A stretch of DNA of 64,000 bases, taken from assembly GCA_015075275.1 (NCBI GenBank), contig JABTUU010000001.1, positions 806,001 to 870,000 on the forward strand. Direction: 5' to 3'. Made by a program: the position numbers and the translations under genes. Under the pieces are notes generated by a model. That model was not told the origin of the DNA. It saw only the letters and a list, made by a program, of their open reading frames with translations, and did no database searches. Source of the stretch: Anaerolineales bacterium (GTDB lineage: Bacteria; Chloroflexota; Anaerolineae; Anaerolineales; Villigracilaceae). Below are positions 1 through 64,000 of the stretch, one piece after another (within the stretch, counting starts at the first letter, position 1; each line of letters begins with the position of its first letter).

Positions 1-257
1 AAGAAGTACTCAATCGCTTTGACGTCGTGGCGCGTCGTTTTTTCATATTCCTGGATATTGCGCGCGTCTTCGTCTGTGAAGGAGTCGAGAGAAATGTTGG
101 GGGGCGGGCAAATGCCCGCGTTGGAAAGAGCGGTTAGAAAGTCGAGTTCGAGGCGCGCGCGGGAGCGGAGGTAGGCAAATTCGGAGAAGAAATCTCGCAA
201 AGCGAAAATCTCTTGTTCGTAGCGTCCATCCAACGGAGAAAGAGCGTGAAGACTCAT
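1..257 (-). CDS. purB: Adenylosuccinate lyase, N-terminal part (cut by window edge)
   Basis: I translated this minus-strand frame by eye; it is open to the window edge, so only about 85 residues are seen. It reads LSPLDGRY near the start and later TTRHDVKAIEYF, which match the N-terminal helix region of bacterial adenylosuccinate lyase (E. coli has SPVDGRY and TTNHDVKAVEYF). The enzyme cleaves adenylosuccinate to AMP and SAICAR to AICAR. It is divergent from guaB, so the AMP and GMP branch enzymes share one intergenic region. Start chosen at 257 because the -10 box at 266-271 would put transcription start near 259; an ATG at 263 is in the same frame. Confidence 0.88.
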   Translation of the reverse strand, partial: MSLHALSPLDGRYEQEIFALRDFFSEFAYLRSRARLELDFLTALSNAGICPPPNISLDSFTDEDARNIQEYEKTTRHDVKAIEYF

Positions 258-265
258 CGTCATGT

Positions 266-273
266 ATTATAAT
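266..273. promoter_or_regulatory. Symmetric -10 element shared by purB and guaB
   Basis: The palindrome ATTATAAT (267-274) gives TATAAT on the plus strand at 268-273 and TATAAT on the minus strand at 271-266. Forward, guaB follows with a GAGGAGAT ribosome site before its ATG at 304. Backward, the box lies only a few bases from the purB start. No convincing -35 was seen on either side. Confidence 0.6.
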
Positions 274-303
274 TCGAGCGTCTGATTTCCAGAGGAGATT
301 GAG

Positions 304-1743
304 ATGAAAATTTTGAATGATGTCGCGTTGACGTATGACGACGTTTTGCTTGCGCCGCAATATTCCGATATTGATTCGCGCCGCGCGCTTTCGACAAAAA
401 GTTATTTGACAAGGAAGATCGCGTTGCAGATCCCAATCGTTTCCGCGAACATGGACGTGGTAACGGAGAGCGAGTTGGCGATCGCGATGGCGCGCGAGGG
501 CGGGATCGGGATCATCCATCGTTTTATGACGATCGCGGAACAAGCGCGTCAGATCGAGCGGGTGAAGAAGGAAGAATCGTTTGTGGTGGACAACCCCATT
601 ACAATGATCGAGACGAGTACGGTGGGCGAGGTGAAGCGTGTGGTGGCAGAAACAGGTTCCGGCGGAATTTTAATTTTGGACTCCGATGAAAAGCTGGCTG
701 GCATTGTTTCGACGCGAGATTTACTGTTTGAAGACAACGACGATAAGCCGATTGCCGCGATCATGACGCGAGATGTTCACAGTGCGCCGCCCGGCACGTC
801 GTTGAAAGAAGCGGAACGATTGCTGCATGAACATCGTGTTGAGAAATTACCGCTGGTGGAAGCTGACGGAAGCGTTGCGGGATTGGTCACGTTGAAAGAT
901 ATTATGAAGATCACGCAGTTCCCTAAAGCGACCAAAGATTCAAAAGGGAGGTTGGCTGTGGGCGCAGCGGTGGGTGTGCGCGATAAGGAGCTGCACCGCG
1001 TCGAGTCGGCGCTGGCGGCAGGAGCGGATTGCATTGTAGTGGACATTGCGCACGGCGATTCGCATCTTGAGATCGAAATGATAAAAAATATCCGCAAGCA
1101 TTTTGGTGAGGCACAGATCATCGGCGGCAACGTGGCGACAGGCGACGGAACGAAGCGGCTGATCGAGGCAGGCGCCGACGCGGTGAAGGTCGGCGTGGGA
1201 CCCGGCTCCATTTGCATTACGCGCATTGTGGCGGGCGCGGGCGTCCCGCAATTGAGCGCGGTGATCGAGTGCGCTGAGGCGGCGAGCAAGGATGGCGTCC
1301 CGATCATTGCGGATGGAGGCATCCGTCGACCGGGCGATGTGGTCAAGGCGATTGCGGCGGGCGCGTCGAGCGTGATGATCGGTTCGTTGCTGGCGGGCGC
1401 CGATGAAAGCCCAGGTATGATCCTCACTCGCAAAGGTCATCGCTATAAAGCCTCGCGCGGCATGGCGTCGCTGGAGGCAAACATCCTCCGCAACAAGCGC
1501 GAAGGCAACGACTTGACGCACGAGGAGATCGAAGACTATGTGGCGGAAGGCGTAGAGGCTGCGGTGCCGTATCGCGGCAAAGCGCGCGAAACGCTTAATC
1601 AATTGATCGGCGGTTTACAATCGGGTATGAGTTATAGCGGCGCGCATTCGATCGAAGAGTTGCAGCAAAAAGCGGTCTTTGTGCGTATGACTGGCGCGGG
1701 CTTGAAAGAGTCGGGCTCGCATGATGTGGAAATGATTGGATAA
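304..1743 (+). CDS. guaB: IMP dehydrogenase
   Basis: Oxidises IMP to XMP with NAD, the committed step to GMP, in the cytosol. At 479 residues it is full length for the bacterial enzyme. The (beta/alpha)8 barrel is interrupted at about residues 95-205 by two CBS domains (regulatory Bateman module). The catalytic loop reads GPGSICITRIV with the nucleophile Cys304 (the family usually has CTTR, so Thr to Ile here), and the mobile flap has RGMASLEA near residue 400. Start ATG has GAGGAGAT about 4-11 bases upstream. A class III aminotransferase begins one base after the stop. Confidence 0.97.
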   Translation: MKILNDVALTYDDVLLAPQYSDIDSRRALSTKSYLTRKIALQIPIVSANMDVVTESELAIAMAREGGIGIIHRFMTIAEQARQIERVKKEESFVVDNPITMIETSTVGEVKRVVAETGSGGILILDSDEKLAGIVSTRDLLFEDNDDKPIAAIMTRDVHSAPPGTSLKEAERLLHEHRVEKLPLVEADGSVAGLVTLKDIMKITQFPKATKDSKGRLAVGAAVGVRDKELHRVESALAAGADCIVVDIAHGDSHLEIEMIKNIRKHFGEAQIIGGNVATGDGTKRLIEAGADAVKVGVGPGSICITRIVAGAGVPQLSAVIECAEAASKDGVPIIADGGIRRPGDVVKAIAAGASSVMIGSLLAGADESPGMILTRKGHRYKASRGMASLEANILRNKREGNDLTHEEIEDYVAEGVEAAVPYRGKARETLNQLIGGLQSGMSYSGAHSIEELQQKAVFVRMTGAGLKESGSHDVEMIG

Positions 1744-1744
1744 A

Positions 1745-3082
1745 ATGACAAATACAACCGAAACAAACTGGCTTGAAAAAGATAAGAGACAATTGCATCC
1801 CGTCTACCATCCCAGTTCTCATACGAATGCGATGGTGGTGGAGCGCGGCGAGGGCGTGTGGCTGTACACCGCCGATGGACGGAAGATTCTCGACGGCATG
1901 GCGGGATTGTGGAACGTTAACGTGGGCTATGGACGCGAAGAACTGGCTCAAGCCGCCTATGACCAGATGAAGAAAATGGCGTTCACGTCTAATTTCTCAG
2001 GGATGACGAATTTACCGTCCATCGAATTGGCGGATAAATTGGCGGGTTTCGCTTACGACGGGCTGAATACGACCTTTTTCACATCGGGCGGATCGGAGTC
2101 GAACGACTCGGCGTTCAAGACCGCGCGATACTATTGGAAGCGCAAGGGCAAGCCGACGAAATACAAAGTCATCGCTCGTAGGGGCGCGTATCATGGTGTA
2201 ACGCTTGCTACCACGTTTGCTACCGGGCTGGAGAAATATCAAGCGATGTTCGGTCCTGCGATGGAAGGATTCGTTCACATCCCCGCGCCGAATCCGTATC
2301 GCTTTGAAGGGGAGATGAAGGCTGGAGAATCGGTGGGGCAAGCCGCCGCGCGCGCGCTCGAAGAAGCGATCCTGCGAGAAGGCGCGGATACGGTTGCGGC
2401 GTTCATCGCAGAACCGGTCATGGGCGTTGGCGGCGTGATCGTTCCGCCCGATGATTACTTCCCGCTCGTCCGTGCGATTTGCGATAAACATGAAATCCTT
2501 TTCATCGCCGATGAAGTTATCACAGGTTTTGGACGCACTGGCGAATGGTTCGCGCTCAAACATTGGAACGTCAAACCCGATATCCTTTCGTTCGCTAAAG
2601 CCGTTACCAGCGGGTATGCTCCGCTCGGCGGGATTCAGATCTCGGATGCAATACGCGAAACTATCGAATCGGCGCCGGATGCTGAAACATGGATGCACGG
2701 CTATACATACTCAGGTCACGCTATGGCGTGCGCGGTTGGTTTGAAGAATATCGAGTTAATGGAACGAGAACAGTATCCTGCGCGCGCAAAAGAACTTGGC
2801 AAGCGTTTATTCGAAGGTTTGGAATCGCTGAAAGAGTTCGGTTTTGTCGGCGATGTGCGCGGATTAGGTTTACTCTGCGGCGTGGAGATCGTTTCGGATA
2901 AAGATGCGAAGACCGCCGATCCTACGCAGACGATGAGGGTCTTCAAAGCCGCTTCAGAGCGCGGACTTCGGACTCGTCCGGTAGGAAACGCGCTTGCCTT
3001 TGCGCCTCCGCTTGCGATCAGCGAAGAGGAAGTGGATGAAATTGTAAAACGGCTCGGCGCGGCGATGGACGCTGTAGCGTAA
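1745..3082 (+). CDS. Class III (omega) aminotransferase, PLP dependent
   Basis: A 445-residue fold-type I aminotransferase of the omega-amino acid:pyruvate / putrescine:pyruvate type. The PLP Schiff-base lysine is Lys285 in LSFAKAVTSG; the ring-contacting Asp is D256 in FIADEVITGFGRTG; the SGGSESN motif near residue 115 binds the cofactor phosphate. Substrate cannot be fixed from sequence; beta-alanine, GABA, putrescine or taurine are all possible. ATG 1745 is one base after the guaB stop, so the two are probably cotranscribed; a TTG at 1736 in frame would overlap guaB and is less likely. Confidence 0.88.
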   Translation: MTNTTETNWLEKDKRQLHPVYHPSSHTNAMVVERGEGVWLYTADGRKILDGMAGLWNVNVGYGREELAQAAYDQMKKMAFTSNFSGMTNLPSIELADKLAGFAYDGLNTTFFTSGGSESNDSAFKTARYYWKRKGKPTKYKVIARRGAYHGVTLATTFATGLEKYQAMFGPAMEGFVHIPAPNPYRFEGEMKAGESVGQAAARALEEAILREGADTVAAFIAEPVMGVGGVIVPPDDYFPLVRAICDKHEILFIADEVITGFGRTGEWFALKHWNVKPDILSFAKAVTSGYAPLGGIQISDAIRETIESAPDAETWMHGYTYSGHAMACAVGLKNIELMEREQYPARAKELGKRLFEGLESLKEFGFVGDVRGLGLLCGVEIVSDKDAKTADPTQTMRVFKAASERGLRTRPVGNALAFAPPLAISEEEVDEIVKRLGAAMDAVA

Positions 3083-3133
3083 CGCAACTCGACGAACGCT
3101 GTATTGAGATCGTTGTTATTCGAGGATAAATAG

Positions 3134-3601
3134 ATGCCCATATCCGCTGGTCTTTCAGCCCCCGACTTTGAATTGTTCGACGACACGAATACGCTTAGAA
3201 AGCTTTCCGATTTTCGCGGAAAGAACGTCATTCTTTATTTTTATCCGAAAGACGACACGCCCGGATGCACAAAAGAAGCCTGTAATTTCCGCGACGATTA
3301 TTCTGCGTACGAAAAAGCGGGTGTAGTCGTATTGGGCGTCAGCCCCGACAGCGTCGAATCGCACGCGAAATTCAAGAAGAAGTTTCAACTGCCGTTTCTG
3401 CTATTGGCAGATAATGGACATGCCGTCTGCGATCTATATCAGGTTTGGGGACCGAAGAAATTCATGGGGAAGTCCTACGAAGGCGTTTTACGAACGACTT
3501 TCGTTATTGACGGCAACGGAACGATCGTTAAAGTGTTCGAGAAGGTAAGACCGGCGGAGCATAGCGCCGAGGTTCTGGCGGCGTTGAGGTCGGTCGAATA
3601 G
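3134..3601 (+). CDS. bcp: Thioredoxin-dependent peroxiredoxin, Bcp/PrxQ type
   Basis: A 155-residue peroxiredoxin that reduces hydrogen peroxide and organic peroxides using thioredoxin. The peroxidatic Cys45 sits in DTPGCTKEACNFRD, and Cys50 five residues later is the usual resolving Cys of the PrxQ subgroup. Length is standard. No signal peptide, so cytosolic. It lies 51 bases after the aminotransferase and about 110 bases before the oxidase operon, an order that may reflect oxidative-stress protection but proves nothing. Confidence 0.95.
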   Translation: MPISAGLSAPDFELFDDTNTLRKLSDFRGKNVILYFYPKDDTPGCTKEACNFRDDYSAYEKAGVVVLGVSPDSVESHAKFKKKFQLPFLLLADNGHAVCDLYQVWGPKKFMGKSYEGVLRTTFVIDGNGTIVKVFEKVRPAEHSAEVLAALRSVE

Positions 3602-3710
3602 GCGAGCCGACTGTCGTTGCGGATGAGCGATTTTCCGTTAAAAATATGATAAAATCGCGGAGTTCTGATTTAGGCAATCCCTAGTCAGATTTTTGATTCA
3701 GGAGAAGTGT

Positions 3711-4727
3711 ATGCGAAAAATTGTTGCTTTAAGCGTTGCGGTGCTTTTGGTGACCTGGCTTCTGATCGTGGGCTTGGACGCTGCGCACGTAATGCCGGTG
3801 GAGGCGAGCACGCAAGCGGTTTCCGTAGACTGGATGTGGAAATTGATGGAAATCGTCATGTCCTTCTTAACCGCGTTAATCCTTGTGCCGATGTTCTATT
3901 CTTTGGTCGTTTTCCGCCGCCGTAAAGGCGAGACGGGGGAAGGCGTACATGTGGATGGGAACACGAAGCTTGAGTTGATTTGGACTGCGATTCCGTTGGT
4001 GGCGGTCGTCGTCTTCGCTATTCTTGGCGGTGGGAACTTGGCAGACGTGTTGCGTCAGGACCCTAACGCTATGGTAGTAAAAGTCACGGGTCATCAATGG
4101 TCTTGGAAGTTTGAGTACCCCGCCGACCCGGAAACCGGCTTAACTGTGGTTTCAGATGAATTGCATTTACCGGTAGGTCAGCAAGTGTTGTTGTTGATGA
4201 CCTCTTCGGATGTAATCCACTCATTTTGGGTGCCTGAGTTCCGCCTTAAGCAAGATTTGGTGCCGGGCAGATTTACAAAATTGACCATTACCCCGTCTGA
4301 AGTTGGAAATTATGCCGTTCGGTGCGCCGAATTATGCGGAACGTCGCATGCATATATGGAAAACCCTGTGGTCGTATCTACGCGCGATGACTATAGCGCA
4401 TGGCTAAGTTCAAAAATACAGGAAGCTAAAGTGGCTGCGACCGACCCTGTTGGATTTGGAGAGATTCTCGTCAAGCAGAACGGTTGCGTCGCCTGTCATT
4501 CGATCACAGGCGCGGCAGGTATTGGTCCCACATGGCTTAATCTGTTTGGAGCGACGGTGAAATTATCCGACGGAACCACAGTAACCGCGGATCAAGCGTA
4601 TCTGACCGAGTCGATCAAAGACCCGCAAGCGAAGATCGTGGCGAGTTTCACGACTCAGATGCCCACCTACGGGTTTACAGACGACCAGATCGCGGCGCTT
4701 GTCGCATATATTGAGACGTTAAAATAG
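3711..4727 (+). CDS. coxB: Cytochrome c oxidase subunit II with fused cytochrome c (caa3 type)
   Basis: Electron-entry subunit of the aa3/caa3 oxidase, 338 residues. Two N-terminal membrane segments (about 4-24, and 45-68 with a third near 88-106) precede the CuA cupredoxin domain, whose ligands are visible: H170 (DVIHSFW), C205, E207, C209 (CAELCGTSH), H213 and M216. A C-terminal cytochrome c domain has CVACH (C259, C262, H263) and the likely axial M317 in TQMPTYG. The start is the ATG at 3711 with AGGAG at 3700-3704; a TTG at 3693 lies upstream of that ribosome site. Confidence 0.96.
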   Translation: MRKIVALSVAVLLVTWLLIVGLDAAHVMPVEASTQAVSVDWMWKLMEIVMSFLTALILVPMFYSLVVFRRRKGETGEGVHVDGNTKLELIWTAIPLVAVVVFAILGGGNLADVLRQDPNAMVVKVTGHQWSWKFEYPADPETGLTVVSDELHLPVGQQVLLLMTSSDVIHSFWVPEFRLKQDLVPGRFTKLTITPSEVGNYAVRCAELCGTSHAYMENPVVVSTRDDYSAWLSSKIQEAKVAATDPVGFGEILVKQNGCVACHSITGAAGIGPTWLNLFGATVKLSDGTTVTADQAYLTESIKDPQAKIVASFTTQMPTYGFTDDQIAALVAYIETLK

Positions 4728-4743
4728 GCAAGGCGGAGGATTG

Positions 4744-6798
4744 ATGAAACATAATCCATTGCGTAATGCGTTTGTATTCCTTCTCGCGTTCGGCGCGGTC
4801 GGCTACGGCGCTGGGCTGGGAATCGACCGGTTTGTTACAGGCGACTTCCACTTTAGCGGAGCGGTAGCGGCGGCGTTCGCGTTGCTGTTTAGCGTCGCTG
4901 CATTCTTTTTCGGTTTATATGGCTATCGAGGCGTTACTCGCGGATTAACCTTTCAGGTTGTGGGGATGTTCGCTGGCGCATTATTTGTCACCCTAATTCG
5001 CACATTGATGGGGCTGAAAGCGTTCGATGCGTTCCTTTTCTCGGAACCGGCTTGGGTATTCGGTGGGCTGGTTGGCGCGATAGCGTTCCTTTTCGGCGTC
5101 GGCGTTGTGAGCGATTGGATGAAGTGGGCGCGCGGAATTGACACGCCTGAGCACCACGAAGACGAACCAGGCTGGCGAAAATTTTTTGGCGTTTCTCTCG
5201 ATCACAAAGTGATCGGCATTCAGTACACGGTGACCGCCTTATTCTTGATCTCGGTCGGCGGGTTGTTTGCGCTGATCTTCCGAACGGAGCTCGCCGAATC
5301 GCAGTTGCAATTCCTGACGGAGAATCTGCGCTTGTTCGACCAATCGGGACCGCAACTCTACAACACACTCATGTCGTTGCATGGCATGATCATGATCGTT
5401 TCGATCTTGTTAGGCATTGCCGGCATTATGAACTACGCCGTGCCAATGTTGATTGGCGCGCGCGATATGGCTTTCCCGCGCCTAAACGCTTTCGCCTACT
5501 GGCTTTCGGTGCCGGCGATCATGTTGCTGTTGATGTCGCTCGTGTTAGGCGGCTTCGACACCGGCTGGACGGGCTATCCTCCGCTTTCAGCCCGGGCGCC
5601 GGTCGGCATGCAAATGTTCTTCCTCGGCGTGTTCGTCGCTGGCTGGTCGTCCATTCTGGGCGGCTTGAACGTGATCGCGACGACGTTGCGTATGCGCGCC
5701 AAGGGAATGTCCCCTTTTCGCCTACCGATTTTAGTTTGGTCTGCGCTGGCGGCTTCCATCATCCAGTTGACCGCGACGCAGTTGATCGGTCTTTCATTCC
5801 AATTGGTGATGTTTCAGCGTTTGTTCGATATGGGCTTCTTCGATCCTGCTAAGGGTGGAAATCCTGTACTGTTCCAGCATCTATTCTGGTTCTATTCGCA
5901 TCCGGTCGTGTATGTGTTCGTGTTGCCGGGGCTTGGCGTGATCTCCGAATTGCTTCCGGTCTTTGCGCGCAAGCCATTGTTCGGATATCGCTGGGTGGCG
6001 TTGTCGTCGCTCGGCATTGCAACGGTCGGTTCCATCGTTTGGGCGCACCATATGTTCGCCTCAGGCATGAATGAATACTTGCGCGTGCCGTTTATGTACA
6101 GCACAATGCTGGTCGCTGTTCCGACGGGCGTGAAGTTCTTCTCGTGGGTGGCGACACTATGGGGCGGTAAGATCGAGACTCCAACGCCGATGCTGTTCGT
6201 CCTCGGTTCGATCGTGGTCTTTCTTTTCGGCGGCGTGACCGGCCCTCCGAACGCGATGGTTGCGCTCAACCTGCACCTGCACGACACCTACTGGGTCGTC
6301 GGTCATTTCCACGATACCATCTTCGGCGGATTCGTTTTCCCGTTCTTTGCCGCGCTGTATTACTGGTTCCCCAAAGCGACGGGTCGCCGTATGAATGAAT
6401 TCTGGGGCAAAGTGCATTTTTGGCTGATGACGCCGTCGTTCCTCGTTTTGACCTTCGGCATGATGTTCATCGGTCTGCGCGGAATGCGCCGCCGCATCGT
6501 AGACTACGATCCGGCGCAAGGTTTCGATCATGCGCAACTGATCTTGACGATTTGCGCGTTTCTCATCGCGATCTCGATCTTGATTTTCCTGATCAACTTC
6601 TTCCGCAGCATCAAGCATGGCGAGGTCGCTACAGGCAATGTCTGGAAATCGCGTTCGCCCGAATGGCAGGTCCCGTCTCCTATGCCGGCGCATAATTACG
6701 ATGTTCCTTTCGAGGTCGTCGGCGAACCGTATGACTATGGCTTAGCTGGTTCGAAATATATAGAATTCGCGGCGGACGGCGCCGGGAAGAAACATTAG
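4744..6798 (+). CDS. coxA: Cytochrome c oxidase subunit I, A2-type heme-copper oxidase
   Basis: Catalytic subunit carrying heme a, heme a3 and CuB; reduces O2 and pumps protons. Ligands are present: low-spin heme His in SLHGM (about 213), CuB His and cross-linked Tyr in YSHPVVY (about 384-390), the His pair in WAHHMF (435/436), K-channel Lys in PTGVK (464) and the heme ligands in GHFH (about 521-523). The usual HPEVY Glu is Val and the preceding residues are Tyr-Ser, the mark of the A2 subfamily (Thermus and Rhodothermus caa3). An N-terminal extension of about 140 residues with some four hydrophobic segments is not part of the canonical 12-helix core. GGAGGA at 4735-4740 supports the ATG at 4744. 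Confidence 0.95.
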   Translation: MKHNPLRNAFVFLLAFGAVGYGAGLGIDRFVTGDFHFSGAVAAAFALLFSVAAFFFGLYGYRGVTRGLTFQVVGMFAGALFVTLIRTLMGLKAFDAFLFSEPAWVFGGLVGAIAFLFGVGVVSDWMKWARGIDTPEHHEDEPGWRKFFGVSLDHKVIGIQYTVTALFLISVGGLFALIFRTELAESQLQFLTENLRLFDQSGPQLYNTLMSLHGMIMIVSILLGIAGIMNYAVPMLIGARDMAFPRLNAFAYWLSVPAIMLLLMSLVLGGFDTGWTGYPPLSARAPVGMQMFFLGVFVAGWSSILGGLNVIATTLRMRAKGMSPFRLPILVWSALAASIIQLTATQLIGLSFQLVMFQRLFDMGFFDPAKGGNPVLFQHLFWFYSHPVVYVFVLPGLGVISELLPVFARKPLFGYRWVALSSLGIATVGSIVWAHHMFASGMNEYLRVPFMYSTMLVAVPTGVKFFSWVATLWGGKIETPTPMLFVLGSIVVFLFGGVTGPPNAMVALNLHLHDTYWVVGHFHDTIFGGFVFPFFAALYYWFPKATGRRMNEFWGKVHFWLMTPSFLVLTFGMMFIGLRGMRRRIVDYDPAQGFDHAQLILTICAFLIAISILIFLINFFRSIKHGEVATGNVWKSRSPEWQVPSPMPAHNYDVPFEVVGEPYDYGLAGSKYIEFAADGAGKKH

Positions 6799-6815
6799 TC
6801 GCAGGGTTATCGCAC

Positions 6816-7631
6816 ATGATCAATAAACAAGAAAAAACTAATTTGTTGTCGCAGGGCGTCTTTATCTTTGTCTGCCTTGCGGTCCTTACCCTGCTTGAAT
6901 TTTTGGTGGCGGTAACGTTCAATTCGCTCGTAGTGCTGGTTGTAGTGGCGCTCGTCAAGGCTGGGTTAGTGCTGTACTATTACATGCACATGTCGAAACT
7001 CAACGAAAACCCGGATGCCGCTACGGATCATGAATCCTACGCTTTTAAAACGGGGACGAATCGCGCCGGCTTGTGGCTGTTCCTGCTTTCTGACGCCTTT
7101 GTATTCGGCGGCTTAATGGCGATGCGGCTCAACTTGCTTGGATTGACCCGCCCCGACTTGAATCAGAATCTCGGTTTGTTCGTTACCGTAGTCTTGCTGG
7201 TTTCTTCCTTCTTTATGAACCGCGGAGAGACACACTTGCATAACGGAAACCGCGCAGGCTTCTTAAAGAACACGATGATTACGTTTATTTTGGGATTAGC
7301 CTTCCTGCTCGGCGTAGTTATGATTGAATGGCACGCTATCCCGTCGGTGGCGGAAGCCGTATTGCATTTGTTCGGCGAACCGGCAGGCAGAACGCCTCTA
7401 AAACCCTCCTCTGGCGTGGCGGGAGCGGCATTCTTCATGATGACCGGTATGCACGCCTTCCATGTGCTCACTGGGTTGATCTTCCTCGCCGTCATTTGGG
7501 TCAACGGCAAACGCGGCTTATACGACGAGAAGCAATATCCTGTTGAAGCCGCCGCTGTTTACTGGCACTTTATTGACGTTGTGTGGATTTTCTTCTACCC
7601 CGCGTTGTATTTGATCGGAACCGCCATTTAA
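6816..7631 (+). CDS. Fused cytochrome c oxidase subunits IV and III
   Basis: One 271-residue frame joins two oxidase subunits. Residues 1-70 form a small three-helix COX4-like unit (VALVKAGLVLYYYMHM is the typical helix end of bacterial subunit IV). From about residue 80 the protein is a subunit III: LWLFLLSDAFVFGG, THLHNGN, HAFHVLTGLIFL, and near the end YWHFIDVVWIFFYPALYL, which matches the conserved WHFVDVVW motif. Subunit III stabilises subunit I and helps deliver O2. Separate genes in III-then-IV order are usual, so the IV-III fusion is notable. A strong terminator follows. Confidence 0.9.
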   Translation: MINKQEKTNLLSQGVFIFVCLAVLTLLEFLVAVTFNSLVVLVVVALVKAGLVLYYYMHMSKLNENPDAATDHESYAFKTGTNRAGLWLFLLSDAFVFGGLMAMRLNLLGLTRPDLNQNLGLFVTVVLLVSSFFMNRGETHLHNGNRAGFLKNTMITFILGLAFLLGVVMIEWHAIPSVAEAVLHLFGEPAGRTPLKPSSGVAGAAFFMMTGMHAFHVLTGLIFLAVIWVNGKRGLYDEKQYPVEAAAVYWHFIDVVWIFFYPALYLIGTAI

Positions 7632-7657
7632 TGCGGCATTGCTTGGACATTTAAATG

Positions 7658-7693
7658 ACGGGGCGACCATTATTTTAACGGTCGCCCCGTTTT
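7658..7693 (+). terminator. Rho-independent terminator after the cox structural genes
   Basis: An 11-bp perfect stem (ACGGGGCGACC at 7658-7668 with GGTCGCCCCGT at 7680-7690) with an 11-base loop, followed by a short T run at 7690-7693. It separates the structural genes from sco1. The T run is short, so read-through is possible. Confidence 0.8.
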
Positions 7694-7726
7694 GTAGTTT
7701 GCTGACTATAGATTTGGAGTTCGTGG

Positions 7727-8335
7727 ATGGATAGAAAGACCTCGATTATCGTTGCCGCGTCGATGACGCTGGTTATGCTTTTGGCGGCCGCCATGTTTTT
7801 CTTTGGAGAACCTGAACGCCCGCGTGGGACAACGTTTGGCGAGCCGTACCCTGAGGCGGCAGATTTTACGCTTGTTCGCTCGAACGGCGACGTTTTCCAA
7901 CTGAGCCAATATCGCGGAGATGTCGTTTTGCTGTACTTTGGATACACAATGTGTCCCGATGTCTGCCCGATCACTCTTGCACAATTAAACCTCGCGCTTG
8001 AGAAGTTAAAACCTGAAGATGCGGCGCGAGTTAAGGTCGTATTTGTCACTGTGGATCCCGACCGCGATACGCCCCAAATCGTTCAAGAGTACGTGGAACG
8101 TTTCAACCCTAATTTCATTGGCTTGAGCGGAACGGAAGACGAACTGACGCAAGCCTGGCAAGGATATGGCGTCTTTCGAGAGATTGTAGCCAGCGACTCT
8201 GCCGCTGGCTATGCGGTGGATCATACAGCGCGCATTATGGCGGTTGATCGCGATGGAAAATTGCGCATCTCCTTTCCCTTCGACGCTTCCGCAAACGACA
8301 TCGTTCACGATCTAAAATTACTTTTGAAAAAATAA
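7727..8335 (+). CDS. SCO1/SenC copper chaperone for oxidase CuA
   Basis: A 202-residue membrane-anchored thioredoxin-fold protein that delivers copper to the CuA site of subunit II. One N-terminal membrane segment (about 7-26) anchors it outside the membrane. The copper ligands are visible: C76 and C80 in CPDVCP and H166 in VDHTAR, all correctly spaced for the family. A GGAG element lies about 8 bases before the ATG. It opens a run of tightly packed assembly genes (next start 1 base after the stop). Confidence 0.94.
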   Translation: MDRKTSIIVAASMTLVMLLAAAMFFFGEPERPRGTTFGEPYPEAADFTLVRSNGDVFQLSQYRGDVVLLYFGYTMCPDVCPITLAQLNLALEKLKPEDAARVKVVFVTVDPDRDTPQIVQEYVERFNPNFIGLSGTEDELTQAWQGYGVFREIVASDSAAGYAVDHTARIMAVDRDGKLRISFPFDASANDIVHDLKLLLKK

Positions 8336-8336
8336 C

Positions 8337-8837
8337 ATGAACGTAAAACGCATATATGTAAAACGCATGATCCTGGCGCTTTTGATCGGTTTTCTTTTTG
8401 GAGCGATAGTGACAGAAATTCCTATCTTTTTCATGTATAAAACTGCGCGCGCGCCGCAAGAGATCGTCTTGGATATCCCGGAGGGGACTGCCGATTTGGT
8501 AGCGCGCGGCGAACAACCGCCGACCATCCCTCAGGACATGACGCTCGTCCTCGGCGATACGCTGGTGATTAAGAACGAAGATACAACCGATCATCAGTTG
8601 GGGCAGTTGTGGGTTCCCGCGAATAGCGTTGCCAGTCTGCATCTTAATCAAGCGGCAGACCTTGTCTTTGAATGCTCCTTTCAACCCGATAAGCTTTTCG
8701 GGATTGACGTTCGTCAGCCCCTGACGCTTTCTACGCATCTAAGCGGCATACTAGGTCCCGGTTTGACCCTGGGCGTAATGCTTGCGTTGTACAGTCTCCT
8801 TCTGCCTATTAAGGGGAAAGAACATGCTTCTGCGTAG
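8337..8837 (+). CDS. Membrane protein with cupredoxin-like exported domain, unknown role in oxidase biogenesis
   Basis: Not a named family to me. The 166 residues have one membrane helix near each end (about 11-33 and 138-158) and a central exported domain of about 100 residues. The stretch VLGDTLVIKNEDTTDHQLG followed by FECSFQP resembles the beta-sandwich of cupredoxins, with H86 and C113 in places where a type 1 copper site has His and Cys; a second His and a Met ligand are not obvious. It sits between Sco1 and SURF1 in an unbroken gene string, which suggests a part in copper handling or oxidase assembly. That function is inference. Confidence 0.7.
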   Translation: MNVKRIYVKRMILALLIGFLFGAIVTEIPIFFMYKTARAPQEIVLDIPEGTADLVARGEQPPTIPQDMTLVLGDTLVIKNEDTTDHQLGQLWVPANSVASLHLNQAADLVFECSFQPDKLFGIDVRQPLTLSTHLSGILGPGLTLGVMLALYSLLLPIKGKEHASA

Positions 8838-9585
8838 AATGCTTAGCCGCAGATGGATTCTGACGACGCTGCTGGTAGTCGCTGGCACGCTTGTTCTGAT
8901 TCGCCTTGGCGTTTGGCAACTAGACCGACTTGCGGAGCGGCGCGCCGATAATGCCCATTACGCCGAAATGCTCTCGTTGCCGCCGTTAAATCTCAATGCG
9001 GAAATTCCGTCGCAATTGGGCGAGATGGAATATCGCGCAGCGACGGCTACGGGGACCTATGATTTTGAAAATCAAATCGCTGTGCGGAATCAAGTTCATC
9101 GCGACCAGTATGGATATCATCTGCTGACGCCGCTGCGATTTGAATCTCCTACCGGAGCGGGCGAAACGGCGGTCTTCGTTGACCGCGGCTGGATTCCCCT
9201 CGAAGGCAATGCAACCCCAACTGCTTGGCGTAAGTACGATGCGCCGGAAAGCGTCGAGATTTCAGGCGTGATTCGGCTGGGGCAGAGCAAACCAGCCTTC
9301 GGCGGAATTGCGGATGCGCTCCCTCTGGATGGTTCCAAGCTTGAAATTTGGAACAATGCCGATCTTGCAATGATCGCTGATCAAATGCCCTATCCAGTTT
9401 TGAAAATTTATGTTCAACTAGATGAAGCGATTCAGAATGAGACGCCGCCTATTTCCTCTGCGCCCGAGTTCGAGGCAACGGAAGGTCCCCATTTTGGATA
9501 CGCCTTGCAGTGGTTCGTGTTTGCTGCAATTTTATTTTTCGGATACCCATTTTTCTTACGAAAGCAGGATGTAGATTCTCCATGA
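8824..9585 (+). CDS. SURF1 family cytochrome oxidase assembly protein
   Basis: A 253-residue SURF1/Shy1 protein that helps insert heme a into subunit I. It has two membrane helices, one at the N-terminus (about 10-27) and one at the C-terminus (FGYALQWFVFAAILFFGYPF), enclosing an exported domain with the signatures GYHLLTPLRF, FVDRGWIP and GPHFGYALQWF. The ATG at 8824 has AGGGG at 8812-8816 and overlaps the preceding gene by 14 bases; its stop overlaps the next start (ATGA). The whole block is therefore one operon. Confidence 0.93.
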   Translation: MLLRRMLSRRWILTTLLVVAGTLVLIRLGVWQLDRLAERRADNAHYAEMLSLPPLNLNAEIPSQLGEMEYRAATATGTYDFENQIAVRNQVHRDQYGYHLLTPLRFESPTGAGETAVFVDRGWIPLEGNATPTAWRKYDAPESVEISGVIRLGQSKPAFGGIADALPLDGSKLEIWNNADLAMIADQMPYPVLKIYVQLDEAIQNETPPISSAPEFEATEGPHFGYALQWFVFAAILFFGYPFFLRKQDVDSP

Positions 9586-10898
9586 AGTACTCGCTTCGTT
9601 CGTCGTTTTCGCGTTATGTTTTGACTTTGTTTGTCGCCGTGTTTGCGCTAACAATAGTTGGCCGCGTGGTCAGTCTGTCTAATGCCGCTGAATTTTGCAA
9701 AGGCTGGCCCCTTTGCATCCCTAGCGCTCCATTGGGATGGATTAAGCTTGCGCACCTTTCACTGGTGGGCGTTGCGTCATTGTTGATGATCGTTGTGTTT
9801 CGCAAGGCGTGGCGCGAACAGCGCGAACACCGTGTTTTGTTGCCATTAACGACGATCTTAACGGTGATGTTCTTTGGGCAAGCCCTAGTCGGCGCGCAAC
9901 TGGCGAGACAGCCGCAAGCGCAAGGGCTGGCGACGTTGCACGATTTAACCACTATTGCGTTGTGGGTCTCGCTCGTTCTACTCGTCTATGCTTCGGGCGT
10001 TCTGATAAAAGGCGAAGGCTTTGTCGTCAAGTTTGGTTATCGTCAGCGCGCGAAAGATTTCTTTACGCTGACGAAGCCATTGATCGTTGGCTTGCTGCTG
10101 ATCACCACCTATGGCGGCTTAGTGGTTGGTATGAAAGCCTGGCCCCCGTTTTCGCTCACGATGTGGACATTAATCGGCGGAGCGCTGGCTTCAGGCGGAT
10201 CGGGCGCGTTGAATCAATACATTGATCGCCAGATTGACCGTCAAATGAAACGCACGTCCAAGCGCCCGTTGGCAGATGGACGCTTGACGGATGCGGAAGG
10301 TCTTGCATTCGGTTTAGGTTTATCTTTAACCAGTTATTATGTATTTGCATGCTTTGTCAACGAGCTTGCCGCGCTGCTCTCGCTGGCGGGCATCATTTAT
10401 TATGTAATCGTCTACAGCGTGTGGTTGAAGAAAGTTACCGTCCAAAATATTGTGATCGGCGGAGGAGCCGGCGCGATTCCCCCGATGGTCGGTTACGTTG
10501 CCGCTACCGGTCATTTGGATTGGACAGCATGGATTCTGTTCGCCATTATCTTTATGTGGACGCCTCCGCATTTCTGGGCGCTCGCCATCGTCCGCATTCG
10601 CGATTATGACAACGCCGGCGTGCCGATGATGCCGGTTGTGCGCGGCGAAGCGGAAACTCGCCGGTTGATTTTGATCTATACGATCGAGCTGGCAGTGGTT
10701 TCCTTGTTGTTGTCTGTCCTGCATCTGGCTGGAATGTTTTACCTGATCTCGGCGATTGTGCTGAACGGCGCGTTGATATATGCGGCTTGGATGGTCTGGA
10801 AGGTGGGCGGCAATAAATTGGCATGGCGCATGTATAAATGGTCAAGCAGTTATCTGGTGTTTATCTTTGTTGCGCTGATGATTGACGCAGTGTTATGA
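9582..10898 (+). CDS. ctaB: Half-size heme A synthase-like domain fused to protoheme IX farnesyltransferase
   Basis: A 438-residue fusion. Residues 1-145 are a four-helix CtaA/Cox15-like unit with the cysteine pair C39-C45 (CKGWPLC) and two possible heme ligands H58 and H120. Residues 155-438 are CtaB, a UbiA-fold prenyltransferase that makes heme O from heme B; its Asp-rich site reads NQYIDRQIDRQMKRT (D215, D219), followed by RPLADGRL. CtaA is normally an eight-helix duplication, so only one half is present, as in compact archaeal forms. The residue three before H58 is Lys55 where the family has a catalytic Glu. Start overlaps SURF1 by four bases (ATGA). Confidence 0.9.
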   Translation: MKYSLRSSFSRYVLTLFVAVFALTIVGRVVSLSNAAEFCKGWPLCIPSAPLGWIKLAHLSLVGVASLLMIVVFRKAWREQREHRVLLPLTTILTVMFFGQALVGAQLARQPQAQGLATLHDLTTIALWVSLVLLVYASGVLIKGEGFVVKFGYRQRAKDFFTLTKPLIVGLLLITTYGGLVVGMKAWPPFSLTMWTLIGGALASGGSGALNQYIDRQIDRQMKRTSKRPLADGRLTDAEGLAFGLGLSLTSYYVFACFVNELAALLSLAGIIYYVIVYSVWLKKVTVQNIVIGGGAGAIPPMVGYVAATGHLDWTAWILFAIIFMWTPPHFWALAIVRIRDYDNAGVPMMPVVRGEAETRRLILIYTIELAVVSLLLSVLHLAGMFYLISAIVLNGALIYAAWMVWKVGGNKLAWRMYKWSSSYLVFIFVALMIDAVL

Positions 10899-12454
10899 GG
10901 CAGAGCGCCCCGATCGCGCGCGAGGAATGGGGGATGTTGATACTGTTCCTGTCGTGCGCGGTCGGCGCGTACATGCGCTTCAACCCGACGATGCTGGCGG
11001 GCTTTGCCATCAACGACGGCGGCATGTTCGCCGTGATGGTAGACGACCTGCGTGCGAATCATTTTGTTCTTCCCGTATTTACGTCTTATAACCATCTGAA
11101 TATCCCGTATGCGTATCCGCCGTTGGGGTTTTATCTCGGCGCAATTGCTTCGTTGATCTTTGGGCTTGATTCGACTCAAATTGTCCGCTGGCTTCCCGCT
11201 TTCTTCGCAACCCTTTCGATCCCTGCGTTTTATTTTCTTGCCTTGCAACTGCTCAAAAATAAATTTCACGCGGCGGTTTCGACCTTCTTCTTCGCGCTCA
11301 TGCCTCGTGCGATGTGGTGGTTTGTGATGGGCGGCGGACTGACGCGCAGTCCCGGTCAATTTTTTATGTTGCTCACGCTGGCGGTTGTGATTCGCCTCTA
11401 CGAACAGAAGCGCCGATCCGATATTGTTCTTGCGGGCATCTTCGGCGGGCTGGCGGTGATGAGTCACCCGGAAGCCGCTGTCCACACATTTGTTTCGGCG
11501 ATCTTTTTATGGCTGATGCTCTCCCGCACGCGCGCGGATTTTATTCATTCATTACTTGTCGGTGTTGTCGTGGCGATCGTATCCGCGCCGTGGTGGGCAT
11601 CGGTCATCTCGAATCATGGGGTCGCTCCGCTGTTGAGCGGCGCGGCAACCGGCTCGAAATTGGCGGCGGTGTTCAACTTGCTTTTCTTCGTCTTCACGGA
11701 GGAACCTTATGCGACGGTGATCGCGGTCTTGGGCTTGATCGGGATCGCCCACCGCCTCATCCGACGGGATTACCTGCTTCCGTTGTGGATGGCGATTCCC
11801 TTCTTCATCGAAGGGCGGAGCGCGGCGGGTCCTGCGGCGATTCCGCTGGCGATGCTTGCCGCGCTTGGGCTTGTGGAAGTCATCCTACCGGCGATCCAGC
11901 CGTCCCCGTCGAAAGAAGCGGACGTTTCATCCACTGAGCGAAATATTTTTATCTATCTGATCTTGTATCTGATATTTTCCACTTCTCAATTCGGAATCCA
12001 GTTAGCCGCCGCCACGCTGTATCCGCCGGATGAAGAGGCGATGCGTTGGGTTCGAGAGAACACGCCGGACGATTCGCGCTTCCTCGTGTTGACCGGCACA
12101 ACCTCGGTCTCGTGCGATTCGGTGATGGAATGGTTCCCGGCAATCAGCGGAAGAAAAAGTTTGTTCACCGTGCAAGGCGCCGAGTGGACGAAGGGCGCGG
12201 GGTTCAACGAGTATGTGCGCTCGACGTACCCAGTGCAGGAGTGTCTGGCAAATAGCGACCTTGCTTGTCTTGACGAGCATGTTGACCGCGCGGACTATGA
12301 TTACATCTACGTCTCGAAAATTTTGCGCGTGAACAATTGCGGTCCGCTTGCGCCGCAGAGGCAGTTTCCATATTTTGTGGAGAGTCTAAAGTCGGACGCG
12401 GGGTTTGAAAAGGTGTACGAAACCGATGGCGTGTTGATCTCGCGGAGAAAATAA
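10895..12454 (+). CDS. Polytopic GT-C-like membrane glycosyltransferase (paralogue of the gene at 14058)
   Basis: A 519-residue protein with about ten membrane helices and a soluble C-terminal part, the layout of GT-C lipid-linked glycosyltransferases. Conserved stretches shared with the gene at 14058 include AINDGGMF in the first outer loop (a candidate catalytic Asp), AYPPLGFYL, MGGGLTR and SHPE. The C-terminal domain, with EEAMRWVRENTPDDSRFLV, is of the type found after the helices in such enzymes. The sugar donor and acceptor are unknown. Its start overlaps the ctaB stop (ATGA), so it is probably cotranscribed with the cox assembly genes, though the functional link is unclear. Confidence 0.75.
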   Translation: MRQSAPIAREEWGMLILFLSCAVGAYMRFNPTMLAGFAINDGGMFAVMVDDLRANHFVLPVFTSYNHLNIPYAYPPLGFYLGAIASLIFGLDSTQIVRWLPAFFATLSIPAFYFLALQLLKNKFHAAVSTFFFALMPRAMWWFVMGGGLTRSPGQFFMLLTLAVVIRLYEQKRRSDIVLAGIFGGLAVMSHPEAAVHTFVSAIFLWLMLSRTRADFIHSLLVGVVVAIVSAPWWASVISNHGVAPLLSGAATGSKLAAVFNLLFFVFTEEPYATVIAVLGLIGIAHRLIRRDYLLPLWMAIPFFIEGRSAAGPAAIPLAMLAALGLVEVILPAIQPSPSKEADVSSTERNIFIYLILYLIFSTSQFGIQLAAATLYPPDEEAMRWVRENTPDDSRFLVLTGTTSVSCDSVMEWFPAISGRKSLFTVQGAEWTKGAGFNEYVRSTYPVQECLANSDLACLDEHVDRADYDYIYVSKILRVNNCGPLAPQRQFPYFVESLKSDAGFEKVYETDGVLISRRK

Positions 12455-12456
12455 TC

Positions 12457-12501
12457 CGCAGATTTCGCAGATTGGGCAGATTTAGAAAGGAAAAATCTGC
12501 G
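12457..12501. repeat. Short repeat and hairpin (CGCAGATT units) between convergent genes
   Basis: CGCAGATT occurs twice in tandem (12457-12473), then GCAGATTT at 12476-12483 pairs with AAATCTGC at 12493-12500 around a 9-base loop. It lies between the stops of two convergent genes and could stop both, though there is no strong T run. The unit looks like a dispersed intergenic repeat. Confidence 0.5.
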
Positions 12502-12519
12502 AATAAAATTGTCAGCGCG

Positions 12520-13980
12520 TTATTTGCGTTGGAAGATGACGGCGGTGGGGTCTTCGTAAAGCGCTGTCCAGTTGCCCTCTTGTTTTAGTTGAATTGCCAA
12601 AGGCGAGTCGGCGGGGATGATCGCCCAATTGATTTGATATTGATCCAGCAAATCGCGCCAATTGTTTTTCTCTAACATCATCGTTTCGTAGTCGCGCATG
12701 AGCGGCTCGCCGTAGAAGTCGCTTTGGCTGTCTACGAACACGAGTTCGCGGGGCCAGAAGCGATAGAGCAAATATCCGCCCCAGTTGAACTCGTTGAACA
12801 TGTTTCCCTTTTGCGGGTTTTCTTCCAGCCAATCCGCCGCGCGGACGGGGAAGACCTGCGGGTTGAACTGATAGAGTTGTTTGTTCAGCGATTGGTTGTA
12901 GGCAAAGAATCCTATGGCGATAATTGCCGCGAGCGTTGGGAGCAGGAACGATTGACTTGGGGCGACAAGGTTGATAAAGCGTTCGTCGAATCGCTTCCAC
13001 GCGGGGAATCGATTCATTGTTGCCGCGATCCATTCTGCCAAAATGGGCGCGCAAGCGATGGCGAACAAGGGAATATTTCTCATCATCAATAGCGCCATGC
13101 CTCCATGCCCGCCGAGTAGGAAAATATGCGCGGCTGAAACGCTCCGCCAATTGACAAGCGCAAAGAATGCGGCGAGCGAGAGAAGGGTGATGAACGGCGC
13201 GTTGGACGGCTCGAACAAATTCGGCGGCATGGTTTCCACGGTGCGGTTGAGAATGAATGTACTGCGGTTGTTGAGCACGGCTTCCCAGTTGCGCCAGAGA
13301 TCGGGCGTGACGATGGACGCGGCAAGCGAGGTCAGCCCGATCAGCAGAAACTTTTTCCCAACCTCTTTGGACGATTGACGCCTCCGCCAATCCCATACCC
13401 AGCCTGCGACGTAGGCGGCGAGCGCGAGGAAGCCGAAGATGAATCCGCCGTGCAGGTTTGCCCAGAATAGCATGAGCGCTGGGAAGAAGAGCAGGTTGAC
13501 GTTATCCGCTTTCCTGATTTTTTCCAGTCCGTCAACCCACATAGCGAGGAACAGAAATGTGATAATGTGCGGACGCGGAAGCCAGTGGATGCTGGTTGCG
13601 CCTGTCGCAAGCAAGACGACAATAAGCGAAACCAACAAAGATTTGCTTCTTCGCGCGGATTGATGAAAGACGATCGCGATGGCGGCGCCGACAATCAAGG
13701 CGGTGAACAGAATCACCCCGTTTAACCCCAGCAGGCGATACGAAATTGCGAATACAACTTGCGACAGCCACTCATACGGCGGGCGGGATGCGCCAGCCAA
13801 AGTATATGAAAATAAATTGTCTGTTGGGATGACGCGATGCTCGAGGATGTAAGCGCCCAGCGTTAAATGCCGCCCGAGGTCGCTGTCAACGCTGAGCGCT
13901 TGCGATCCGTTTGCCAACACGAGCAAGAAAACGCCGACGGCGAGAATCTCTGTGGCTGATGGAAAAAACTTGTTACGCAT
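12520..13980 (-). CDS. Polytopic membrane protein, GT-C-like glycosyltransferase
   Basis: About 486 residues with around ten hydrophobic helices and a soluble C-terminal domain. The first outer loop has SVDSDLGRHL and DNLFSYT, the acidic-loop pattern of GT-C enzymes, and further on RPHIITFLF and ANLHGGF; these resemble uncharacterised bacterial membrane transferases. The C-terminal part (EFNWGGYLLYRF, FVDSQSDFYG) is typical of that group. No substrate can be assigned. I chose the ATG at 13980 because a TATACT box lies about 15 bases upstream, inside the longer frame that would start at 14013. Convergent with the previous gene, divergent from the next. Confidence 0.72.
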   Translation of the reverse strand: MRNKFFPSATEILAVGVFLLVLANGSQALSVDSDLGRHLTLGAYILEHRVIPTDNLFSYTLAGASRPPYEWLSQVVFAISYRLLGLNGVILFTALIVGAAIAIVFHQSARRSKSLLVSLIVVLLATGATSIHWLPRPHIITFLFLAMWVDGLEKIRKADNVNLLFFPALMLFWANLHGGFIFGFLALAAYVAGWVWDWRRRQSSKEVGKKFLLIGLTSLAASIVTPDLWRNWEAVLNNRSTFILNRTVETMPPNLFEPSNAPFITLLSLAAFFALVNWRSVSAAHIFLLGGHGGMALLMMRNIPLFAIACAPILAEWIAATMNRFPAWKRFDERFINLVAPSQSFLLPTLAAIIAIGFFAYNQSLNKQLYQFNPQVFPVRAADWLEENPQKGNMFNEFNWGGYLLYRFWPRELVFVDSQSDFYGEPLMRDYETMMLEKNNWRDLLDQYQINWAIIPADSPLAIQLKQEGNWTALYEDPTAVIFQRK

Positions 13981-14041
13981 GTCTTTGTCGCATGAGTATA
14001 CTTCGACTAGCATAACAGTGGCTGGATTGCCTGCTTACTTT

Positions 14042-14047
14042 TATAAT
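14042..14047 (+). promoter_or_regulatory. -10 box 10 bases before an ATG, probable leaderless start
   Basis: TATAAT at 14042-14047 would set transcription start near 14054, only about four bases before the ATG at 14058. No Shine-Dalgarno sequence lies between. Confidence 0.5.
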
Positions 14048-14057
14048 CGCGCATAGC

Positions 14058-15605
14058 ATGATGCTGTCTGACGCACCTAGAAAAAACCAAGTCGCTCTGA
14101 TCCTCGGGGCTCTCGTGTTGATGGGAGGGGCGTTGCGATTCCTTCCAGGCTGGCGGGCAAGATTCCCGATCAACGACGGCGGGATGTTTTTGGTTATGAT
14201 CCACGACCTTCAGGCGAACCGCTTCGTACTCCCGTCCGTCACCTCGTACAATGTTTCGGATATTCCTTTTGCATATCCGCCGTTGGGGTTTTACCTTGCG
14301 GCGGCGCTTTCCAATTGGCTGTCCGTTCCGCCCGTTGAGCTTCTGCTTTGGCTGCCTCCTCTTGTGAGCGCCGCGATCATCCCCGCGTTTTATTGGCTGG
14401 CGTGGCAAATTTTCAAATCGGAGTCAAAGGCGATTGTCGCATCTGCGCTGTACGCTTTCCTGCCGGGCGCGTCCGATTGGTTGATCATGGGGGGCGGACT
14501 GACTCGCGCGTTCGGCATTTTGTTTTCTCTGCTTGCGATTGGTTTTGTCCAGCGCGTCTTTCGGGGAGGCGAAAAACGCTCGATCATCCCCGCGATCTTA
14601 TTTTGCGCGTGCGCAGTTCTTAGCCACCCCGAAGTGGGATTACAGACTGCGGCAATCTGCCTCATCCTTTGGGTTTTCGATGGCAGGAGTTGGCCGGGAA
14701 CGAAGAATGCCGCGCTGATCGCCGCAGGCGCCATGCTATTGACCGCTCCATGGTGGCTGACCGTCCTACGCTATCACGGACTCGCTCCGTTTGAATCCGC
14801 GATTCAAACCGGGGTCCGCGAGACGCTTGTTGCTTCTCTCTTTCATTCGATCTTTTCCCTTCAAGGTGGATTGCCGATTTTGTCGACTCTTTGCCTCGTT
14901 GGAATATTTGCCGTATCGCGCAGACGAGAGTTCCCGCTCGTTACGTGGGCGCTTGCCCCATTTTTTGTTGACCCTCGTAACGCGCCCGCTATTGCAATCT
15001 TTCCGCTTCTCATGCTTGCAAGCGAAGGGGCGCATTGTTTGAACGCGGAGTTCGTCCGCGCATATTTAAAAACATTTCATACAAATGCGGACAAGAACGC
15101 CTTTCCGTTTCGCGCAGCAGCAGGAATTTTTGCCGCTCTCTTGCTCTATCTGTTTTTTGTTTCGTGGAGAGAGACATCAAATTTGGCGCGAGTCAGCCTC
15201 GCTTCGGCGGACCGGGAAACGATGGAATGGGTTCGGCAAAATACGCCAGTTGAGAGTCGCTTTCTTCTTTTCACCAATAGCGGGCAAGTCAGCTCGATGA
15301 CCGATTCGTATCAGGAATGGTTTCCAGCGCTGGCGGAGCGGAATAGCCAGAACACGTTGCAGGGATTGGAATGGACGTTGAGTTCAGACTTCTTCTCCTA
15401 TTCGCAACGATTGATTATTTTACAGTCTTGTCAGACGGCGGATTGTCTTATTGACTGGATGCGGCAAGAGGACGTCGAAGCGGATTATCTTGTGTTTAAA
15501 AAACAAGGCGTGTCAGCGCCGTTGACGGAATCATTACGGATGGAGAGCGGCTATCAAGTTGTATACGATTCGGAAAATGCGTTGATCTTTCTCGCAATCC
15601 CATAA
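14058..15605 (+). CDS. Polytopic GT-C-like membrane glycosyltransferase (paralogue of the gene at 10895)
   Basis: A 515-residue protein with about ten helices and a soluble C-terminal domain. It shares with the gene at 10895 PINDGGMF, FAYPPLGFYL, MGGGLTR, LSHPE and METMEWVRQ-like C-terminal features, so the two are clear paralogues separated by an unrelated minus-strand gene. Likely role is transfer of a sugar from a polyprenyl carrier to a cell-envelope acceptor; donor and acceptor are unknown. Two ATGs (14058, 14061) follow a TATAAT with almost no leader. A bidirectional terminator separates it from sigA. Confidence 0.75.
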   Translation: MMLSDAPRKNQVALILGALVLMGGALRFLPGWRARFPINDGGMFLVMIHDLQANRFVLPSVTSYNVSDIPFAYPPLGFYLAAALSNWLSVPPVELLLWLPPLVSAAIIPAFYWLAWQIFKSESKAIVASALYAFLPGASDWLIMGGGLTRAFGILFSLLAIGFVQRVFRGGEKRSIIPAILFCACAVLSHPEVGLQTAAICLILWVFDGRSWPGTKNAALIAAGAMLLTAPWWLTVLRYHGLAPFESAIQTGVRETLVASLFHSIFSLQGGLPILSTLCLVGIFAVSRRREFPLVTWALAPFFVDPRNAPAIAIFPLLMLASEGAHCLNAEFVRAYLKTFHTNADKNAFPFRAAAGIFAALLLYLFFVSWRETSNLARVSLASADRETMEWVRQNTPVESRFLLFTNSGQVSSMTDSYQEWFPALAERNSQNTLQGLEWTLSSDFFSYSQRLIILQSCQTADCLIDWMRQEDVEADYLVFKKQGVSAPLTESLRMESGYQVVYDSENALIFLAIP

Positions 15606-15644
15606 CGATCCCGAGGTTGGACTGTTGCCTGCTTTGTTTGGAAT

Positions 15645-15681
15645 CAAAAAAGCGATGACGTTTGAATGTCATCGCTTTTTG
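15645..15681. terminator. Bidirectional terminator between convergent genes
   Basis: GCGATGAC (15652-15659) pairs with GTCATCGC (15668-15675). A run of A precedes the stem and a run of T follows it, so it can end the glycosyltransferase transcript on the plus strand and sigA on the minus strand (sigA stop at 15684). Confidence 0.85.
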
Positions 15682-15683
15682 TG

Positions 15684-16895
15684 TTATTCGCCTAAATAAT
15701 CGCGCAGTTTGCGGCGGATGGTGGGATGCCGCAAGCGGCTCAACGCCTGCGCTTCGATCTGTCGCACGCGTTCGCGGGTTACGCCCATTTTGCGACCTAC
15801 TTCTTCGAGGGTGTATGCCTGCCCGTCGAGCAGACCGTAGCGCAATTGCAAAATGCGGACTTCGCGCGGGGGCAACCCGTTCAACACTTCGCCGAGATGC
15901 TCCTTGAGCAGGTTGTACGTGGCGATATCGTCCGGAGGAGGCGCTTCGTCATCTTCGATGAAATCTCCCAACACCGAATCCTCTTCGTCGTCGGTCGGAG
16001 TCTCCAGCGAAAGCGGGCGGCGCGCCACCTGAATCATATTTTCAACTTTTTTAGGCGGTACGTCCAGCGCTTCAGCAATTTCTTCTACGCTCGGTTCGCG
16101 CCCCAAACGCTGAGTAAGTTGGTGCTGCACGCGCAGAAGCTTGTTGATCTGATCGCCCATGTGGACCGGCACGCGAATCGTCCGCCCTTGGTCGGCGATG
16201 GCGCGCGTGACCGCTTGACGGATCCACCAAGTGGCATATGTAGAGAACTTGTGTCCGCGCCGGTAATCGAACTTCTTGGTAGCGCGGATAAGGCCGATAT
16301 TGCCCTCTTGAATCAAATCAAGGAAGGGAACGCCGCGCCCCATATATTTCTTGGCGACCGAAATGACCAAGCGTGAGTTCGCGGTGATGAGATGTTCGCG
16401 CGCCGCCCAGCCGTCTTCGATAGAGTGACGCAGAGTGACGCGGCGACGCGGCGTGACTTTACTTTTAGCGAGTTCTTCGCGTGCCAAACGCCCGCGTTCA
16501 ATACGTTGAGCCAAAGCGACTTCTTCTATCGCGGTCAATAGCGGAACGCGGCTGACTTCTTTGAGATATAAACCGATGGTGTCGTCGGTGTCAATGTTGG
16601 CAAGGTAATCGTCGAGGACGACGCTAACTTCCGGTTCGGCTTCCGCGGCTTCAACAGCGATGAGCTCGTCCTCGGTCGGTTCAGCGGTGGCTGTATCTTC
16701 CACAAAGGGGATGCCGGCGCTTAATAGGGCGGAAAAAGCTTCTTCAAGTTGTTCCACGTCTTGCTCGGCTTCGGGGAAAAAGTGAAGAATGTCGTCGAGG
16801 GTCACATACGATTTTTGTCGTCCTAGCTCCACCAGGCGCGCAATTGCGGAAAATTCTTCTTCTTCTTCGGCCATCAAAATCTTATCTACATCCAT
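15684..16895 (-). CDS. sigA: Primary RNA polymerase sigma factor (sigma-70 group 1)
   Basis: A 403-residue RpoD/SigA. In order: a region 1.1-like helical domain (about 15-65), region 1.2 ([18 protein letters not shown]), region 2 with [30 protein letters not shown] and [12 protein letters not shown] (core and -10 binding), region 3 with the RPLSLETP neighbourhood, and region 4 with [21 protein letters not shown] (-35 binding). Nothing essential is missing. A second ATG eight codons in is possible. A good TTGAAT/TATTCT promoter lies just upstream. Confidence 0.97.
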
Positions 16896-16926
16896 TAATG
16901 TCGGTCCATTCTGTCTTTTTTATACT

Positions 16927-16955
16927 AGAATACACGTTTTTTAAACGAAATTCAA
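16927..16955 (-). promoter_or_regulatory. sigma-70-type promoter of sigA
   Basis: On the minus strand TTGAAT (16955-16950), a 17-base spacer, then TATTCT (16932-16927). The expected start is near 16920, about 25 bases before the sigA ATG. Confidence 0.65.
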
Positions 16956-17001
16956 GCCTTGCGTTCTTCTCTTCTATAGAGACGTTGTGAGAGCCGAAAT
17001 G

Positions 17002-17637
17002 TTACTGCTCAGGCGTAGATTCGGGCTGAGTTGGCACAGCGGTTTCGGGCGTTTGAGAAGGAAGCGGCGTCTCCGTGGCGGTCGGCGCTGGCGTTGGCGT
17101 CTCTTTATAAGGCAGATTCGTTAACAGTCCGAGCAATATATCTAGGGAGGCCTTATCAATGGTCGTCACTGCGCCCGCCGGAGTAAGCGCGTAATATTCG
17201 CTTTCTGTAGGTGTAACGTCCCCGATTTTTACGGTTTGCTCGGCGCCATTAAACGTAGCGGCGATGATGTACTGCGGATTCTGCAAGCCTGCGTCGGCGA
17301 GACTAAGGCCGGGGATCGTGTCTTTGATGAGCAAGGCGGTAATTTGACTCGCCGCCGCTTCTGCCGCCGCTGGGTCGGCGGGCGCTTTGGTGGGCTGGAT
17401 TAACTGCCACGCGTCAATCGTGCTTCGTGAAAGCTCGATGATTTCACCGCTTTGCGCTTCGATGCGCAGGCTGGAAGGCGCGGCGCCTTGCGCCTCAAAC
17501 AGATATATGGGAGGCGCTTCCGTCGCTTTAGGCGCGATGGCTGCAGATTCTTTTTCCGCTTTGCGCTGGTTGACGAAATAGTAGGCTCCTATTGCTGCCA
17601 GCAATAAGAGCATGGATATGATTGTCGAGCGGCGCAT
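17002..17637 (-). CDS. Membrane-anchored DUF4340-like protein of the Gld-type ABC operon
   Basis: A 211-residue protein with one N-terminal membrane helix (about 5-22) and an exported domain; the C-terminal 35 residues are Pro/Thr/Glu rich, like a wall-spanning tail. The central part (SGEIIELSRSTIDAWQL, IKDTIPGLSLADAGL) resembles DUF4340, a family that follows Gld-type ABC exporters in many bacteria. Molecular function is unknown. It is last in the minus-strand operon, 5 bases after the auxiliary subunit, with sigA downstream. Confidence 0.75.
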   Translation of the reverse strand: MRRSTIISMLLLLAAIGAYYFVNQRKAEKESAAIAPKATEAPPIYLFEAQGAAPSSLRIEAQSGEIIELSRSTIDAWQLIQPTKAPADPAAAEAAASQITALLIKDTIPGLSLADAGLQNPQYIIAATFNGAEQTVKIGDVTPTESEYYALTPAGAVTTIDKASLDILLGLLTNLPYKETPTPAPTATETPLPSQTPETAVPTQPESTPEQ

Positions 17638-17642
17638 TAGAA

Positions 17643-19265
17643 TCAGCCCTGTCGTTTACGTTGCAGCCAGGTATAGAAGCCCATAACCGCAAAGGCGCCC
17701 GGGATGACGATCGCGGCAACGAACATCAGCAGTAGAATGCGCAATTGTGAGGCTGGACGGAACATGCGCGTTACCGGCTGTTTAGGCGTAATACCGACAA
17801 TGTTTTCCTGTTCTGCCGCCCAATCTACGGAATTGATGAATAGGTCGCTGTTGCCGTATCCCGAGTCGAAATTTTCGTCGTTGGCGAACTGCGACGTACC
17901 GAACGCCACAACCCGTCCGTGAGTGGTTGGATTTTCTATGGCAACGGCAAGGGTCAGCGGCCCGAGCATCTCAGATGTTTGGTCGTAACTTGCGGGACCG
18001 CCAGCCTGCGTTAGGCTGTTGAAGTCTCTTTCGCCCCATGAATTGTTAGCGGTGAGAACAAGCGGGCTAAGTTGGAGTCCTTGTTTTGCAAGGTCTACCG
18101 TAATGCTGCGCGTGAAAGGGAAGAACGTGGCGAGGTTGTTCATCCTGTTTGTGATAGGGTGCGTGGGGTCGTAAGACGCGGAAAAGCCGACGCTGGGATT
18201 TGGGCTGGCAAGGTCAATTGCGATATCGTTATTGAGCGTGACGCCCCAATCTTCCGCGAGCATATCGGCTAAGGGATCAGGCGCGTCGCCAACCTTGGTG
18301 AGAAAGGTCGGGTCTTCCATGACCAGCAGCGCGCCGCCGTTATTGAGATACGTTCGCAACAATCCTACTTCGTTGGCTGATAGCGGCGTTTGCGGTCCGG
18401 CGATAACGATCAGATTGGCGTCTTCGGGTGTTTTGTTTTCAGCGAGCAAGTTCAAGGTCTTGACAGTATAGTTTTTGCTTGTCAGCGTTTCACTTGCGCG
18501 AGTTAGAGCCGAGTTGCCGTCTTGATTTGTTTGCTGCGAATCAAGCTCGCCGTGGCCGGTGAGGAAATATACTGTGTGATCCTCCGGGCTGATGAGACGA
18601 ATCAGCGCTTTCAAGATTTCTTCTTCGGATGCAAATGAGACGATTTCGGATCGTTCGCCCATTTGCAAGAGAATCTTCCCATCACCGGTGATGTTGGCTT
18701 TGCGCGCGCGTTGAGGGTCGCGATTGGGATCGACGAATTCGTACTCAAATTTACCGTCGCTGGCGGCTTTGATGTTTCCAAGCAGTTGATCTGCCGAGGC
18801 GGGATTCATTTCTTGCGAGAAAAATGCGACGGCGGTTATTTTTTCGGGCAACGTTTTCAGGGCGGCGGTCAGCTCCGGCGACAATGTGTTTTCTTGATTC
18901 TCGGTTAGGTCGGCGATCTGGTAGGGATTGTCAAATACAAGCAGGTTGACGACGACTAACGTAAGGATGAACGCCAGCGTCGTGACTAACGCATTGCCGC
19001 CGTGTTTCGCTTGACGACCGGTGAGAAAGCGTTGAATTTTCGCCGGTTCGAACGCCGCGTACAGGGCGAGTCCGAGCGACATGACCCCAAGACTGATCCA
19101 TAATGCGTTGGTTAGTTTTTCCGGTGATTGAACCGTATATAGGTCAAGGGCGATCACGCCTTTGACGGCGCCGAGCAGCGCAGTAGAAATACACGCCAAC
19201 AGGGCTGCGATAAGCGCGATGATGGAGTATTTTCGATATGCGGGTTGAGCTTTCTTCTTTGCCAT
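17643..19265 (-). CDS. GldG-like auxiliary subunit of an ABC transporter
   Basis: About 540 residues: three N-terminal membrane helices (roughly 15-33, 48-66, 88-108), a large exported domain of the ABC-transporter auxiliary (GldG/IFT52-like) family with VYFLTGHGELD and YLNNGGALLVMEDPTF, and one C-terminal helix. In Bacteroidota GldG is part of an ABC transporter linked to gliding; in other phyla the role is unknown. The ATG at 19265 shares one base with the permease stop (TAATG) and follows GGAGATGG; a further ATG at 19274 would overlap the permease. Confidence 0.85.
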   Translation of the reverse strand: MAKKKAQPAYRKYSIIALIAALLACISTALLGAVKGVIALDLYTVQSPEKLTNALWISLGVMSLGLALYAAFEPAKIQRFLTGRQAKHGGNALVTTLAFILTLVVVNLLVFDNPYQIADLTENQENTLSPELTAALKTLPEKITAVAFFSQEMNPASADQLLGNIKAASDGKFEYEFVDPNRDPQRARKANITGDGKILLQMGERSEIVSFASEEEILKALIRLISPEDHTVYFLTGHGELDSQQTNQDGNSALTRASETLTSKNYTVKTLNLLAENKTPEDANLIVIAGPQTPLSANEVGLLRTYLNNGGALLVMEDPTFLTKVGDAPDPLADMLAEDWGVTLNNDIAIDLASPNPSVGFSASYDPTHPITNRMNNLATFFPFTRSITVDLAKQGLQLSPLVLTANNSWGERDFNSLTQAGGPASYDQTSEMLGPLTLAVAIENPTTHGRVVAFGTSQFANDENFDSGYGNSDLFINSVDWAAEQENIVGITPKQPVTRMFRPASQLRILLLMFVAAIVIPGAFAVMGFYTWLQRKRQG

Positions 19266-20008
19266 TATTTCCATCTCCGAATTTCGATCGCCAGCGTTCC
19301 TGTAAATAGTCCGATCGCGATGAGGCTGAGGAAGTACGTCAGATCGGTAAGGTAGAAATTCCCTTGACTGAGCGTATCTCCGAAATGTGCGTTAATTGTC
19401 ATATAGGTGAAGAAATCGCCGCCTACTGGGAACAGGCTGGCGGGAGCGCCGATCAGCCACCAGAGGAAGATGAACAACCCAAACGTGGCGATAAAAGCTG
19501 TTACCTGGTTGCTAAAGATCGCAGATATACCCACGCCTAATGCGATGAGTGCGCCGGCTAAGAGGATTAAGCCGATATAGGAAGAAGCGGCTAGCTTCCA
19601 ATCGGGGTGGGGCGTGACTTGCGGGCTGAGGATGATCAAGTAGAGGAGCGTGACAGAGATCAGCGTGAGGACGAACAGGAAGCTTCCCAGCCATTTTCCG
19701 GCGATCAGTTCGAAGTCGCGGATGGGGGCGGTGAGGAGTAGTTCGATGGCGCCGCTGCGCGTTTCGTCTGCGATCACCCTCATGGTCAGCGCGGGGATGG
19801 AGAGCAGCAGCAGGAAGCCGAAAAGGTTGTTAACCTCCGAAATCTCAGGCACGAATCCGCCAAACGACCCGCTTTGATTTGCGGCAAACAGCATTAAGGA
19901 GAAGTAGCCTCCGGTAAGAAGCAGTAGAGCCACAGCCACCACATAGGCGATTGGGCTGATGAAGTAATGGTTGTATTCGCGTTTTGCGATGATCCAAATG
20001 TTGCGCAT
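19265..20008 (-). CDS. ABC-2 type permease, GldF-like
   Basis: A 247-residue integral membrane protein with six predicted helices. The early segment NIWIIAKREYNHYFISPIAY and the stretch ETRSGAIELLLTAPI are characteristic of ABC-2 permeases next to Gld/Nos-type ATPases. It should form the membrane channel with the ATPase encoded 9 bases upstream (20018-20956) and the auxiliary subunit downstream. Transported substrate unknown. Confidence 0.9.
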   Translation of the reverse strand: MRNIWIIAKREYNHYFISPIAYVVAVALLLLTGGYFSLMLFAANQSGSFGGFVPEISEVNNLFGFLLLLSIPALTMRVIADETRSGAIELLLTAPIRDFELIAGKWLGSFLFVLTLISVTLLYLIILSPQVTPHPDWKLAASSYIGLILLAGALIALGVGISAIFSNQVTAFIATFGLFIFLWWLIGAPASLFPVGGDFFTYMTINAHFGDTLSQGNFYLTDLTYFLSLIAIGLFTGTLAIEIRRWK

Positions 20009-20017
20009 GAATTTGCC

Positions 20018-20956
20018 TCAGGATGATTTTTTGACGGACGACGCGCTTTCGCGGGTCAGTTCGAGGAAGATTTCTTCAAGACTCATGCTCGCCGTGCGCA
20101 TTTCGAGCAGATCGTAGCCGCCTTGTACGGCTGTTTTTGCGACGAGGGGACGCGCGTCTTGTCCGACGGAGAATTCGAATTCGATCGAATTGTCCTCTTT
20201 CTTTTCGACTCTTTTCACGCCCTTGATTTTCTTGATTTTTTCGGCGAGGTCGTCCGAGTCTCCGCGTACACGTAAGATGACTTGCTGCGCGCCGACAAGC
20301 TTCGATTGTAGATTCTCCGGCGTGTCTTCGGCGACAATTTTGCCTTTGTTGATGATCAGCACGCGATCACAAATTTGCTGCGCCTCCGAAAGGATGTGCG
20401 TGGAGAATAACACTGTGCGGTCTTTGCCGATCTCGCGAATCACTTCGCGGATCTCCGCCACTTGGTTTGGGTCGAGGCCGATGGTCGGTTCGTCGAGGAT
20501 GAGAACTTCAGGACGGTGTAGCAGCGCCTGCGCCAGCCCGATGCGTTGACGCATACCTTTTGAGAATGTGCCGATGTAACTGTGCGCGCGAGCGTCGAGG
20601 TTGACCGTGTCGAGCGTTTCGAGCGCGCGCTCTTCCACGTTTGGCAGGCGGCGCAATTGCCCCATGAATTTGAGATATTCAAAGGCGGTCATCTCGTTAT
20701 AGAGCGGAACTGTTTCAGGAAGATAGCCCACGCGTTTGCGGACTTCGAGCGATTCTTCCACGACGTTATGCCCCGCTACGATGATCGTTCCGTCGGTAGG
20801 CGGCATATACCCGGTCAGGATACGCATAGTAGTCGTTTTGCCTGCGCCATTCGGACCGAGGAAGCCGACGATTTCTCCCTGGTTGGCGTTGAAGCTGATG
20901 CTGTTGAGCGCGCGGCGCGCTCCGTAATCCTTGATAAGGCCGCTGACTTGGATCAT
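20018..20956 (-). CDS. ABC transporter ATP-binding subunit, GldA-like
   Basis: A 312-residue ATPase. Walker A is GPNGAGKTT, the signature is FSKGMRQRIGLAQAL, Walker B is VLILDEPTIGLD, and the switch His is in STHILSEA. A C-terminal regulatory extension of about 90 residues is as in the CcmA/GldA group. ATG 20956 follows AAGGAAACC, so I prefer it over a start at 20998 in the leader. First gene of a four-gene operon with permease, auxiliary subunit and DUF4340 protein. Confidence 0.93.
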   Translation of the reverse strand: MIQVSGLIKDYGARRALNSISFNANQGEIVGFLGPNGAGKTTTMRILTGYMPPTDGTIIVAGHNVVEESLEVRKRVGYLPETVPLYNEMTAFEYLKFMGQLRRLPNVEERALETLDTVNLDARAHSYIGTFSKGMRQRIGLAQALLHRPEVLILDEPTIGLDPNQVAEIREVIREIGKDRTVLFSTHILSEAQQICDRVLIINKGKIVAEDTPENLQSKLVGAQQVILRVRGDSDDLAEKIKKIKGVKRVEKKEDNSIEFEFSVGQDARPLVAKTAVQGGYDLLEMRTASMSLEEIFLELTRESASSVKKSS

Positions 20957-21000
20957 TAGGTTTCCTTGGAGAGAAGTAATATTCTTGCCGACAAACAAAA

Positions 21001-21030
21001 GGCACGCCCAGCCGATCGGGCTGCCGTGCC
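21001..21030 (-). other. Hairpin in the 5' leader of the ABC operon
   Basis: GGCACG (21001-21006) pairs with CGTGCC (21025-21030), and inside it CAGCC (21009-21013) pairs with GGCTG (21019-21023) around GATCG. The promoter at 21051-21079 puts this 30-base hairpin in a leader of about 88 bases. It is not followed by a T run, so it may protect or regulate the mRNA rather than terminate it. Confidence 0.5.
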
Positions 21031-21050
21031 GCGCCTACCTTTCATGATGT

Positions 21051-21079
21051 ACTATACAAAAGTCTAAAATTAATGTCAA
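21051..21079 (-). promoter_or_regulatory. Near-consensus sigma-70 promoter of the ABC operon
   Basis: Minus strand: TTGACA (21079-21074), a 17-base spacer, TATAGT (21056-21051). Predicted start near 21044. This is the best promoter match in the window. The 20957-21274 interval otherwise holds the leader hairpin and the divergent lipoprotein promoter; no gene was seen in it. Confidence 0.8.
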
Positions 21080-21214
21080 GCCGGCTTTGGAGTTCTAACC
21101 AAACGCTAATTTTGAGCGGAAGTAAACTTCTTCGCCGGACGGCTTCTACTGTTGGAAGAGAGCGACGCGCCGAGCTTGCGATGAAAATAGGAGATTTGGG
21201 CGATTATCATTTTC

Positions 21215-21243
21215 TTGAAAATAATAAGCTTAACTTGTATACT
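21215..21243 (+). promoter_or_regulatory. sigma-70-type promoter of the lipoprotein gene
   Basis: TTGAAA (21215-21220), 17-base spacer, TATACT (21238-21243). The expected start near 21250 leaves a 25-base leader containing AAAGGAGAA before the ATG at 21275. Confidence 0.75.
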
Positions 21244-21274
21244 CAGCGCATTCATAGTTCAAAAGGAGAATAGC

Positions 21275-21691
21275 ATGAGAAATAAAATATCTATAGCGTT
21301 CGCCGTGCTTGCATTGTTGCTTGTTTCATTCGCATGTTCGTTTGGCGGCGGCGAGCCGACTCTGAGCAATGCGCGCGCTTCGTTCGACTCGGATGGAAAA
21401 CAGATCAGTTCAACCTTCGGCGCGTTTGATACGGTGTACGTTGTTGCAGACTTGGAAAACGCTGTATCGGGAAACAAAGTCGTTGCCGACTGGTACGCTG
21501 AGAATGCGGATGGCGTTGACCCGAATTATAAATTCGATACGGTTGATTACACGATTACAGAGGATGCGTTTGATGGGATCGTGTACTTTTCGCGCTTGCC
21601 GCCAGATGGCGGCTGGCCCGTGGGGACCTATCGCGTCGAGTTGCTTTTCAATGGAGCGTTGAGCGCTACAGTAACGTTTACGATACAATAA
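21275..21691 (+). CDS. Putative secreted lipoprotein, unknown function
   Basis: A 138-residue protein with a Lys/Arg-containing start and a hydrophobic signal ending in LLLVSFAC; the Cys and the following GGGE suggest lipidation, although the -3 residue (Ser) is not ideal for a lipobox. The remainder is a small beta-rich domain (FDTVYVVADLENA, WPVGTYRVELLFNG) of the kind seen in extracytoplasmic ligand-binding or immunoglobulin-like folds. I do not recognise the family. It stands alone with its own promoter, a strong AAAGGAG site and a terminator. Confidence 0.8.
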   Translation: MRNKISIAFAVLALLLVSFACSFGGGEPTLSNARASFDSDGKQISSTFGAFDTVYVVADLENAVSGNKVVADWYAENADGVDPNYKFDTVDYTITEDAFDGIVYFSRLPPDGGWPVGTYRVELLFNGALSATVTFTIQ

Positions 21692-21710
21692 TCAAGTCAG
21701 GTTAAGCGAC

Positions 21711-21741
21711 AAAAAACGCGCTCCGTTTGGAGCGCGTTTTT
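21711..21741. terminator. Bidirectional terminator
   Basis: AAAAAACGCGCTCC (21711-21724), a four-base loop, GGAGCGCGTTTTT (21729-21741). A tracts and T tracts flank the stem on both sides, so it serves the lipoprotein gene and the convergent propeller gene. Confidence 0.85.
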
Positions 21742-21747
21742 AATTCC

Positions 21748-21776
21748 CGTAATGCGAAATAATATTTCGCATTACG
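21748..21776. repeat. Perfect 29-bp palindrome overlapping a stop codon
   Basis: CGTAATGCGAAAT (21748-21760), three-base centre, ATTTCGCATTACG (21764-21776). The right arm covers the stop codon of the minus-strand gene ending at 21772. It forms a second hairpin directly before the terminator in that gene's transcript. It may be an mRNA-stabilising or repeat element. Confidence 0.7.
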
Positions 21777-23334
21777 ATAACAACACCTGCCCGCAATACT
21801 CGCACTTATCCATGCCGAGTTCGAGAGTGCCGCCGCAGTTGGGACATTGGATCGTTTCCACTTTAATGGGGAAGCCCGCCGTTTTGAACGCGGTTTCGTT
21901 GTCCGCGAGATCGCCGCGCAGGCGTTTCAACCGCGCGAGATATGCGTCACCCGTCACCTCGCCTGATTTGCGCAGGCGTTCCACATCCGCAATGGATTCT
22001 TTCAACATGCGGCGTTCGGCTTCCAGCGATTCTTTGCTTTTATCTTGAAACGAAACTTTCAACTCAGGCTTCTTCGGAATGGATGCAAGGATCGCCGCGA
22101 TGATCAGGATGAAAGCCGAGACGATCACGCCAACGACCAGCGGCGTATATTGAAACCCAGGGATCGAATTGAAATTAACTTTGTTCACTTGCACTTCGCT
22201 GTAATCGGCGATCACTACATAACGCTCGCCGTTGAGTCTGCCAACGTCAATGCGCGTGATGCCCGTGCTGTGGTTCTCAAGATTATTTCTCGAACCATCG
22301 CCAGTGAACACAGCCACAGTCCCACTGTCGTCGCCGATCACCGCTTCTTCCGCGCCGTTGCCGTCCACGTCAATGCCCGAAATTTCAGTGACCTTGTCCG
22401 ACAGCGAACCCGTCCACATTTGATTCACCGCGCCGCCGTTGATCGAGAACGCCCACACGCCGCCATCTTTGCCGCCAACAACAAATTCGCGCGACGACGG
22501 CTCGCCGTTCAATTCCACTTCACGGATCTCGGATACCGCCTGACCCATTCCCTGCGAATAAATTTGACTTCCGTCCACTGCGGATAGCGCGACGAACGCG
22601 CCGAACTCGCCGCCTGTGAGGATCTCACTGTTGCCGTCGGAGTTGAAGTCGAACGCCCGCATCCTTCGCAGGGACTCCTGGTCCGTCTCCCAAACCTTTT
22701 GCCCATCTTCATCCAACACCACCACCGAGCCGTCGTGTGACGCGGCGGCGAGATGGACTTGTCCGTTGATGCGCGCATCGTCGAGTCCGCGAATCTCTTC
22801 GCCGCCGACGGAGTAATTCCATAGCGGTTGACCGCTCAAACTCAACGCTTGGAGTCCGCCGCCAGAATCGCCGAGGACAATTTGAGGTCCAGAGGGGAAG
22901 CGGAGGATCGCAACGCGCGCGGGCAGTCCCACAGTCAGACTCTGCGCGAGAGTCGAAACTTGCCCGTCAATGATCGTGTCAACCGAGTAACCCAAATCGC
23001 CGAGATAAAAGACGACCAGATCTTCGCGGTTGTCGCCGTTCACATCGCCGAGCGTGGTCTTCGGGGATTGATAGTCTTTCGTGAACAGAACATTTCCACC
23101 GCCATCGAAGATGGTCACATTCTGCGCGTTTTGGATGAAGAGTTCATCGTTATCGTCGCCCATCAAATTGATGACCTTCATGCTTTCGGCGGTGTCATAA
23201 CTCTGCGACCATACTTGATCCGCGCCGAATTTTTCAGCCTTTGCCAATCCGCTGAACGAGAACAGCGCGGCAACCGCCATCACGAGACAGACCAGAACGA
23301 ACGCCACCACGAACGGAATAACTTTGCGACTCAT
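21772..23334 (-). CDS. Membrane protein: exported FG-GAP-like beta-propeller, helix, coiled coil, C-terminal zinc ribbon
   Basis: A 520-residue protein of unknown function. An N-terminal membrane anchor (about 7-29) is followed by a propeller of about 350 residues with FG-GAP-type Asp loops (GDVNGDNREDLVVF, DFNSDGNSEILTGG, GIDVDGNGAEEAVIGD), likely calcium binding. A second helix (about 394-418) leads to a charged coiled coil and a CPNC...CEYC zinc ribbon (C497, C500, C511, C514). The coiled-coil and ribbon should be cytosolic, so the protein links the outside to the cytosol. Its stop is followed at once by its neighbour's territory: the upstream gene ends with TAA immediately before this ATG, so the two are translationally linked. 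Confidence 0.82.
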   Translation of the reverse strand: MSRKVIPFVVAFVLVCLVMAVAALFSFSGLAKAEKFGADQVWSQSYDTAESMKVINLMGDDNDELFIQNAQNVTIFDGGGNVLFTKDYQSPKTTLGDVNGDNREDLVVFYLGDLGYSVDTIIDGQVSTLAQSLTVGLPARVAILRFPSGPQIVLGDSGGGLQALSLSGQPLWNYSVGGEEIRGLDDARINGQVHLAAASHDGSVVVLDEDGQKVWETDQESLRRMRAFDFNSDGNSEILTGGEFGAFVALSAVDGSQIYSQGMGQAVSEIREVELNGEPSSREFVVGGKDGGVWAFSINGGAVNQMWTGSLSDKVTEISGIDVDGNGAEEAVIGDDSGTVAVFTGDGSRNNLENHSTGITRIDVGRLNGERYVVIADYSEVQVNKVNFNSIPGFQYTPLVVGVIVSAFILIIAAILASIPKKPELKVSFQDKSKESLEAERRMLKESIADVERLRKSGEVTGDAYLARLKRLRGDLADNETAFKTAGFPIKVETIQCPNCGGTLELGMDKCEYCGQVLLS

Positions 23335-24273
23335 TTACGCCGCCTTTCTTTGCAGAAGAGTGTATGCTGATTTGAGAATCTGCAAAATGTTTTCATGTTC
23401 CACTTCTTCAAACGGTGAATTTGCGACGAACGCGATCATGCCGCCTTCGGTGCTGAGCTGACTGATGGTGAATTTGCCGATGTTCAGCCCTTGTTTGAAT
23501 TCGTTGCTGGTCTTGGCAATTTTATACACTTCAGGGTTCGGCACAATGCGGACCTTCAGATCGTGCGCGGTGCCTTTGAATTTTTCGGGCTTGCTTTTCA
23601 TCTTGCCACTGATGCGACTGCGCTTCCAATAAGATTTGCGCTTCTTCGATTTTTGAATCCCAGACACGCGCAGGACGCTTCCATCATAGAGTTTGGCTTT
23701 GAGCGCAAGCCACTCATCGCGGAAGTATTCGGTCGTGCGCCCTTGCGCGTCGTTGGCTGAACGAGCCACTTTGGTGGGGAGCAGAAAACCTGTAAGGTCG
23801 AGATGGCCCAAGTAGGTCGAGTCAGGCTTGAGGTCGTCGCGAAGCGTGAAGAGGAGGTCGCGCGTCCCGTTGTAGCGAGTCGAGAAGTCGTATGAATCGC
23901 TTTTCCGTAAGCCGCGCGCCATCACAATCGCCGCGATCCACAACGCGACTCCGCCGCCTGTGAAGACGAACGAAAAATATCCGAGCAAAGACAGGATGAC
24001 GTCAATCAGCATCAAGGCGACGCCCGCGAGAAAGATCAGCAATGGAATCCAACGCCATTTGTCGCCCGCCTTTTCGGTTTTGTTCACGTCGAAGCGGAGT
24101 TTGTTCATCCCTTGAATAATAGACGCGGGCTTGTCGGCAAGCGAGATGTAAACAGGCAGGAGTTGTTTTTTGCCGAGCGACGTTGTTTCACTGACGCGCT
24201 TGCGCGCGGTGTTCAATAAATAGAAGAACACGATCACTGCAAATAGTAAGCCTCCGCACAAAACAAATTCCAT
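23335..24273 (-). CDS. Membrane protein of unknown function, coupled to the zinc-ribbon propeller protein
   Basis: A 312-residue protein with one helix at the N-terminus (about 3-20) and two in the middle (about 74-93 and 98-117), then a soluble domain of about 190 residues with GHLDLTG, a Lys/Arg-rich segment (KSKKRKSYWKRSR), and a C-terminal beta-rich stretch. No family recognised. The ATG at 24273 has GAGGAG just upstream; earlier in-frame starts fall in the divergent gene. The stop abuts the start of the next gene with no gap, so the products probably act together. Confidence 0.78.
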   Translation of the reverse strand: MEFVLCGGLLFAVIVFFYLLNTARKRVSETTSLGKKQLLPVYISLADKPASIIQGMNKLRFDVNKTEKAGDKWRWIPLLIFLAGVALMLIDVILSLLGYFSFVFTGGGVALWIAAIVMARGLRKSDSYDFSTRYNGTRDLLFTLRDDLKPDSTYLGHLDLTGFLLPTKVARSANDAQGRTTEYFRDEWLALKAKLYDGSVLRVSGIQKSKKRKSYWKRSRISGKMKSKPEKFKGTAHDLKVRIVPNPEVYKIAKTSNEFKQGLNIGKFTISQLSTEGGMIAFVANSPFEEVEHENILQILKSAYTLLQRKAA

Positions 24274-24285
24274 AGAATCTCCTCG

Positions 24286-24293
24286 TTTATAAT
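24286..24293. promoter_or_regulatory. Divergent -10 region between a membrane-protein gene and a GT4 gene
   Basis: TATAAT at 24288-24293 lies six bases before the ATG at 24300 with no Shine-Dalgarno, so the plus transcript would begin at or next to the start codon. On the minus strand the same bases read TATAAA (24291-24286), close to the GAGGAG site of the gene starting at 24273. Confidence 0.5.
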
Positions 24294-24299
24294 CTTGCC

Positions 24300-25475
24300 A
24301 TGCCTCGCGCACTCTATACCGCCTTCGATGTCGTGCCCAGCCCGAAGGGCGCGTCCACACATATTTTGCATAACATTCGCGGGTTGGTCAATGGGCAATT
24401 TGATGTCCATTTGGTTACGCCCAACGATGGCGTTCTTCCAACCGAAGACGCGATCGAAGGGGCGCGAGTCACGCGCATCTCGCAAGACCTCTCGCAAAAT
24501 TTTCTGGCGCGCGCCACACACTATGGCAAAGCGGTTCTCAATCATCTCGTGTTGCACCACGAGTACGACGTTGTTCATTATCGCAACATTTGGGATGGGC
24601 TCGCCATCGCGCAAAACAAAAAACGTTTCGGATATAAAACACTTTTTGAAGTCAACGGACTTCCCTCCATCGAACTCAAATATCACTATCCTGGACTCGA
24701 CGCGGATTTATTGACCAAGATCAAAGAACAGGAAATCGCGACTCTTCATCTTTCGGATGCGATCATCTGTCCCTCGAACGTGACGCGCGATTACATCGCC
24801 TCGCTCGGACTCCCCTTGAATCTGGTCACAGTCATCTCGAACGGAGTTAGCCCTTCGGACTTTTCCGCCTCGCCGTTGCCCAGCCGCGCGGATCGAATCC
24901 CAACGTTGCTATACATCGGCACCCTCGCCGATTGGCAGGGACTTGAAGTCGTTGTCAAAGCGTTGCCAAAGATTCTCGAACAGCGAGCAGTTCGACTCCA
25001 TATCGTCGGGCGCGGACGTTCGCGGCAGAGAAAATTTTTAGCAAAACAAATTCGTAAGTTAGGCGTTGAAGAGAGTGTGATCGTCCAGCCTGCAGTGCCG
25101 CATCACGAAATCCCCGCGTTGATCGCCAGCGCGGATATTTGCGTTGCCCCGCTAGGATTCAACGACCGCAACGTCACGCAAGGCGCATGTCCGATCAAGG
25201 TGTTGGAATACATGGCGGGCGGACGTCCGCTGTTGGCGTCGAATCTGCCCATCGTCCGCGAACTCGCCCGCGAAGATGTGGACGCGCTGTTATTTTCGCC
25301 CAATGACCCCGACGATTTTGCCAAACAAGCCTTGGCCCTGCTCGATGATTTTGAACTATCCAAGCGCTTAGCCGACTCCGCCTCCGAGCGCGCGTTGACG
25401 AAATTTACGTGGCACGAGTCGCAGAAGAAATTGTTGAAAGTTTATGGGAAATTGTTGAACGCCCCTAACTGTTGA
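24300..25475 (+). CDS. Glycosyltransferase family 4 (GT-B fold)
   Basis: A 391-residue cytosolic glycosyltransferase. The N-domain begins RALYTAFDVVPSPKGASTHI, with the acceptor-side glycine-rich loop; the C-domain has LLYIGTLADWQGLEVVVKAL and the sugar-nucleotide site IKVLEYMAGGRPLLAS with the second Glu of the EX7E motif in IVREL. Acceptor unknown. The start appears leaderless. Its last 34 bases overlap the end of the next gene on the opposite strand, also a GT4 enzyme but too different to be a recent copy. Confidence 0.88.
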   Translation: MPRALYTAFDVVPSPKGASTHILHNIRGLVNGQFDVHLVTPNDGVLPTEDAIEGARVTRISQDLSQNFLARATHYGKAVLNHLVLHHEYDVVHYRNIWDGLAIAQNKKRFGYKTLFEVNGLPSIELKYHYPGLDADLLTKIKEQEIATLHLSDAIICPSNVTRDYIASLGLPLNLVTVISNGVSPSDFSASPLPSRADRIPTLLYIGTLADWQGLEVVVKALPKILEQRAVRLHIVGRGRSRQRKFLAKQIRKLGVEESVIVQPAVPHHEIPALIASADICVAPLGFNDRNVTQGACPIKVLEYMAGGRPLLASNLPIVRELAREDVDALLFSPNDPDDFAKQALALLDDFELSKRLADSASERALTKFTWHESQKKLLKVYGKLLNAPNC

Positions 25476-26596
25476 TAAATTTTTAAATTTGCCTCCAACT
25501 CTTTTTGCGGCGTGAACCGCTCAATGACTAGCGCGCGTCCGTTAGCGCCTAGTTTTGCGCGCAACTCCGAATCCTCTAACAGGGCTAAAACTTTTGCCGC
25601 CAACATCTCGCTGTCGTTGACTGCGGCGAATACGCCGTTTACGCCGTCTTCGATAGTATCTTTGGAGCCGCCAACTGGCGTGACGACAACGGCGCGCTTA
25701 CATGCCAGCGCTTCGAGTAGAGCGTTCGGCATTCCGTCTCGCACGGAGGGGTGAACGAATACATCCATTAACGAGTAATAAGCCGGCAGATCGGCGAGAG
25801 GAATATAACCTGTTTCAACAATCGTAGATTGTGGGATTGATGCGCATAACGTATCGAAAAGCAGACGGTCTTCTCCGCGACGAACTTCTCCGACGATCAG
25901 TAACACAGATGGGCGTCGTTGATTGATTTGCGCGTAGCCATTTAGGAGCGTGCGCAGACCTTTCTTCTCGCGCAATTCCCCAACGAAACCGATAACGGGC
26001 AATATTGCCCCGCCGGGCTGCAAGCCCAACCGCTGCGCCAATAGTGTGTTTTTCTTGAGCGCTTGAAAGCGTTCAGCGTCCACGCCGTTAGGGAGCAGGA
26101 TGATTTCGCGCTCGTGGAAAGCGTGCGCTTTTCGAATCAGGTCTTGCGCATTGGCGCTGACTGCGCCGGCATGTTGTAAAGCAAATAAGATATGCGAAAA
26201 ACGGGCAGGATCAAAAGCGGCACGTTCAATATCGTTGCCGCGGATGGAGACCACGCTTGGGATGTTCAAGAATCGCCCAGCGAGCGTGGCAATGAATCCC
26301 GCTTGGGCGAGGAAGTAAGCGTGAAGAACGTCGAAGGGTTCGCACGCGTGTTCTTCGACGATGAGATCAAACCAGTCAACGAGCGTGTCGTCTGTGCGTT
26401 TGCGCGTGCCGAAGCGCGTGACGACGACTCCGTTTGAAGGGAGAGTGCGCTGTTCGGAGGGGGGCAGGCTGCCCGTCGGAGAGAAGACGTGGACTTCATA
26501 TCCAGCAGAAGATAACAAGCGCGCGAGTCGCTCGGACGAGATTGCCAGTCCGCCGATGTCGGGTGTATACTTTTCAGTGAGGAGAGCGATTTTCAT
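25442..26596 (-). CDS. Glycosyltransferase family 4 (GT-B fold)
   Basis: A 384-residue glycosyltransferase. The N-terminus KIALLTEKYTPDIGGLAIS is the classic GT4 entry, the middle has VIGFVGELREKKGLRTLL, and the donor site reads HPSVRDGMPNALLEALACKRAVV. It ends tail to tail with, and overlapping, another GT4 gene. Its ATG (26596-26594) overlaps the start codon of the divergent zinc-finger gene by two bases; a GTG at 26605 in frame is an alternative. Likely envelope polysaccharide or glycolipid synthesis. Confidence 0.88.
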   Translation of the reverse strand: MKIALLTEKYTPDIGGLAISSERLARLLSSAGYEVHVFSPTGSLPPSEQRTLPSNGVVVTRFGTRKRTDDTLVDWFDLIVEEHACEPFDVLHAYFLAQAGFIATLAGRFLNIPSVVSIRGNDIERAAFDPARFSHILFALQHAGAVSANAQDLIRKAHAFHEREIILLPNGVDAERFQALKKNTLLAQRLGLQPGGAILPVIGFVGELREKKGLRTLLNGYAQINQRRPSVLLIVGEVRRGEDRLLFDTLCASIPQSTIVETGYIPLADLPAYYSLMDVFVHPSVRDGMPNALLEALACKRAVVVTPVGGSKDTIEDGVNGVFAAVNDSEMLAAKVLALLEDSELRAKLGANGRALVIERFTPQKELEANLKIYQQLGAFNNFP

Positions 26597-26888
26597 GGCA
26601 GACACGTCCGCAGTGCAATGTGAAATGGTGATCGGTTATTTAGCGCCGCATCGTTGCGACAACCCGTCGTTAGGGAAGTGTATCAAATGCGGGCGCGGAT
26701 TTTGCGATGAGCATACGAACAATACGCGCGAGGGGCGAGTGTGTCTCGCGTGCCAGCAGGGACTCGATATGCCTGTTGCGTTGCCAATTGCCGCCGCAAC
26801 GTTTACCGCCGCCGATCTGCATACGTTCAATCAAGCGAGCGCGTGGGATGAGGATGACCGCGCGGATATGTTCTCTGATTTGAGTTAA
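26595..26888 (+). CDS. Small zinc-finger protein, unknown function
   Basis: A 97-residue protein. CDNPSLGKCIKCGRGFCDEH and CLACQQG give a run of Cys/His (C21-ish, CxxC, C, H, CxxC) like B-box or cross-brace zinc fingers. The second half is acidic and has no Cys. No membrane segment. GAGGAG at about 26580-26585 supports the ATG at 26595, which overlaps the ATG of the divergent glycosyltransferase. Two zinc-bearing membrane proteins are encoded nearby (21772, 29599); a link is only a guess. Confidence 0.72.
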   Translation: MADTSAVQCEMVIGYLAPHRCDNPSLGKCIKCGRGFCDEHTNNTREGRVCLACQQGLDMPVALPIAAATFTAADLHTFNQASAWDEDDRADMFSDLS

Positions 26889-26927
26889 AACTTTTACCAC
26901 GAACCCCGCAAGAGCATCGGGGCAGGT

Positions 26928-26988
26928 GACACTAAGGTCACGAAGGAATTAAAGCCATTACGCTTAAAAACTTTGTGTACTTCGTGTC
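26928..26988. repeat. Imperfect inverted repeat, intergenic
   Basis: GACACTAAGGTCACGAAG (26928-26945) and CTTTGTGTACTTCGTGTC (26971-26988) pair over 14 of 18 positions. The sequence style (GACACGAAG/CTTCGTGTC) is a dispersed intergenic repeat type. It lies between convergent genes and could act as a terminator hairpin. Confidence 0.6.
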
Positions 26989-27026
26989 ATTTCGACAAGT
27001 TCAATGCAAGCCTTTGTGTTTAAAGA

Positions 27027-28091
27027 TCAATACGGTCCGATCGTTTCCCAAATCTTTTTATTCTCAACAATAAAATCATCGCATCGTTGACACGGCTTGA
27101 GCGCGGGCGGGTGCATGTTCAAGCGGATCTGACGATACGCCGCGCCTTCCCATATTTCGGTGAACGATTGTTTTTTCACATCGCCCAATGGCTTGATCTG
27201 TTCGCGCGTCATACAACACACGTAGACGAGCCCGTTGAAGTCAATGAGACTGTGCGTCCACGGCGCGTAACAGGGGAATTTATTGTAGTAGCCGAACGCA
27301 TATCGTCCAGCACGTCCCAAGCGGACCTCGGAGTCGTCTCGCCCAAATGGGAACGCATCCTCGTCTGCGATGTTCACGCCCAATTCCTGCGCGCGCTGTT
27401 CGATGATCGGCGCGATCTCGGAGTTGTACAGCGCGATGTCTTTCTTCCGCATGGACAGATGCTCGCCGCAATGATCGTCTACGGGAATCAAGTTGATACC
27501 ATCCGCGCCGAGTTCGTGAGCGAGATCGGGGAGCGTGGCAAGCGTCTGATAATTGGATCGCCCAACGACCGTGTTGATGCGGACGGTCAACTTTCCTTTG
27601 TGTGAATATTTGTTGAATAACGAGACCGCCTTCGTCGTCTGCTTGAACGAACCTTCGACGCCGCGAATCTTTTCGTGCATCTTGCGGAGCGGCGAGTCAA
27701 TGGAAACGTTCACGCCGCGCAGACCCGCTTCGACGAGTCGCTTGGCTTTGACTTTGTCAATCAGCGTTCCGTTGGTCGTGAGCGTGACGCGCATTCCGAG
27801 TTGAGTCGCGTGTTCCACTAAATCGGGCAGTTTCGGACGAAGCATCGGCTCGCCGCCTGAGAAGTGAATTTTTTTGCATCCAAGTTCCGCGAGTTCGGAG
27901 ATGATCTCGCGGAAGCGATCCATCGAGATGGGCGGCTCGCGCGTCTCCCGCCAATGCTTGCACATCTCACACTTGAGGTTGCATCCGTAGTTGACTTTGA
28001 TCTTGACGTAAATAGGTTTGTACGCGCGCGCGTGAAGGACGGCTTGGCGCATCTCGTCTTTTTCGTCGGCGATTTGGGGGAGGTTGTACAT
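27027..28091 (-). CDS. Radical SAM/SPASM-type enzyme, unknown substrate
   Basis: A 354-residue radical SAM protein. The 4Fe-4S cluster motif is CNLKCEMC (about residues 37-44), followed by the SAM-binding FSGGEPMLRP and the TTNGTLID and NVSIDSP strands. The C-terminal region (CYAPW, YVCCMTRE, CQRCDDF) holds further Cys as in SPASM-type auxiliary cluster domains. SPASM enzymes modify peptides or small molecules; no precursor peptide gene was seen next to it. TACAAT lies about 14 bases before the start, suggesting a very short leader. Confidence 0.88.
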   Translation of the reverse strand: MYNLPQIADEKDEMRQAVLHARAYKPIYVKIKVNYGCNLKCEMCKHWRETREPPISMDRFREIISELAELGCKKIHFSGGEPMLRPKLPDLVEHATQLGMRVTLTTNGTLIDKVKAKRLVEAGLRGVNVSIDSPLRKMHEKIRGVEGSFKQTTKAVSLFNKYSHKGKLTVRINTVVGRSNYQTLATLPDLAHELGADGINLIPVDDHCGEHLSMRKKDIALYNSEIAPIIEQRAQELGVNIADEDAFPFGRDDSEVRLGRAGRYAFGYYNKFPCYAPWTHSLIDFNGLVYVCCMTREQIKPLGDVKKQSFTEIWEGAAYRQIRLNMHPPALKPCQRCDDFIVENKKIWETIGPY

Positions 28092-28139
28092 GGGTTACGG
28101 GTTCAATTGTAACACCCGCAACTGTGTGAAAGTGTTGAC

Positions 28140-28757
28140 TCACTTGGGCGGCAGTAAGAATCGTTTTGGAAAAACATATTCAGTCTTTTCATCCTTAAGC
28201 CAATCAATAAGTTTCAAAATACCGAAATAATTGAGGACAATGCCGAGCAGGATGCCCACTGCCAAATCTGTGGAGGTGGCCAAGTCGCTTTGAATGAGGA
28301 CATATCCGAAATAGGCTGAAATTGGCACAAAGAGAAAGATCGCAGTGAGCATGCCCGGGTTGTAGAGCGTTTTTCCTTTGACATTGAAAAGGAAAGTATG
28401 CGCGAAAAAATTACCCACCGAAACTAAAATCGTTGCAATCGCCAGCCAAAGAGCCTTTTCGCCAAACATGGCGGCAAGTAGATAGGCGACCCAGCCAATA
28501 AAAACATTGACGATCAGCGCGGTGTTGGTGTTGAGCGGATATCGATCTGGGTGTTTGCTCGAAAACATGACCGTGTTCATCATGCCCGGGAAACAGCCTG
28601 GGTAACGATATTCCTCAAATTGATGCAGGAATAGGGATATCAGACTTATCCACAGCACAAGTGAAAGCGGGCTTAACTTAGTCAGGAGAATCATTCCGCC
28701 TGTAAGAAAGGCAAGTACGAGACTCATGTCAAACCAATGCAGTCTGAAAAAATTCAT
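28140..28757 (-). CDS. HXXEE-domain membrane protein
   Basis: A 205-residue polytopic protein with about six helices. It has the family motif HQFEE (H45, E48, E49) in FLHQFEEYRYPGCFPG, and a later Asn/His motif (VGNFFAHTFLFNVKG). HXXEE proteins are uncharacterised; conserved His/Glu suggest metal binding. ATG 28757 follows AAGGAGAAAAT; the longer frame reaching 28862 lacks such a site. It is downstream of no obvious operon; the 840 bases before it are gene-poor. Confidence 0.8.
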   Translation of the reverse strand: MNFFRLHWFDMSLVLAFLTGGMILLTKLSPLSLVLWISLISLFLHQFEEYRYPGCFPGMMNTVMFSSKHPDRYPLNTNTALIVNVFIGWVAYLLAAMFGEKALWLAIATILVSVGNFFAHTFLFNVKGKTLYNPGMLTAIFLFVPISAYFGYVLIQSDLATSTDLAVGILLGIVLNYFGILKLIDWLKDEKTEYVFPKRFLLPPK

Positions 28758-29598
28758 ATTTTCTCCTTGTTGTTGATAAGCCATGCAACAGCTTTCATTA
28801 GCGGCTAGTTTGCTGTTCGCAGTTGCCTTGCTAATCGACGCAGGTCCATAGATGTTGAGCAAAGTCGCTCCGCATTAGTTGGCGCTTTCGCAAGGAGCGG
28901 TGTCATCCCTGTGGAGTTGGGCGGAGCGACTGCCGCTAGCGTTTATCCTGCTCGGGCTGGCAGGCATCTTCGACGAGCGTGTAGTGAAGCTTTTCGGTGT
29001 AAACGCGATGACTTCGTCGTAGTTGCGGACACGAGAGCGATGTAGGGGATGGATTAGTTCAGAATTTTTTTGTCCTAACAGGTTGATTTTTGGCAAAAAC
29101 TCATCATGATTTGCTTGATGACGAAGGGACCAAGCGCAATCGCAGGCGTGGGAGTTGCGGCCAGTATAGTTGTCATACAGCAGCTCCTTACTAATGCAGT
29201 GATTCTACGCGCCTTACCCGATAAATTATACAACTTTGAGGTGAAGCCCCATAAAGTAATTATAATATGTCGTAGCTTGAAGCGTCCAATCATCTGATCT
29301 AAGGCGCGGGCAACTCGTTGCGGAAAATGAAATCGTTGTGGAGGTGGACTTGGTCCTGAATAATCCTCGACGCAAGCAAGGTGAAAAATGAAAGCGCTGT
29401 TCGGGCTCTTTATCTTGTTGCATCAGAAGCGTTCGATTTCCAGCGAGGGTTGACAGATACCCTTAACTTGATCCTATCCGCTTTTATCGCTCTGGCGCAG
29501 TATCCTGTCTGAACTTAAGCCCAAACCTCAGATTTACGCCTTGAGTTTTTGGAAAAAAAGCCTACAATAGGCAATCAACTTTCTTGAAGAGAGACACT
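28758..29598. other. Gene-poor stretch with possible gene remnants
   Basis: About 840 bases without a convincing long gene. The plus strand has a 46-codon open stretch from 28879 reading SLWSWAERLPLAF and GLAGIFDERVVKLFG, which looks like membrane protein but begins after a stop and ends in one; on the minus strand a run reading RNYDEVI and, in another frame, LHYTLVEDACQPEQ could be a decayed gene tail. I could not assign either. A short ORF with a good ribosome site lies at 29075-29176. Confidence 0.4.
29075..29176 (-). CDS. Possible 33-residue small protein
   Basis: ATG at 29176 has AAGGAG at 29189-29184 with a 7-base spacer, an ideal ribosome site, and TATAAT at 29230-29225 upstream. The product MTTILAATPTPAIALGPF... 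is Pro/Ala rich with a hydrophobic stretch and two Cys near the end. No family recognised. It could be a real small protein, a leader peptide, or the start of a decayed gene. Confidence 0.35.
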   Translation of the reverse strand: MTTILAATPTPAIALGPFVIKQIMMSFCQKSTC

Positions 29599-30990
29599 AT
29601 GAATGATACTTTTAATTGCCCTGCTTGCGGCGCGCCCTTAGACTATAAAGGTTCAGACCCCATTATTCGCTGTCCGTATTGCAATAGCTCGGTGATTGTG
29701 CCAGAGAATCTGCGCGGACGCCCAAAGTTTTCGACGGAGCGCAGCGATTTTACGTTTGGCAAATTGGATATGAACGGCTTGATCAAACAGGCGCGGCGCA
29801 TCAATGAGGTGAAAGAACTGGCGAAAGCCGGCAAAATTCAACAAGCTGTTTCCCTCTACCGTGAGATCAGCGGTTCGGACGAAGCCGCCGCGCAAGAAGC
29901 GGTAGCGCGTTTGGCGGCTGGCCAACCGCTTGTTTTAAGCGGAACTTCAACGCTGGACGCGTCGTCCGCTGCGTGGACAAGCGACTCGATTGTTGAGATA
30001 ACGCGATCGCCTACCGCGGGCAAAACTGGCGCAGGCGTGTTAGGTTGGATTATCGCAATTATCGTTTTTGTCGCGATCGCCGGGGCTGTCATCCCCGCAT
30101 TAGCTGCCTTTGGAGGCGTAGCGATGATCATGAGGGAATTCAATATGCCCGTAAACGTTAACATTCCCGCGATTTCACTTCCTATGAGTTTTGCTTCGCG
30201 CGAACTTTCATTCGGAGGCGAGGGTAGCGGCGCAGGTTTATTCGACGATCCGCGTGCGATAGCGGTCAACCCGACGAATGGTGAAATTTATGCGGCTGGT
30301 TATTCCGATGGGCGCGTGCAGGTTTTTGGCGTGGATGGGGCGTTTATTACTCAGTGGACCATTTCTGCGGAGAAGGGCAATAAGCCGTATTTTGACGATA
30401 TGGCAGTTGCGCGCGATGGCGCAGTTTACATCCCCGTTTTTGGCGTATTGCAGAAATACGATAGCCGCGGCGCGCTGTTGAAAGTAATTAAACTTGATGG
30501 CGCCTATATTGAAAATCTTGATATCGGCGCCGATGGAACGCTGGTGGCGGTCGCTAACGGCGAAGACATTTTATGGTTAACGCCCGAAGGGGAACTGCTT
30601 CGGCGCGTGGATGCGGCTGTTTCTTCTATTTCTGACGATTCTGAACTAGACGCTAAAGTAGCCGTAGATGGCTTAGGCAAGGTCTATATGTTGGGCGCGT
30701 TCAATAACGCCGTTTTTGTGTACAGTCCTGAAGGCAGATATCTTAACCGCTTCGGCGGCGACGGCGATGAAAGCGGTCAATTTCGCGCGCCGATGGCGAT
30801 TGAAGTGGATGGGAAGGGTCGCGTTTTTGTCAGCGATATTAAAGGCGTGCAAGTCTTCGACGGCAACGGGCGCTACCTGAATGTGGTCAAAATATCAGGC
30901 GTAGCCTTTGGCATTGCGTTCGACGATCAGGGCAAGCTATATGCGACAACTAACAGCGGTAAGGTTGAGAAATACGACATTAAAGAGTAA
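29599..30990 (+). CDS. Membrane protein: N-terminal zinc ribbon, helix, NHL-type beta-propeller
   Basis: A 463-residue protein. The N-terminus is a zinc ribbon (C7, C10, C25, C28: CPACG...CPYCN), then a helical segment of about 90 residues, one membrane helix (about 150-175), and a propeller of about 270 residues with NHL-like repeats (DDPRAIAVNPTNGEIYAAG, FGVDGAFITQW, MAIEVDGKGRVFVSD). The ribbon should be cytosolic and the propeller exported. This is the same part list as the gene at 21772 in reverse order. The ATG 29599 follows GAAGAGAG; a TTG at 29584 precedes it and is less likely. A bidirectional terminator follows. Confidence 0.85.
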   Translation: MNDTFNCPACGAPLDYKGSDPIIRCPYCNSSVIVPENLRGRPKFSTERSDFTFGKLDMNGLIKQARRINEVKELAKAGKIQQAVSLYREISGSDEAAAQEAVARLAAGQPLVLSGTSTLDASSAAWTSDSIVEITRSPTAGKTGAGVLGWIIAIIVFVAIAGAVIPALAAFGGVAMIMREFNMPVNVNIPAISLPMSFASRELSFGGEGSGAGLFDDPRAIAVNPTNGEIYAAGYSDGRVQVFGVDGAFITQWTISAEKGNKPYFDDMAVARDGAVYIPVFGVLQKYDSRGALLKVIKLDGAYIENLDIGADGTLVAVANGEDILWLTPEGELLRRVDAAVSSISDDSELDAKVAVDGLGKVYMLGAFNNAVFVYSPEGRYLNRFGGDGDESGQFRAPMAIEVDGKGRVFVSDIKGVQVFDGNGRYLNVVKISGVAFGIAFDDQGKLYATTNSGKVEKYDIKE

Positions 30991-31003
30991 CAGACTAAGC
31001 AAT

Positions 31004-31038
31004 AAAAAAGCAGTCGTTCGTAAACGACTGCTTTTTTT
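31004..31038. terminator. Bidirectional terminator
   Basis: AAAAAAGCAGTCGTT ending at 31018, loop, AACGACTGC (31023-31031), T run 31032-31038. Serves the propeller gene and the convergent small gene ending at 31049. Confidence 0.9.
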
Positions 31039-31048
31039 GATAAATAAA

Positions 31049-31279
31049 CTATTTGCGCCAGTAATTGTTCGCCGCTGCGACGGTCTGAAAATTGATCGCG
31101 ATCACTTGCGAGGCGGCGGTCAACGAATCGGCGGAATTGGCGTAATCGGGGCGAAGCTTCTTGAGGACTTCGACGTCCGGTTGCGTATATTTGACTCCGC
31201 GACGACTGAGCGTAATTGCCAACTCGAACCCTTCCTGCGGTGTTCCGGTGATTAATGAAGTAAGCCAAGCGTCTGCCAT
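31049..31279 (-). CDS. Small protein of unknown function (76 residues)
   Basis: Start ATG 31279 follows AAAGGAGTT with normal spacing, and the stop is next to a terminator, so this is a real gene. The protein is mostly helical, without Cys, signal or membrane segment: it begins ADAWLTSLITGTPQEGF and ends NNYWRK. I do not recognise a family. Confidence 0.75.
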   Translation of the reverse strand: MADAWLTSLITGTPQEGFELAITLSRRGVKYTQPDVEVLKKLRPDYANSADSLTAASQVIAINFQTVAAANNYWRK

Positions 31280-31477
31280 TGTAATAACTCCTTTAATTGA
31301 ATTTGAAATGGATACATACGTTTACTGGATGTTTTGAAATAGTTATTTATTACGCGAGAAAGCAGTTTACGCTGATTTTCATTGCAACTCCCGCTGGGGC
31401 GCGGTTGAGAGGCGGGCTCCGGGGTACAATTGGCGATAATCGCTGAAACAGGGCGAATAATATCTAATCGAGGGATG

Positions 31478-32380
31478 ATGACAGCTAAGGTCATTTTAAA
31501 TCCATATTCACATCGCTGGAATTCACAACGACGTTGGAAGGAAGCCGAAGCCGCGCTCAAAGCGGCGGGAGTCGATTTTGAGCTTGTCGTCTCTGAGCGT
31601 AAGAAGCATATTATCGAGCTTGCTGCGCAGGCGGCGCGAGAGAAGTTTTCGCCGATCATTATCGTCGGCGGAGACGGTTCGATCGGCGAAGCAACCAATG
31701 GTTTGATGCAAGCCTCTGGGTCCGCGAACGAGCCGGTCGGTCCACTGGGCGTCATGCCGACCGGCTCGGCAAACGATCTTGTTTTCTCCTTAGGCTTGCC
31801 TGTTGACTTAGGCGAGGCGGCGCGTGTGATCGCCGCCGGGCAGACGCGCCTGATTGACGTGGGGAAATTTAACGATAGATATTTTGTCAATAATGCGGGC
31901 TTGGGGTTGGAGTCGTACGTCTCGACCAAACACGAGAAAATTCGATGGTTGAAAGGCGCGAGTCGTTATCTCGTTGCGGCAGTGCAGGGCGTAATGGATA
32001 AGCCGGAATGGGAAGGGGTGATTCGCTGGGATGACGGCGAATACGCCGGTAAAATTTCGCTCATCTCGGTTGGCAACGGACGGCGAACGGGCGGATTCTT
32101 TATGACGCCTCATGCGAATCTGTTCGACGGTAAATTGACGTTTACTTATGGCTATCGCGCCACTCGCCTTGAGTTGTTTCAGGCGTTGCCCCGCGCGCTA
32201 AACGAAGATAAGGGAAGTTATATCGAGATGGAAGGCATGTACGAAAGAAATTCGACGAAGATTTCCGTTCATCTTGAAACGCCTTCGCCCGCGCATGCTG
32301 ACGGCGAGCTGCTGGAAGAGCGGCTGCAAGACTTTGAATATGAGATCGCGCCGAAGAAGTTGCAAGTGTTGGCGAGATGA
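31478..32380 (+). CDS. Diacylglycerol kinase-like lipid kinase (DagK/YegS family)
   Basis: A 300-residue protein of the diacylglycerol kinase catalytic family. The nucleotide-binding motif is IIIVGGDGSIGEATNGLM (GGDGT-type with Ser), followed by LGVMPTGSANDLVFSLGLP (GTxND-type) and a C-terminal beta domain. It probably phosphorylates diacylglycerol or another lipid alcohol at the membrane. ATGs at 31475 and 31478 both follow GAGGG; I use 31478, which has the better spacing. Neighbours are envelope-related glycosyltransferases. Confidence 0.88.
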   Translation: MTAKVILNPYSHRWNSQRRWKEAEAALKAAGVDFELVVSERKKHIIELAAQAAREKFSPIIIVGGDGSIGEATNGLMQASGSANEPVGPLGVMPTGSANDLVFSLGLPVDLGEAARVIAAGQTRLIDVGKFNDRYFVNNAGLGLESYVSTKHEKIRWLKGASRYLVAAVQGVMDKPEWEGVIRWDDGEYAGKISLISVGNGRRTGGFFMTPHANLFDGKLTFTYGYRATRLELFQALPRALNEDKGSYIEMEGMYERNSTKISVHLETPSPAHADGELLEERLQDFEYEIAPKKLQVLAR

Positions 32381-32406
32381 GCCCCATTTTTATTGCGTGA
32401 GACCCT

Positions 32407-32970
32407 ATGAGCGAGCTTTCCTTTAAACCGATTAAGCGAAACTTATGGACTGACTTTGAGGAACTTTTTGGGCTTCGAGGCGCGCATGGGGGATGCTGGT
32501 GTATGTATTGGAAACTGCGCGGCAAAGCCTACGAGGATGCCAAGGGCTACGAAACCAGACAAATGCACAAATCCATTGTGGACGCGGGGACAGTGACCGG
32601 TTTGCTGGCGTATCTGCAAGGCGAAGTGGTGGGCTGGGTGGCGGTCGAGCCGCGATCCGCGTATGCGCGCCTAGCGTATTCCCGAACGCTTAAGGCGGTG
32701 GACGATCAGGAGGTTTGGTCTGTAACCTGTTTCTTTGTTTCGAAGCGCTATCGGCGGCGAGGAATTAGCGCCGAATTATTAAGCGCTGCGGTTGAATATG
32801 TTCGTTTGCAGGGCGGACGTATCGTTGAGGGCTATCCAATCGCTGCAAATGAGAATGTGGCGCCTGCGACTCTCTTCACGGGAACCGAGTCAATTTTTAA
32901 GCGTGCAGGTTTCAATGAGGTTGTACGGCATACGCCTATGCGGCCTATTTTCAGATATATAATCGAATAG
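32407..32970 (+). CDS. GNAT family N-acetyltransferase
   Basis: A 187-residue GNAT protein. The acetyl-CoA motif A is visible as VTCFFVSKRYRRRGISAELL (RRxGxx type), followed by a helix and PAATLFTGTESIFKRAGF near the end. The N-terminus has an unusual GCWCMYW stretch, which occurs in one GNAT subgroup. Substrate unknown. It ends one base before the next gene and overlaps that gene's -10 region. Confidence 0.85.
   Translation: MSELSFKPIKRNLWTDFEELFGLRGAHGGCWCMYWKLRGKAYEDAKGYETRQMHKSIVDAGTVTGLLAYLQGEVVGWVAVEPRSAYARLAYSRTLKAVDDQEVWSVTCFFVSKRYRRRGISAELLSAAVEYVRLQGGRIVEGYPIAANENVAPATLFTGTESIFKRAGFNEVVRHTPMRPIFRYIIE
32958..32963 (+). promoter_or_regulatory. -10 box inside the end of a gene, probable leaderless start
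   Basis: TATAAT at 32958-32963 ends eight bases before the ATG at 32972. Start of transcription near 32970 would leave no room for a ribosome site, and none is seen. Confidence 0.5.
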
Positions 32971-32971
32971 C

Positions 32972-34234
32972 ATGTCCTTTCGAGATGTTCGTAAATTCGG
33001 CGGGCGGTTGAGCGGCGCAGAAATTCGATTGCTGTTTTTGGCGGCGTTGGGGCTCGCGCTTTTGCTTGTTGCCAACATTGCGTTGGCGCGGACCTTGCCC
33101 GGTGGCGAATGGTTATACTTGCGTTGGAGCGGCGCGCGCGCGTTCCTGTTTGAGCAGGCGGAGCCGTACAGCGCGGCGATCGCTGAAAAGACGCAACAAA
33201 TTGCGTATGGGCGCGATGCGTTTTCAAGCGAGTATGGGTATGTGCTAAACGATCCGTTCTATATCGTTCTGCTATACGTTCCGCTGGCGTTGTTTTCCGA
33301 TTTTGCTCTTGCGCGCGGAATATGGATGTTGCTCTCTGAAGCCGCCCTGATTGCCTCGGTCTTTTTTTCGATTCGACTTTCCGAGTGGGATCCGCCGCGC
33401 GGCATGCTGATCGCGCTTATTGTCTTCGTTTTATTTGGATATTACAGCCTGCTGGCTTTGATCTCCGCTTCCGTTTCGGTTTTTCTGCTTTTTATCTATC
33501 TCTCCATTCTGCTTGCTATCCGCTCGCTCAACGACGAACTTGCTGGGGGACTGTTGCTCCTCGCTGCGTATCAATGGGAAGCGGGCGCGTTGTTCTTTTT
33601 ATTCATTGTGGCCGCCGCCGTCGTTAATAAACGCTGGAGGATACTTAGCGGTTTTGGAATGGTGGCTCTTGTGGCGCTGAGTGTTTCATTTTTGACGTAT
33701 CCGGGCTGGGGGATTCCGTACCTCCGTGCCGTCTTATCCGACTGGTATCGCGGAGCGGGCTTGACTCTTGGCGCCTACCTTTCACAATGGTTTTTTAACG
33801 CGCGCTTCCTGGCAGCTTCCGCGTTGGGTTTGGCGTTGGGCGTTGTCGTTTTGCTTGAATGGCTGGGAGCGTTTCGCTCGAATTTTCGTCGCATTACATG
33901 GGCGGCATCGCTATCGTTGGCGGTCGCGCCATTGCTGGGATTCGCTATATTTGATTCAAACCATGTTGTTTTGACTCTGCCGCTTATTCTAACCTTGTCG
34001 TTAGCGTGGGAGCGTTGGCGACAACGGCGCGTTTTGACGAGTGCGCTAGCGTTGGGCTTGATGTTTGTCGCACCGTACATCTTTTACGCTTTCTGCGTTG
34101 CAACGTCTCAGCGCGTTTATTTCGATTTGTTGGCGCTGTTCCCGTCTGTCATTTCTATTATCGCTCTCTACTGGATGCGTTGGCTGACAGTGCGTGCATC
34201 GCAGCCTTGGTTCGAGGAAGCGAGATCGCGCTGA
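32972..34234 (+). CDS. Polytopic GT-C/GT87-like membrane glycosyltransferase
   Basis: A 420-residue protein with about ten membrane helices. Early outer-loop features (GGEWLYLRWSGARAFLF, AYGRDAFSSEYGYVLNDPFY) match the GT87/DUF2029 mannosyltransferase-like group, which lacks a large C-terminal domain. Acceptor and donor are unknown. It is the first of three overlapping genes of this kind (next start shares one base with this stop: TGATG). Confidence 0.75.
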   Translation: MSFRDVRKFGGRLSGAEIRLLFLAALGLALLLVANIALARTLPGGEWLYLRWSGARAFLFEQAEPYSAAIAEKTQQIAYGRDAFSSEYGYVLNDPFYIVLLYVPLALFSDFALARGIWMLLSEAALIASVFFSIRLSEWDPPRGMLIALIVFVLFGYYSLLALISASVSVFLLFIYLSILLAIRSLNDELAGGLLLLAAYQWEAGALFFLFIVAAAVVNKRWRILSGFGMVALVALSVSFLTYPGWGIPYLRAVLSDWYRGAGLTLGAYLSQWFFNARFLAASALGLALGVVVLLEWLGAFRSNFRRITWAASLSLAVAPLLGFAIFDSNHVVLTLPLILTLSLAWERWRQRRVLTSALALGLMFVAPYIFYAFCVATSQRVYFDLLALFPSVISIIALYWMRWLTVRASQPWFEEARSR

Positions 34235-35778
34235 TGAATCGTTGGCGATATGCGGCGTTGTTTTTATTGGGCTTATTGGTTTCGTTCTCGGTCTCGCGCT
34301 TTCAGAATCTGCCCGGTTACATGGACGCTGATTATTATTTCGCGGGCGGCATCCAGTTGGCGCAGGGTAAGGGTTTCACGGAGCCGTACATTTGGAATTA
34401 TCTTAGCGATCCACAAGCGCTTCCCAATCCATCTCACACATATTGGATGCCGCTGGCATCTATCGTCGCCGCGCTGGGCATGTGGATTTCTGGCCTGACG
34501 ACCTATGCGGCTGGGCGTGCGCCGTTCATTCTCCTTTCAGCCTGCGTTCCCGTTCTGACGGCGAATCTCGCCTTCCAAGTTTCACGCCAAACGCGTCTGG
34601 CAATGACGTCTGGAGCGCTTTCCATATTCTCGATGTATTACGCGCCCTTTATGCCGGCGACTGATAATTATGCGATCTATATGCTTCTTGGCGCGACGTT
34701 TCTTATCCTCGCTCCGCGCGCAGAGCGGTGGATTCCGATTGCCCTGGGCGCGTTGGCTGGCTTGCTTACTCTGGCGCGCAGCGACGGATTACTCTGGCTT
34801 GCGTTAGCGAGCTTGACTGTTGTGTGGAACGGCAGATATTCTTTGCCTCGGCGAAAGGCGCTTCCGGCGGGCGCGCTTATCCTTGTGGGATATATTCTTG
34901 TAATGGGCTTTTGGCATTACCGCAACTACATGCTGTTTGGCGCTCTCCTCGCGCCCGGCGGCGGACGCTTGTTATGGCTTGAGAATTACAATCAAACTTT
35001 CATTTATCCGCCCGATTTGCTTACCCGCGCATCTTTTTTACAGGCTGGTTGGGGCGTTGCGCTGCAGAATCGTGCCGTTGCGTTTCAAGCGAATCTGAGC
35101 AATGCGTTTGCCGCACAAGGCGAGATCTTTTTGCTTCCATTTATTCTGTGGGGACTGTGGCGTTTACGAATGGATGCGCGTGTGCGCGTTGCGGTTGTTG
35201 GGTGGCTGGCATTGTTCGTGGCGATGACCGTGATATTTCCCTTTGCCGGCTCGCGTGGAAGTTTTTTTCATGCCGGGGCGGCGTTTCAGCCGATGTGGTG
35301 GGTCGCCGCGCCGGTCGGTTTAAATGCCGCGCTTTTATGGTTGCGCGCGCGGGGTCAATTTACGGATGAATATGCGCCGCATATCTTTCAGGGAGTCCTT
35401 GTTTTAATAGCTACATTGATGACGTTGTATCTCGTGAATGTCCGCGTTACGGCGGGCAGTTGGGCGCAGGATGATGCGATCTACGCGAAGGTGGAGCAAG
35501 CGCTGCAAGAAAGCGGAATCCGCCAAGGCGACGTTGTAATCGTCCGCAATCCGCCGGGTTATTTCATCGCGTCGAATCGTTTCGCAGTGGCGCTTCCGTT
35601 CGGCGATGAAGCGACAATTTTGTCGGTAGCCGAGAAATTTAACGCGCGCTATTTGATTCTTGAATCGGACGGCGTTTTTGAGGAGATACAAGATTTATAC
35701 GACCAACCGAATGGCAACTCGGAATTCACGTATCTAGGAGAAGTGGGTGACGCGCGCCTCTATCGCATCGTTCCCTAA
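34234..35778 (+). CDS. Polytopic GT-C (PMT-like) glycosyltransferase
   Basis: A 514-residue protein. The first outer loop has YMDADYYFAGGIQLAQGKGF, the typical DxD-like acidic loop and G-rich follow-up of dolichyl/undecaprenyl-phosphate sugar transferases; about ten helices follow, then a C-terminal soluble part (YAKVEQALQESGIRQGDVVI). The start ATG overlaps the previous stop (TGATG). Middle gene of the three. Confidence 0.78.
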   Translation: MNRWRYAALFLLGLLVSFSVSRFQNLPGYMDADYYFAGGIQLAQGKGFTEPYIWNYLSDPQALPNPSHTYWMPLASIVAALGMWISGLTTYAAGRAPFILLSACVPVLTANLAFQVSRQTRLAMTSGALSIFSMYYAPFMPATDNYAIYMLLGATFLILAPRAERWIPIALGALAGLLTLARSDGLLWLALASLTVVWNGRYSLPRRKALPAGALILVGYILVMGFWHYRNYMLFGALLAPGGGRLLWLENYNQTFIYPPDLLTRASFLQAGWGVALQNRAVAFQANLSNAFAAQGEIFLLPFILWGLWRLRMDARVRVAVVGWLALFVAMTVIFPFAGSRGSFFHAGAAFQPMWWVAAPVGLNAALLWLRARGQFTDEYAPHIFQGVLVLIATLMTLYLVNVRVTAGSWAQDDAIYAKVEQALQESGIRQGDVVIVRNPPGYFIASNRFAVALPFGDEATILSVAEKFNARYLILESDGVFEEIQDLYDQPNGNSEFTYLGEVGDARLYRIVP

Positions 35779-37216
35779 ATTTAACCCGCTGGTTACGATC
35801 GCGCTTGCCGCTCTCTTGCTAGTGTCGTATTACTTGCTTATAAGCGCGTGGTTGTTCAGCGTGGGCTTTCCGTTGGACGATGCGTGGATTCACTTAACCT
35901 ATGCGCGAAATTTCGCCGAGTACGGCGAATGGGCGTTTAGACTTGGCGAGCGTTCGGCGGGCTCAACAGCGCCGTTGTGGACGTTCTTACTTTCGCTGGG
36001 CTACGTCCTTCAACTTGAGCCATATCTTTGGACCTTTTTTCTCGGCTGGCTTACATTAACGCTGCTGGGAATTTCCGCTGAAATAGCGGCGCGCAAGCTC
36101 CTACTGTCGTATCGTTCGCGCATCCCTGAAGTTGGATTATTCTTCGTCGCCGCATGGCATCTCACTTGGTCGGCTGTTTCGGGCATGGAGACGCTCTTGC
36201 ACGGAGCGCTGATCTTCATTGCGCTTGCCGCGTTAAGCGCGGGTTCGCGCCGCTACCTTATGCTCGGGGCGTTGGCTGGCTTGAGTGTTTGGACGCGACC
36301 CGACGGCATGACGCTGCTTGGTCCGCTTCTTTTGACTGTTCTGCTTACGGCAAAGTCGTGGCGCGCGCGCGGCGCGGGCATCCTGAAGGTCGGGCTCGGT
36401 TTCGGTGCGCTGTTCCTGTTCTACTTGCTTTTTAATCTGGCGCTGTCGGGGCATCCACTGCCGAACACGTTTTACGCTAAACAAGCCGAATACGGGGGCT
36501 TTTGGATGTCGAAAACGTTAGAGGAGCGAATTCGCGATTACCTTTTACCTGTCTTTGCCAGTCCGTTCTTGATCCTTGTGCCTGGAACGCTATTGTGGTT
36601 AAAGAAGATGATTGCCGTGCGGAATTGGGGCGCGCTGACGGGGCTGGTCTGGTGTATTGGCTATATAGCAATATACTTTATGCGCTTGCCAGCTTATCAG
36701 CACGGACGATATATCATACCGGCGTTGCCGATTTTATACTTTTGGGGCGCGATGGGCTTTATCGAATTTACGCATCGCGTCGGCGCACACAAACGGATCG
36801 TGCTCCTGTGGAGGAGTCTGCTGGTCGTTGCATGTGCGGCATTTACGTTTATCGGCGCGCAGCAGAACGCTCGCGATGTCTATTGGATTGAAAACGAAAT
36901 GGTTGCGACGGCGAAATGGGCTGCGCGAAACCTCCCGTCGGAAGCGACGTTTGCCGTTCACGATATCGGCGCTATGGGGTATTTTACCGACAACCCCTTG
37001 CTGGATTTGGCGGGGCTTATTAATCCTGAAGTAATTCCCTTCATCCGCGACGAGGCGCGGTTGGCGACGTATCTCGACGCGCATTCTGTTGATTATTTAA
37101 TCGTGCTTCCAAGTTTTTACCCCGATCTTACCTCCGGGCGAGAGGCGGTTTTTAAGAGTGGCGATGACAACGACAGCCCGTTCGGCGAGCGCATGGTTAT
37201 CTATCGTTGGCGCTAG
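35747..37216 (+). CDS. Polytopic GT-C glycosyltransferase, arabinofuranosyl-transferase-like
   Basis: A 489-residue protein with about ten helices. Its first loop reads FPLDDAWIHLTYARNF, the acidic pair and aromatic pattern seen in AftB-type transferases of Actinobacteria, followed by a WTRPDGMTLLGP inner motif and a soluble C-terminal domain (ARNLPSEATFAVHDIGAMGYF). The start is GTG 35747 with TAGGAG a few bases before, inside the previous gene (32-base overlap). An arabinan acceptor is not implied. Confidence 0.76.
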   Translation: MTRASIASFPKFNPLVTIALAALLLVSYYLLISAWLFSVGFPLDDAWIHLTYARNFAEYGEWAFRLGERSAGSTAPLWTFLLSLGYVLQLEPYLWTFFLGWLTLTLLGISAEIAARKLLLSYRSRIPEVGLFFVAAWHLTWSAVSGMETLLHGALIFIALAALSAGSRRYLMLGALAGLSVWTRPDGMTLLGPLLLTVLLTAKSWRARGAGILKVGLGFGALFLFYLLFNLALSGHPLPNTFYAKQAEYGGFWMSKTLEERIRDYLLPVFASPFLILVPGTLLWLKKMIAVRNWGALTGLVWCIGYIAIYFMRLPAYQHGRYIIPALPILYFWGAMGFIEFTHRVGAHKRIVLLWRSLLVVACAAFTFIGAQQNARDVYWIENEMVATAKWAARNLPSEATFAVHDIGAMGYFTDNPLLDLAGLINPEVIPFIRDEARLATYLDAHSVDYLIVLPSFYPDLTSGREAVFKSGDDNDSPFGERMVIYRWR

Positions 37217-37258
37217 CGGCGATGCAAAGCCGGCGCGGAAGCGCAGCGCATGGATTAA

Positions 37259-37287
37259 TTGCCCGAACGCGTCTCTTGTGCTATACT
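37259..37287 (+). promoter_or_regulatory. sigma-70-type promoter of the two-component operon
   Basis: TTGCCC (37259-37264), 17-base spacer, TATACT (37282-37287). Start near 37294 gives a leader of about 20 bases with AAAGAGAT before the ATG at 37315. Confidence 0.65.
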
Positions 37288-37314
37288 CGTTTTTACTTGA
37301 TTAAAGAGATATTA

Positions 37315-38004
37315 ATGGACAAAATTACATTGGTTGTCGCGGATGATCATCCATTGTTCCGTCGAGGCGTTGTAGACACGTTGTCGCTGGAGAGGGATTT
37401 TCATGTGATCGCTCAGGTGACCGACGGCGACGAAGCGTTGGAGAAGATTGTTGCGTTGAAGCCGACAGTCGCTATTTTGGATATTAATATGCCCGGGTTG
37501 AACGGTCAGCGGCTGACGCATCGCTTAAAATCGGAGAATTCTTCCACGCATGTTATCTTGCTAACCGGGTACGACAGCGTCGAGCAGGCGATTCACGCTA
37601 TGATCGCCGGCGCTAGCGGCTACTGTGTGAAGGACACGACCCCGATCGAATTGACGCGCATTGTGCGAATGGTGGCGGATGGGAAATATGTAGTTGAAGG
37701 CAATGTGTTTAACCGTCGAGAGCTTAATGATTGGATCGAAGATCGAATTGAAGGCGCGCGGCGCATGTACAGGGAGCCGGGCGCGTCATTTCATCCGCTT
37801 TCCGACCGGGAAATGGAAGTGTTAGTCTATGTAGTGCGCGGAATGAGCAATAAAGAAATCGCGAGTCAGCTTGGCATCAGCCATCAAACGATTAAGAATC
37901 ATGTCACTGCCATCTTACAGAAGTTTGGCGTGGAAGACCGCACGCAAGCGGCGGTTTACGCGCTGAAGCGCGGTTGGATTAATTTTCAATCAGGCGAAAA
38001 ATAG
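37315..38004 (+). CDS. NarL/DegU-type response regulator
   Basis: A 229-residue regulator. The receiver has the acid pair DD (10/11), phosphorylation Asp56 in AILDINMPG, Thr in LLTGYD and Lys in YCVKDT. The output is a LuxR-type helix-turn-helix (LSDREMEVLVYVVRGMSNKEIASQLGISHQTIKNHV). Alone of the genes around, it has a clear promoter. The kinase is encoded 15 bases downstream. Being directly before the Tad pilus genes, it may control them; that is inference. Confidence 0.93.
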   Translation: MDKITLVVADDHPLFRRGVVDTLSLERDFHVIAQVTDGDEALEKIVALKPTVAILDINMPGLNGQRLTHRLKSENSSTHVILLTGYDSVEQAIHAMIAGASGYCVKDTTPIELTRIVRMVADGKYVVEGNVFNRRELNDWIEDRIEGARRMYREPGASFHPLSDREMEVLVYVVRGMSNKEIASQLGISHQTIKNHVTAILQKFGVEDRTQAAVYALKRGWINFQSGEK

Positions 38005-38019
38005 GAGCAGCAAAACCTT

Positions 38020-39042
38020 ATGGCAACCGATGAACATGCCGCAGGCGAATTAAATCTCGGCGCAGAACTTGAAGATGCGCAACGTTCGTTGCGCGAAATC
38101 ACCTTGATGATCGAACAAAGTCAGGGAGAAGTGTCTAAACTGTCGCAGCGCAACGCGGCGATAACGACGCATCTACAGCAAATACAAGGGCAAATTGAGA
38201 CTATGCCGCAACAAGAGATACGAACCGCATATGACTCCGCTCTTGATGCGCAACAGCGTTTGTTTGTAATGCGGGGGCAGCTGGAGAAACTTCAGAGCGA
38301 GAAGAGTCAAATAGAACGCTTGCAAACCATCTTGAAACGCGTGCGCGCCATGGCTGGTAATTCAGGCGCTGCGATTGCCTCTGGCATCGGGAAAAGCCCG
38401 ATGGCGAACGTTGAGATGCTGGTCAATGCGCAAGAAGCCGAACGACAGAGACTATCGCGCCAAATGCACGACGGTCCTGCGCAAGCCTTGTCTAATTTTA
38501 TTCTGCAAGCCGAGATTGCCATGCGTTTGATGGACGTGGACGTGAATCAAGCGCGAGATGAGTTGAGCGCGTTGAAAGCGTCTGCGATGGGCGCCTTCCA
38601 GAAAGTGCGAAATTTTATCTTCGAACTGCGCCCGATGATGCTCGATGATCTGGGTTTGTCGCCGACGATTCGCCGCTATGCCGATGCATTAAAAGAGCAA
38701 ACTGGATTCGATGTTGGCGCGACTGTGACCGGCAGCGAACGTCGGCTCGAACCGTATGTAGAAATTATGTTGTTTCGCGCGATTCAGGAATTGATCGGGA
38801 ATGCCTTGCGCCATGGGCAAGCGACACAGGTGAAGATATTGCTGGATATGGGCGAAGATCGCATCCGTGTAAGCGTAGACGATAACGGGCAAGGATTTGA
38901 CGTGAACGCTTACGAGCAAGGCAAAGGTTTGGGCTTAAAGTTAATCCGTGAACGCGCGGAGATGTTGGGCGGCAACTTTGACGTAGACAGCCAGCCTGGA
39001 GCGGGCGCGCGCATTTCTTTCACGGTTTCCGCGCATTCATAG
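38020..39042 (+). CDS. Cytosolic DegS-like sensor histidine kinase
   Basis: A 340-residue kinase without membrane segments. Residues 15-110 form coiled coil, then HisKA_3 with the phospho-acceptor His150 in SRQMHDGPAQALSN, then HATPase_c with ELIGNALRHGQA (N box) and VDDNGQGFD, KGLGLKLIRERAEMLGG. This is the layout of Bacillus DegS, a soluble kinase. It pairs with the regulator encoded just upstream. The long coiled coil could sense cell state or partners, unknown here. Confidence 0.92.
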   Translation: MATDEHAAGELNLGAELEDAQRSLREITLMIEQSQGEVSKLSQRNAAITTHLQQIQGQIETMPQQEIRTAYDSALDAQQRLFVMRGQLEKLQSEKSQIERLQTILKRVRAMAGNSGAAIASGIGKSPMANVEMLVNAQEAERQRLSRQMHDGPAQALSNFILQAEIAMRLMDVDVNQARDELSALKASAMGAFQKVRNFIFELRPMMLDDLGLSPTIRRYADALKEQTGFDVGATVTGSERRLEPYVEIMLFRAIQELIGNALRHGQATQVKILLDMGEDRIRVSVDDNGQGFDVNAYEQGKGLGLKLIRERAEMLGGNFDVDSQPGAGARISFTVSAHS

Positions 39043-39128
39043 ATTTGGGGGGAAATCTTAGAACCTCGCCCTACTTTTTTGTTAATTCGGCGCGCTTTTC
39101 AAGGTTTTTTTGTTTATTAATTATGCTG

Positions 39129-39134
39129 TATAAT
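39129..39134 (+). promoter_or_regulatory. -10 box upstream of cpaB
   Basis: TATAAT at 39129-39134, preceded by TG, in an AT-rich stretch. The -35 is poor (T run). The expected start near 39141 precedes the AGGAGAC ribosome site of cpaB. Confidence 0.5.
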
Positions 39135-39190
39135 ATTCCATCAAAGACATTCACGGCTTGACGACGGGGCGTCAAGAGAGGAGACCTTAT

Positions 39191-40264
39191 ATGCGTCGCG
39201 GAAGGTTATTAATTTTCGTTGTGTTAATTCTGGCGGTGGGCGCGGCAGTGTTATATGCTGTTGTCAGCCTGCTTCCAGGGATGGGCTCGCAGCCGTCGGC
39301 TCAAGAGCAGATGCCCCTCACTGAGATTTATTACGCCGCTCAGCGGATTCCGCAAGGCTCGGAAATCTCTGCGGATCTCTTGGGCAAGTTTTCTATCCCT
39401 TCCGATAAAGTCGCCGAAGTAATGTTCACTGTAGGCGAAGAGGCGAATCTGATAGGTCAAAGCGCGCGCGTCGCGCTTGAGCCGGGCGTAGTGATCACCT
39501 CCGCGATGATAGGCGAACAAGTTGAAATTACGGGACCCGCGCATGCCGTGCAGATTCCGACGGGTATGGTGGCAGTCGCCATACCGGCATATCGCTTGAC
39601 GACAGTGGGCTACGGAGTCAACGACGGCGCCCGTGTTAACGTGATCGCTTGCGTCAATTTCGTAGATCTTGACTCAGACTTTCAAACTATCTTGCCGAAT
39701 AGAAGTGCGACAGTTTCCGGAACTCGTCCCGGCATTCCCGACGCAGTCTCGCCAATTTTAACAGCCTCCATTGATCCGAACGTTATCGGTAAACTGGTCG
39801 ATTCTCAAATTCCATCCCAACCGTTCTTCGCGATTCCTTCCGAGGAAGTGCAGCGCCCGCGTATGGCATGCCAAACGGTGCTGCAAGATGTAAAGGTAAT
39901 GAAATTGGGCAATTTCTCTTTACAGCCCGCCGCCGCAGCCACTAATGAGACGCCGACCCCTGAGCAAGCGCAAGAGCAAGCGAGTCCGGATATCATCACG
40001 TTGATCGTGAACGCGCAAGACGCTGTTTCGCTTAATTATTTTGTGTACAACCGCGCTATATTAACGATGGCGCTTCGTCATCCGGATGATCGTTCGATGA
40101 TAGATGCGCAAGCAGTAACGTTAGCTGGGCTGCTGGCGCAATATGGCATTCCTTTACCCAACAAGGAGAAATTTGGCATTCAGCCGTGGGTAATCAGCAA
40201 TATAGCGAATGGCATCCTGCCAGCGCCGCCTTTGCTGCCAAGCGATATTAAGCCGGAACAATAA
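39191..40264 (+). CDS. cpaB: Tad pilus assembly protein CpaB/RcpC
   Basis: A 357-residue protein: one N-terminal membrane helix (about 7-27) and an exported SAF domain (EIYYAAQRIPQGSEISADLL, PAYRLTTVGYGVNDGARVNV). In Gram-negative Tad systems CpaB helps at the envelope, often with the secretin. The ATG 39191 follows GAGGAGACC. The C-terminal half is longer than in many homologues. First gene of the pilus operon. Confidence 0.88.
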   Translation: MRRGRLLIFVVLILAVGAAVLYAVVSLLPGMGSQPSAQEQMPLTEIYYAAQRIPQGSEISADLLGKFSIPSDKVAEVMFTVGEEANLIGQSARVALEPGVVITSAMIGEQVEITGPAHAVQIPTGMVAVAIPAYRLTTVGYGVNDGARVNVIACVNFVDLDSDFQTILPNRSATVSGTRPGIPDAVSPILTASIDPNVIGKLVDSQIPSQPFFAIPSEEVQRPRMACQTVLQDVKVMKLGNFSLQPAAAATNETPTPEQAQEQASPDIITLIVNAQDAVSLNYFVYNRAILTMALRHPDDRSMIDAQAVTLAGLLAQYGIPLPNKEKFGIQPWVISNIANGILPAPPLLPSDIKPEQ

Positions 40265-40296
40265 TGAATCCGACTGATATATTGAGGCGATGCTAA

Positions 40297-41538
40297 ATGG
40301 CGTCGGGAGATAAAATTCGCGTTCTCATCGTGGATGACGTTACAGAGACGCGCGAGAATATTCGCAAACTTCTGCAATTTGAGTCTGACGTTGAAGTGGC
40401 GGGGATGGCGCGCACTGGAAAAGAGGCGATTCAAATTTCCCTAGACGCCAACCCGGATGTCATCCTCATGGATATTAATATGCCGGATATGGATGGAATT
40501 GCGGCGACGGAAGCAATTCGTTCGAGACAGCCCGCCGTTCAAGTTGTAATCCTATCCGTCCAGAACGATCAGAATTACATGCGTCGCGCCATGTTGGCTG
40601 GCGCGCGAGATTTTCTGACCAAGCCGTCGGTGGGCGACGAATTGATCTCGGCGATTCGCCGCGCGGGTGTAATTGCGCAGAGCGAGCGCGCTAAAGTTGC
40701 TGCAGCTCAACCTGTTGCGCCGGCGGGCGGCGTTGCATCCGCCGGCTTTAGTTATGGCGCGCGCGGAAAAGTAATTACGGTCTATAGCCCAAAAGGCGGC
40801 GTGGGATGCACTACGTTAGCGGTAAATCTCGCCGTTGTCCTCAATAACGACGATACGCGCGTTGCGCTGGTAGATGCGAATTTGCAGTTCGGAAACGTCG
40901 CTATTTTTGTGAACGAACAAGGTAAGAACAGCATCGCCGATTTAGCGCCGCGCGTAGACGAGTTGGACGTTGAGATCGTAGAAGAGGTGATGATCAAACA
41001 TGCGGCATCCGGCGTGCATATCCTTGCCGCGCCCAGCCGTCCCGAGAACGCCGAGAAAGTGACAGGCGATCAATTAGCGAAAATACTTGAATTCTTGCGT
41101 CAGATTTACGCCTATGTGATCGTGGACACCTCGTCGTATCTGACCGATAACACGCTGGCAGCGATCGATGAAAGCGATTTGATTATATTGCCGACGACGC
41201 AAGAAATTCCGTCCGTCATCAGCAGTCAGTTATTTCTGGGCTTGTTGCAGACGCTTGGAACCGAACGAGAACGCGTTCTATTCGTGATGAATCGTTTTGA
41301 TAAACGCATCAATATTACGCCGGAGCGCGTTGCAGAAAACTTAAAGCAGGAAGTCGTTGCGATTATCCCGCTCGATGAACAGACCGTTGTTAAGGCGGTC
41401 AATCAAGGCGTGCCGTTCATGCCGGAGAGCAGAGGTCAGCCGGCCGGACGAGGCATCTTGCAGCTTGCAGAGAAGGTTCGCGCGCGCGTATCTGCGTTAG
41501 AAGCGGATGGCGAAGCGGATCGTAAGGATAGGCGTTAA
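40297..41538 (+). CDS. cpaE: Tad pilus CpaE/TadZ-like protein with receiver domain and MinD-like ATPase
   Basis: 413 residues. Residues 1-130 form a response-regulator receiver with all active residues: acid pair near 13-14, D59 in ILMDINMPD, Ser in LSVQND and K109 in LTKPS. Residues 155-400 are a ParA/MinD-type ATPase with a deviant Walker A, YSPKGGVGCTT (P-loop 164-173). CpaE/TadZ proteins place the Tad machine in the cell; most have a degenerate receiver, so this one may be phosphorylated, possibly by the kinase encoded upstream. Confidence 0.9.
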   Translation: MASGDKIRVLIVDDVTETRENIRKLLQFESDVEVAGMARTGKEAIQISLDANPDVILMDINMPDMDGIAATEAIRSRQPAVQVVILSVQNDQNYMRRAMLAGARDFLTKPSVGDELISAIRRAGVIAQSERAKVAAAQPVAPAGGVASAGFSYGARGKVITVYSPKGGVGCTTLAVNLAVVLNNDDTRVALVDANLQFGNVAIFVNEQGKNSIADLAPRVDELDVEIVEEVMIKHAASGVHILAAPSRPENAEKVTGDQLAKILEFLRQIYAYVIVDTSSYLTDNTLAAIDESDLIILPTTQEIPSVISSQLFLGLLQTLGTERERVLFVMNRFDKRINITPERVAENLKQEVVAIIPLDEQTVVKAVNQGVPFMPESRGQPAGRGILQLAEKVRARVSALEADGEADRKDRR

Positions 41539-41565
41539 GTGTAGTAGAAAGTCAGGTAAATTTCG

Positions 41566-42987
41566 ATGTCTCTATTAAAACGTATTGAGCAAGGTCAAAG
41601 CGGCGGGACGCCTAACAACCCCGCTCCTTCCGGCCCCCCGAGCGGAGGCGGAGATAGTTCGCGGTTGTCAAACTTGCAGACGCGCCGTGTGAACGCGCCT
41701 GCCGCAGGCGCGCAAGCAGGTTCTTACTTCGATTTGAAGACTCGGGTGCAGAATAAATTGCTCTCCGAGTTAGACCCGTCTATGGACATCTCGCGGACGG
41801 AAGAAGTTAAGAAGACGATTCAGGATCTATTCGAGCAGATTCTAGCGGAAGAAAATATCGTCCTGTCGCGCCCTGAACGCGCGCGTTTATTCGAACAAAT
41901 TACGGCGGAGATCTTGGGCTTCGGTCCGTTGCAGCCGCTTTTGGAAGATGAAACGGTCACTGAAATTATGGTGAACGGCGCGAAGAATTTATACGTTGAG
42001 CGCAAAGGTAGGATTCATCGCGTGCCGGTAACGTTTGAGAATAACGATCACGTTATGCGTATTATTGATCGCATTGTCGCTCCGTTGGGCCGCCGCATTG
42101 ATGAATCCAGTCCGTATGTAGACGCGCGCCTGCCGGACGGCTCGCGCGTAAATGCGGTCATCCCCCCGATCTCGCTGGTCGGACCAACGCTGACGATTCG
42201 TAAGTTCTCGAAAAGCCCGATTACGATCGAGCAGTTGATCCAGTTTGGCTCTATTTCGGCAGAGGCGGTTCAATTTCTTAAGGCGTGCGTAGAAGCCCGT
42301 TTGAACGTTGTGATCTCCGGCGGCACCGGGTCTGGTAAGACAACGTTATTGAACATCCTTTCAAGCTTTATTCCCGATGACGAACGCATCTTGACTATCG
42401 AGAACGCCGCTGAATTACAGTTGCGGCAGGAGCATGTCGTGACCTTGGAGTCGCGCCCGCCAAACATTGAAGGACGCGGCGAGATTACAATCCGACAGTT
42501 GGTGATTAATGCGCTGCGCATGCGTCCCGATCGTATCGTCGTCGGCGAGATTCGCGATGAAGCGGCGTTAGATATGTTGCAGGCTATGAATACAGGTCAC
42601 GATGGATCTATGACGACCTTGCACTCCAACAGCCCGCGCGATACGCTTTCGCGTTTAGAGACGATGACGTTGATGGCGGGTATGGATTTGCCGTCGCGTG
42701 CGATTCGCGAACAGATCACTTCGGCGGTTGATGTTGTTTGCCATCAAGAACGTATGCGCGACGGCACGCGTAAAGTGACTAACATCACCGAAGTCAGCGG
42801 CATGGAAGGCGATGTGATCACCATGACCGATATCTTTGTGTTTGAGCAAACAGGCATCGAAAATGGACAGATCGTCGGGCGGCTCAGACCGAGCGGTTTG
42901 CGCCCCAAATTTATTGATAAGATCGAAGCGGCGGGCATTAACCTGCCTCCGTCTATCTTTGGAATTGGAGAGAGGCGACGTTACTAG
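41566..42987 (+). CDS. cpaF: Tad pilus assembly ATPase CpaF/TadA
   Basis: A 473-residue secretion ATPase that powers pilus assembly. Visible motifs: an N-terminal domain (LSELDPSMD), Walker A SGGTGSGKTT with Lys258, the Asp box (PDRIVVGEIRDEAALDML), Walker B and the His box (GHDGSMTTLHSNSPRDTLSRLETM). Full length. Acts as a cytosolic hexamer with TadB and TadC. Confidence 0.96.
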   Translation: MSLLKRIEQGQSGGTPNNPAPSGPPSGGGDSSRLSNLQTRRVNAPAAGAQAGSYFDLKTRVQNKLLSELDPSMDISRTEEVKKTIQDLFEQILAEENIVLSRPERARLFEQITAEILGFGPLQPLLEDETVTEIMVNGAKNLYVERKGRIHRVPVTFENNDHVMRIIDRIVAPLGRRIDESSPYVDARLPDGSRVNAVIPPISLVGPTLTIRKFSKSPITIEQLIQFGSISAEAVQFLKACVEARLNVVISGGTGSGKTTLLNILSSFIPDDERILTIENAAELQLRQEHVVTLESRPPNIEGRGEITIRQLVINALRMRPDRIVVGEIRDEAALDMLQAMNTGHDGSMTTLHSNSPRDTLSRLETMTLMAGMDLPSRAIREQITSAVDVVCHQERMRDGTRKVTNITEVSGMEGDVITMTDIFVFEQTGIENGQIVGRLRPSGLRPKFIDKIEAAGINLPPSIFGIGERRRY

Positions 42988-43006
42988 AACGAGTCGTTAA
43001 GCGGAA

Positions 43007-43987
43007 ATGACCCTTCTTTCTATCATTGCAATCGGCGGAAGCATTCTTCTCGTTCTGCTCATTATCGGAGCGGTGGCGACCGTGTTGAACGAGCGCTCGC
43101 TTGTCGAGGAGCGGTTGGGGAGATTTTTAGACGATGAAAAGCCTGCCGCGAACGCCAAAGAGAAGGAAGATACTCTTGTCACTGAATGGCTGAATCGCAG
43201 AGTTGCGCGTTCAGAATCGGGCGGTCGGATTGCGCGCGAACTCGCGCGCGCCGATATGAAATTGAAAGTCGCCGAATATTACGCGCTGATCGTTATCGCG
43301 GTAATTGGCTTGTCTACGTTAGGCTATCTAATTCAGCCGCGCAACGGTTGGATTTCAGCCTTAATCGGAGGCGTGATCGGCTTTTTCGCGCCCCGGTTTT
43401 ACGTCAAACGCCGACAGGCGCAACGCTTGAAACAATTTAACAGCCAGCTGTCCGACATGCTGAATTTGATGGTCAACGGTCTGCGCGCCGGCTATTCGAC
43501 GCCGCAGGCGTTGGAAGCGGTGAGCCGTGAAATGCCCTCTCCGATTTCAGATGAATTTAGGCGCTTAGTGCAAGAGCTGCAGATCGGCATACCGATGGAG
43601 AAAGCCTTGGACAACCTCTTGCGGCGCATCCCCAGCGAAGACCTTGATTTTGTCGTTACGGCGATTAATGTCCAGCGCGAAGTGGGCGGCAATCTCTCTG
43701 AAATATTAGACACGATCTCCTTCACCATTCGCGAGCGAGTGCGCATCAAAGGTGAAATCGGCGTATTAACCGCATCGGTCCGCGCCTCTGGAACGATCTT
43801 GTCGTTGATCCCGGTCTTTCTTACGCTTGCGCTGTGGTTTGTCAGCCCCGAATATCTCTCCAATTTCTTCGATGCAAGCAGCGGATTACCGCAGCCGATG
43901 TGCGGCATTATTGCCGTAGTCGTCATTATTGCGATGATCGTTTCAGGCTATCTGATCATGATGAAGATCGCAGACATCGAGGTGTAA
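43007..43987 (+). CDS. tadB: Tad pilus inner membrane protein TadB
   Basis: A 326-residue type II secretion F-domain protein with helices at the N-terminus, around 90-125 and at the C-terminus. The F domain has QLSDMLNLMVNGLRAGYSTPQALEAV and VVTAINVQREVGGNLSEIL, the family signature. It is the platform for the ATPase. The start is 19 bases after cpaF; the next gene starts one base after its stop. Confidence 0.93.
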   Translation: MTLLSIIAIGGSILLVLLIIGAVATVLNERSLVEERLGRFLDDEKPAANAKEKEDTLVTEWLNRRVARSESGGRIARELARADMKLKVAEYYALIVIAVIGLSTLGYLIQPRNGWISALIGGVIGFFAPRFYVKRRQAQRLKQFNSQLSDMLNLMVNGLRAGYSTPQALEAVSREMPSPISDEFRRLVQELQIGIPMEKALDNLLRRIPSEDLDFVVTAINVQREVGGNLSEILDTISFTIRERVRIKGEIGVLTASVRASGTILSLIPVFLTLALWFVSPEYLSNFFDASSGLPQPMCGIIAVVVIIAMIVSGYLIMMKIADIEV

Positions 43988-43988
43988 T

Positions 43989-44927
43989 ATGTTAGGTCTG
44001 ATTATTTTCTTTGCAGTCTTGCTTGTTGTAGCCATAGCGGTCGTTGTCTTTGCTCGTCGAAATGCGCCGCAAGGCGGCGACATAGACGACCCATTGCAGG
44101 CGCGGCTGGCGGAATTTATCCAGCGCGGCGACGACGTGCAATCGCTTGAACAAGTCGAAATGTCCCAGTCGTTCACCGACCGCGTGCTGATTCCGATGGT
44201 GAATAAACTGGGCGAACTTTCGGCGCGTTTTACGCCTCAAAAGATGGTTCAAGATACCGATCGTCAGTTGGAATTGGCTGGCAACCCTTGGCCCATTAGC
44301 GCGCCCACTTTTGTTGCGATTCGCTTTGCTCTGATGTTATTGTTGGGCGGGCTTATGGTTATGATGGTCACCCTCTCGCCGCCAGCCAAATCTAGCGATG
44401 GTTTCCTATATATCGGCGGAGGAGCTTTCGGAGGATTCTTCCTGCCTCATTTGATGCTGTCGGGACGCGTTAGAAATAGACAGAAAGAGATCAGAAAAGC
44501 AATGCCTGACGCTCTTGATCTATTGACTGTTTGCGTAGAGGCGGGATTAAGCTTCGACTCGGCAATGCAGCGCGTAAGCGAGAAATGGGAGAATCAACTT
44601 TCGCTGGCATTTGCTCGCACTATTCGCGAGGTGCAACTGGGCAAGACGCGACGCGAAGCCTTGCGCGATATGGCGGATCGTTTAGGCGTTGCGGAAATGT
44701 CCAGTTTTGTTGCGGCGTTGATCCAAAGTGAAATGCTCGGCGTAAGCATGGCGCGAGTATTGCGCATTCAATCCGACCAAATGCGCGTGAAGCGTCGTCA
44801 GTTGGCGGAAGAAGAAGCGCATAAGGCGCCTGTCAAGATGGTTATTCCAATGGCGTTATTGGTCTTTCCGACGATTATGATCATTATTCTCACTCCCGCC
44901 GCGTTGCAAGTTGCAGGGTCGCTCTAG
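43989..44927 (+). CDS. tadC: Tad pilus inner membrane protein TadC
   Basis: A 312-residue F-domain paralogue of TadB. It has an N-terminal helix (about 3-20), two central helices and one at the C-terminus, and the signature PDALDLLTVCVEAGLSFDSAMQRV and ALIQSEMLGVSMARVLRIQSD. With TadB it forms the membrane platform. Last recognisable Tad gene in this cluster; no pilin, prepilin peptidase or secretin follows. Confidence 0.93.
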   Translation: MLGLIIFFAVLLVVAIAVVVFARRNAPQGGDIDDPLQARLAEFIQRGDDVQSLEQVEMSQSFTDRVLIPMVNKLGELSARFTPQKMVQDTDRQLELAGNPWPISAPTFVAIRFALMLLLGGLMVMMVTLSPPAKSSDGFLYIGGGAFGGFFLPHLMLSGRVRNRQKEIRKAMPDALDLLTVCVEAGLSFDSAMQRVSEKWENQLSLAFARTIREVQLGKTRREALRDMADRLGVAEMSSFVAALIQSEMLGVSMARVLRIQSDQMRVKRRQLAEEEAHKAPVKMVIPMALLVFPTIMIIILTPAALQVAGSL

Positions 44928-44991
44928 GAGAATAGAATTTGGCGTTGCATTAAAGAGACAGCGACGCTGAGAAATATATTTTTAGGTTGGC

Positions 44992-45729
44992 ATGAAAGGA
45001 ATCCCCTGGTCGTATCGTTTCTACCGATGGGGTTGGAGCGGGATGGATTTGCTCTTTCCGCCGATGTGTGGCGGATGCGGCCAAATAGGTTCACGCTGGT
45101 GTGAAATATGTAAGGGGCGTGTCGCGCGGATTCGCGAACCGTTTTGCGCGAAGTGCGGGACTCCTGCGCTTAACAACGATATTTGTGAGAAATGTTTATC
45201 GAATCAGCCCAGCTATCGCGCTTTGCGATCGTGGGCGAGTTTTGAGTCGCCAGTGCGAGATGCGCTTCTTGCAGTCAAATACCATCGCAATATTGGATTG
45301 GCGGACGCAATCGCGACGGATATGCTCGGGTTTGCGCGTTCGCTGCAATGGATGATGGAGATGCTGATTCCCGTTCCTTCGGGGGCGATGCGTTTAAGAG
45401 AGAGAGGATATAATCAAGTTGCGCTGATTGCGCGTCCGCTTGCTTACGAGTTGGGTGTTGCGTATGCGCCGAACGGCTTGAGAAGAGCGCGCGAGACCCG
45501 CTCGCAAGTCGGCTTGAACGCCTCTGAACGACGCGAAAATGTTCGAGGGGCGTATCGCGCCGATCCATCGGTTGTGGAGCGTAAGTCTATTTTATTGATA
45601 GACGATGTGGCTACAACTGGCGCCACTATCTCTGCTTGCGCAGAGGCGTTGGTCGCCGCGGGCGCGACGGAAGTGCGCGCATTGACGATAGCTCGCGCGC
45701 ACGCTCGCCATGATCTAGATCGCGTTTGA
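44992..45729 (+). CDS. comFC: ComF-family phosphoribosyltransferase-like protein
   Basis: A 245-residue ComF/GntX protein. The N-terminal double zinc ribbon is clear: CGGCG, CEICK, FCAKCG, CEKC. The C-terminal part is a phosphoribosyltransferase fold with the PRPP loop SILLIDDVATTGAT and the RERGYNQ motif. ComFC is needed for natural transformation in several bacteria. It lies 64 bases after tadC, which fits a link to pilus-based DNA uptake but does not show it. Confidence 0.93.
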   Translation: MKGIPWSYRFYRWGWSGMDLLFPPMCGGCGQIGSRWCEICKGRVARIREPFCAKCGTPALNNDICEKCLSNQPSYRALRSWASFESPVRDALLAVKYHRNIGLADAIATDMLGFARSLQWMMEMLIPVPSGAMRLRERGYNQVALIARPLAYELGVAYAPNGLRRARETRSQVGLNASERRENVRGAYRADPSVVERKSILLIDDVATTGATISACAEALVAAGATEVRALTIARAHARHDLDRV

Positions 45730-45781
45730 TTTGCATGAGCGCGCGTTGTAGAAACACGATAATCATAGAGGAGGTCCTGCC

Positions 45782-46348
45782 ATGACAAGCAAGATCGAAG
45801 TCCAAGCGCGGAATATGCGGTTAACCGATAATACGCGCGAATATGTAGAAACGAAAGCGGCTAAGCTAGAACGATACCTTCAGGAGATAGACGAAATATA
45901 TGTTGAGCTTTCTCATGAGAAGACTGCGCGCCAAGCCGACGACCGTTTTGTTGCGCAGATGACGGTGCGCGGTAAGGGAGTTTTGCTGCGCACAGAAGAG
46001 CGTTCGGATAATTTGCATGCAGCGTTCGACGAGGCGTGGGACAAAATGCAGCGCCAGATCGAACGGTACAAGGGCAAGCATCATCGCGGTCGCGGCGATG
46101 GACGCTCTGCCGCTGAAGCCGTGGTGGAAGAAGCGCTGGTGGATGAGACCGGCGAGTTGATGCCGCTGATCGTTAAGCGTAAGAAATTCGTTCTCTTGCC
46201 GATGGATGAGAATGAGGCGATGGAGCAAATGCGCTTGCTTGGGCACGACGATTTCTTTATCTTCTTCAACGCGGAGAAGAACGCCGTGCAAGTGTTGTAT
46301 CGCCGGCGCAACGGTTCATACGGCTTGATCGAGCCAGTGATCGGATAG
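45782..46348 (+). CDS. hpf: Ribosome hibernation promoting factor, long form
   Basis: A 188-residue HPF. The N-terminal domain (KIEVQARNMRLTDNTREYVETK) binds the decoding region of the small subunit, and the C-terminal domain (KRKKFVLLPMDENEAMEQM, HDDFFIFFNAEKNAVQVLYRR) dimerises ribosomes into 100S particles. A strong AGAGGAGG site precedes the ATG. Full length for the long form found in Firmicutes and Chloroflexota. Confidence 0.96.
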   Translation: MTSKIEVQARNMRLTDNTREYVETKAAKLERYLQEIDEIYVELSHEKTARQADDRFVAQMTVRGKGVLLRTEERSDNLHAAFDEAWDKMQRQIERYKGKHHRGRGDGRSAAEAVVEEALVDETGELMPLIVKRKKFVLLPMDENEAMEQMRLLGHDDFFIFFNAEKNAVQVLYRRRNGSYGLIEPVIG

Positions 46349-46365
46349 CGTGATGCGAGAATAAT

Positions 46366-46396
46366 GTTCAGCCCGACGAGAATAGTCGGGCTGAAC
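46366..46396 (+). terminator. Hairpin between hpf and folE
   Basis: GTTCAGCCCGAC (46366-46377) pairs perfectly with GTCGGGCTGAAC (46385-46396), a 12-bp stem with a 7-base loop. No T run follows, so it may be a weak terminator, a stabiliser, or a regulatory leader for folE, which starts 16 bases later. Confidence 0.6.
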
Positions 46397-46411
46397 GCTT
46401 AAGGAACGAAA

Positions 46412-47035
46412 ATGGAATCGGATGAGATCCCGCGAGAAGAACATGGCGTTGGAAATAACGAGCATGAGAATGTCAGCCGCATTGTCCGTGAATTGATCGA
46501 GGCGATCGGCGAGGACCCTCAACGCGAAGGCTTGGCGAACACTCCGCGTCGTGTGGCGCGAATGTACATGGAGTTGTTGAGCGGCTATGCAACAGATCCC
46601 GAACGCCTTGTAAACGGCGCGCTTTTCAATGTGACATACGACGAGATGATCGTCGTACGCGATATTGAATTTTATAGTTTGTGCGAGCATCATATGCTTC
46701 CGTTTATTGGACGCGCGCATGTCGCTTACATTCCCGCTGGGCAGGTGATCGGGTTGTCGAAAATTCCGCGCATTGTAGATATGTATGCGCGACGCTTGCA
46801 GATTCAGGAACGCATGACGCGTCAGATCGCGGATCTTCTTCAGAACATTTTAAATCCGCATGGCGTGGCAGTGGTTGTGGAGGGAATGCACATGTGTGCG
46901 ATGATGCGCGGCGTGAAGAAACATGATGTGCGCATGACGACTTCGGCGATGCACGGATCATTCCGCGCGAATGCGGCGACGCGGCAGGAATTTCTAGAGA
47001 ATATCAGTCGTGGATCAAAACCGCTTCAATTGTAA
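46412..47035 (+). CDS. folE: GTP cyclohydrolase I
   Basis: A 207-residue enzyme that makes 7,8-dihydroneopterin triphosphate from GTP, first step of folate synthesis. Zinc ligands are C91, H94 and C162 ([23 protein letters not shown]). Signatures [21 protein letters not shown] and TSAMHGSF are intact. Start ATG 46412. The other folate genes (folK, folB, SDR) lie convergent on the minus strand just after it. Confidence 0.96.
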
Positions 47036-47091
47036 AAGGCGCAATCTGTCGCAGAGGCGCGTATGTGTTTGGCGCGGTAAGGAGCGCTTTC

Positions 47092-47574
47092 TTAAGAGCG
47101 GAGCGATAATTCCTGATGCGGCTTCATCCAGATATGCTGGCGGAGGCGCGTCGCTGTTTCCGCGATCGTCTCGCCCGTTTCTGGATTTTGAAGAGTAGGA
47201 TAAATCTCCGCTAAAGGCGCGACGACGAACGCTTGTCTCAGCCAGCGCCCATTGACGATCTCGTCATCGAAAACGATGATATCAATGTCAATCGTTCGAG
47301 GCGCATATTTATCTCTGCTGCGTCGGCGTCCCAGTTTGGTTTCAATGAATTGAATAACGTCAGATTTTAATTCGTCGCGCGAGAAAGACGCTTGATATGA
47401 CAAGCAGGCGTTCAGATAATTATCGCCGCCGCCGCCCACAGGTTGAGATTCCCATATGCTGGAAATTTCTACAATCTGTCCGTGCTGTGCGAGCAGTTGC
47501 GCCGCTCGCGGCAGGTTAGTCTCCGACTCAATGTTCGATCCTAAGCTTAAATACGCGACATGCAATTTACTCAT
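47092..47574 (-). CDS. folK: 6-hydroxymethyl-7,8-dihydropterin pyrophosphokinase
   Basis: A 160-residue HPPK. Conserved parts: AYLSLGSNIESETNL at the N-terminus, SIWESQPVGGGG, NYLNACL, and the catalytic RTIDIDIIVFDDE with the metal-binding Asp pair, ending in PLAEIYP. The ATG at 47574 overlaps the folB stop by eight bases (ATGAGTAA), so the two are translationally coupled, as often seen for folB-folK. Confidence 0.95.
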   Translation of the reverse strand: MSKLHVAYLSLGSNIESETNLPRAAQLLAQHGQIVEISSIWESQPVGGGGDNYLNACLSYQASFSRDELKSDVIQFIETKLGRRRSRDKYAPRTIDIDIIVFDDEIVNGRWLRQAFVVAPLAEIYPTLQNPETGETIAETATRLRQHIWMKPHQELSLRS

Positions 47575-47923
47575 CTCGACTGCGCTCGATCTCCACACCG
47601 ACTGATTCGGCGAAGCGCACTGCGCCCGGCTTTTCCACGCGGACGACAACCTTTTGCGCGTTTTCATCCTCCAAGCAGAGTTTTGCCAGATCGTTCGCCA
47701 GCGCTTCCACAGTGAGGCGTTGCGCGCTTTCGGCATGCGCCATTACTTTTTTCGACATCTTGCTGTAGTCTACGCAGTCGTTGATATGATCGGTTTCCGC
47801 TGCGCGGCGCGTATCGGTGGAAATGACGATATTGATCAGGATGTTTTGAGCGCGGCGGCGTTCCCAGTCATTGATGCCGATAATGCCGCGGACGAGCAGG
47901 TCTTTGATAATGATTTTGTCCAT
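47567..47923 (-). CDS. folB: Dihydroneopterin aldolase
   Basis: A 118-residue FolB. The signature DKIIIKDLLVRGIIGINDWERRRAQ holds the active-site Glu region, VDYSKMSKKV the conserved Tyr, and VVVRVEKPGAVRFAESVGVEI the C-terminal Lys and substrate-contact loop. It converts dihydroneopterin to hydroxymethyldihydropterin plus glycolaldehyde, the substrate of FolK downstream. AAAGGATT precedes the ATG. Confidence 0.95.
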   Translation of the reverse strand: MDKIIIKDLLVRGIIGINDWERRRAQNILINIVISTDTRRAAETDHINDCVDYSKMSKKVMAHAESAQRLTVEALANDLAKLCLEDENAQKVVVRVEKPGAVRFAESVGVEIERSRDE

Positions 47924-47994
47924 TGTTTAGGAATCCTTTTAATGTATGCGTGGGCGAATTAAGGTTATGAATATTACTTAATAAAACGGGCGCG

Positions 47995-48723
47995 TTAAAC
48001 GAGATTTCGTCCGCCGTCCACATGGATAATCTCGCCGGTGATATATGCGGGAGACGTAAGCAGGAAGAGCAACGCTTGTTCCACTTCGGGCTCTTGCGCC
48101 CAACGTTTCATTGGGACATTTTTTATGATCTCAGGCGAAGCGTTCCCGTCGGCAGGCGGGAGGATCGCGCCGAGCGCCAAACCGTTGACGAGGATCTTCG
48201 GCGCGAGCGCGATTGCCATAGATTTCGTCAACGCCGCCAGCGCCGACTTGCTGATCGTATAGGGAAAGTGGTCCGCGCCGGGGCGCAGAGCGCGCCAGTC
48301 GAGGATATTGATTATGCGAGCGCCTTCATCCGCTTGACGGGCAAAGGCTTGGCTGAGCAAAAACGGCGCGGTTAAATTAAGGGCGAGATGGCCGTTCCAA
48401 TCTGTGAGCGTGGTTGCGTTGAATGAGAGCGGCTCGAAGATAGCGGCGCTGTTGACGAGAAAATGCAAGGGTGTGGATTTGTTGACCAGCCGAATCAGTT
48501 CTTCTGTCTGGGTTGAGTCGCTCAAATCTGCTTGAAAGATCCATGCGCGTTTACCGAGACTTGTAATTTCAACGCGCAGCGATTCGGCGTCCGCTTGAGA
48601 GTGCGCGTGATGGATGGCGACGTTCGCGCCCGCGCGCGCGCATGCCAGCGCGAATGCTCGTCCGAGCCGTCGCGCCGCGCCGGTGATGAGAATAGTTTTG
48701 TTTGTTAATGCTTGGGCGTTCAT
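47995..48723 (-). CDS. Short-chain reductase, PTR1/FolM-like pteridine/dihydrofolate reductase
   Basis: A 242-residue SDR. The dinucleotide motif is TGAARRLGR (14-22), which fits TGxxxRxG, the variant of pteridine reductase PTR1 and FolM in place of TGxxxGxG. The catalytic Ser of SDRs is missing: Asp142 lies exactly 13 residues before Tyr155, with Lys159 after (YxxxK), matching the Asp-Tyr-Lys layout of PTR1. It sits in the folate block 72 bases upstream of folB, so a role in reducing dihydrofolate or dihydropterins is likely. Alternative: an unrelated SDR. Confidence 0.82.
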   Translation of the reverse strand: MNAQALTNKTILITGAARRLGRAFALACARAGANVAIHHAHSQADAESLRVEITSLGKRAWIFQADLSDSTQTEELIRLVNKSTPLHFLVNSAAIFEPLSFNATTLTDWNGHLALNLTAPFLLSQAFARQADEGARIINILDWRALRPGADHFPYTISKSALAALTKSMAIALAPKILVNGLALGAILPPADGNASPEIIKNVPMKRWAQEPEVEQALLFLLTSPAYITGEIIHVDGGRNLV

Positions 48724-48738
48724 ATGGAAGATTGTAAT

Positions 48739-49470
48739 CTATTCATTTTCTCCTTTGTGTGCGAGAAGCCTGTCGTAAGCGATTAAGGTTGCGGCAAGCG
48801 TTAGCCAAGCGACGATCTGCACCTGCCGAAACCCGTCGAGAATTAATGCGCTGTCTCCACGAAAGGCTTCGAGGAAGAGACGCGCTCCCGCGCTGAGCGC
48901 GGTGAAATAGAGGAAGAGTGCGCCTGGAAATAGCGCCGATTTGCGGAACCGGATTAAGCCGAAAATAGCCAGCGAAGCGATCAACTCGTAGATTTGAGTT
49001 GGGTGCCGCATCGCGCTCCATAAGTCAATGCCCCATGGCAGAGACGTGGGGTTGCCGAAGGCTGTCCCGGCGGCGAGGTGGGAGAGGTGAAGACCGATGG
49101 CGAGAAAGGCGAAAATGAGAGTGAGCGCATCAAGCGCGTTCCAAAACGAAAAATTTTGTCTTTTTCCGTAAGCGATTCCTGTGAGAATCGCGGCGACGAT
49201 CCCGCCAAAAGAATCGAATAGATCGATGTTAAGAGAAAATAGGCTTAGCGGAGAAGCTATGAAGGCGGAATAATTTGCCAATGCAAAGAGCGCACGTCCG
49301 CCGATGAGATAGCCGAACAACGAGTAGAAAACGAGGTTATTTAACCTCTCTTTTGAGATGCCATACTGTTCGCTTCGTTTCTCTGCGAAGGCGAGCCCAA
49401 TCCACAGCGCAGCGATGAGGAGAATTAGGTTGCGAGGAGGGGCGAAGAGAGCGCGAAAGATTTCAATCAT
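48739..49470 (-). CDS. Lgt-like membrane protein (divergent prolipoprotein diacylglyceryl transferase)
   Basis: A 243-residue polytopic protein with about seven helices. It shares with Lgt the GYLIGGRALFAL stretch, DSFGGIVAAI, FGNPTSLPWGI and the late RHPTQIYEL motif. The loop where Lgt has GRxGNFxNxE reads GLHLSHLAAGTAFG, so the essential Arg and Asn of the transferase are absent. It may be a diverged paralogue with another role, or inactive. Its start overlaps the thioredoxin gene's stop (ATGA). Confidence 0.75.
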   Translation of the reverse strand: MIEIFRALFAPPRNLILLIAALWIGLAFAEKRSEQYGISKERLNNLVFYSLFGYLIGGRALFALANYSAFIASPLSLFSLNIDLFDSFGGIVAAILTGIAYGKRQNFSFWNALDALTLIFAFLAIGLHLSHLAAGTAFGNPTSLPWGIDLWSAMRHPTQIYELIASLAIFGLIRFRKSALFPGALFLYFTALSAGARLFLEAFRGDSALILDGFRQVQIVAWLTLAATLIAYDRLLAHKGENE

Positions 49471-50009
49471 TTCAAGAGCGCCTCCACCCTTGTTCGCAAC
49501 AATGCTTCCGCCATCGGTCCCCCGATAGCGACTTCGTTGATAACGCCTTCGCGGGTGATGAAAAATGAAGATGGAAGCGAGCGTAATTGGTAAGCGGACC
49601 CGATGACAGCCGTTTCGTCGAGCAAAATAGGAAAAGTGAGATTGTATTTTCGTACGAACGGCGGAATGTCCGAAATTTTATCCTGATAGGTCATGTTGAT
49701 CGCGAGGACGATAAAACCTTGGTCTTTATATTCGTTATAGATTTTCTCGATGGCGGGCATCTCCGCGCGGCAAGGCGGACACCACGTCGCCCAGAGGTTA
49801 ATCAGCGCCGCTTGCCCGCGCAAGTCAGAGAGTCGTATTGTCGCGCCGTCGGTCGTTTGAAGCGAGAAATCGGGCGCGAGAAAGCCCCTCTGCGGCGCCG
49901 CGATCGTTCCAGGGTGAGAGGCGTTGTTTTTATCTACGCTAAGAAATATCCAGCCGAGTCCGAGCGTCAAGAAGATGGCGTAAATAAATCGTCGAGGCGT
50001 TGCGCGCAT
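49467..50009 (-). CDS. TlpA/ResA-type membrane-anchored thioredoxin
   Basis: A 180-residue protein with one N-terminal membrane anchor (about 8-24) and an exported thioredoxin fold. The active site is WCPPC (C77, C80) in NLWATWCPPCRAEMPAIEK, with the cis-Pro loop LRSLPSSFFI. Such proteins reduce disulfides in cytochrome c maturation or exported proteins. Overlaps the Lgt-like gene by four bases, divergent from tkt. Confidence 0.92.
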   Translation of the reverse strand: MRATPRRFIYAIFLTLGLGWIFLSVDKNNASHPGTIAAPQRGFLAPDFSLQTTDGATIRLSDLRGQAALINLWATWCPPCRAEMPAIEKIYNEYKDQGFIVLAINMTYQDKISDIPPFVRKYNLTFPILLDETAVIGSAYQLRSLPSSFFITREGVINEVAIGGPMAEALLRTRVEALLK

Positions 50010-50083
50010 GTACTTTAGTACGCCTTCGGCGTTGAAGTCTTACGATGGTACAATCCACAAAAAATAGAAACGTCAGGATAATT

Positions 50084-52060
50084 ATGACAAACGATCTTCA
50101 GTCACGCGCAATCAATACTTTGCGATTTCTTTCGGCGGACGCTGTGCAGAAAGCGAACTCGGGCCATCCCGGGCTCCCGATGGGGGTGGCGGCGATAGCC
50201 TACACGATCTGGACGCGCCACCTACGGCACAATCCGCGCAACCCTAAATGGATGGGACGCGATCGTTTTATTCTTTCGGGCGGGCATGGTTCGATGCTTT
50301 TGTATTCGCTCTTACATTTGACCGGGTACGATGTGAGTTTGGACGACATTAAGAACTTCCGCCAATGGGGGAGTATTACGCCGGGACACCCAGAGCATGG
50401 GCTGACGCCCGGCGTGGAGGTGACGACGGGCCCGCTAGGACAGGGATTTGGCCAAGGCGTGGGTATGGCGATTGCGGCGAGTCATCTTGCGGCGTTGTTT
50501 AATAAGCCTAAGCATGAACTCATTCAATCGTATATTTATGGCGTTGTCACCGACGGCGATCTGATGGAAGGCGTTTCCTCCGAAGCTGCGTCGTTGGCGG
50601 GACATTTGTCTTTGGGGCGCATTGTTTATCTGTATGACGATAATCACATTTCGATTGACGGCTCGACTAATTTAGCCTTTACCGAGAATCGTGCCGCACG
50701 CTTTGAAGCGTATGGTTGGCACGTTCAGACGGTGGCTGACGGCAACGACGTAGAGGCGATTGATAAGGCGATTCAAGCTGCGAAGCTTGATCCGCGCCCG
50801 TCAATTATTATGTGTCGTACGACTATCGGCTACGGAGCGCCCAATCGACAAGGCACTTCTAAAGCGCATGGCGAGCCGCTCGGCGACGAAGAACTTAACG
50901 CCGCGAAAGAGAATTTGGGCTGGCCCCTTGAGCCGCGCTTCTTCATTCCCGACGATGTTCTCGCTTTTTATCGTAATGCGCTCGATACTGGGCGCGATAT
51001 GGAGGATGACTGGAAGAAATCCTTCGAAGCGTATAAAAAGGAAAATCCCGATCTTGGCGCGGAGTTGTCGCGGCGACTAGAGGGGAAATTGCCCGATGAT
51101 TGGGATGCGAATTTGCCGACGTTCCCCGCCGACTCGAAAGGCATGGCGACCCGCGCGTCTTCCGGGAAAATGATTAACGCGCTTGCGCCGATCTTGCCTG
51201 AACTGATCGGAGGTTCGGCAGATTTAGCTCCTTCGAATAACACCATGATCAATGGAAGCCCGTCTTTTCAAAAAGAGTCGTACGAAGGTCGCAACTTCCA
51301 CTTTGGCGTGCGCGAACATGGTATGGGCGCGGCGTTAAACGGGATGAATCTATATGGCGGCGTTATCGCCTATGGCGGCACATTTCTCATCTTCTCCGAT
51401 TACATGAAACCAGCCATTCGTCTCGCGGCGCTCTCGCATGCTCCTTCGATCTTTATCTACACTCACGACTCGGTCGGGCTAGGCGAAGACGGACCGACTC
51501 ATCAGCCAATTGAACAACTTGTCGCCTTGCGCGCTATTCCGAATATGGTGACGATTCGTCCTGCTGATGCTAACGAAGTCCGCGAAGCGTGGAAAGTTGC
51601 TATCGCGCGCCGCAACGGGCCGACTGCGCTGGTCCTCACTCGTCAAGCTCTGCCGACGCTCGGCGACGTCAATGCGCCTGCTGTTGAGAAAGGAGCGTAT
51701 GTGTTGAAAGATTTTGGTAAGCCTGAAATGATCTTAATGGCGACGGGGTCGGAAGTGAGTTTGATATTTATCGCCGCGCAGAGACTTCACGAAGAAGGTG
51801 TGGGGGTGCGCGTGGTTTCCTTCCCGTCTTGGGAGTTGTTTGAAAAGCAAGACGAAGCGTACAAAGAATCTGTCCTGCCGAAAAACATCATAAAGCGGCT
51901 TGCTGTCGAACTTGGCTCTAGCCTCGGTTGGGAACGTTACGCCTCCGCTGCGCTATGCGTGGACCGCTTTGGCGCATCGGCTCCGTATAAGATTATCTTT
52001 CAGAAGTTCGGGTTTACGGTAGAGAATGTAGTTGCAAGAGCAAAGGAGTTAATTGCATAG
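50084..52060 (+). CDS. tkt: Transketolase
   Basis: A 658-residue thiamine diphosphate enzyme. TPP site: GDGDLMEG-like [21 protein letters not shown]; signature [13 protein letters not shown]; pyrimidine domain with [15 protein letters not shown], the cofactor-activating Glu in VREHG, and the [16 protein letters not shown] loop; C-terminal domain (MATGSEVSL). Moves two-carbon units in the pentose phosphate pathway. I chose ATG 50084 (after CAGGA) because TACAAT at 50049-50054 lies inside the longer frame. Heads the module with rpiB and tal-pgi. Confidence 0.96.
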
Positions 52061-52092
52061 CGGCAACTCAATCGTTGCTGCAAAGGATAATG

Positions 52093-52563
52093 ATGAAAAT
52101 TGTCGTTGGTTTTGACCATGCGGGCTTCCCGCTGAAACAAATTGTTCTCGACGTTGTGCGCGAAGCGGGACATGAGCCTGTTGACGTTGGCACAGACTCT
52201 GCCGCCCCGGTGGACTTTCCGGACTTTGCTGAGAAGTTGGGGCGCGCGATCCAGAAAGGCGAAGCGGAACGCGGAATTTTAGTGTGCGGATCAGGGGTTG
52301 GCGCGTGTATCGCCGCCAACAAGATGAAAGGCGTGTACGCATCTATTTGCCACGATACATATTCTGCGGCGCAGGGCGTGGCGCACGACGATATGAACGT
52401 TCTTTGTCTCGGTGGGCGCGTCGTTGGCGCTGAACTGGCAAAAGCCCTTATCTCCGCATTTTTAGGCGCGGAATATCAAGGCGGTAAACCGGGCGGAGAG
52501 CGGCTCGCGCGGAGGGTTAGAAAGATTCATAAACTAGAAGAAGTCGGTAAGTTGGGAGATTAA
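52093..52563 (+). CDS. rpiB: Ribose-5-phosphate isomerase B
   Basis: A 156-residue RpiB. It begins KIVVGFDHAGFPLK (phosphate and catalytic His region), has the nucleophile Cys in ILVCGSGVGACIAANK, and HDDMNVLCLGGRVVG. Interconverts ribose-5-P and ribulose-5-P. ATGs at 52090 and 52093 both occur; AAAGGA fits 52093 better. 29 bases after the tkt stop. Confidence 0.95.
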   Translation: MKIVVGFDHAGFPLKQIVLDVVREAGHEPVDVGTDSAAPVDFPDFAEKLGRAIQKGEAERGILVCGSGVGACIAANKMKGVYASICHDTYSAAQGVAHDDMNVLCLGGRVVGAELAKALISAFLGAEYQGGKPGGERLARRVRKIHKLEEVGKLGD

Positions 52564-52625
52564 CAGATTGATTTCTTTGATTTGCAATCTCCTGAAATTC
52601 AAAAACTTTTAAAACGGATATAGCC

Positions 52626-55367
52626 ATGAGTACGATCACAAAATTAACCCAATTAGGACAATCCCTTTGGTACGATAACATCCAGCGTAAGATACTGGAG
52701 AACGGCGAATTCAAAACCATGATCGAGCGCGGCGACATTCGCGGCGTGACGTCGAATCCGTCTATCTTTAACAACGCTATTGCTAAGACGAGCGATTATG
52801 ATTCGGCGTTGATACCGCTCGCTTGGGCAGGCTGGGACACGAAAAAGATCTTCTGGCAACTCGTTATCGAAGACATCAAAGCCGCCTGCGACGCTTTCCT
52901 GCCGCTGTACGAAGCGACCAATGGCGGAGATGGTTACGTCAGTATTGAAGTCACGCCTGACCTCGCATACGACACCGAGAAAACTATTGCGCAGGCGCAG
53001 CGGTTGTGGGCGCGCGTTGCGCGCCCGAACTTGATGGTGAAAATTCCCGCTACAGCGGAGGGCATCCCTGCGATTCGCAGATCAATTGCGGCGGGATTAA
53101 ACATCAATATCACGCTGATCTTTTCCCGCAAGCGCTACCTTGGAGTTATGGATGCCTACCTGAGCGGTTTGGAAGATCGTGTTGCGGCGGGACTTCCTAT
53201 TGACCGCATCGCTTCTGTCGCGTCGTTTTTTGTCTCGCGCGTAGACACGAAAATTGATCCGCAACTTCCCGAAGGCTCTCCGCTTAAAGGTAAAGCTGCG
53301 ATCGCTAACGCCAAACTTGCGTATGACGACTACCACAAAACATTTGCGGGTCGTCGTTGGGAAAATCTTAAGGTTAAAGGCGCGCGTGTCCAGCGCCCGC
53401 TATGGGCGAGCACCAGCACGAAGAATCCTGCCTATCCAGACACTTATTATGTAGATAATCTCATCGGGCCGGAAACTATTAACACCGTTCCGCCTGCCAC
53501 GCTTGAGGCGTTCAAAGACCACGGCATTGCGGCGTTGACGCTCATGCGCGGCATGGATGAATCGCAGAACGATATCAATCAGTTGGAAGCGGCTGGCATC
53601 TCGATGGATCTTGTCACAAAAGAATTGGAAGACGAAGGCATCGCCGCTTTCAGTGAGGCGATCGCGCATTTGCTCGCGTCTATTGAAGATCGGAGATCGC
53701 GCGCCGTTGCCTCCCTCGGATCGTTAGCCGATTCCGTTTCGCAGCGCATATCGCAGCTCGAATCCGATTCTGTTCCTGCGCGCCTGTGGCAGCATGATCC
53801 CTCGCTTTGGGCTTCCTCCAAAGACAAGGCTGGTCAACACGAAGTGACCATCCGCATGGGTTGGCTCGATTCGACCGACAAGGCTCGCAAGAAATTAAAA
53901 GAATATCAAGATTTCGCCAAAGAAGTTCGCAGCGCAAGCATGGATCGAGCGTTGGTCATCGGCATGGGCGGTTCGTCATTGACTGCGGAAGTATTCAGTC
54001 TGTTGTTTACTGCGCATGGAGAGAAGCCTTCTATTGCGGTTGGCATTTTAGACTCCACCGACCCCGCGCAAGTTGCAGAAGCCGCGAAAAATTATCCGCC
54101 TGAAAAAACCCTCTACGTCGTTGCCAGCAAATCGGGCGGCACCGCTGAAGTGATGGCGAACTTCAACTACTTCTGGAAGTTAAGCAAAAAGGACGGCTCG
54201 CATTTTGCCGCGACCACCGATCCCAACACCTCGCTCGAAACCTTGGCGCGAAAAAATAAATTCAGAAAAATTTTCCTCGCCGATGAATTCGTCGGCGGAC
54301 GCTACTCCGCGCTGACCGACTTCGGACTCGTCCCTGCGGCTCTGCTCGGTGTGAATTTGAATCACCTCCTCGACCGCGCCGATTGGATGCGTTCTCAGTG
54401 TGACGAACACGATCCTGCCGCGCGCAACCCTGGCATGGCATTGGGAGCCGTACTTGGCGAATCCGCTCTCCACGGGCGAGACAAGCTGACCGTCGTGGCT
54501 GACGCGGCTTTGTCGCCGTTTGCAAATTGGATCGAGCAGATCGTCGCTGAGTCCAGCGGCAAGAACGGCAAGGGAATCCTGCCTGTGCCGCTCGAACCGA
54601 TCGGCGATGTGAAAGAATATGGCGACGATAGAATTTTTGTCTATCTCCGTCAAACAGGCGAACACGATGGCGCCATGACAAAACTTCGCAACGCGGGTTA
54701 TCCTGTTATCAACTTTCCAATTTCCACTTTCTACGATGTCGGCGCTGAAGTTTTCCGCTGGGAGATCGCTGTCGTCACCGCATGTTCGATCATTGGAGTG
54801 AACGCGTTCGATCAGCCGAATGTCGAATCGAGCAAGAAGATCACGAAGGCGATGATTACCGATTACCAGAAGAAAGGCAAGTTGAAAGAAGGCAAGCCCG
54901 CGTGGAAAAGAGATGGCGTGAGCGTGTTTTCGCCGACTGCCGTGACGGGCGCGTCGTTGAGCGCTGTGCTGAGCAAGTTCTTGAAAAAGGCGAAAGCAGG
55001 CGGCTATGTTGCGATCAACGCCTATCTGCCGCGCAACGATGAAATGACTGACGCCTTGCAAAAGATGCGCGTCGCGATCCGCGCAAAGACAGGCAACGCC
55101 GTGACCGCTGGATTCGGTCCGCGCTTCCAACATTCGACAGGTCAATTCCACAAAGGCGGGCCGAAGAACGCGCTGTTCCTCGTCATCACTGCCGATGCTG
55201 AAAAAGATATTGACATCCCAACCGAAGGATTGTCATATGGCACGCTCATCCGCGCGCAGGCATTGGGCGATTACGAAGCCTTGATCGAGGCGAAGAGAAA
55301 AGTTCTGCGCGTGCATTTGCCGTCGGTGGATGATGTGAAAAAAATGGTGGACGCGTTGGCGGAGTAA
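52626..55367 (+). CDS. tal-pgi: Bifunctional transaldolase / glucose-6-phosphate isomerase
   Basis: 913 residues. Residues 1-370 are a transaldolase (GVTSNPSIFNNAI, Schiff-base Lys139 in PNLMVKIPAT). From about 385 the sequence is a sugar isomerase domain of the phosphoglucose isomerase type: LVIGMGGSSLTAEVF, VVASKSGGTAEV (phosphate loop), and QTGEHDGA further on. The fusion links non-oxidative pentose phosphate flux to fructose-6-P/glucose-6-P. Such Tal-Pgi fusions occur in other bacteria as well. Follows rpiB by 62 bases. Confidence 0.92.
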   Translation: MSTITKLTQLGQSLWYDNIQRKILENGEFKTMIERGDIRGVTSNPSIFNNAIAKTSDYDSALIPLAWAGWDTKKIFWQLVIEDIKAACDAFLPLYEATNGGDGYVSIEVTPDLAYDTEKTIAQAQRLWARVARPNLMVKIPATAEGIPAIRRSIAAGLNINITLIFSRKRYLGVMDAYLSGLEDRVAAGLPIDRIASVASFFVSRVDTKIDPQLPEGSPLKGKAAIANAKLAYDDYHKTFAGRRWENLKVKGARVQRPLWASTSTKNPAYPDTYYVDNLIGPETINTVPPATLEAFKDHGIAALTLMRGMDESQNDINQLEAAGISMDLVTKELEDEGIAAFSEAIAHLLASIEDRRSRAVASLGSLADSVSQRISQLESDSVPARLWQHDPSLWASSKDKAGQHEVTIRMGWLDSTDKARKKLKEYQDFAKEVRSASMDRALVIGMGGSSLTAEVFSLLFTAHGEKPSIAVGILDSTDPAQVAEAAKNYPPEKTLYVVASKSGGTAEVMANFNYFWKLSKKDGSHFAATTDPNTSLETLARKNKFRKIFLADEFVGGRYSALTDFGLVPAALLGVNLNHLLDRADWMRSQCDEHDPAARNPGMALGAVLGESALHGRDKLTVVADAALSPFANWIEQIVAESSGKNGKGILPVPLEPIGDVKEYGDDRIFVYLRQTGEHDGAMTKLRNAGYPVINFPISTFYDVGAEVFRWEIAVVTACSIIGVNAFDQPNVESSKKITKAMITDYQKKGKLKEGKPAWKRDGVSVFSPTAVTGASLSAVLSKFLKKAKAGGYVAINAYLPRNDEMTDALQKMRVAIRAKTGNAVTAGFGPRFQHSTGQFHKGGPKNALFLVITADAEKDIDIPTEGLSYGTLIRAQALGDYEALIEAKRKVLRVHLPSVDDVKKMVDALAE

Positions 55368-55411
55368 TACGCAAACAGCTGTGCTATACTTGCAAAGGCA
55401 AGGAGTATTTT

Positions 55412-55642
55412 ATGTTAAACGTCAATGAACATATTGTGCGGATTCATATCGAGAAACTGCCCGAAGGTGTTTATCTTGCAACATCCGAAGATGTACAAGG
55501 ACTGGTCGCTCAGGGACGGACAATTGCTGAGACTGTTGAAATTGCCCGCGACGTGGCGCGTAAGTTGCTGGAAGCGCAAGGAGATGTTCGATTGCCTGCG
55601 ATCAGCGAGAGTTTCGATTACCCCCTCATTGTGGCGGGCTAA
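55412..55642 (+). CDS. hicB: HicB-like antitoxin
   Basis: A 76-residue HicB/DUF1902-type protein: IVRIHIEKLPEGVYLATSEDVQGLVAQGRT is the beta-sheet that covers the HicA toxin, followed by helices (IAETVEIARDVARKLLEA). There is no DNA-binding domain, so repression by this small form would need another partner. AAGGAG precedes the ATG and TATACT is at 55385-55390. The toxin gene follows 2 bases after the stop, antitoxin first. Confidence 0.85.
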   Translation: MLNVNEHIVRIHIEKLPEGVYLATSEDVQGLVAQGRTIAETVEIARDVARKLLEAQGDVRLPAISESFDYPLIVAG

Positions 55643-55644
55643 GG

Positions 55645-55872
55645 ATGGGGAGACTTTCAGGTTTTCGATATCGACAGATCGTCAAAAAACTCAAAGCTTT
55701 CGGCTTTGAGTTTTTTCGTCATGGGGCGGGGAGCCATGAAATCTGGTGCAATCCGATAACGGGGAGGTATACAACAATTCCAAATCATCCAGGTGATATG
55801 CCCGAAGGCACGTTACGTGCAATTTTGAAACAGGCGGATATTTCCCCCGATGATTTTTTGGAGAAAAGATAA
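55645..55872 (+). CDS. hicA: HicA-like mRNA interferase toxin
   Basis: A 75-residue HicA. It has a double-stranded RNA-binding fold with the catalytic His31 in GAGSHEIW, and TIPNHPGDMPEGTLRAILKQADIS, the typical C-terminal half. HicA cleaves mRNA when free of HicB. Directly followed by the pterin dehydratase gene with no gap (TAAATG), so the toxin pair and that enzyme share an mRNA. Confidence 0.87.
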   Translation: MGRLSGFRYRQIVKKLKAFGFEFFRHGAGSHEIWCNPITGRYTTIPNHPGDMPEGTLRAILKQADISPDDFLEKR

Positions 55873-56214
55873 ATGGCCGAATTATCTCAACTCAAATGCG
55901 TCGCCTGTCGCGGCGGCGACCCAAGCCTGACCGAAGCCGAGATTGCCGAACTTCTTCCTCAAGTTCCCGAATGGCAACTCGTGGCGCGGGATGATATCCC
56001 GCGCTTACAACGTATTTTCAAATTCAAGAATTACGTCCAGTCATTGGACTTCACCAACAAAGTCGCCGCCATTGCCGAAGAGGAAGGCCATCATCCATTG
56101 ATCGTGCTGGAGTGGGGGAGAGTCACCGTCCAGTGGTGGACGCATGTGGCGAAGGGATTGCACAAGAACGATTTCATCATGGCGGCAAAGACGGATGAGG
56201 TATTTTCTCGCTAA
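55873..56214 (+). CDS. Pterin-4a-carbinolamine dehydratase
   Basis: A 113-residue PCD/PhhB-like protein. The signature EEEGHHPLIVLEWGRVTVQWWTH holds the conserved His73-His74 and His91. It dehydrates 4a-hydroxytetrahydrobiopterin; in bacteria without phenylalanine hydroxylase a role in pterin or molybdopterin metabolism has been suggested. N-terminal CVAC stretch is unusual. It starts immediately after the HicA stop. Confidence 0.92.
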   Translation: MAELSQLKCVACRGGDPSLTEAEIAELLPQVPEWQLVARDDIPRLQRIFKFKNYVQSLDFTNKVAAIAEEEGHHPLIVLEWGRVTVQWWTHVAKGLHKNDFIMAAKTDEVFSR

Positions 56215-56231
56215 CGATAAATATTGGAAAC

Positions 56232-56326
56232 ATGTCATTCTGAGGAGCGGAGCGACGAAGAATCTCTGCTGCCCCAGGAAGATTTCTGTAGCAAAGAGAG
56301 ATGCTTCGCTCCGCTCAGCATGACAT
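56232..56326. repeat. Palindromic intergenic repeat, TGTCATTCTGAG type
   Basis: The 95-base element begins ATGTCATTCTGAGGAGCGG and ends CGCTCAGCATGACAT; the ends form an imperfect inverted repeat and the middle differs. It lies between two convergent stops. Elements of this sort are multi-copy in related genomes by my recollection. A second, differently worded one is at 58312-58397. Confidence 0.7.
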
Positions 56327-56330
56327 AAAT

Positions 56331-57974
56331 TCACTTTGACGATTTGATTTCCGCCCGTCCTCTCTTTTTTCTAAAAGCCGACTCGTTCAGCCGATGGAAC
56401 AAGTTCAACGCGAATGGTTGATTCCCCAGCCAGCCGAGGAATGCGGCGGGGAGTTTGGTGAGTCCGCGCGGGGGAGGAGGTAATGTCAGCGCGGATGAAA
56501 AATCTACGACGCGATCGTCAATCTGGAAGGTTGCGAGGTTGAGTCGTATCACTTGGGGTGTTGCGTTGAGAAACTTACGCAAGGACTCGCGCTCGGCTGG
56601 GCTCAACCACTGTGGCAGATCGGATGTCGCTTTGAAGTTGCAAATAAGGGCAAGGTCTCGAATAAGTTGCTTGTGTTCTTCCGAAAGTAAATTTTCCTTT
56701 TCCGTGAAATAAACTACATCGGGATCAATTGCAACCAAAGTTTGAAGCCACAAGCGATTGACGGTGGTACGAATCGCGTTTCTCGCGCCAGGCGTTGTGA
56801 AGTTATACAGCAGTGTCGCGTCGCGTAAATTTTCCCATGTATCGGAAATATCGGGACCGACGCGGAGCGCGTCGCACAGACCAAGTGAAGGCAGGATCGG
56901 AGCGCCGCAGGTGAGAAAATACGCGTCGTGTCCCATCGCCTCGCGCATGGTTTTCAATGCTTGGCGATATGCGACTTCGCGCGGCATGTCTGTAAATCGT
57001 TTGCCTGGCAATGCGCCCGCGTAGAGAAAATCTAGTTTCAAGTAATCGAATCCCCACGCGCGGACTTGTTTCATCAGCGCCGAAAGCCATTCGAGAACCG
57101 CAGGATGTGAAGTGTCGAGCGCGTAGAGTTGTTCGCCCCAGTTAAATCCAGCCGAGACGAATCGTCCGCTCGCGTCGTGCAAGAACCAATCGGGATGTTC
57201 CCGAAACAAGCGCGACGATTCGACGGCGATCAACGGCGCGAGCCACAGCCCAGCCCTTCGCCCTGTGGATTTGATTCTTTCAGCCAGCGCGTTCATTCCC
57301 GATGGAAATTTTTTGTTCGCATCCCAATCGCCGATGGAGGTTTGCCAGCCGTCGTCCACTTGCAACACGTCGAAAGGTAGATCATCCAAATCATCGAAAA
57401 TTTGATGCAGAATCGATTCGTCAATGGCGGTGTACAGGCTGTACCACGAACACCACACGCGCGGATTTGGCTTGTCTGACTTTTTGCCGAAGCGTTTGCC
57501 AAGTTCTTCGGCGTATTGTGCGAAGACAAATTCTTCGCTTCCGCGCGCGAGGAACCAATCACATCTGTTCGCTTCGTGCCGCCCCTCGAGTTGATCCTCT
57601 TTCAACCAGACGTGCGCGTCCAATCTGAGCGAGCCGAGCAGGAGGATGTCACCCTCCGCAAGTTCCACCGCGCCGACCCATGAACTGTGCGGCGACGCTT
57701 CATTCACGTAGTGCGGATCCGTTTGCAAGGGATGGAGGATCGCGGGGCGTTGAACGGGGAGCGGAGTCGGCTCTGTCCACGCGGCGAGGGACCAGGATTG
57801 CCATCCGTGGCGATAAAAGTTTCGGGGAGGGCGAGGCAGGCTGACCGTCAGAGAAGAGGCGTTGACGATTTGAGAGGAGCCAGCCTCAGGCGGCGAGTCC
57901 AGTTGGGGGGGAGAGAAGATCACAAGAGCCATTATCCCGCTGAATCCGTTGACGGTCAATTGTAGTTGTGGCAT
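56331..57974 (-). CDS. GH36-like alpha-galactosidase
   Basis: A 547-residue protein. The N-terminal beta-sandwich (HGWQSWSLAAW) precedes a TIM barrel with VWCSWYSLYTAIDE and LQVDDGWQT. The nucleophile is Asp315 in YLKLDFLYAG and the acid/base Asp375 in RVGPDISDTW. No signal peptide, so cytosolic hydrolysis of imported raffinose-type sugars or melibiose is likely. The ATG 57974 lies inside the -10 box of the ileS promoter; an internal ATG at 57932 is possible. Confidence 0.85.
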   Translation of the reverse strand: MPQLQLTVNGFSGIMALVIFSPPQLDSPPEAGSSQIVNASSLTVSLPRPPRNFYRHGWQSWSLAAWTEPTPLPVQRPAILHPLQTDPHYVNEASPHSSWVGAVELAEGDILLLGSLRLDAHVWLKEDQLEGRHEANRCDWFLARGSEEFVFAQYAEELGKRFGKKSDKPNPRVWCSWYSLYTAIDESILHQIFDDLDDLPFDVLQVDDGWQTSIGDWDANKKFPSGMNALAERIKSTGRRAGLWLAPLIAVESSRLFREHPDWFLHDASGRFVSAGFNWGEQLYALDTSHPAVLEWLSALMKQVRAWGFDYLKLDFLYAGALPGKRFTDMPREVAYRQALKTMREAMGHDAYFLTCGAPILPSLGLCDALRVGPDISDTWENLRDATLLYNFTTPGARNAIRTTVNRLWLQTLVAIDPDVVYFTEKENLLSEEHKQLIRDLALICNFKATSDLPQWLSPAERESLRKFLNATPQVIRLNLATFQIDDRVVDFSSALTLPPPPRGLTKLPAAFLGWLGNQPFALNLFHRLNESAFRKKRGRAEIKSSK

Positions 57975-57977
57975 AAT
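57950..57977 (+). promoter_or_regulatory. Promoter of the ileS T-box leader
   Basis: TTGACG (57950-57955), 16-base spacer, CATAAT (57972-57977). Predicted start near 57984. It overlaps the start of the divergent alpha-galactosidase gene. Confidence 0.6.
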
Positions 57978-57983
57978 TCGCAG

Positions 57984-58297
57984 GTCAAAGGCAGTGAAGA
58001 GAAGAGTAGATTTGCGACTCTGTCAGCGAGTGTGGGCGCGGTGTGAGCCACATCAGCGAGCAAATCGAAGATCATCTCGGAGCCGTTCCGCTGAAATTAG
58101 TCGAATAGTTTGACGGTCAAATCGTCGGATGGTCGGTTGAGAGTAAGCGAGCCGAAATTGTCCTTCGTTATCAGGACGGGACGATGTCAGTCGTCTACTA
58201 AGCGTCTGCTGGCTATCTCTTTTGGGAATGCGAGCGGAAATCAGAGTGGTACCGCGTGAGTCTTTACTCTCGTCTCTGTGTGAGATGAGAGTTTTTT
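57984..58297 (+). ncRNA. T-box riboswitch controlling ileS (isoleucine specific)
   Basis: The leader contains AGAGTGGTACCGCG at 58243-58256, nearly identical to the T-box consensus AGGGTGGNACCGCG; its UGGU can pair with the ACCA end of uncharged tRNA-Ile. A tandem ATC (58071-58076) in the stem I region is the expected Ile specifier. A transcription terminator follows at 58266-58297 (ACTCTCGTCTC with GAGATGAGAGT, then a run of six T), so read-through should require uncharged tRNA-Ile. Confidence 0.92.
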
Positions 58298-58311
58298 ATT
58301 TAAACTATCAT

Positions 58312-58397
58312 ATGTCGTTGCGAGGAGGGCGTAGCCCGACGAAGCAATCTCCGTGTGAGATGAGACTGCTTCGTCGCCCTGCTCCTCGCAGCGACAT
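58312..58397. repeat. Palindromic repeat, TGTCGTTGCGAGGAG type, inside the ileS leader
   Basis: An 86-base element from ATGTCGTTGCGAGGAGG to CTCCTCGCAGCGACAT with long inverted arms (ACGAAGCA paired with TGCTTCGT). It lies between the T-box terminator and the ileS ribosome site (GGAGG before 58415). A 13-base stretch, GTGTGAGATGAGA, occurs both in the T-box terminator (58278-58290) and in this element (58353-58365). Confidence 0.75.
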
Positions 58398-58414
58398 GAA
58401 AATTCGGAGGTCAA

Positions 58415-61400
58415 ATGTTTAAACCAGTCAACTCCAAACTCAATGTGACTTCGATGGAAGAAGCCATGATGAAATTTTGGAAACAACGCGATATTTTTAA
58501 AAAGACGACCGAGATGCGCGAGGGCGCGCCCGAGTATGTTTTCTATGAAGGTCCGCCGACCGCCAACGGCAAGCCTGGCGTACATCATGTGTTGGCGCGC
58601 GCGTTCAAAGACTTGTTCCCGCGCTACAAGATCATGCGCGGATTTCATGTCTCGCGGCGCGGCGGCTGGGACACGCATGGTCTGCCCGTCGAGATCGAAG
58701 TGGAGAAACAACTCGGCTTCAAAAACAAACAACAGATCGAAGAATTCGGCATTGATAAATTCAACGAGTTGTGCAAGAAGTCCGTGTTCACGTACATTCA
58801 AGATTGGGAGAAACTCACCGACCGCATCGCGTTCTGGGTTGACCTTGAAGACGCCTATGTGACCTACACCAATGACTACATCGAGTCGGTCTGGTGGATC
58901 CTGAAAAACTTTTGGGATAAAGACCTGCTCTTCAAGGGATACAAAGTTGTGCCGTATTGCCCGCGCTGTGGCACGCCTCTTTCGGACCATGAGGTTGCTC
59001 TCGGCTACGACGAAGCGACCGATCCTTCGGTCTTTGTGCGTATGCCGCTGGTGGATAAGCCCGACACGTCGCTGCTCGTGTGGACGACAACCCCGTGGAC
59101 GCTTCCTTCCAACGTCGCCGTCGCCGCGCACCCCGAAGAGGAATATGTCACTGTTGAGCGGGATCACGACGGCAAAAAAGAAAAGTTGATCCTCGTCAAG
59201 TCGCTCGTGCAAAAAGTGTTCGGCGAAGAGGAAGTGAAAGTCGTTGACACATTCAAGGGCAAGAAGTTGAAGGATGTGAAATATCATCCGCTGTTCACGT
59301 TCATGCCGCCAGATAAGCCCGCGCATTATGTTGTGCTGGGAGATTTCGTCACGACGGAAGACGGCTCGGGCTTGGTACACATCGCGCCCGCGTTCGGTCA
59401 GGAAGATATGGACATGGCGAAGCAACACAACTTGCCCGTCCTGATGACCGTTCTCCCCGATGGGACGTTTGTTTCCGAAGTGACTCCATGGCGCGGAGTG
59501 TTCGTCAAAGACGCCGACCCGATGATCATCGAAGACCTGCGCGCGCGCGGACTTCTCTTCAAGGCGGGCGAATATACGCACACGTATCCGTTCTGCTGGC
59601 GATGCGGCACGCCGTTGTTGTATTACGCGCGCGAATCGTGGTACATCCGCACGTCCGCGTTTCGAAATCGCTTGGTTGAATTGAACAACACCATCAATTG
59701 GGTCCCTGAACACACGCGCGAGGGACGCTTCGGTAATTGGCTTTCCAATAATATTGACTGGGCGTTGAGCCGCGAGCGCTATTGGGGCACGCCGCTTCCC
59801 ATCTGGGAGTGTGAGAACAAACATCGCGAAGGCGTTGGCTCGGTGAGAGAACTTTCCGAAAAGGCTGGTAAAGACCTGAGCGAACTCGATCTGCATCGCC
59901 CGTACGTGGATCAAGTCCATTGGGATTGCGCCCAATGCGGCAAGCAGATGAGCCGCGTCCCCGATCTCATTGACGTATGGTTCGACTCGGGCTCGATGCC
60001 CGTCGCGCAATGGCACTATCCGTTCGAGAACAAAGAGAAATTCGAGTCGCAGTTCCCCGCCGATTACATCTGCGAAGCCGTTGACCAAACGCGCGGGTGG
60101 TTCTATTCGCTTCATGCTATCAGCACGTTGTTGTTCGATAAAGTGTCGTTCAAAAATGTTTTGTGCCTCGGCTTGATCCTTGACGGCGATGGGCAGAAGA
60201 TGTCGAAGAGCAAAGGTAATATCGTTGCGCCATGGGATGTGCTGAGCGTTCACGGCGCCGACGCGTTCCGTTGGTATCTCTACACGGCGACTCCGCCAGG
60301 GCAAGAGCGACGCTTCTCTTCCGATCTGGTGGGCGAAGTCATACGCAACTTCACGCTCACGTTGTGGAACGTCTACTCGTTCTTCGTGACGTATGCGAAT
60401 CTCGATAAACCCACCGTCACCACCATGCCGATAGCAACGAGCGATCTCGATCGCTGGCTGTTGTCTGAACTCAATGTGCTTGTCCGCGATGTGACGGATG
60501 CGTACGAAAAATATGACGTGACCAATGCGACGCGTCCCGTCGAAGCGTTCGTGGAGAAGTTGTCCACGTGGTATCTGCGACGCTCGCGCCGCCGCTTCTG
60601 GAAATCCGAATCGGACTCGGACAAGCAAGCCGCCTACTCGACGTTGTACACGGCTCTTGTCACCCTCTCGAAGCTGGTCGCGCCCGCGATGCCTTTTCTC
60701 GCCGACGAGTTGTACCAGAACCTCGTCCGCTCCGTGGACGAGGCCGCGCCCGAGTCGGTGCATCTTGCCGAGTGGCCCCAAGTGATGCCTGAGATGATAG
60801 ACGAGTCGCTGAACCATGATATGGCAACCGTGATGAAACTCGTTTCGCTCGGACATTCCGCGCGGCAGAAAGCGAATCGCAAAGTGAGACAACCGCTGGC
60901 AGAAGCCGCGTTCTCCGTCGGCAACGCGAACGAACGCAAAGCCGTCGAGAATTACGCCGACCTGTTCGTGGACGAGTTGAACGTGAAGAAAGTCCGCTTG
61001 CTGGATGCCGCGACGGAAGCTGTATCCCATACAGTCAAGCCGTTGCCCAAACAGTTGGGACAAAAATACGGCAACAAATTTCCCGCGCTGCAAAAAGCGA
61101 TCCTCGCTATGAACGCGGAAGAAGTTGCGAAGATCTTGATGTCTGGCGAACCGCTGAAAGTGAGCCTTGAAGGAGTTGAGTACGAAATTTTGTCCGAAGA
61201 GGTTGAAGTCAAGACGCAGGCGAAAGAAGGATTCGCAGTCGCCGAAGATGGCGCGTATGTTGCCGCGCTCGTCACCGAGTTGACTCCCGAACTTGTGCAA
61301 GAAGGTCTCGCGCGTGAATTTGTGCGGCGCGTGCAAGACCTCCGCAAAAGCGCGGACTTGGACGTGGCTGACAGGATCGAGCTGTTCGTCGAAGCCTCGG

Positions 61401-61555
61401 CAGGTCTAAGGTCTGCGATTGAAGCGCACAAGGAGTACATCACCGCTGAAACGCTCACATCGAGTCTCCAGTTTGCGAGTCCGCCGAGCGGCGCATCCAG
61501 TGTAGACGATTCGTTCGACGGTGAGACGGTTAAGGTAGGATTGATCAAAAAATAA
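58415..61555 (+). CDS. ileS: Isoleucyl-tRNA synthetase, Thermus type (IleRS2), GVHH signature
   Basis: A 1046-residue class I enzyme that charges tRNA-Ile and edits valine. It matches the Thermus-type in length and wording (VFYEGPPTANG, PRYKIMRG, RGGWDTHGLPVEIE). The first signature, normally HxGH, reads GVHH (55-58): the first His and the Gly are exchanged. The second, KMSKS, is intact near residue 595 in GQKMSKSKGN. The CP1 editing domain (TWTTTPWTLPSN-type) and anticodon-binding parts are present. GGAGG precedes the ATG. T-box regulated. Confidence 0.95.
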   Translation: MFKPVNSKLNVTSMEEAMMKFWKQRDIFKKTTEMREGAPEYVFYEGPPTANGKPGVHHVLARAFKDLFPRYKIMRGFHVSRRGGWDTHGLPVEIEVEKQLGFKNKQQIEEFGIDKFNELCKKSVFTYIQDWEKLTDRIAFWVDLEDAYVTYTNDYIESVWWILKNFWDKDLLFKGYKVVPYCPRCGTPLSDHEVALGYDEATDPSVFVRMPLVDKPDTSLLVWTTTPWTLPSNVAVAAHPEEEYVTVERDHDGKKEKLILVKSLVQKVFGEEEVKVVDTFKGKKLKDVKYHPLFTFMPPDKPAHYVVLGDFVTTEDGSGLVHIAPAFGQEDMDMAKQHNLPVLMTVLPDGTFVSEVTPWRGVFVKDADPMIIEDLRARGLLFKAGEYTHTYPFCWRCGTPLLYYARESWYIRTSAFRNRLVELNNTINWVPEHTREGRFGNWLSNNIDWALSRERYWGTPLPIWECENKHREGVGSVRELSEKAGKDLSELDLHRPYVDQVHWDCAQCGKQMSRVPDLIDVWFDSGSMPVAQWHYPFENKEKFESQFPADYICEAVDQTRGWFYSLHAISTLLFDKVSFKNVLCLGLILDGDGQKMSKSKGNIVAPWDVLSVHGADAFRWYLYTATPPGQERRFSSDLVGEVIRNFTLTLWNVYSFFVTYANLDKPTVTTMPIATSDLDRWLLSELNVLVRDVTDAYEKYDVTNATRPVEAFVEKLSTWYLRRSRRRFWKSESDSDKQAAYSTLYTALVTLSKLVAPAMPFLADELYQNLVRSVDEAAPESVHLAEWPQVMPEMIDESLNHDMATVMKLVSLGHSARQKANRKVRQPLAEAAFSVGNANERKAVENYADLFVDELNVKKVRLLDAATEAVSHTVKPLPKQLGQKYGNKFPALQKAILAMNAEEVAKILMSGEPLKVSLEGVEYEILSEEVEVKTQAKEGFAVAEDGAYVAALVTELTPELVQEGLAREFVRRVQDLRKSADLDVADRIELFVEASAGLRSAIEAHKEYITAETLTSSLQFASPPSGASSVDDSFDGETVKVGLIKK

Positions 61556-61585
61556 GCAAAGTTACGGTGTGGAAAAATAGTTTTG

Positions 61586-61617
61586 AAAGGCGCGTTGAAA
61601 GACGCGCCTTTTCTTTT
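61586..61617 (+). terminator. Terminator after ileS
   Basis: AAAGGCGCGT (61586-61595) pairs with ACGCGCCTTT (61602-61611) around TGAAAG, followed by a T-rich stretch (TTCTTTT). It overlaps the promoter of the next gene. Confidence 0.85.
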
Positions 61618-61622
61618 ATAAT
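61595..61622 (+). promoter_or_regulatory. Promoter embedded in the ileS terminator
   Basis: TTGAAA (61595-61600) is formed by the last base of the left terminator arm and the loop; a 16-base spacer contains the right arm; TATAAT (61617-61622) follows the T tract. Start near 61629, with GAGGTGAT before the ATG at 61651. Confidence 0.65.
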
Positions 61623-61650
61623 AGCGTCATAATTTTTATCGAGGTGATGA

Positions 61651-62376
61651 ATGTTTAAGAGACTTCCGCTTTGGCTGCGCCAGACACTGGCATGGAGCGT
61701 TCACGCGTTTACTGCGACCGGCGCAGTGTGGGGGTTTTTAGCCTTGCTGGCGATTTGGGAATTGAACTTTAAGCTTGCGATCGTATATATCATTATCGCC
61801 ATGCTCGTGGATGGTTTCGACGGGATGCTGGCGCGCTGGTTCCATGTGCATGAATATGCTCGAGGCGTGGACGGCGGATTGCTGGATAATATTATTGATT
61901 ATTTAAATTATGTGGTCGTAGCGGCGCTGCTGCTGGTGCGCGTGCCGGGCTTATTGCCGGAGGGATGGGTAATGGCATCGGCGATCTCGATCTTGCTGAC
62001 TTCTGCTTACCAGTTCTCGCAAACGGATGCAAAGACTGACAGCGATTCGTACTTCTTTAAGGGTTTTCCCTCGGTATGGAATTTTCTTGTCATTTACATG
62101 ATGTTGTTGGGACTGAATCCATGGATCAATTTTTCCGCACTGGTAATTTGTAATATTCTTGTGTTTGTGCCGGTTAAATATCTGTATCCTTCTCGCAATG
62201 TTCGTTTGCGCCGCTTCACGCTCGGATTCACCTACCTTTATGGCGCGCTGGGGATTTGGGCGCTCTTGCAGTATCCGGATGTGCCGGCGTGGGTTGCGCC
62301 GGTCTCGTTCGTGTATGTGGCGTATTATGCCGCGCTAAGTTTCTTCCCGAAATTCGGAAGGACGGAACTGGCTTAA
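61651..62376 (+). CDS. CDP-alcohol phosphatidyltransferase, phosphatidylcholine synthase-like
   Basis: A 241-residue membrane protein with about eight helices. The CDP-alcohol phosphotransferase motif is LVDGFDGMLARWFH followed by VDGGLLDNIIDYLNYV, the extended Asp pattern of bacterial phosphatidylcholine synthase (Pcs), which joins CDP-diacylglycerol and choline. Bacterial Pcs is typical of Proteobacteria, so lipid product should be tested. GAGGTGAT precedes the ATG. Confidence 0.82.
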   Translation: MFKRLPLWLRQTLAWSVHAFTATGAVWGFLALLAIWELNFKLAIVYIIIAMLVDGFDGMLARWFHVHEYARGVDGGLLDNIIDYLNYVVVAALLLVRVPGLLPEGWVMASAISILLTSAYQFSQTDAKTDSDSYFFKGFPSVWNFLVIYMMLLGLNPWINFSALVICNILVFVPVKYLYPSRNVRLRRFTLGFTYLYGALGIWALLQYPDVPAWVAPVSFVYVAYYAALSFFPKFGRTELA

Positions 62377-62382
62377 GACGAT

Positions 62383-62829
62383 ATGCTGATCGAGAGAGTC
62401 GCCGCCGTTTCGCCTGAACTTTTTGCGGCGCTTGCGGATTTGATCCCTCAGTTGAGTCGAAGAATTGCCTTGCCCGCGCAAGACGAATTGTCGGCGCTTT
62501 TGAAATCTCCTGATACGGCGTTGTTGGTCGCGCGCCTGCCCGAAGAAGATAACGCGATTGTTGGCATGCTTACCGTGATCGTCTATCGCGTTCCGAGCGG
62601 AACGCGGGCTGTCGTGGAGGATGTTGTCGTAAGCGAGATGCGCCGCCGTCGCGGAATCGCGAAGTCTCTTATGCAGGAGGCGATTAAGTTCGCGCGCGAG
62701 GCGGGTGCGGGAAATCTGTCGTTAACCTCGAATGCCAATCGCCTGGAAGCGAATTTGTTGTATCAGCGCCTAGGTTTTCATAAGCGCGAAACTAACGCGT
62801 ACTTTCTAGATCTGGCCGCTGACGGATAA
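62383..62829 (+). CDS. GNAT family N-acetyltransferase
   Basis: A 148-residue GNAT protein. The acetyl-CoA site reads VVEDVVVSEMRRRRGIAKSLMQEAIKFA and is followed by a C-terminal NRLEANLLYQRLGFHKRETNAYFL, as in RimI-like acetyltransferases. Substrate unknown. It starts 6 bases after the Pcs-like gene and is probably cotranscribed with it. Confidence 0.88.
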   Translation: MLIERVAAVSPELFAALADLIPQLSRRIALPAQDELSALLKSPDTALLVARLPEEDNAIVGMLTVIVYRVPSGTRAVVEDVVVSEMRRRRGIAKSLMQEAIKFAREAGAGNLSLTSNANRLEANLLYQRLGFHKRETNAYFLDLAADG

Positions 62830-62848
62830 GGTCAAGTGCGCATAGCGA

Positions 62849-64000
62849 TCAACGTCCTTCGCTTGCCAGCAAGCGTTGATAATGTTCAGGCGTATCCACA
62901 TCGAGCAGCAGGCGTTCATCGTGCCAGGGGAGAAATTCTACACGGCGCTTGTGAAGGATAGCCCGTCCGCCCGTATCGCCTTCGAGAGTCAGAAGATCGG
63001 CGAATGTTCGACGGTCGAATAGGACCGGGTTTGCGCGGCGCCCCATTGCTAGCGGCACGACGGCGGAATAGAGTCCCTCGGCGTGTTTTTCTGCCAGCGC
63101 TTGTAAAATAGAAACGGTAATTTGCGGTTGATCTACGAGTAGAAAGATCGCTGCTCCGGCATTAGGGTCGGTGGTGTGGAGCGTTCGGATGCCAGCCTTG
63201 ACGGAAGCGCTTTGTCCGCTTTGCCATTCGTTATTTCTGGCGAGCGTTACGTTCAAGTCGCCGATCGGCGCTTCGACCTGTTCGGCATTTGCGCCCGTGA
63301 CGACAACGACCGGCGACAGCCCGGCTTCGAGCGCTCGTTTGACTACAACTCGAATGAACGGTTCCCCGTTCCAGTCGAGCAGCTGCTTGGGCTGTCCGTA
63401 TCGCGCCGCTTCGCCGGCGGCGAGGATGATCCCGGCGGTAGATTCGTATGCCGCGTAAATTTCATTTTGCTTCATGCTTGCGATAACTGTTGCGTGATAT
63501 GCGGAGCGTAATTTTTTCGCCATCGTTTTCGCGTTCGCTTGCAGCTCGGGTGTATCCGCCTGATTGAGCAAAATTGTTTTACGCGCAGACGGGGGAATAT
63601 TCTTGACGCCGCTTTGAGCGTGTAAGAGAGCGCGCGTCAATGCGTGAGCGTCAACTATCTCGCCGGATTTAACGCCGCTGATCCGCTCAAACGCTTCAGG
63701 GCGATGGACGAATTCGGCGTTGAGCGGTTTCCCCAACCCAGATAAACCGGCGACAGCCACAACATGATTCGTAAAATTTGGAATAGGTGGTTCGTGAGCT
63801 GCCCAACCTTTCAGCGGCCTTTGGCGCGAGCCGTCGGCTTCGAGCAATAGCGGAATGGAGCGCTGGGCGCAGAATTGATGAAGCGTTTTAAGCGTTTCAT
63901 CGCTTACGGATGCAGCTCTATCGCCTTCAATCTCTCCTGTGATCAAGGTGACGTCGCTGAGAGCGTTTTTGAGGTCGATTAAATCGTTTGACGAGCGCGC
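62849..64000 (-). CDS. mocA: YqeC-like domain fused to molybdenum cofactor cytidylyltransferase (MocA), 5' end beyond the window
   Basis: The frame is open to the window edge, so the N-terminus is missing. The seen part begins in a YqeC-like domain with LITGEIEGDRA, LLLEADGSRQRPLKGWAAHEPP and FVHRPEAFERISG, related to accessory proteins of selenium or molybdenum hydroxylases. From about residue 190 it is MocA-type: GIILAAGEAARYGQPKQLLDW (nucleotide loop), LLVDQPQIT (metal-binding Asp) and ILHKRRVEFLPW. MocA makes molybdopterin cytosine dinucleotide for xanthine-oxidase-family enzymes. At least 384 residues. Confidence 0.87.
   Translation of the reverse strand, partial: ARSSNDLIDLKNALSDVTLITGEIEGDRAASVSDETLKTLHQFCAQRSIPLLLEADGSRQRPLKGWAAHEPPIPNFTNHVVAVAGLSGLGKPLNAEFVHRPEAFERISGVKSGEIVDAHALTRALLHAQSGVKNIPPSARKTILLNQADTPELQANAKTMAKKLRSAYHATVIASMKQNEIYAAYESTAGIILAAGEAARYGQPKQLLDWNGEPFIRVVVKRALEAGLSPVVVVTGANAEQVEAPIGDLNVTLARNNEWQSGQSASVKAGIRTLHTTDPNAGAAIFLLVDQPQITVSILQALAEKHAEGLYSAVVPLAMGRRANPVLFDRRTFADLLTLEGDTGGRAILHKRRVEFLPWHDERLLLDVDTPEHYQRLLASEGR

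What the first reader, a model, noticed from the sequence alone, without database searches (positions are those of the whole stretch)
21772..30990. Two membrane proteins made of the same parts in opposite order: zinc ribbon, helix, propeller
The gene at 21772-23334 has exported FG-GAP-like propeller, helix, coiled coil and C-terminal zinc ribbon; the gene at 29599-30990 has N-terminal zinc ribbon, helix and NHL-like propeller. Both should put a ribbon in the cytosol and a propeller outside. The first is coupled without gap to a second membrane protein (23335-24273) of unknown family. The pair may be parts of an undescribed envelope sensing or scaffolding system.
Basis: partly seen in the sequence, partly recalled or inferred. 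Interest (0 to 1): 0.65.

Follow-up and report, generated by a model that had tools for sequence, protein, structure and literature searches.

The report
Hidden six-gene module in Chloroflexota
One of the two propeller proteins, with its membrane partner, belongs to an undescribed set of six genes (two sugar-adding enzymes, a radical enzyme, a tiny zinc protein with a nearly unchanging tail, and two membrane proteins) that certain Chloroflexota bacteria keep or lose together, while the second propeller protein is unrelated.

Summary
The described proteins are real. P2 (23334-21772, minus strand) is predicted as an external eight-bladed PQQ/BamB-like propeller between two membrane helices, with a cytosolic helical hairpin and a C-terminal zinc ribbon. 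P3 (24273-23335, minus) is a membrane protein with no recognised family. The second propeller protein (29599-30990) is a different, NHL-type protein, and I found no link to P2.

P2-P3 is one end of a conserved six-gene set that continues through 24300-28091: GT1 and GT2 (GT4 glycosyltransferases), ZnB (97-residue zinc protein) and a radical-SAM/SPASM enzyme. In 150 genomes of the class, GT1, GT2, ZnB and rSAM occur in the same 10. P3 occurs in those plus one; P2 in nine of them plus one. In the 152 genomes of the family, P2 and ZnB co-occur in 49, with 8 and 4 discordant, even where they lie over 600 kb apart. ZnB ends in a nearly invariant F-[SA]-D-L-S-COOH tail.

Best reading: ZnB carries, or is, the substrate of the rSAM and glycosyltransferases, and P2-P3 is the membrane scaffold or sensor. 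Co-retention as a module is strongly supported; the chemistry is inferred. No named family or system matched in the searches made.

The parts
21772..23334 (-). P2: two-helix membrane protein, external 8-bladed PQQ/BamB-like propeller, cytosolic helical hairpin, C-terminal zinc ribbon
   Evidence: tail and ribbon among the most conserved columns
23335..24273 (-). P3: membrane protein, transmembrane hairpin 76-124 (plus an N-terminal helix 2-24 that alignment rows from more distant genomes lack) and a beta-rich domain predicted cytosolic; no known family
24300..25475 (+). GT1: GT4-type glycosyltransferase, divergent from P3
   Evidence: Pfam Glycos_transf_1 / Glyco_transf_4; divergent neighbour in 43 of 45 contigs with reach
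25442..26596 (-). GT2: second GT4-type glycosyltransferase (frame open to 26605)
   Evidence: same 10 of 150 genomes
26595..26888 (+). ZnB: 97-aa zinc-finger-like protein with acidic linker and F-[SA]-D-L-S-COOH tail
27027..28091 (-). rSAM: radical SAM enzyme with SPASM domain, CX3CX2C and SPASM cysteines conserved
17643..20998 (-). GldA/GldF/GldG-like ABC genes: frequent but optional neighbours, not counted in the module
   Evidence: GldA (>60% identity) downstream in 14 of 41 contigs with reach
21215..21691 (+). small lipoprotein-like gene, optional neighbour, not counted in the module
   Evidence: 17 of 49 contigs with reach; no Pfam family
29599..30990 (+). P0001: zinc ribbon - helix - NHL propeller; judged NOT part of the system

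Best explanation
A six-gene module restricted, as far as seen, to Chloroflexota. SHOWN by computation: the six genes are co-retained and often clustered, and P2 and P3 are predicted membrane proteins with a propeller outside (P2), and a helical hairpin and zinc ribbon (P2) and a beta-rich domain (P3) inside. INFERRED: P2 and P3 form a membrane complex. In the cytosol the SPASM radical-SAM enzyme recognises ZnB and modifies its invariant C-terminal tail, or a substrate bound to it, and the two GT4 enzymes add sugars to the same product. P2-P3 tethers this chemistry to the membrane and senses or presents the product outside through the propeller. The module works like a small-protein (RiPP-like) modification system with a dedicated membrane receptor/scaffold rather than like a full polysaccharide locus. 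Confidence by part: about 0.95 that the six genes are one functional unit, about 0.75 that P2 and P3 bind each other, about 0.4 that the ZnB tail is the rSAM's substrate rather than a docking motif.
For: Phyletic profile in 150 class genomes: GT1, ZnB, rSAM and GT2 each in the same 10 genomes; P3 in these 10 plus G012; P2 full length in 9 of the 10 plus G012. Same-genus G130 and same-family G089 and G111 (97-99% complete) lack all six. Within the family (152 genomes): P2 57, ZnB 53, both 49, P2 only 8, ZnB only 4, neither 91. A test on named genomes picked by P2 alone: ZnB found outside the fetched stretch in 40 of 49; rSAM lies beside ZnB in 30 of the 30 loci fetched and GT2 in 28 of 30 (the other two contigs end there). 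P2 and ZnB lie more than 600 kb apart on one contig in G027, G253 and G657 and are still both kept. Gene order rSAM-ZnB-GT2-GT1-P3-P2 with alternating strands in four families; an independent arrangement P3-P2-ZnB-rSAM on one strand in L148. ZnB tail: F at -5 and S at -1 in all 44 tails read; F-[SA]-D-L-S in 41 of 44, counting L152 in a shifted frame, after a linker of varying length and sequence. Catalytic motifs intact: CX3CX2C in all 7 rSAM rows that cover that stretch, SPASM cysteines in all 9 rows.
Against: No biochemistry was found for any of the six. RiPP-type companions (recognition-element protein, peptidase, exporter) were not seen in the clusters, nor were polysaccharide flippase or polymerase genes (inspection; not searched with models). 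The ZnB tail is near-invariant, whereas many RiPP cores vary (recalled). G012 has P2 and P3 but none of the other four at the cut-offs used, and G076 lacks P2 (both fragmented assemblies). 12 of 152 family genomes are discordant, among them G613 (97% complete) and G670 (99%). Pairwise identity correlations (r 0.76-0.94) mostly reflect shared ancestry; no unrelated gene was used as a control.
Confidence: 0.5

Rival explanations
1. Membrane glycolipid or exopolysaccharide decoration: GT1 and GT2 build a short lipid-linked glycan, the rSAM alters a sugar (as BlsE, DesII or BtrN act on sugars or aminocyclitols; recalled), ZnB is a regulatory zinc adaptor whose tail docks on a partner, and P2-P3 is a scaffold or surface sensor. 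No ribosomal substrate.
For: GT1's solved relatives include the phosphatidylinositol mannosyltransferase PimA. The rSAM's best solved relative is BlsE (cytosylglucuronate decarboxylase), with DesII and BtrN lower in the list. GT2 and GT1 resemble exopolysaccharide GT4 models, all far below cut-off.
Against: No nucleotide-sugar, flippase or polymerase genes seen in the cluster. It does not explain why the exact C-terminus of ZnB is held nearly invariant next to a SPASM enzyme.
Confidence: 0.33
2. The six genes are a co-inherited genomic island without a shared function.
For: Patchy presence within one genus (11 of the 18 listed g1 genomes have P2) and clustering fit island transfer.
Against: In G027, G253 and G657 the two halves are more than 600 kb apart and both are kept. 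Loss looks all-or-none in complete relatives. P3 finds no match in plasmid or phage records.
Confidence: 0.06
3. One reading: P2 and the NHL protein P0001 are two halves of one envelope sensing or scaffolding system.
For: Same topology and kind of parts; both lie within about 9 kb.
Against: P0001 relatives do not follow P2's distribution. In three genomes they sit by a secreted DUF5123-like protein, with a BTAD/NB-ARC regulator gene nearby, instead.
Confidence: 0.03

Closest known systems
Mycofactocin pathway (MftA-F)
   Same: SPASM rSAM acting at the C-terminus of a small ribosomal protein, plus a glycosyltransferase that glycosylates the product (PMC7491314, passages read). The rSAM aligns to the MftC model nearly full length, residues 25-340.
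   Different: The rSAM is far below the MftC cut-off (101.7 of 265 bits). No MftB, MftE or MftD genes seen in the cluster. ZnB is a 97-aa zinc protein ending FSDLS, not a 31-aa peptide ending VY. A membrane pair is present.
FxSxx-COOH peptide with rSAM/SPASM in VMAP ternary conflict systems
   Same: Small protein with a conserved C-terminal motif containing Phe, beside a SPASM rSAM (PMC7159879, passages read).
   Different: Motif is F-[SA]-D-L-S, not FxSxx. No vWA, MoxR, STAND or peptidase genes seen in the cluster.
BamB / YxaL-type PQQ-like propellers
   Same: Propeller fold of P2.
   Different: P2 is anchored by two helices and carries a cytosolic hairpin and zinc ribbon; it is not a lipoprotein of an outer-membrane machine.
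GT4 glycosyltransferases (PimA, EPS/stp families)
   Same: Both glycosyltransferase domains.
   Different: No NCBIfam equivalog cut-off reached; no accompanying export or polymerase genes seen.
Viperin (pVip) defence enzymes
   Same: rSAM core similarity, PADLOC 3.2e-27.
   Different: NCBIfam viperin model 82.7 of 180 bits. Here a SPASM domain follows the core.

Membership tests
Radical SAM / SPASM enzymes | CX3CX2C motif, Radical_SAM and SPASM domains above cut-off | tested here: met
   Pfam Radical_SAM 1.6e-26, SPASM 2e-15; motif conserved in the 7 rows covering it
GT4 glycosyltransferases | Glycos_transf_1 and Glyco_transf_4 domains above cut-off | tested here: met
   both GT1 and GT2; activity not testable here
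Mycofactocin biosynthesis | rSAM reaches the MftC equivalog cut-off | tested here: not met
   101.7 of 265 bits
Mycofactocin biosynthesis | precursor ending VY | tested here: not met
   ZnB ends F[SA]DLS
Mycofactocin biosynthesis | MftB, MftD and MftE genes in the genome | not tested
   none seen among the cluster neighbours read, but genomes were not searched for them
Viperin | NCBIfam viperin model cut-off | tested here: not met
   82.7 of 180 bits
FxSxx-COOH / VMAP system | C-terminal FxSxx motif | tested here: not met
   tail F[SA]DLS
BamB/PQQ_2-like propellers | PQQ_2 domain and eight-bladed fold | tested here: met
   PQQ_2 39.4 bits against 27.6; Foldseek to BamB and designed eight-blade propellers
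Gliding-motility Gld system | GldA/F/G-like genes reach the equivalog cut-offs | tested here: not met
   all below cut-off; downstream of the module in only 14 of 41 contigs
P3: MscS or membrane-fusion-protein fold | structural match over a whole domain | tested here: inconclusive
   best VIA Z 6.4, over the helical hairpin; no Foldseek E<=0.001

The most novel reading that the evidence does not exclude
The module makes a ribosomally derived, glycosylated small molecule: the rSAM converts the C-terminal F-x-D-L-S tail of ZnB (a precursor with a folded zinc 'leader'), the two GT4 enzymes glycosylate it, and the PQQ-type propeller of P2 binds the product outside. It would be a mycofactocin-like redox or signal molecule with its own membrane receptor, confined to Chloroflexota.
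Probability: 0.15. Interest if true: 0.88.

Novelty: new variant of a known kind. Interest (0 to 1): 0.62.

Why it matters
Chloroflexota of this kind are abundant in wastewater reactors and most are uncultured (abstracts listed); little is known of how they build or sense their surface. A gene set kept or lost as a unit, with a nearly invariant small-protein tail beside a SPASM radical enzyme and two glycosyltransferases, gives a short testable list: one small protein, one enzyme, one mass spectrum. If the tail is modified it defines a new precursor class with a zinc-finger leader; if not, it identifies a new membrane-tethered glycosylation unit. Either way it assigns three proteins without a family name (P2 as a whole, P3, ZnB) to one process.

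Tried and rejected
P0001 as partner of P2: rejected on distribution. GldAFG, the small lipoprotein and the HXXEE protein as core members: rejected (GldA 14 of 41, lipoprotein 17 of 49 contigs; HXXEE matched only the window's own locus among the 14 loci). A conserved secreted substrate gene downstream of P2: none common to the 15 divergent loci read. Viperin-type defence: rejected by model scores. Plasmid or phage origin of P3: no match. Fold of P3: no solved structure with Foldseek E<=0.001; VIA rows up to Z 6.4 cover mainly the helical hairpin, which may be only a common arrangement; the beta domain was not folded alone, so I do not call its fold new. Mirror-tree correlation was high but lacks a control and is not used as proof. 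Literature: searches for the combination gave no description of this cluster in the library held; some searches were background. Of the papers, passages of PMC7159879 and PMC7491314 were read; the rest were seen as listings with the start of abstracts only. Cyclophane chemistry of FxsB-type enzymes was recalled, and one search found no paper on it, so it is not used.

Rows dropped: L154 (ribbon-only match); contigs without reach from each denominator, of 61 loci with P2, 9 that already showed ZnB and 3 with partial P2 (L138, L139, L153) were left out. Alignments for structure prediction used 39 of 52 listed P3 loci (A3) and 36 of 56 listed P2 loci (A4), plus the window protein. The two genome collections overlap (for example L110=G061, L134=G148, L140=G021, L141=G129, L152=G030, L145=G012, L146=G048, judged by matching contig lengths and identities), so counts from them are not independent. 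Thresholds for GT1 (1e-80), rSAM (1e-60) and GT2 (1e-50) were set tight to exclude paralogs; P3 (1e-3) and ZnB (1e-5) were loose.
Full report
1. Observation. The three genes exist as described, with P2 and P3 on the minus strand. P2 (520 aa) has an N-terminal helix, a propeller scored as PQQ_2 with FG-GAP-like loops, a second helix, a coil and a C-terminal four-cysteine ribbon. In an alignment of ten relatives the ribbon cysteines are invariant and the cytosolic tail is among the best conserved parts. The AlphaFold2 model (37 sequences, pLDDT 87.9) shows helix 6-28, propeller 34-390, helix 394-418 and hairpin 434-485, matching designed eight-blade, YxaL and BamB propellers. P3 (312 aa; model pLDDT 90.7) has a helix 2-24, a transmembrane hairpin 76-124 and a beta-rich domain; no family and no solved fold was recognised. 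Positive charges (read from sequence) put both ends of P2 and the beta domain of P3 in the cytosol. P0001 is a zinc ribbon - helix - NHL protein. It resembles P2 only over 26 ribbon residues.

2. The two propeller proteins are not a pair. In the same 150 class genomes, P2 is full length in 10 (19 further genomes match only parts). P0001-like full-length proteins occur in 7 (G000, G111, G045, G118, G071 and, in two pieces of one frame, G121 and G013). They share one genome, the window's own.

3. The real context. Fetching the surroundings in other genomes showed that P2-P3 ends a conserved run: rSAM (27027-28091 -), ZnB (26595-26888 +), GT2 (26596-25442 -), GT1 (24300-25475 +), P3, P2, with the same order and alternating strands in G000, G148, G021, G129, G030 and G011, which span four families of the class (f1, f12, f22, f30). 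Presence was then tested gene by gene in the 150 genomes: GT1, ZnB, rSAM and GT2 fall in exactly the same 10 genomes; P3 in those plus G012; P2 in nine of those plus G012. Complete relatives in the same genus or family (G130, G089, G111) lack all six.

4. Named genomes. One scan of a collection of 84,980 species genomes with the P2 alignment gave 62 loci; 61 carry titles of Chloroflexota (taxon placement of the names recalled), and one, matching only in the ribbon, is an unnamed bacterium. The scan used exact ribbon peptides, so distant relatives could be missed. Among the 61 loci, P3 is directly upstream of P2 in 51 of 52 with reach and GT1 is divergent from the pair in 43 of 45; GT2, ZnB and rSAM are nearby in a minority (GT2 10 of 40, ZnB 5 of 33, rSAM 4 of 33). 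Of 49 such genomes tested, 40 have ZnB outside the stretch first fetched, and in the 30 of those loci fetched the rSAM adjoins it in 30 and GT2 in 28. So two sub-clusters, P2-P3-GT1 and GT2-ZnB-rSAM, lie together or apart. Within the whole family (152 genomes) P2 and ZnB agree in 140 and disagree in 12. In G027, G253 and G657 they lie more than 600 kb apart on one contig. In UBA2181 (L148) a different order, P3-P2-ZnB-rSAM on one strand, links the membrane pair directly to ZnB and the rSAM. In 400 genomes across the phylum 13 had P2 at E<=1e-30, all of the window's family in that sample.

5. ZnB. The small protein has an N-terminal set of cysteines and histidines (C..C..CxxC..CxxH..CxxC, read; only a sub-threshold DUF2180 match) and then an acidic linker of varying length and sequence ending in F-[SA]-D-L-S-COOH. 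In one search, 38 of 39 tails end so; the 39th (L152) shows it in a shifted frame; the window and G027 agree; G011 ends FTDLS; the two most divergent, G048 and G076, end FADAS and FVSLS. Phe at -5 and Ser at -1 hold in all 44. A variable linker followed by an invariant exact C-terminus is what one expects of an enzyme substrate tail or a docking peptide.

6. Enzymes. The rSAM has a SPASM domain and intact cysteines. It matches many rSAM models over the core but reaches no NCBIfam cut-off among those listed. Its best solved relatives are BlsE, which acts on a sugar-linked base, and PqqE, which acts on a peptide (substrates recalled), so substrate class cannot be read from homology. GT1 and GT2 are GT4 enzymes.

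7. Mechanism. Shown by computation: co-retention, synteny, membrane topology predictions, motif conservation. Inferred: P2-P3 complex; ZnB as substrate or carrier for the rSAM; glycosylation of the same product; propeller as external sensor or presenter. The closest working analogy is mycofactocin, where a SPASM enzyme modifies the C-terminal Val-Tyr of a small protein and MftF glycosylates the product (PMC7491314, passages), but the defining features tested are not met. The main rival is a lipid or surface glycan pathway with ZnB as adaptor.

8. Verdict. Observation confirmed, interpretation partly supported, the real system found next door. As a gene set it is undescribed in the libraries and papers searched. 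I file it as a new variant of the SPASM-rSAM/glycosyltransferase modification cluster because its chemistry is not known, not because a known member was matched.

Noticed in passing
window 26594-26597: The start codons of ZnB (plus) and of the ATG start of GT2 (minus) overlap in one CATG, so each gene's upstream signal would lie inside the other, unless GT2 starts at the GTG at 26605.
   Followed up: no
L148 5487-12979 (UBA2181): This cluster holds three different SPASM rSAM genes beside GT2, GT1, P3, P2 and ZnB, an expansion of the radical enzymes.
   Followed up: partly
L086, L089, L090: P0001-type zinc ribbon-NHL genes sit next to a secreted DUF5123-like protein, with a BTAD/NB-ARC/TPR regulator gene nearby, in three other genomes.
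   Followed up: no
L030 (G027:C1:3427761-3427942): A second, short copy of only the coil and zinc-ribbon tail of P2 (71-72% identity) lies elsewhere in G027, as if that tail were a separate module or a remnant.
   Followed up: no
L078 / L152 (SSC4): This MAG shows in-frame TGA codons in P3 and a frame shift in ZnB, probably sequencing errors since the tail survives in the other frame.
   Followed up: partly
window 17643-20998: A GldA/GldF/GldG-like ABC set follows the module in 14 of 41 contigs with reach; its role here is not clear.
   Followed up: partly
window 28863-29583: About 0.7 kb without an ORF of 90 aa or more separates the HXXEE-protein gene from P0001.
   Followed up: no

Follow-up and report, generated by a model that had tools for sequence, protein, structure and literature searches.

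The ileS gene of the window, by which we mean the whole 64,000-nucleotide stretch of DNA analyzed here, encodes an isoleucyl-tRNA synthetase (IleRS) whose first class I signature reads GVHH in place of HxGH. This raises the question of whether the departure is real and, if so, what it would mean for the charging of tRNA-Ile and for inhibition by mupirocin. The gene (58415-61555, + strand) starts with ATG and encodes a full-length protein of 1046 amino acids, identified as ileS by the NCBIfam model and assigned to the type 2 enzymes (IleRS2) by its solved relatives and our trees; against the model (TIGR00392) it scores 996 bits (E 1.4e-299), with a cut-off of 621. The signature occupies residues 55-58, in the protein context FYEGPPTANGKPGVHHVLARAFKD, and is encoded on the + strand by the codons GGC-GTA-CAT-CAT (GGCGTACATCAT) at 58577-58588. 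The KMSKS signature (residues 595-599; 60197-60211, +) is intact, as is the editing-domain motif WTTTPWTL (residues 223-230; 59081-59104, +), which in an alignment is identical to that of Thermus thermophilus. An earlier note on this DNA had pointed out both the exchange and the intact KMSKS, and both read as it described them.

One might suspect that a true HxGH was misread during sequencing or assembly, as this assembly is not free of probable indels: in valS, a single base breaks the frame close to a G run. However, such an error would need several base differences over two codons, and relatives from different assemblies share the motif. IleRS is present in almost all of the 60 relatives searched, and 29 of the 30 loci from the same family carry GVHH; the thirtieth lacks its N-terminus. 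As agreement at the same place in all 29 readable family relatives excludes error or chance for practical purposes, an artifact here is hardly credible. By this comparison, GVHH is the normal state of the family, neither an error nor a private mutation.

The exchange also extends well beyond the family. We searched 298 genomes of the class with a motif pattern that admits HxGH, GxHH, AxHH, HxHH or GxGH, and 260 gave a match; among the roughly 150 class matches listed nearly all are GxHH, with sixteen HxGH and two AxHH. Named relatives, the closest at 83% identity, put the host most likely in Anaerolineales (Chloroflexota), an order read from these neighbors. GxHH is likewise found in named metagenome-assembled genomes of Actinomycetota, Armatimonadota, Poribacteria, Proteobacteria, Ignavibacteriae, Bacteroidota, Cloacimonadota, Cyanobacteria and others; the Bacillota rows read HxGH. 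To regard GxHH as rare would be an overstatement: it is the normal state in the family and in most of the class, and it occurs in many phyla.

To tell IleRS1 from IleRS2, we placed the window enzyme in trees from which the four signature residues were masked. In a FastTree of 102 rows it groups with the IleRS2 enzymes of T. thermophilus (1ile) and Priestia megaterium (8c8u), far from Escherichia coli IleRS1, and sits in a 31-row Anaerolineae clade that is entirely GxHH (support 100). IQ-TREE runs place it in the same way. Among solved structures it matches best T. thermophilus IleRS (1ile) and the P. megaterium IleRS2 series 8c8u-8c9d, to which the engineered GVHH mutant belongs, and IleRS1 structures score below 380 bits. 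At the column of an Asn in E. coli IleRS1 the window enzyme has Ala61, at that of a Phe it has Leu587, and where E. coli IleRS1 has Gln it has Trp131. In P. megaterium IleRS1, Asn70 and Phe586 contact mupirocin (PMC10485003); from motif spacing, we infer that these residues correspond to the Ala61 and Leu587 columns. The enzyme thus groups with the Thermus and Priestia IleRS2 and lacks the mupirocin-contacting Asn and Phe of IleRS1, and on sequence grounds it is a member of the main IleRS2 clade. With Gly first and His third in its signature and a place within an all-GxHH clade in motif-masked trees, it is also an IleRS2 of the G/AxHH kind, as had been proposed.

Upstream of the gene lies a T-box leader, a tRNA-Ile-sensing antitermination element (57985-58280, +), which matches Rfam RF00230 with 90.4 bits (E 1.9e-20). 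The match was seen when the leader was scanned alone; a Rfam scan at default thresholds gave no T-box because 90.4 bits falls slightly under the gathering score of 93, a threshold effect. Upstream of ileS in 13 of 20 scanned relatives, a T-box exceeds the gathering score. The T-box sequence TGGTACCGCG (58247-58256, +) is invariant in the window and these 13 relatives. They also share GAA[A/G]-AUC, which contains the sole invariant AUC (58071-58073, +), making AUC, for Ile, the most likely specifier codon. An intrinsic terminator read straight from the sequence follows at 58267-58297 (+), its stem formed by CTCTCGTCTC and GAGATGAGAG and followed by T6. The leader thus joins a covariance-model match to a T-box sequence, a specifier loop and a downstream terminator. 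Between the terminator and the ribosome-binding site is a copy of a dispersed palindromic repeat (58312-58397) that has 31 BLAST matches in its own genome, itself included. Similar palindromes occupy this leader position in two relatives (L018 and L020), and other sequence is found there in three more (L022-L024); the gene does not need the repeat.

A search of the genome to which the window belongs (2.88 Mb in 2 contigs, 95.7% complete) gave no second ileS: the window gene is the sole IleRS above the cut-off, and the remaining matches read as ValRS, LeuRS and MetRS. The valS gene (G000:C2:836601-839239; L009, L010) is read in two frames of 344 and 574 amino acids, and the one-base break that splits it may be an artifact of sequencing or may truly damage an essential gene. 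The T-box control described in the earlier note is borne out, and the gene, there the only ileS in view, is also the only one found in the genome. Could the window gene nevertheless be a dead or repurposed paralogue, with the true IleRS elsewhere? Dead-looking IleRS paralogues that lack HIGH and KMSKS do occur in two genomes of the order. In the window protein, however, both KMSKS and the editing motif are preserved; its gene encodes the one IleRS found in a nearly complete genome and is governed by an Ile T-box, and GxHH enzymes are active (PMC10485003). We consider a dead or repurposed paralogue highly improbable.

We are therefore left with a reading that we hold with strong confidence, in which the window gene is a housekeeping, T-box-controlled GxHH IleRS2 of an Anaerolineales-type (Chloroflexota) bacterium that would still charge tRNA-Ile, would be insensitive to mupirocin and was inherited vertically. 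Sequence, motif, clade, sole copy and T-box are observed here. The tree points to vertical inheritance of GVHH within the Anaerolineales-type lineage and away from a recently acquired resistance determinant. An intrinsic trait accounts better than an acquired resistance gene for a sole essential gene that has passed vertically down the family and most of its class.

For catalysis and drug response we draw on published enzymes. G/AxHH was found in 86 of 163 IleRS2 sequences (Brkic et al., 2023, Nat Commun 14:5498; PMC10485003), in a tree that included Chloroflexi and indicated that the motif arose two or more times and reverted once, in Deinococcus-Thermus. The natural ALHH IleRS2 of Deinococcus radiodurans has a mupirocin Ki of 6.6 mM, which becomes 8.1 uM once the motif is HVGH, and changing HVGH to GVHH in Thermus IleRS2 raises the Ki from 0.20 to 35 uM, about 175-fold (PMC10485003, Table 1). 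GVHH in Priestia IleRS2 raises it from 1.08 to 460 uM, about 430-fold, and both the Thermus and the Priestia GVHH mutants stay active at moderate cost (PMC10485003). Structures show the third His replacing the first His in catalysis, and modeling shows it clashing with mupirocin (PMC10485003). The earlier note had mentioned a link between GxHH and extreme mupirocin resistance with activity retained, and this is the work in which it was published.

Judging from the structures solved by crystallography for the mutant Priestia IleRS2, the third-position His of the window enzyme would substitute for the missing first His in catalysis, so that tRNA-Ile would still be charged. The same bulky His would occupy the place of mupirocin, and inhibition would accordingly be expected only at high-micromolar to millimolar drug. 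Taken together, the window IleRS is probably very insensitive to mupirocin. Published Ki values of non-canonical enzymes run from 35 uM (the GVHH Thermus mutant) to 6.6 mM (the natural ALHH Deinococcus enzyme), and that of the window enzyme could fall anywhere between them; that the Thermus value is only 35 uM suggests that the degree of resistance varies with the scaffold. As both the exchange and its link to mupirocin are already published, hyper-resistance is here a sound prediction and no discovery.

Whether mupirocin selected the motif is a separate matter, and one that concerns the evolutionary part of the preferred reading only, leaving its biochemistry unaffected. GxHH may instead be an alternative catalytic arrangement, kept for neutral or other reasons, with insensitivity as a by-product. 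Its fixation in the whole family and in most of the class and its presence in many phyla speak for this, as does the appearance that the state switches both ways, at least one group within the Anaerolineae GxHH clade being back at HxGH. On the other side, selection by natural mupirocin still stands as a published hypothesis (PMC10485003, Discussion). We give the by-product explanation an even chance.

The evidence for such switching comes from seven HxGH rows (families f16, f47, f63 and f65) that are nested in an Anaerolineae clade whose other members, and whose neighbors, are GxHH. The larger trees need at least 6-7 motif changes in Anaerolineae. A single HxGH clade is not rejected in the careful tree (p-AU 0.279), and we therefore claim only at least one switch. 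These placements suggest at least one return to HxGH in Anaerolineae, beyond that in Deinococcus-Thermus, with the direction depending on the rooting. The second residue varies among the canonical Anaerolineae IleRS2, which read HAGH (L161, L162), HPGH (L164-L166), HYGH (L167, L168), HIGH (L155, L156) or HVGH (L160), and several of these rows sit inside the GxHH clade. In pattern searches, HxHH intermediates were absent from 400 Chloroflexota genomes and G/AxGH intermediates from 201; the motif had to stand in a GP..A....[motif]......KD context, which a diverged intermediate could escape. The 172 IleRS-like sequences read likewise included no intermediates, if one truncated row and the two paralogues that look dead are set aside.

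Many Chloroflexota also have a second type of IleRS, which reads DGPITANNPMGVHH and combines GxHH with a second altered signature, all 17 sequences read having xMHKS for KMSKS. This type carries an insert near residue 145 and is the first branch among the IleRS2 rows of the 102-row tree. It is probably the 'minor clade' of PMC10485003, and the papers turned up by a literature search make no mention of MHKS. Its rows are L058-L064, L066, L082, L171, L173, L175 and L186-L190. Both types occur in one genome in several cases (G117, G145, G209 and L082), and at L082 the GxHH and xMHKS enzyme adjoins an ordinary GVHH/KMSKS IleRS. The degenerate paralogues L061 (- strand, 1063 amino acids, genome G055) and L065 (- strand, 951 amino acids, genome G049) come from two families of the same order. 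They have lost HIGH (DFHD and ALAE), have no KMSKS at all and show WS[D/E]xPWKL where WTTTPWTL is expected; in G055 the paralogue shares a contig with a GxHH and xMHKS IleRS. A search for WS[D/E]xPWKL gave one match, probably by chance, in 249 class genomes, and paralogues of this kind look rare. Tentatively, and with rather less confidence than an even bet, we suggest that the Chloroflexota IleRS2 signature may switch between GxHH and HxGH by a concerted change that leaves no surviving HxHH or G/AxGH intermediates, that mupirocin insensitivity may be a by-product, and that a sister type may have altered both signatures (GxHH and xMHKS).

Taken by itself, the window IleRS carries little weight, as its motif is published and its phylum is already in the published tree. 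The G/AxHH motif and its mupirocin link (PMC10485003) and a Chloroflexi ileS T-box (PMC2494555) are known already. It does confirm that entire lineages from the environment subsist on a single IleRS, and that a GxHH one, which marks the motif as a sustainable housekeeping state; such bacteria are probably insensitive to mupirocin by nature. Within one bacterial class, enzymes with natural GxHH and others with natural HxGH can be matched in pairs to learn what the exchange costs. To the published picture our survey adds modest points: a likely return to HxGH in at least one Anaerolineae group, the absence of intermediates from the searches and the GxHH and xMHKS type.

Among known systems, the leader resembles that of Dehalococcoides, where a T-box before the Ile-tRNA ligase gene of a member of the same phylum was published in 2008 (PMC2494555); that organism belongs to another class, and the window leader has a long insert. 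MupA and MupB (NCBIfam NF000257 and NF000258) are mupirocin-resistant isoleucyl-tRNA synthetases related to the window enzyme, but it scores 919 and 911 bits against them, far under the curated cut-off of 1900, and its gene is chromosomal and a sole copy; these scores and the vertical pattern rule out an acquired MupA/MupB-like gene. T. thermophilus IleRS (1ile) is the top-scoring solved relative, with 1043.8 bits over residues 1-820, and is HVGH in the wild type whereas the window enzyme is GVHH. P. megaterium IleRS2 has been solved as wild type and as GVHH mutant (PDB 8c8u-8c8w). The mutant (8c8w) has exactly the motif of the window enzyme and aligns over residues 3-1019, although GVHH was engineered there and the organism also has an IleRS1. 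The published G/AxHH IleRS2 of Streptomyces griseus and D. radiodurans (ALHH) have the same IleRS2 scaffold with the first and third signature positions exchanged, and by analogy mupirocin hyper-resistance would be expected of the window enzyme too (PMC10485003). The difference lies in the host, an uncultured Anaerolineales-type bacterium, and in GVHH itself, which is natural there and was assayed as a mutation in the Thermus and Priestia enzymes.
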